Shown here one piece after another: positions 1 to 10,101 of a DNA stretch of 10,101 nucleotides. This DNA comes from Candidatus Eiseniibacteriota bacterium (GTDB taxonomy: Bacteria; Arandabacterota; Arandabacteria; JAGLYR01). The stretch spans positions 1-10,101 of the forward strand of contig JAGLYR010000061.1 in NCBI GenBank assembly GCA_023132135.1. Reading direction: 5' to 3'. The stretch's first letter is position 1. Each line of letters begins with the position of its first letter. The notes below the pieces were generated by a model, which saw nothing but the letters and a program-made list of their open reading frames with translations, had not been told where the DNA came from and did not search any database. The translations under genes were made by a program, and so were the position numbers.

Positions 1-394
1 CATAGTCGACGACGCCCTCAGGAGTGCGTTCCGGGCGGAGGATGAGGGACGTGCCGGATTCCGTGATCTGTATCTGCAGAATGCGGAGAGTCCGGAGCAG
101 GGGAAGAAGTCGTCTTCCATCTTCCGACAAAAGGATATCCAGATCCGGAATCCGGAGGCGATCACGGTGGCGTTCGCCTTGGAGACGCAGTCCCACCACG
201 GTCGTCTCCAGAATGGGACCCGTGATCCGGTCCAGCCCGGCCGCCGCGTCAACGGTATCCACTGGCGCCGCGTGCTCAAGCCCGACCGCCCCTGCGGAAG
301 GAGGCAGGCAGAGGAATCCACAGGCGGCGGACACAGCGAGTACTCGCAGCGATCGCCGCTGGAGAAGGCGAGAGATTTGAACCACGAAGAACAC
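1..394 (-). CDS. Secreted protein at usher position, 5' part only (runs off left edge)
   Basis: A minus-strand frame stays open from the chaperone stop to the window edge, giving about 131 codons of an N-terminus. The chosen GTG start at 394 lies 8-9 nt after a GGAGAA ribosome-binding site. The GTG at 403 directly abuts that site and is less likely. The first ~36 residues form a signal peptide: a basic stretch, then LRVLAVSAACGFLCLPP, ending in SAGA. After a linker comes a small domain with RLRIPDLDILLSEDGRRLLP and ILQIQITESGTSLILRP. This pattern, a short beta domain with a 'DG..LLPL' element, is like the beta modules at the N-terminus of unusual ushers or of copper-amine-oxidase-N-like domains. 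It starts 25 bases after the chaperone stop, where an outer-membrane usher would be expected. The usher assignment rests on position and secretion; the barrel itself lies outside the window. Confidence 0.55.
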   Translation of the reverse strand, partial: MFFVVQISRLLQRRSLRVLAVSAACGFLCLPPSAGAVGLEHAAPVDTVDAAAGLDRITGPILETTVVGLRLQGERHRDRLRIPDLDILLSEDGRRLLPLLRTLRILQIQITESGTSLILRPERTPEGVVDY

Positions 395-419
395 GAAGGC
401 CACTTCTCCAAACCCGGGG

Positions 420-1232
420 TTACTGACCTGGCCCCCGAAGGGTCACACGAGTCTGCCCGGCGACCGACTCTTCGAGTCGCTTGGCCGAGTAGCGCACCCG
501 CACAGCGTAGGAGGGGTCAGGGAAATCACCCTTGACCACCCTTGAAAATATCCTCTCCCCCCCGGCCAGGATGGTGTCGTCCCCAATCAGTCCTTCGGAG
601 ATGATGTCACCTGACGCATTCAGCACCTCGAAAGCTCCCATCGGGTGAAGCCGCCCGGTTCCGGTGTTCACCAGATGGGCTGTGATTGCGATACCCTCCT
701 GTGTTTTCCAGGCACTGAGGTCTTCCATCTCGAACGAGTGCTGTATCTCGCCCACTTCCCCCACGATGGGCACGAGAATCGATGTCACGATCTCGAGTCT
801 CATCGTCCGCCCGTCGGGGTCTTGGGCCTCTGTGAAGGAGCCCTCGAGAGGCTCGAGTTCAATTGTTCCCCAGTATTCTCCGGGCGGAAGGTTCTTCGGT
901 GGAATGACCGAGAGCCGGATTATCCGGCGCCCCTTGGCGGGAAGGGTGAATTCCCTGGGGTTGATCTTTGTCCAGGGGGCAAGAGAATGCTCGTCGGGAG
1001 GCACCTGCTGCAGGCCGCCGTTCTTGCCGTATATGAAGTGGCGGACGTGTATGCGGTAGCGGGCATCCTTGTCGAGCAGATTCGTCACGGCGATGGTCTC
1101 TGAAGGTCTTCCCCTGTCCAGCCGGAGCTGAACGTACGCCGGCTGGATCGAGAGCGCTGCTTCAGTTTGCCCTGGGAAAAAGAGAGCGAGGCCAATCAGG
1201 GCAACCAATCCCAAACCAAGGCCCCTTGTCAT
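420..1232 (-). CDS. PapD-like periplasmic pilus chaperone (two Ig-like domains)
   Basis: This gene encodes 270 aa. A signal peptide occupies residues 1-25 (LGLGLVALIGLALFFPGQTEA), so the mature protein should be periplasmic. Residues ~27-125 look like the first Ig domain of pilus chaperones: SIQPAYVQLRL, then TIAVTN, RYRIHVRHF, a W-x-x-INP-x-x-FTLP segment and R-x-IRLSVIPP followed by PPGEYWGTIEL. These are the usual G1-strand and P-rich features of PapD and DUF916-like proteins. Residues ~160-250 form a second beta domain (AHLVNTGTGRLHPMGAFEV, later SYAVRVRYSA). The ATG follows a strong GAGGAGG site by about 8 nt. The gene sits between a pilin-like gene and a secreted usher-position gene, which fits a role in folding and delivering pilin subunits. 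Family-specific donor-strand residues cannot be fixed by eye, so the exact subfamily is open. Confidence 0.78.
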   Translation of the reverse strand: MTRGLGLGLVALIGLALFFPGQTEAALSIQPAYVQLRLDRGRPSETIAVTNLLDKDARYRIHVRHFIYGKNGGLQQVPPDEHSLAPWTKINPREFTLPAKGRRIIRLSVIPPKNLPPGEYWGTIELEPLEGSFTEAQDPDGRTMRLEIVTSILVPIVGEVGEIQHSFEMEDLSAWKTQEGIAITAHLVNTGTGRLHPMGAFEVLNASGDIISEGLIGDDTILAGGERIFSRVVKGDFPDPSYAVRVRYSAKRLEESVAGQTRVTLRGPGQ

Positions 1233-1367
1233 CAGATGTCCTCCTCATTCCAACGATCGGATCCATCAAACCCATCAGCGGGGACCCGCTCGCTGTCCTG
1301 GCGGCGGGCCCCACGTTGATGGTCCTGTTGTTTCGAAACACCTCTGTGATCGGCGCGGAGCTGTCCC

Positions 1368-1388
1368 GGCCCGACTACAGATCGGGCC
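1368..1388 (-). promoter_or_regulatory. Intercistronic hairpin between pilin and chaperone genes
   Basis: A perfect 7-bp stem, GGCCCGA at 1368-1374 pairing with TCGGGCC at 1382-1388, encloses a 7-nt loop. It begins about 50 bases downstream of the pilin stop and has no T-tract after it on the minus strand. It is therefore more likely to pause polymerase or protect the 3' end of the pilin message than to terminate fully. Classical pilus operons use such an arrangement to make much more pilin than chaperone. The rest of the 205-base gap (1233-1437) shows only the chaperone ribosome-binding site and a short TTTCGAAA palindrome at 1331-1338. Confidence 0.4.
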
Positions 1389-1437
1389 AGGATAAACAGT
1401 ACTTCAACAGCAAACCACTTCACCAACCAAGTATGAC

Positions 1438-2001
1438 TTAGGGCAGAACGACTGAGGCGAACAACCGGACCTTGCCGTCGTACTGGCCCATGGGCTTCTC
1501 AGGATCGGGCTGGGTCCAGCCAACAGTCAGCTCGACATTCTGGCTGAAGTGCCCGGCCTGGGAGCTCTCGAACGTGACCTCCTCAGTCAGCCGGGCGGGG
1601 AACCCATCGATGTCCGTGTCGCTGAGGAAGGTGACAATGTGGTCATCGCCACCGGTCGGGTTTCCGAGCTCGGCGCTGATCGCGATACCGTCCTCCTCAT
1701 AGACCAGAATCGGAGCGACGGTCGGAGCCTCCCAGATTCCGCCCTTGTACAGATGGCTGGCGGCCACGCTGAATTTGACCTGCTCGGTGTTGGCATCAAC
1801 CCGGAACGGGATGATCCCGGTGAATTCACCAGTCTGCCAGGTACCCATGTCGACGTACGGATTTAGCGGTACGATTGCGATGTTTGGATCGATCACAATG
1901 AACACAGGCACAGTGGCATCGCCCGAGGGATCTGCAACGGCGAAAGACGCCGACGCAAGGATGAGCGAAGCCAGGCACATCATTACCAAAGTGCGCTTCA
2001 T
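1438..2001 (-). CDS. Small secreted pilin-like subunit
   Basis: The product has 187 aa. A signal peptide spans residues 1-23 (MKRTLVMMCLASLILASASF then AVA), leaving a mature protein of ~164 aa that is mainly beta. The mature N-terminus, SGDATVPVFIVIDPNIAIVP, is an extended hydrophobic stretch with alternating residues, as expected of a donor strand. The C-terminus ends in GQYDGKVRLFASVVLP, the aliphatic last strand typical of pilins. The mature part has no cysteine, unlike most FimA or spore-coat-U subunits, so it would fold without a disulfide. The ATG follows GAGAGGAG by 7 nt, the strongest ribosome-binding site in the locus, which fits a major subunit. It lies upstream of the chaperone gene. 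I recognise no named family; the pilin call comes from size, signal peptide, terminal strands and neighbours. Confidence 0.62.
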   Translation of the reverse strand: MKRTLVMMCLASLILASASFAVADPSGDATVPVFIVIDPNIAIVPLNPYVDMGTWQTGEFTGIIPFRVDANTEQVKFSVAASHLYKGGIWEAPTVAPILVYEEDGIAISAELGNPTGGDDHIVTFLSDTDIDGFPARLTEEVTFESSQAGHFSQNVELTVGWTQPDPEKPMGQYDGKVRLFASVVLP

Positions 2002-2282
2002 TGCTTTTCTCCTCTCTAGTGGGAGCCCTTACGGCCCCACGTTCCAGATTCCTTCACTCCGTGCCGATCGGGTGAGGTGTTTTCTAATGTGGGAGGGGAC
2101 GGCTGCAGTAGCTCTGTCCAGAGCCCAACCCGTACCTTCGCGGAAGGTAGGTTCACCAGGACCCAGAGGTCGAGGTGGGGATGTGCTGCGGCCGACTGCC
2201 CTCCCACGCCGGACCGTCCGGGACCTCCGCGAAATGGACCTCGGACGGCAGAATCGCCATGATTTCCCCCCTTCGGTTATCC
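2002..2282 (-). other. Gap between the two pilin-like genes, rich in short palindromes
   Basis: This 281-base gap holds several exact short inverted repeats: CCTCAC-G-GTGAGG at 2281-2293, overlapping the upstream stop codon; CCGGAC-C-GTCCGG at 2209-2221; and TACCTTC-GCG-GAAGGTA at 2133-2149. None is followed by a T-tract on the minus strand. They could be mRNA hairpins or operator sites for the pilin gene. I see no convincing sigma70 or sigma54 promoter here. Confidence 0.3.
2153..2260 (-). CDS. Possible 35-residue ORF between pilin-like genes
   Basis: An ATG at 2260 follows a good GGGGGG purine run by about 5 nt and opens 35 codons (begins MAILPSEVHFAEVP, ends STSGSW). It starts 22 bases after the stop of the upstream secreted protein, as a coupled gene would. 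It has no signal peptide, no membrane segment and no recognisable motif, and the composition is unremarkable. It could be a real microprotein, a leader peptide, or chance. The ribosome-binding site is the only positive evidence. Confidence 0.22.
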   Translation of the reverse strand: MAILPSEVHFAEVPDGPAWEGSRPQHIPTSTSGSW

Positions 2283-3272
2283 TCACGGTGAGGGTTCTTG
2301 TGCACTGACCCGGAAAACAAGTTCCGTACGGTATCTCCCGGCAGGGAGAGGTCCGTCGGACTCGAGACGGACAACGATCGGGATCTCTTCCCACGGTACC
2401 GCAGAGGCGGTTGGCGAATCGCCGCAACCGATCGTGATCGGTTGCGGCCGAAGGGTCTGGAATCCCGATCCTGTGCTCTTCCAACTCCCTCCTGTGCCGC
2501 TGGAGGGCACGCAAATCGTGAGGCTTGCCTGGGGAATCTCCCGTTCCCCGTCTTCGCTGATCAGTACTCCGGCCTGTGCCGCCCGGAGGCGCCAGGCACT
2601 GTTGCCGGTCATCAGAAGTGATGCCTGTTCGCTCTGGAGCACGCCGGTGGCGAAATCCGTGGAAATCTCGATCTCCGGGATGTCGGCGGACAGCTGCGTC
2701 CATCTCAGGATGTCAAAGCGGATTGCTACCTGCGAACAACCTGTAAGTGGCTCTCCCTCCCTGCCCAAGATGCGAGCGAGCAGCATTGCCTGGTAGGTTC
2801 CGGGAGAAGCCGCCGGGTGGAGAGCCTGCTCCAGGGCGGCCCCGATTTCGCGCCAATCGATTTCCATCTTCCACCACTCGTCAGAGCCCGGGTGAGAGGT
2901 CAGGATGCTGGGACAGAGATCGAGAATCTCCTGCAGAACAGGGGGAACGGTACTTCGGGAGTCGGCGGTTGCCAGGGGGAGGCTGTCTTCCAGGCGGCAG
3001 ACCGGCTCGGCCAATGCCACCTCGAGACGCCAGTCTTGCCTGGAGAGAACGCGAATCTCCGTTTTCCCGAGGCTGATCTCCGAATCAAGGGAACCAACGG
3101 CTGAGAAGCGACCCAGGTCGACGAACAGTGGGTCTATCACAAGGGTTGGGGATGTTGCCGGAGTTTCCGCCGGCAAGAGCAGGCAGATGCAGGCAGCAGG
3201 AGCCACAGCAGCGACGCATCGCCGAAGCGCTCTCAGAACAGTGACAGGCGGCCTCGCTCCAGAACATCTCAC
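2283..3272 (-). CDS. Secreted two-domain pilin-like or tip-adhesin-like protein
   Basis: The frame is open from 3320, but its first 16 codons overlap a terminator hairpin. The GTG at 3272, 7 nt after AGGGGG, is the better start and gives 329 aa. A signal peptide follows (VLRALRRCVAAVAPAACICL, then LLPAETPA). The mature protein appears to be two related beta domains. The first runs from TLVIDPLFVDLGRF through RQDWRLEVA to PGTYQAMLLARIL. The second runs from PEIEISTDFATGVL through NSAWRLRAA to PAGRYRTELVFRVSA. Both carry the 'WRL.(V/A)A' and 'P-x-G-x-Y' landmarks, and the IDP opening matches the neighbouring 187-aa pilin (VIDPNIAIVP). As the first gene of the fibre locus and the largest subunit, it could be the tip adhesin or a base subunit. 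Function is inferred from architecture and context. Confidence 0.58.
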   Translation of the reverse strand: MRCSGARPPVTVLRALRRCVAAVAPAACICLLLPAETPATSPTLVIDPLFVDLGRFSAVGSLDSEISLGKTEIRVLSRQDWRLEVALAEPVCRLEDSLPLATADSRSTVPPVLQEILDLCPSILTSHPGSDEWWKMEIDWREIGAALEQALHPAASPGTYQAMLLARILGREGEPLTGCSQVAIRFDILRWTQLSADIPEIEISTDFATGVLQSEQASLLMTGNSAWRLRAAQAGVLISEDGEREIPQASLTICVPSSGTGGSWKSTGSGFQTLRPQPITIGCGDSPTASAVPWEEIPIVVRLESDGPLPAGRYRTELVFRVSAQEPSP

Positions 3273-3305
3273 GGTGAATCCCCCTATATGGGATCCGGGA
3301 AATGC

Positions 3306-3359
3306 AAAAAGCCCCGTCACGGTCGGCGGGCATTGCCCGCGGGTGACCGTGTGGGGCTT
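3306..3359 (-). terminator. Strong intrinsic terminator or attenuator before the fibre genes
   Basis: On the minus strand AAGCCCC (3359-3353) pairs with GGGGCTT (3315-3309). Inside it CACGGTC (3318-3324) pairs with GACCGTG (3345-3351), and an inner GCGGGC/GCCCGC hairpin (3326-3340) closes the top. The stem is followed directly by TTTTT. It ends only 34 bases before the GTG of the first fibre gene, leaving no clear room for a separate promoter. It may end the zinc-ribbon transcript, act as an attenuator for the fibre genes, or do both. Confidence 0.8.
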
Positions 3360-3469
3360 CCTGAACCTCTGATCTCTTTTCGCAGGCCGGTGGGTCTCGA
3401 GAACCTACGGCCGACGCATTTCAGTACCCTTTGGGCTTCTGGAGCCTCTGGGGTCTCTAGACATCACAA
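3360..3469 (-). promoter_or_regulatory. Structured stretch between zinc-ribbon gene and terminator
   Basis: This 110-base minus-strand stretch contains a hairpin with GGCCG (3385-3389) pairing CGGCC (3408-3412), and an inner GGT/ACC pairing around a CTCGAGA loop. Together with the terminator that follows, it has the shape of a leader with an expression platform. It does not match a riboswitch consensus that I know. Confidence 0.3.
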
Positions 3470-3676
3470 CTAGATATCACAAATGGTTCCGCACTTGCGG
3501 CAGCGAATCCTGACCCGTCCCCAAACCCTGAGCCAGAGTTCTTTCCAGCGGACTTCCACGGAACCGAAGCCGGGAGTCTTGGCAAGAAGAAGGCCACAGT
3601 TGGGGCAGCGAACCTTGTCGACAGCGCGCTCGCCATGATCCGGCCTGTCGGCAAGACAGCGGGTTCTCGTAGCCAA
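3470..3676 (-). CDS. Small two-CXXC zinc-ribbon protein (Com-like)
   Basis: The start is a TTG at 3676, 6 nt after a clear GGGGAG site; no better start exists. The 68-aa product has two zinc knuckles, CPNCG at residues 24-28 and CRKCG at 59-63. They are separated by ~30 residues containing LLAKTPGFGSVEVRW. The 'VRCPNCGLLLAK' opening and the paired CXXC ends resemble the Com family of Mu-like phages. In Mu, Com is a translational activator that binds the mom mRNA. The linker here is longer and richer in W and R than in Mu Com, so this may be a distant cousin or a general zinc ribbon. There is no phage gene nearby. It lies alone between two terminators and upstream of the fibre genes on the same strand, so regulation of those genes is possible but unproven. 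Confidence 0.68.
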   Translation of the reverse strand: MATRTRCLADRPDHGERAVDKVRCPNCGLLLAKTPGFGSVEVRWKELWLRVWGRVRIRCRKCGTICDI

Positions 3677-3781
3677 GTCTCACTCCCCGCCAGTTGCAGT
3701 TGCCGCGTCTGAACTGCCACGAGCAACCGATCCGGGATTACTACAAATTGCCTAGAGCATCGACTGCGGGAGCGCCGCATG

Positions 3782-3809
3782 AAAAACCCGGACGAGACTC
3801 GGGCGGGTT
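3782..3809 (-). terminator. Intrinsic terminator in the leader of the zinc-ribbon gene
   Basis: On the minus strand AACCCG (3809-3804 in the complement) pairs with CGGGTT (3790-3785), and an inner CGAG/CTCG pairing extends the stem. TTTTT follows at once. It lies ~130 bases after the predicted start of transcription and ~106 bases before the TTG start, so it would cut the transcript short unless it is read through. Confidence 0.6.
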
Positions 3810-3941
3810 CTTGCATGCGAGTGGAAAGCGGAAATGGATAGCACTGCGCTACCAAATCCGGGAAAGCGAATGACCCTGATGACCTGTAATCTTGTCTCCC
3901 GCGCTGTCGATCTGTTACGAGTTCCTGGACAGAACGAGGGG

Positions 3942-3970
3942 AATTTACCACATCTGCCGGCAGAAGTCAA
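3942..3970 (-). promoter_or_regulatory. Predicted sigma70-type promoter
   Basis: The minus strand has TTGACT at 3970-3965, a 17-nt spacer, and TAAATT at 3947-3942, with a start expected near 3935. The spacing is optimal and the elements match consensus at 5 and 4 of 6 bases. The promoter lies at the edge of an AT-richer patch. It reads towards the 3782-3809 terminator and the zinc-ribbon gene. Confidence 0.55.
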
Positions 3971-4116
3971 TAAGAAAGAGGAATCTATTCCCTATCTACA
4001 CTATCCACACTTCCGCCAGAGTTTTTGTGACTGCTATTCACCAAACAACAACTGTTGTTAATAATAGCAAAAATAGGCGAGAATGTGCAAGAATCTGCAA
4101 CTCGGCCATTTCCCGC

Positions 4117-4137
4117 GATTTACGATTTACCATTTAC
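4117..4137. repeat. Three 7-nt units, GATTTAC type
   Basis: Three adjacent 7-mers (GATTTAC, GATTTAC, CATTTAC) lie here. The same GATTTACGATTTACCA string recurs at 6412-6427 near the start of the DUF123-Nth gene. This resembles the short heptamer repeats scattered between genes in some bacteria, such as the STRR repeats of cyanobacteria. Confidence 0.6.
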
Positions 4138-4202
4138 GTCCCTATTTCCTCGACACTTGTCACTCGCCCGCGTCACACGGACGGGGCGCTGGCCCTAACG
4201 AA

Positions 4203-4223
4203 GTGACAGGTGACAGGGTGACA
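4203..4223. repeat. GTGACAG-type tandem heptamer
   Basis: GTGACAG is followed by GTGACAG and then by GGTGACA, an imperfect tandem array of three units. It forms the right arm of a possible larger stem with 4156-4163. Confidence 0.5.
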
Positions 4224-4266
4224 AGCGACTGGGATTGGGGAGTACTGTTGTGGATAGCTGCCGCTG

Positions 4267-4287
4267 TAGCCTGAATAATCCAGGCTA
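4267..4287 (-). other. Inverted repeat over the channel gene's stop codon
   Basis: TAGCCTG (4267-4273) and CAGGCTA (4281-4287) are a perfect 7-bp inverted repeat with a 7-nt AT-rich loop. The right arm includes the stop codon of the channel gene. No T-tract follows, so this is at best a weak terminator or a 3' stability hairpin. Confidence 0.4.
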
Positions 4288-5268
4288 GACGATGTCCTCG
4301 AGGATGGCAAGTTGCGCGCGGGTTCCCAGTACAACCAGGCGGTCACCGGGGTTGATAAGGGTGTCGGGCGGGGGATTGAGATGGCTTGTCCCGGGCTCTC
4401 TGCAGATTCCCAGAACCATGGCGCCGGACCTGGCGCGAATGTCGGCGCCCATGATCGTCAGACCGGCGAGGGGGGATTTTTCCCCTATGGGCAGATCCTG
4501 AATCCGCAGCTCGTCCACCCCGCTGTGCGTCACGATGTCAAGGAAGCCGGTGGTGGCGGGATGGAGGAGCATGTGGGCGATCCGGGTTCCTGCAATCTGG
4601 AGCGGGCGGATAACCCCTTCGACCCCGGCGCGCAGCAGCTTGGCTTCTGCGCGCTCGTCGTCGGCTCTGGACACAACCCGGATAGCGGGGTTCAAGGCGC
4701 GGGCGCTCATGGCAATGAACACGTTCTCTGCGTCGGTGTCGGTCACGGCCACCAGGCCCAGAGCGCGGGTCACGCCCGCCTCGTGGAGCACGTCATCCGA
4801 GGAAGCATCGCCGATGATGCAGAGAACCCCGTCTTCCAGCATTCTTCGCTCAAGGTCCGGATTGTCGTCGATCACTACAAAGGGGATAGCCTCTCGCTGA
4901 AACTCGTGGGCCACCCAGCGGCCGACCCGCCCGTACCCACAGACAATGTAGTGCTCCTTGATCTTCTTGATGGTGTTCGTCATCTTACGATGCCTCCTGA
5001 TGCCCGCCATCTCGCCTTCAATTGCAAACTCAATGATCCTCCGGCCGAGGTAGGTGACCGCCGCGATCCCGAAGATGATGATCGCAATGGTGAAAGCCCT
5101 GCCCACAGGCGACAGGGGCGCCACCTCCCTGAAGCCGACGGTGCTGAGCGTGATCACCATCTGGTATAGGGAGTCGAGGAAGGACCAGTGTTCGAGCCAA
5201 ACGTAGCCGGCGGTCCCGAGTACGATAATGAGAAGTAGCAGTAGAAGCGGTTTGGACAACTGTCTCAT
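4285..5268 (-). CDS. Two-TM potassium channel with RCK (TrkA_N/TrkA_C) regulator
   Basis: The 327-aa protein has the MthK-like order. TM1 is at residues ~7-25 (LLLLLLIIVLGTAGYVWL), a pore helix and filter at ~32-48 (SLYQMVITLSTVGFRE), and TM2 at ~57-78. An RCK/TrkA_N Rossmann domain begins at ~106 (YIVCGYGRVGRW; GxGxxG at 111-116, acidic end of strand 2 at VVIDDN). A TrkA_C domain lies at ~245-327 (GVDELRIQDLPIGEKSPLAG ... NPGDRLVVLG). It should conduct K+ across the inner membrane under cytosolic ligand control. The filter reads TVGFRE rather than TVGYGD: Arg47 replaces the last filter glycine, as I believe also occurs in some bacterial relatives. The ATG is preceded by a modest AGGA. The upstream repair gene ends 104 bases away, so this gene may share its transcript. 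Confidence 0.9.
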   Translation of the reverse strand: MRQLSKPLLLLLLIIVLGTAGYVWLEHWSFLDSLYQMVITLSTVGFREVAPLSPVGRAFTIAIIIFGIAAVTYLGRRIIEFAIEGEMAGIRRHRKMTNTIKKIKEHYIVCGYGRVGRWVAHEFQREAIPFVVIDDNPDLERRMLEDGVLCIIGDASSDDVLHEAGVTRALGLVAVTDTDAENVFIAMSARALNPAIRVVSRADDERAEAKLLRAGVEGVIRPLQIAGTRIAHMLLHPATTGFLDIVTHSGVDELRIQDLPIGEKSPLAGLTIMGADIRARSGAMVLGICREPGTSHLNPPPDTLINPGDRLVVLGTRAQLAILEDIV

Positions 5269-5273
5269 TCTGA

Positions 5274-5339
5274 TGTCCTGCCGGATTCAATAGAGAATGT
5301 CAGCAGCTCTGCCGTACAGGCTATCTGTACCTCAGGACA
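5274..5339 (-). promoter_or_regulatory. Nested inverted repeat covering the channel gene's ribosome-binding site
   Basis: TGTCCTG (5274-5280) and CAGGACA (5333-5339) are complementary. Between them lies a second perfect inverted repeat, GTACAG (5314-5319) with CTGTAC (5325-5330). On the minus-strand mRNA the AGGA of the channel gene's ribosome-binding site is part of the last arm, so pairing would hide it. It could be a translational switch or a chance fold. Confidence 0.4.
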
Positions 5340-5372
5340 CACCGCGCAGTCAAGGAAATGGATATCTGCGGG

Positions 5373-6392
5373 CTACCGCGACCGCCCAACACCATCGCGG
5401 AGGCAATCGCCGGCGATGGCACACTCGCTGCACTTGGGTGAGGTGGGGTGGCAGGTTGCCTGCCCGTGGCGGACCATCAGGCCGTTGATGGCAATCCAGT
5501 GCTCCTCCGGCAGCACATGCCGGAGCGCCGTCTCTGTCTCCTCCGGGATGTCCGTGGCAACCCAACCCAGCCGGTTGGATATGCGGTGGACGTGGGTGTC
5601 CACACAGATGGCGGGTTTTGAGAAAGCTCGCCCGAGCACGAGATTGGCCGTTTTGCGTCCCACCCCGGGCAGGGCCACGAGGTCATCCAGATTGTCCGGC
5701 ACGCGCCCGCCGTGGTTGGCCACGAGAATTCCGGCGATGTTCTTGATTGTGCGAGCCTTCTCCCGGTAAAAGCCGGCGGGGTAGATGGTCTTGGCGATCC
5801 TGGACGGGGGGAGAGCGGCCATTTGCGCCGGGGTCCGGGCCAGCCTGAAGAGACGCTTGCCTGCCGGATCCGTGACCTCGTCCTTTGTCCTGAGCGAGAT
5901 CACGCACGTGATCAGGGAGCGGAAGGGTTCCCTCGACTTGCAGACCCTGGGACCGGAGTAGAGGTCCGAGAGAATCCTGGCGACCCGTTCAGCGTTCGTC
6001 CGGCGGAGAAGATCAAAGGGGTTGAAATCGGGTTTAGCCTGGAAATGAAAGAGGTGGGTTCTGCAACGGCAGTCGGAAGAGCCGAAGCCCGGAATCCCGG
6101 TTGTGTGCGACCGCTTGGCCAGTCGGGAAGCCAAGCGGCATTCCATCGACCGGGAGTGTGTGGAATAGCGAAACACCCGGCGGATGGCGGCATGGCGCGT
6201 GAGGGAATCGATGTGCCAGTGCTGCTTCTTTTCGGCCGAGAGGTGTCGCCGGATGCGGGCTTCCAGACCATTCATCGCCGAACCGACGTAGAGGTAGTAG
6301 CCCGCGGCGAAGTCCCGTTCCCGTCCCGCGACGCGTATCCGGCGGCCCTTGGGGAGCCGGAGGAGAAGACAGTAGATGCCGGGGTCTTTCAT
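5373..6392 (-). CDS. GIY-YIG (DUF123) nuclease domain fused to endonuclease III
   Basis: From the ATG at 6392 the protein is 339 aa. The frame is open to a TTG at 6440, but the extra 16 codons are partly 7-nt repeat sequence, and the DUF123 domain begins right after this Met (KDPGIYCLLLRLPKG). Residues ~1-120 are a DUF123/COG1833 domain (GYYLYVGSAMNGLEARIRRH, HWHID). The rest is a full-length endonuclease III: SLRTKDEV in the damage-binding region; helix-hairpin-helix LPGVGRKTANLVLG with the catalytic Lys; VDTHVHRISNRLG with the catalytic Asp; and a C-terminal C-X6-C-X2-C-X5-C [4Fe-4S] loop (CHPTSPKCSECAIAGDC). It should be a bifunctional glycosylase/AP lyase of base-excision repair for oxidised pyrimidines. 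The role of the DUF123 part is unknown. All endonuclease III catalytic residues are present. Confidence 0.9.
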   Translation of the reverse strand: MKDPGIYCLLLRLPKGRRIRVAGRERDFAAGYYLYVGSAMNGLEARIRRHLSAEKKQHWHIDSLTRHAAIRRVFRYSTHSRSMECRLASRLAKRSHTTGIPGFGSSDCRCRTHLFHFQAKPDFNPFDLLRRTNAERVARILSDLYSGPRVCKSREPFRSLITCVISLRTKDEVTDPAGKRLFRLARTPAQMAALPPSRIAKTIYPAGFYREKARTIKNIAGILVANHGGRVPDNLDDLVALPGVGRKTANLVLGRAFSKPAICVDTHVHRISNRLGWVATDIPEETETALRHVLPEEHWIAINGLMVRHGQATCHPTSPKCSECAIAGDCLRDGVGRSR

Positions 6393-6411
6393 GGCCGCGG
6401 TTGTTTCTCCC

Positions 6412-6427
6412 GATTTACGATTTACCA
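6412..6427. repeat. Second copy of the GATTTAC heptamer repeat
   Basis: Two GATTTAC units followed by CA repeat the string seen at 4117-4132. The copy lies just upstream of the preferred start of the DUF123-endonuclease III gene, inside the possible N-terminal extension of that frame. Confidence 0.55.
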
Positions 6428-6440
6428 GATTGCGCATCAA

Positions 6441-6703
6441 CTGTATTAGGTACTTCGGGACATCAGACTACTCATGGGAGACACGGGCGTAGAGAACGGT
6501 CTGCGAGCGCCGGGCAATAGTATCCCTGTTTGTGGCCGTAGCTCTTGAGCCCACCGAGTCCGCTCTTGGTGGCTCGCCCCCAACCTGTTGGACATCGTGA
6601 CGCTCACGGGTTTGTCCGGCTTGTTGTCCGAGCCTATGGTGTCTAGTGTCCAAGGTTATAGTCTTCTCTTGTAAGGGATTAGCCTGTTGTCTGTCCGAGC
6701 TTG
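6441..6703. other. Gap between fic and the repair gene
   Basis: No whole gene is visible. The stretch holds direct repeats continuing from the fic 3' end (see 6612-6745) and an imperfect hairpin, GAGCCCACC at 6547-6555 with GGTGGCTC at 6568-6575. It also holds a short frame with a serine-recombinase-like motif at 6468-6506. Confidence 0.4.
6468..6506 (-). pseudogene. Possible remnant of a serine recombinase N-terminus
   Basis: A minus-strand frame ends with SQTVLYARVSHE followed by TAG. The string (V/A)-x-YARVS is the hallmark of the start of serine recombinases, where the Ser is catalytic. Only ~12 codons match and the rest of the gene is absent, so this may be the stub of a deleted gene or chance. 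Confidence 0.2.
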
Positions 6704-6745
6704 CTAGGTCTTCTTGTCCGAGCTGCGGGCCTTTGTTGTCCGAGC
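6612..6745 (-). repeat. Direct-repeat cluster, GCTCGGACA type, across the fic stop codon
   Basis: TGTCCGAGC (GCTCGGACA on the minus strand) occurs at 6625-6633, 6692-6700, 6715-6723 and 6737-6745, with a degenerate TTGTCCGGC at 6612-6620. The last three are 22-23 bases apart, and two share the longer TGTCCGAGCTTGCT. The two highest-numbered copies encode part of the Fic C-terminal tail; the others lie beyond its stop codon. Confidence 0.65.
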
Positions 6746-7801
6746 TTGCTGGAGAATGGGCTCGAAATAAGCCTTAGGATCCGTCGGAGTCTTCCCCACT
6801 CTGTGAGCAAAACCCTTGTCCACAAGCAAGTTCAGGTCCCTCTGCATAGTTCGTCGGTTCGCCTGCAGGGCTTCAGCGCACTCAGAAGCTGTTCCTTTGC
6901 CTCGGTCGACCAAGAACCTTAGCACGGCCAAAGGCCGGTCCTTTAGGCCCGCCCTGCTGGCCGCGGAAAGAACGATGTCCCGGCGGATTACAGATTGCCC
7001 CTGTTGCTGGATCTCCCGCATCTGAGTCGCAAGACCGACGCTGAAGTACTCGAGCCACTCAGTCATGTCCATACCGCTGTCCCGGACTCCTTGGATGGCG
7101 GCATAGTATGCAGGTCGATTCCGGTCATAGTACTCGCTTATGGCGAACAGTCTCTTGAAATCGTACCCGGCGCGGTACAGGCAAAGTGTTGACAGGAGGC
7201 GGGAAGTTCTTCCGTTCCCGTCGCCGAAGGGGTGGATGTGAAGGAGTCGGAACTGCGCGATAGCGGCGACGAGCACTGGGTGTATTTCTTGTTCCGCATT
7301 GAGCCAAGTAACCAGTTCGGCCATCATCGGCCGAACGTCGTCGGCTGGTGGAGGTTTGTAGATAAGACTGCCTGTCACACGATCGACAACGTAGTTTTGG
7401 TCAGTTCGATACCGTCCCGGCCCAGCCTCGTCGCCACGAACCCCCTGCACCAAGTGCTTGTGGATTTCGCAGATAAGACCCTCCGTGACTCGGTCGCTAC
7501 TGTCAAGGTACTCCGCCACGAAATCGAACGCTCTCCGATAGTTGAGAAGCTCTTGAACATCATCTGGTTGAGCTTCTGGCACAGTCTGTCCTGCCAGTAG
7601 GCGATCCGACTCCTCCAGCGTGAGCTGGGTTCCCTCAATATGGGTTGTGTGATGAGCTTCTCGGACTAAGGCACGTGTCCGCATTTCGGCGACCCAGTCT
7701 TCCGACAGTCTCGCTGCCTCTAGGAAGCCCCTGGCGCGCTCGATCCTCGTGAGCGCCGCCGTAGTAGCGTTTGTGATTCTGAGTCTGGGAGTGAAAGCCA
7801 C
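6704..7801 (-). CDS. Class II Fic-domain AMP-transferase with C-terminal winged helix
   Basis: The GTG at 7801 follows GGGAG by 6 nt and gives 365 aa. Residues ~45-60 carry TTHIEG, the N-terminal (S/T)xxxE(G/N) inhibitory motif of class II Fic proteins. The Fic core has the flap region around [12 protein letters not shown] and the complete catalytic loop [12 protein letters not shown] at 190-201, with His190 as the catalytic base. A helix-turn-helix or winged-helix domain spans ~285-345 ([20 protein letters not shown]). The tail is basic and repeat-coded ([15 protein letters not shown]). It should transfer AMP from ATP to a hydroxyl of a target protein, held in check by its own inhibitory helix. 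No separate antitoxin gene adjoins it, as expected for class II. The target is unknown. The winged helix may bind the palindrome in its own leader. Confidence 0.92.
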
Positions 7802-7819
7802 GTGTGTCTCCCGTATGTT

Positions 7820-7833
7820 AGTAGGTCCCTACT
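7820..7833 (-). promoter_or_regulatory. 14-bp palindrome in the fic leader (candidate operator)
   Basis: AGTAGG-TC-CCTACT is a perfect inverted repeat lying between the predicted transcription start (~7843) and the ribosome-binding site of fic. A site here would suit a repressor, and the Fic protein itself has a winged-helix domain. Confidence 0.4.
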
Positions 7834-7849
7834 GTTCGTCGTCCTTCAC

Positions 7850-7878
7850 ATGATACCAAACTCCCTGTTGCCAGCCAA
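7850..7878 (-). promoter_or_regulatory. Predicted sigma70-type promoter of fic
   Basis: The minus strand has TTGGCT (7878-7873), a 17-nt spacer and TATCAT (7855-7850). The -10 box matches consensus at 5 of 6 bases. The expected start near 7843 leaves a leader of about 42 nt before the GTG. Confidence 0.55.
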
Positions 7879-7955
7879 GATCAGAGTGCGGAATACGACT
7901 GCGATCCTGCTGACATGCAAAAAGGAGAGGGGGTACCGGAACCGCTTTCAACCCC

Positions 7956-8012
7956 TTGACACAGCCCTGGTCTTCTCGCGAGAATAGGCCGTGCCCCTGC
8001 GGATGTCCGCAG
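7956..8012 (+). promoter_or_regulatory. Possible plus-strand promoter followed by a 16-bp palindrome
   Basis: TTGACA at 7956-7961 is a perfect -35 box. GAGAAT at 7980-7985, 18 nt later, is a weaker -10. The perfect palindrome CTGCGGA-TG-TCCGCAG at 7997-8012 lies just past the expected start, where an operator or 5' hairpin could act. The promoter would read toward the lipoprotein gene 500 bases away. Confidence 0.35.
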
Positions 8013-8093
8013 ACAACCCAGTGCCAATCGATGGGGGTGTCTGGCGCCGCCGGTGTGTCAGCCAATGGTTGCGTGTGCAAGGGAGGAGCGGCT

Positions 8094-8183
8094 ATGCCAT
8101 CGAGGTCTTCTAACGACCTGATTATCCTGAACCAGGTACTCGACGGGAGTCTTGGGGACAGACTACGAAATAGGCGACACTGA
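8094..8183 (+). pseudogene. Possible gene stub interrupted by the repeat region
   Basis: An ATG at 8094, 7 nt after GGAGG, opens a frame starting MPSRSSNDLIILNQVLDG. After 17 codons it enters the 97-bp duplicated unit and stops within it. The opening looks protein-like, but I do not recognise the family and find no continuation after the repeats. It could be the 5' stub of a disrupted gene or chance. Confidence 0.2.
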
Positions 8184-8340
8184 AGAACAACCCGTGCCGG
8201 AGCCGCCAAGGGAGTCTGGTGGCCTATTCCCAGAACGCGAATAGAGTCTTGGGGACAGACTACGAAATAGGCGACACTGAAGAACAACCCGTGCCGGAGC
8301 CGCCAAGGGAGTCTGGTGGCCTATTCCCAGAACGCGAATA
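8147..8340. repeat. Exact 97-bp tandem duplication
   Basis: Bases 8147-8243 and 8244-8340 are identical throughout. Each unit contains TGGGGACAGACTAC near its left end, AATAGGC and its complement GCCTATT ~50 bases apart, and CTATTC/GAATAG at the right end, so each can fold on itself. The complement of TGGGGACAGACTAC occurs at 8387-8400. Confidence 0.95.
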
Positions 8341-8386
8341 GGTGCTCCTCGGCGACCGCGCCGTTCAGCTCTGCATGCCGAGTTCA

Positions 8387-8400
8387 GTAGTCTGTCCCCA
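8387..8400. repeat. Inverted copy of the repeat's left-end motif
   Basis: GTAGTCTGTCCCCA is the exact reverse complement of the 14-mers at 8153-8166 and 8250-8263. Together they bracket 8153-8400, which has the outline of a small non-autonomous mobile element. Confidence 0.7.
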
Positions 8401-8511
8401 CAATCGGAGGATTCTCCCGATCAAGGTGGCACAACTGGTGCTTGGGCGCGACGACCGGCGTTTGGGTGACCGGGGCAAGAGAAGTCCCTTGACTCCTAGA
8501 GGAGGATTACC

Positions 8512-9801
8512 ATGCGGAGGCAGTCTGTCGCAGTGTTGCTGACGCTGTTTGGGGTGACAGTGTCTCTGTCCGCCGGGTGTGGGGATGACGAGAATGGATT
8601 GAAGCCCGACTCTACCCCACCGGCAACAGTGACAGACCTTTCGGTCGCTTCAACAACGGACTCATCGGCCACGTTGGCCTGGAGTGCCTCGGGCGACGAT
8701 GGGATGGCAGGAGCTGCAACTGAGTACGACATTCGCTACTCAGCCACTTCTCTGACAGAAGCAATGTGGGATGCCGCGACTCAGGTCGACTCCACGCCCG
8801 CACCCAAGACAGCCGGAATGCCTGAGACGCTGGCCGTGACTGGTCTGACCGGCAAGGCCAGCGTGTACTTCGCGCTTAAGGTGGCGGATGAGGTGCCAAA
8901 CTGGTCTGGCTTGTCAAATGTGGCGAGCGGAACGATGTTACCGGAGGATATGGTGTTGATTCCTTCTGGAACATTCACGATGGGCAGTGACTCGGATTGG
9001 GCGATTTTCAACGAGCGACCTCAGCATCATCCGTACATCAGTGCGTTCTGGATGGATCTCTACGAAGTCACAAATGCTGAGTATGCGGACGCGCTGAACT
9101 GGGCGCTTTCAAACGGCTATGCCCACTGGAACGGCTCGAACATTGTGAAACCGTCTTCGGGCCATATGATTTACCTGGAAATCAGCGACCCGGATTGCCG
9201 GATCGGCCCTTTGGGCTCGGGGTTTTCGGTGGAAGCCGGGTATGGCGATCATCCTGTGGTGGAGGTGTCGTGGTATGGTGCGGCGGCGTACTGTAACTGG
9301 CGGAGTGTGAGGGAGGGCATTGCTCCGTGCTACGACACGGGACCAGGGTGGCGATGCGACTCTGGGGTAGGTGGCTATCGGCTTCCAACGGAGGCGGAGT
9401 GGGAGAAGGGGGCGCGGGGATCGTTGGATGGCCGGACGTATCCGTGGGGATCCACGGTGCCGACCTGCGGGAGGGTGAACGCCCACATTGGCGGTGTATA
9501 CTGTGTTGGAGAGACTGCTCCTGTGGGTTCGTACGAGTCAGGTCTGTCTCCATACGGGTTGTACGACATGCTGGGGAATGTGTATGAGTGGTGCAACGAT
9601 TGGTATTCAGAGAGCTACTACGCGACGGTTGAGGCGAGTGGGACGGATCCTCGGGGGCCACTAAGCGGAAACTATCGGACAATGCGCGGCGGCGGGTGGA
9701 GCAGCGACGAGTATAACCTGGGCTGCGTCACGCGGCACGTCACCGCCGCCCCCGGTGACACGTACTCCTCGGCTGGCTTTCGCGGTGTCCGCAGTCCGTA
9801 G
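8512..9801 (+). CDS. Lipoprotein with Fn3 domain and FGE-sulfatase-like domain
   Basis: The ATG follows AGAGGAGG by 6-7 nt and gives 429 aa. A lipoprotein signal ends at LSAGC (Cys23). The -3 residue is Ser rather than Leu, so the lipobox is slightly off. Residues ~36-140 are a fibronectin type III domain (PPATVTDLSVAS, ATLAWSASGDDG, YDIRYSA, VYFALKVADEVPNWSGLSN), a style common in surface proteins of FCB-type bacteria. Residues ~145-429 are an FGE-sulfatase (SUMF1/DUF323) fold: MVLIPSGTFTMGS, FWMDLYEVTNAEYADAL, HPVVEVSWYGAAAYCNW, GYRLPTEAEWEKGARG, LYDMLGNVYEWCNDW, MRGGGW and GFRGVRS at the end. True formylglycine-generating enzymes have two copper-binding Cys near the C-terminal 'GFR' region; here it reads GFRGVRS without Cys, so catalysis of that kind is unlikely. 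It probably acts as a cell-surface binding or structural protein. Confidence 0.9.
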   Translation: MRRQSVAVLLTLFGVTVSLSAGCGDDENGLKPDSTPPATVTDLSVASTTDSSATLAWSASGDDGMAGAATEYDIRYSATSLTEAMWDAATQVDSTPAPKTAGMPETLAVTGLTGKASVYFALKVADEVPNWSGLSNVASGTMLPEDMVLIPSGTFTMGSDSDWAIFNERPQHHPYISAFWMDLYEVTNAEYADALNWALSNGYAHWNGSNIVKPSSGHMIYLEISDPDCRIGPLGSGFSVEAGYGDHPVVEVSWYGAAAYCNWRSVREGIAPCYDTGPGWRCDSGVGGYRLPTEAEWEKGARGSLDGRTYPWGSTVPTCGRVNAHIGGVYCVGETAPVGSYESGLSPYGLYDMLGNVYEWCNDWYSESYYATVEASGTDPRGPLSGNYRTMRGGGWSSDEYNLGCVTRHVTAAPGDTYSSAGFRGVRSP

Positions 9802-9826
9802 GGCTCCGTGTTCTCTGAGTTCTGTA

Positions 9827-9849
9827 GGGGGTCTAGGCGCCTAGCCCCT
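9827..9849 (+). terminator. Hairpin after the lipoprotein gene
   Basis: The perfect 12-bp palindrome CTAGGCGCCTAG (9833-9844) is extended by GGG/CCC on both sides, 26 bases after the stop codon. There is no T-tract, so it may be a 3' end-protecting or factor-dependent site rather than a true intrinsic terminator. Confidence 0.4.
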
Positions 9850-10101
9850 GGCAGTTCTCAGGGCGGTTGAGGTCAGGGCAGTTGGGGTCGGATCTTGCAG
9901 TGCCACAGAATCGGGCTTAAGGCATTGGCGTGCCATCAGTTGAGATTGCGAGCCCGGCTGTGTCCGTCCGACATCGGAGAATACACACTTGCAAGGGGTT
10001 TGGCCTGGATTATTCACGAATCCCTACTGCGAGGGTCTCAGGCTGTGTCTGGACTGCGTTGCCGAAGCCAATCGTCATCCCTGCGCACGCGGGGATCCAT
10101 C
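9850..10101. other. Gene-free right end
   Basis: No open frame with protein-like features is visible. A 14-mer, GCCTGGATTATTCA at 10003-10016, also occurs inverted at 4272-4285. The end carries a GGGAT-type hairpin repeat. Confidence 0.45.
10077..10096. repeat. Palindromic intergenic repeat (dRS3-like outline)
   Basis: ATCCC at 10077 pairs with GGGAT ending at 10096, with GC/GC and a wobble inside. The outline ATCCC-N10-GGGAT, preceded by CGTC and followed by CCATC, resembles widespread short palindromic repeats such as neisserial dRS3 (ATTCCC-N8-GGGAAT). The comparison is of shape only. Confidence 0.4.

Follow-up and report, generated by a model that had tools for sequence, protein, structure and literature searches.

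Ushers of the chaperone-usher pathway are recognised by an N-terminal domain, a 24-strand barrel with a plug and two C-terminal domains, and their subunits have an Ig fold minus one strand together with an N-terminal donor strand. Three chaperone-usher classes are known, among them the archaic (sigma) class, with the Csu system of Acinetobacter and CupE of Pseudomonas, and the alternative (alpha) class, with Ecp (EcpB) and CFA/I (CfaA). The chaperone-usher pili on record come from Proteobacteria, Cyanobacteria and Deinococcus-Thermus (PMC4654587). A proline in strand D1 of the chaperone (Pro59 of CsuC) is reported to be invariant across the superfamily, the carboxylate anchor Arg89 (CsuC/EcpB numbering) is described as the trait that best characterises the non-classical chaperones, and their anchor tyrosine is Tyr196 in CsuC and Tyr169 in EcpB (PMC4654587).

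Here we describe a locus that we read, with a probability of about 0.8, as a divergent chaperone-usher-type fibre system. The lineage it represents is divergent, widespread and unnamed, and would function like the archaic chaperone-usher systems. Searches of an open-access literature library turned up no account of the clade or of the chaperone-secretin loci reported below.

Results

A four-gene locus at a contig edge

The window, by which we mean the whole stretch of DNA analysed (10,101 bp), is an entire contig (G000:C304) of a 3.4 Mb assembly in 345 contigs. The preliminary description had named four consecutive minus-strand genes with signal peptides. An ORF check of the window bore out the genes (Table 1), and a signal-peptide-like N-terminal segment can be read on all four products, directly from the sequence rather than with a predictor. 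The gaps in the order P0004-P0003-P0002-P0001 are 281, 205 and 16 bp, no terminator-like sites were found between the four genes, and none of the four products matched Pfam or NCBIfam above cut-off. The placement of the lineage in a non-model phylum, also proposed at that stage, fits the 60 genomes sampled as relatives, of which none belongs to the same family and seven belong to the same class.

Table 1. Features of the locus, in coordinates of the window.
Feature	Coordinates	Strand	Basis or remark
P0004, two-domain secreted protein, 329 aa	2283..3272	-	GTG start; 345 aa with earlier GTG
P0003, putative major fibre subunit, 187 aa	1438..2001	-	43% identity to its positional counterpart in the G233 operon
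P0002, PapD-like two-Ig periplasmic chaperone, 270 aa	420..1232	-	hhalign to archaic chaperones; AF2 fold
P0001, divergent usher-like outer-membrane protein, N-terminus (signal segment and N-terminal domain)	1..403	-	cut by contig edge
Pro92 codon of P0002	957..959	-	CsuC Pro59 equivalent; alignment, column counts
Trp121 codon of P0002	870..872	-	site of non-classical anchor Arg89 (CsuC/EcpB)
ATVPVFIVID, alternating-hydrophobic N-terminal segment of P0003, candidate donor strand	1888..1917	-	sequence reading; analogy to CsuA/B
Trp codon of W-R-L, P0004 half 1	3030..3032	-	family alignment
Trp codon of W-R-L, P0004 half 2, invariant in family	2592..2594	-	family alignment

Homology of P0002 to archaic chaperones

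A profile of six members of the P0002 family aligned by hhalign with eight archaic chaperones, taken from beside Pfam-recognised ushers, at 99.1% (E 8.7e-19, 237 columns), and the two-member profile of the window lineage alone did so at 97.7% (E 1.3e-12). In single-sequence comparisons the eight archaic chaperones scored 54-90, and 120 unrelated ORFs scored at most 25. The combined profile retrieves CsuC (E 2.8e-13) and EcpB (E 1.8e-4), and the CsuC match fixes the residue equivalences between P0002 and CsuC. The AF2 model of P0002 has a pLDDT of 72 and a pTM of 0.49. Since single Ig domains of unrelated enzymes give similar Z-scores over about 100 residues, the informative structural matches are those along the whole length; the model matches EcpB at Z 13.0 (rmsd 3.4 Å, 173 residues; VIA-align) and CsuC, FimC, Caf1M and YadV at about Z 12. 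By these comparisons P0002 is homologous to the archaic chaperone-usher chaperones, and its initial reading as a PapD-like two-Ig chaperone holds.

Anchor residues of the chaperone

Alignment and column counts equate Pro92 of P0002 with CsuC Pro59, so that the superfamily proline is retained. Each of the eight archaic chaperones carries the full set of Pro, Arg and Tyr; P0002 has Trp121 at the Arg89 position and Thr at the Tyr196 position, where P0014 has Val. Across the family, Trp is the commonest residue at the Arg89 position (18 of 55 segments) and Arg occurs in 3 of 55, one of which is the Pfam-usher-linked chaperone of G145. By eye, no conserved pair corresponds to the classical anchor pair (Arg20/Lys139 of Caf1M), a search in which the FimC comparison was too weak to align. 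As aligned, P0002 thus lacks the anchor residues that define the archaic and alternative classes, and for this reason we file the system in none of the three known classes. Because the Arg/Tyr anchor of the archaic and alternative chaperones is absent, P0002 would have to hold the subunit C-terminus differently, which makes it a direct test case for how chaperones without the known subunit anchor grip their subunits. The loss of the anchor residues had gone unmentioned in the preliminary description.

P0001 and its full-length relatives

The window holds about the first 130 residues of P0001, which are 43% identical over 46 aa to the N-terminus of a 1013-aa usher-like protein in genome G233 and are the best match within their own genome to a two-sequence usher profile (E 7.5e-7). 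The rest of the gene was not found in the assembly, where the profile search gave only the window and a separate system on contig C172. The full-length relatives P0013 and P0011 run from a Cu_amine_oxidN1-like domain on the N-terminal side, through a barrel-like region in which a plug-like segment (TVELWVN...) is embedded, to a C-terminal pair of SdrD_B/CarboxypepD_reg-like domains.

An HMM of the first 800 residues of P0011 and P0013 was searched against all neighbouring ORFs and the references. Outside itself, it matched the plug region of the archaic ushers L118, L124, L114 and L104u and of FimD and HtrE, and also one unclassified 882-aa usher-like protein (L094); these matches have E-values from 0.004 to 0.8, so that their pattern, and not any single value, constitutes the evidence. 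A nine-sequence profile of the usher-like proteins aligned with archaic ushers over 506 columns, from the plug segment to the C-terminal domains (score 104, E 2.3e-11), and reversed, column-shuffled and secretin controls scored 14-18. With the C-terminal domains removed, P0011 and P0013 still matched the usher plug region (52.9, E 1.7e-5); the wider nine-member set scored 22 against a shuffled maximum of 18, which is near background, so its distant members are usher-like by their C-terminal domains and position only. No significant profile match linked the N-terminal domain of these usher-like proteins to archaic usher N-domains. No Pfam Usher (PF00577) stands above the curated cut-off in this genome, and P0011, P0013 and the C172 protein gave no Usher match in Pfam up to E 1.

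Taken as the start of a protein otherwise seen through its relatives, P0001 is supported as the N-terminus of a divergent usher. The early guess that the gene at the left edge continues as an usher gains from its full-length relative in G233, which has an usher-type plug and two usher C-terminal domains.

Putative fibre subunits

P0003 lies where related loci carry the pilin gene. Its single cysteine (C9) falls inside the signal peptide, which leaves the mature form without Cys, and the same holds for its 43%-identical relative; the protein ends in P-x-G-x-Y followed by a strand. Near the N-terminus of the mature form, the segment ATVPVFIVID may be likened to the donor strand of CsuA/B (PMC4654587). 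Position, this donor-strand-like N-terminus and the terminal G-x-Y strand suggest that P0003 is a putative pilin, the major fibre subunit. Mature P0003 compared with 212 ORFs gave nothing above background except the G233 relative, which was also the only relative in a search of 193 genomes; in sequence the protein is unlike any known pilin. An apparent enrichment of pilins among its matches was due to signal peptides and vanished once these were removed. The AF2 model of P0003 with its one relative reached a pLDDT of 35 and was discarded. Thus, of the cysteine-free pilin proposed at the outset, the Cys-free mature form stands, and the incomplete-Ig fold remains conjectural, given that pLDDT and a sequence match to a single relative.

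P0004 has relatives in G034, G053 and G328 and on contig C179 of the same genome. Six members of its family were each split at the midpoint and the profiles of the halves compared. The two halves matched each other with a score of 50.9 (94%, E 1.4e-7), and none of 60 column-shuffled controls exceeded 17.6; judged by this comparison, P0004 is a true internal duplication. The halves of P0004 had been said to share WRL and P-x-G-x-Y. W-R-L does occur in both, and the terminal motifs read S-P-G-T-Y in half 1 and P-A-G-R-Y in half 2; the family narrows the invariant part of the terminal motif to G-x-Y in each half, and the Trp of half 2 is invariant too. Neither half matched P0003, FimA or EcpA. 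P0004 is a putative tip or minor subunit, its internal repeat and operon position being the two grounds for this assignment.

Related loci and distribution

A search with P0002 led to distant relatives in other genomes, with operons of this kind around them. The closest locus, that of G233 (public contig JAQUKH010000028.1, MAG STD1_102), has a pilin (43% to P0003), a chaperone (36% to P0002) and the 1013-aa usher-like protein, in the order of the window. The full four-gene order recurs in G034, as a P0004-like protein (319 aa), a pilin-like protein (262 aa), a chaperone (274 aa) and a 1000-aa outer-membrane protein, and the genome of the window bears another such pilin-chaperone-usher-like set, distinct from the first, on contig C172. 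A P0002-family chaperone in G145 (E 3e-16) abuts a Pfam usher.

When the collection was scanned with the two closely related chaperones, one locus came up, that of the G233 MAG, and the viral contigs scanned with the same pair gave no match. A seven-chaperone profile detected the chaperone family in 57 of the 337 genomes sampled (52 of 300 genera), whereas Pfam Usher turned up in 3 of the 193 genomes in an overlapping sample; surveys with standard models therefore miss most of the family. This wide spread, which takes in many bacterial families, was overlooked when the locus was first described.

Chaperones beside secretins

Two further contigs of the same genome combine tandem chaperones with secretins. 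On contig C179 (L090), genes for a P0004-like protein (348 aa) and a pilin-like protein (268 aa) are followed by those for a 560-aa tandem four-Ig chaperone and then a secretin (PF00263, E 1e-37); contig C6 (L089) encodes a 579-aa tandem chaperone together with a secretin (E 5.6e-41). Five secretins in the 3.4 Mb of this genome put the chance that one falls within some 3 kb of any particular gene near 1%. Comparable chaperone-secretin sets are present in three genomes of one genus (G053, G328 and G416) and in G425, G199 and G006, and G330 has a looser set with the secretin about 2.5 kb off on the opposite strand. Pilin-like genes and P0004-type proteins are present at several of these sister loci. 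No secretin was seen in the sequence read at the tandem-chaperone loci of G217 and G041 (in G041 the contig stops at the chaperone), and in G214 an ORF of tandem-chaperone-like length lies beside an usher-like protein. The secretin-linked sister arrangement had also escaped earlier notice.

We raise tentatively, and with clearly less than even confidence, the idea that donor-strand fibres are made without an usher at these loci, by tandem four-Ig PapD-like chaperones and a secretin, and that the usher-type system of the window evolved from or alongside them. If functional, the chaperone-secretin loci would be a second export route for such fibres.

Discussion

Read as a chaperone-usher-type system, the locus would work as follows. 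The four products, to judge from their signal-like N-termini, would reach the periplasm via Sec. There P0002 would lend a β-strand and so hold P0003, and probably also P0004, a binding role suggested by its homology to chaperone-usher chaperones. P0001 would be the outer-membrane usher that accepts chaperone-subunit complexes and releases the fibre, as its N-terminus and neighbours indicate and as the homology of its full-length relatives to ushers suggests. At the usher, the chaperone strand would be exchanged for the N-terminal strand of the subunit that follows, and P0004 may sit at the tip or serve as a minor subunit. Of the divergent chaperone-usher lineage proposed in the preliminary description, the chaperone, the start of the usher, a Cys-free putative pilin and a tandem-domain protein are supported; the pilin fold and the tip role remain conjectural.

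Two other readings would dispense with a fibre or with polymerisation. P0002 could be an Ig protein of the WxLIP type and the W-R-L protein P0004 its partner in a WxL-like surface complex. WxLIP of Enterococcus faecium is indeed the best whole-length match of the P0002 model (Z 13.5), the family profile matches WxLIP at E 0.023 and EcpB at 0.073, tandem relatives give weak Pfam WxLIP matches, and W-x-L occurs in each half of P0004. The fit to WxLIP is loose, however, at 8.7 Å against 3.4 Å for EcpB; Pfam searches for the WxL domain (PF13731) or WxLIP_PGBD in P0002 or P0004 gave no match up to E 1; and the operon has an usher-type partner and a far stronger profile match to archaic chaperones. 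We regard a WxL-like complex as unlikely.

The outer-membrane protein could alternatively be a porin or scaffold, a barrel with carboxypeptidase-regulatory-like domains that, alongside the chaperone, anchors or displays the small proteins and does not polymerise them. Its full-length relatives give Cu_amine_oxidN1, porin, SdrD_B and CarboxypepD_reg matches in place of a Pfam usher match, but their plug and C-terminal domains align with those of ushers in the same order and under controls, and we think this explanation very unlikely.

Comparison with known systems

The chaperone-usher-type reading leaves a locus that shares features with several described systems. With the WxLIP proteins (DUF916/DUF3324) of Gram-positive WxL clusters it has in common a similar two-Ig fold and a partner with W-x-L motifs, but theirs is a Gram-positive wall system without an usher, and no WxL domain was detected in the window. 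From the alternative class, EcpB is the closest chaperone-usher chaperone in fold; P0002, however, is without the Arg89 and Tyr169 of EcpB, and the two-sequence usher-like profile gave no significant match to EcpC. The archaic class differs in the Arg89 and Tyr196 of its chaperones and the conserved Cys pair of its subunits, whereas the window chaperone has neither anchor, its mature subunit has no cysteine, its operon begins with a two-domain protein of a new family, and its usher-like relatives stay below the Pfam Usher cut-off, their N-terminal domain being Cu-amine-oxidase-N1-like and their C-terminal domains SdrD/CarboxypepD_reg-like. Archaic systems nevertheless share with this locus a homologous chaperone, similar plug and C-terminal domains in the usher, the subunit-chaperone-usher gene order and an alternating-hydrophobic N-terminus of the subunit.

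Related loci and neighbouring genes

The source genome carries a second pilin-chaperone-usher-like set, separate from the window locus, on contig C172. Tandem four-Ig PapD-like chaperones adjoin secretins (PF00263) at two other loci of this genome (L090 and L089) and at L016, L138, L139, L149, L189 and L190, and in several of these eight the pair is accompanied by pilin-like genes and genes of the P0004 type (the window's secreted two-domain protein). Such loci are candidates for an usher-less fibre or secretion system. Chaperone-adjacent proteins of 770-850 aa at L074, L079, L081 and L091 share usher-like C-terminal domains and have no recognisable plug; the N-terminus of the L081 protein is T2SS-T3SS_pil_N-like.

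Features in the window and elsewhere in the source genome (G000)
Location	Strand	Feature	Basis
C172 (L014), 1327-6095		Pilin-chaperone-usher-like set (178 aa, chaperone, 886 aa)	
C179 (L090), 5515-10980		Tandem chaperone, secretin	
C6 (L089), 204-3965		Tandem chaperone, secretin	
Window, 3470-3676	-	68-aa ORF, two Cys-x-x-Cys pairs	By eye
Window, 5373-6440	-	DUF123 and endonuclease III (Nth) domains in one gene	Domain searches
Window, 8512-9801	+	Lipoprotein-like; FGE-sulfatase domain, fn3-like stretch	Domain searches

In the window, the fn3-like stretch of the FGE-sulfatase-domain protein is weak (E 0.008, under Pfam's cut-off), and the similarity of this protein to GldK/PorK is sub-threshold. 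The DUF123 domain is GIY-YIG-like. Judged by eye, the 68-aa ORF appears zinc-ribbon-like and recalls phage Mu Com-type proteins.
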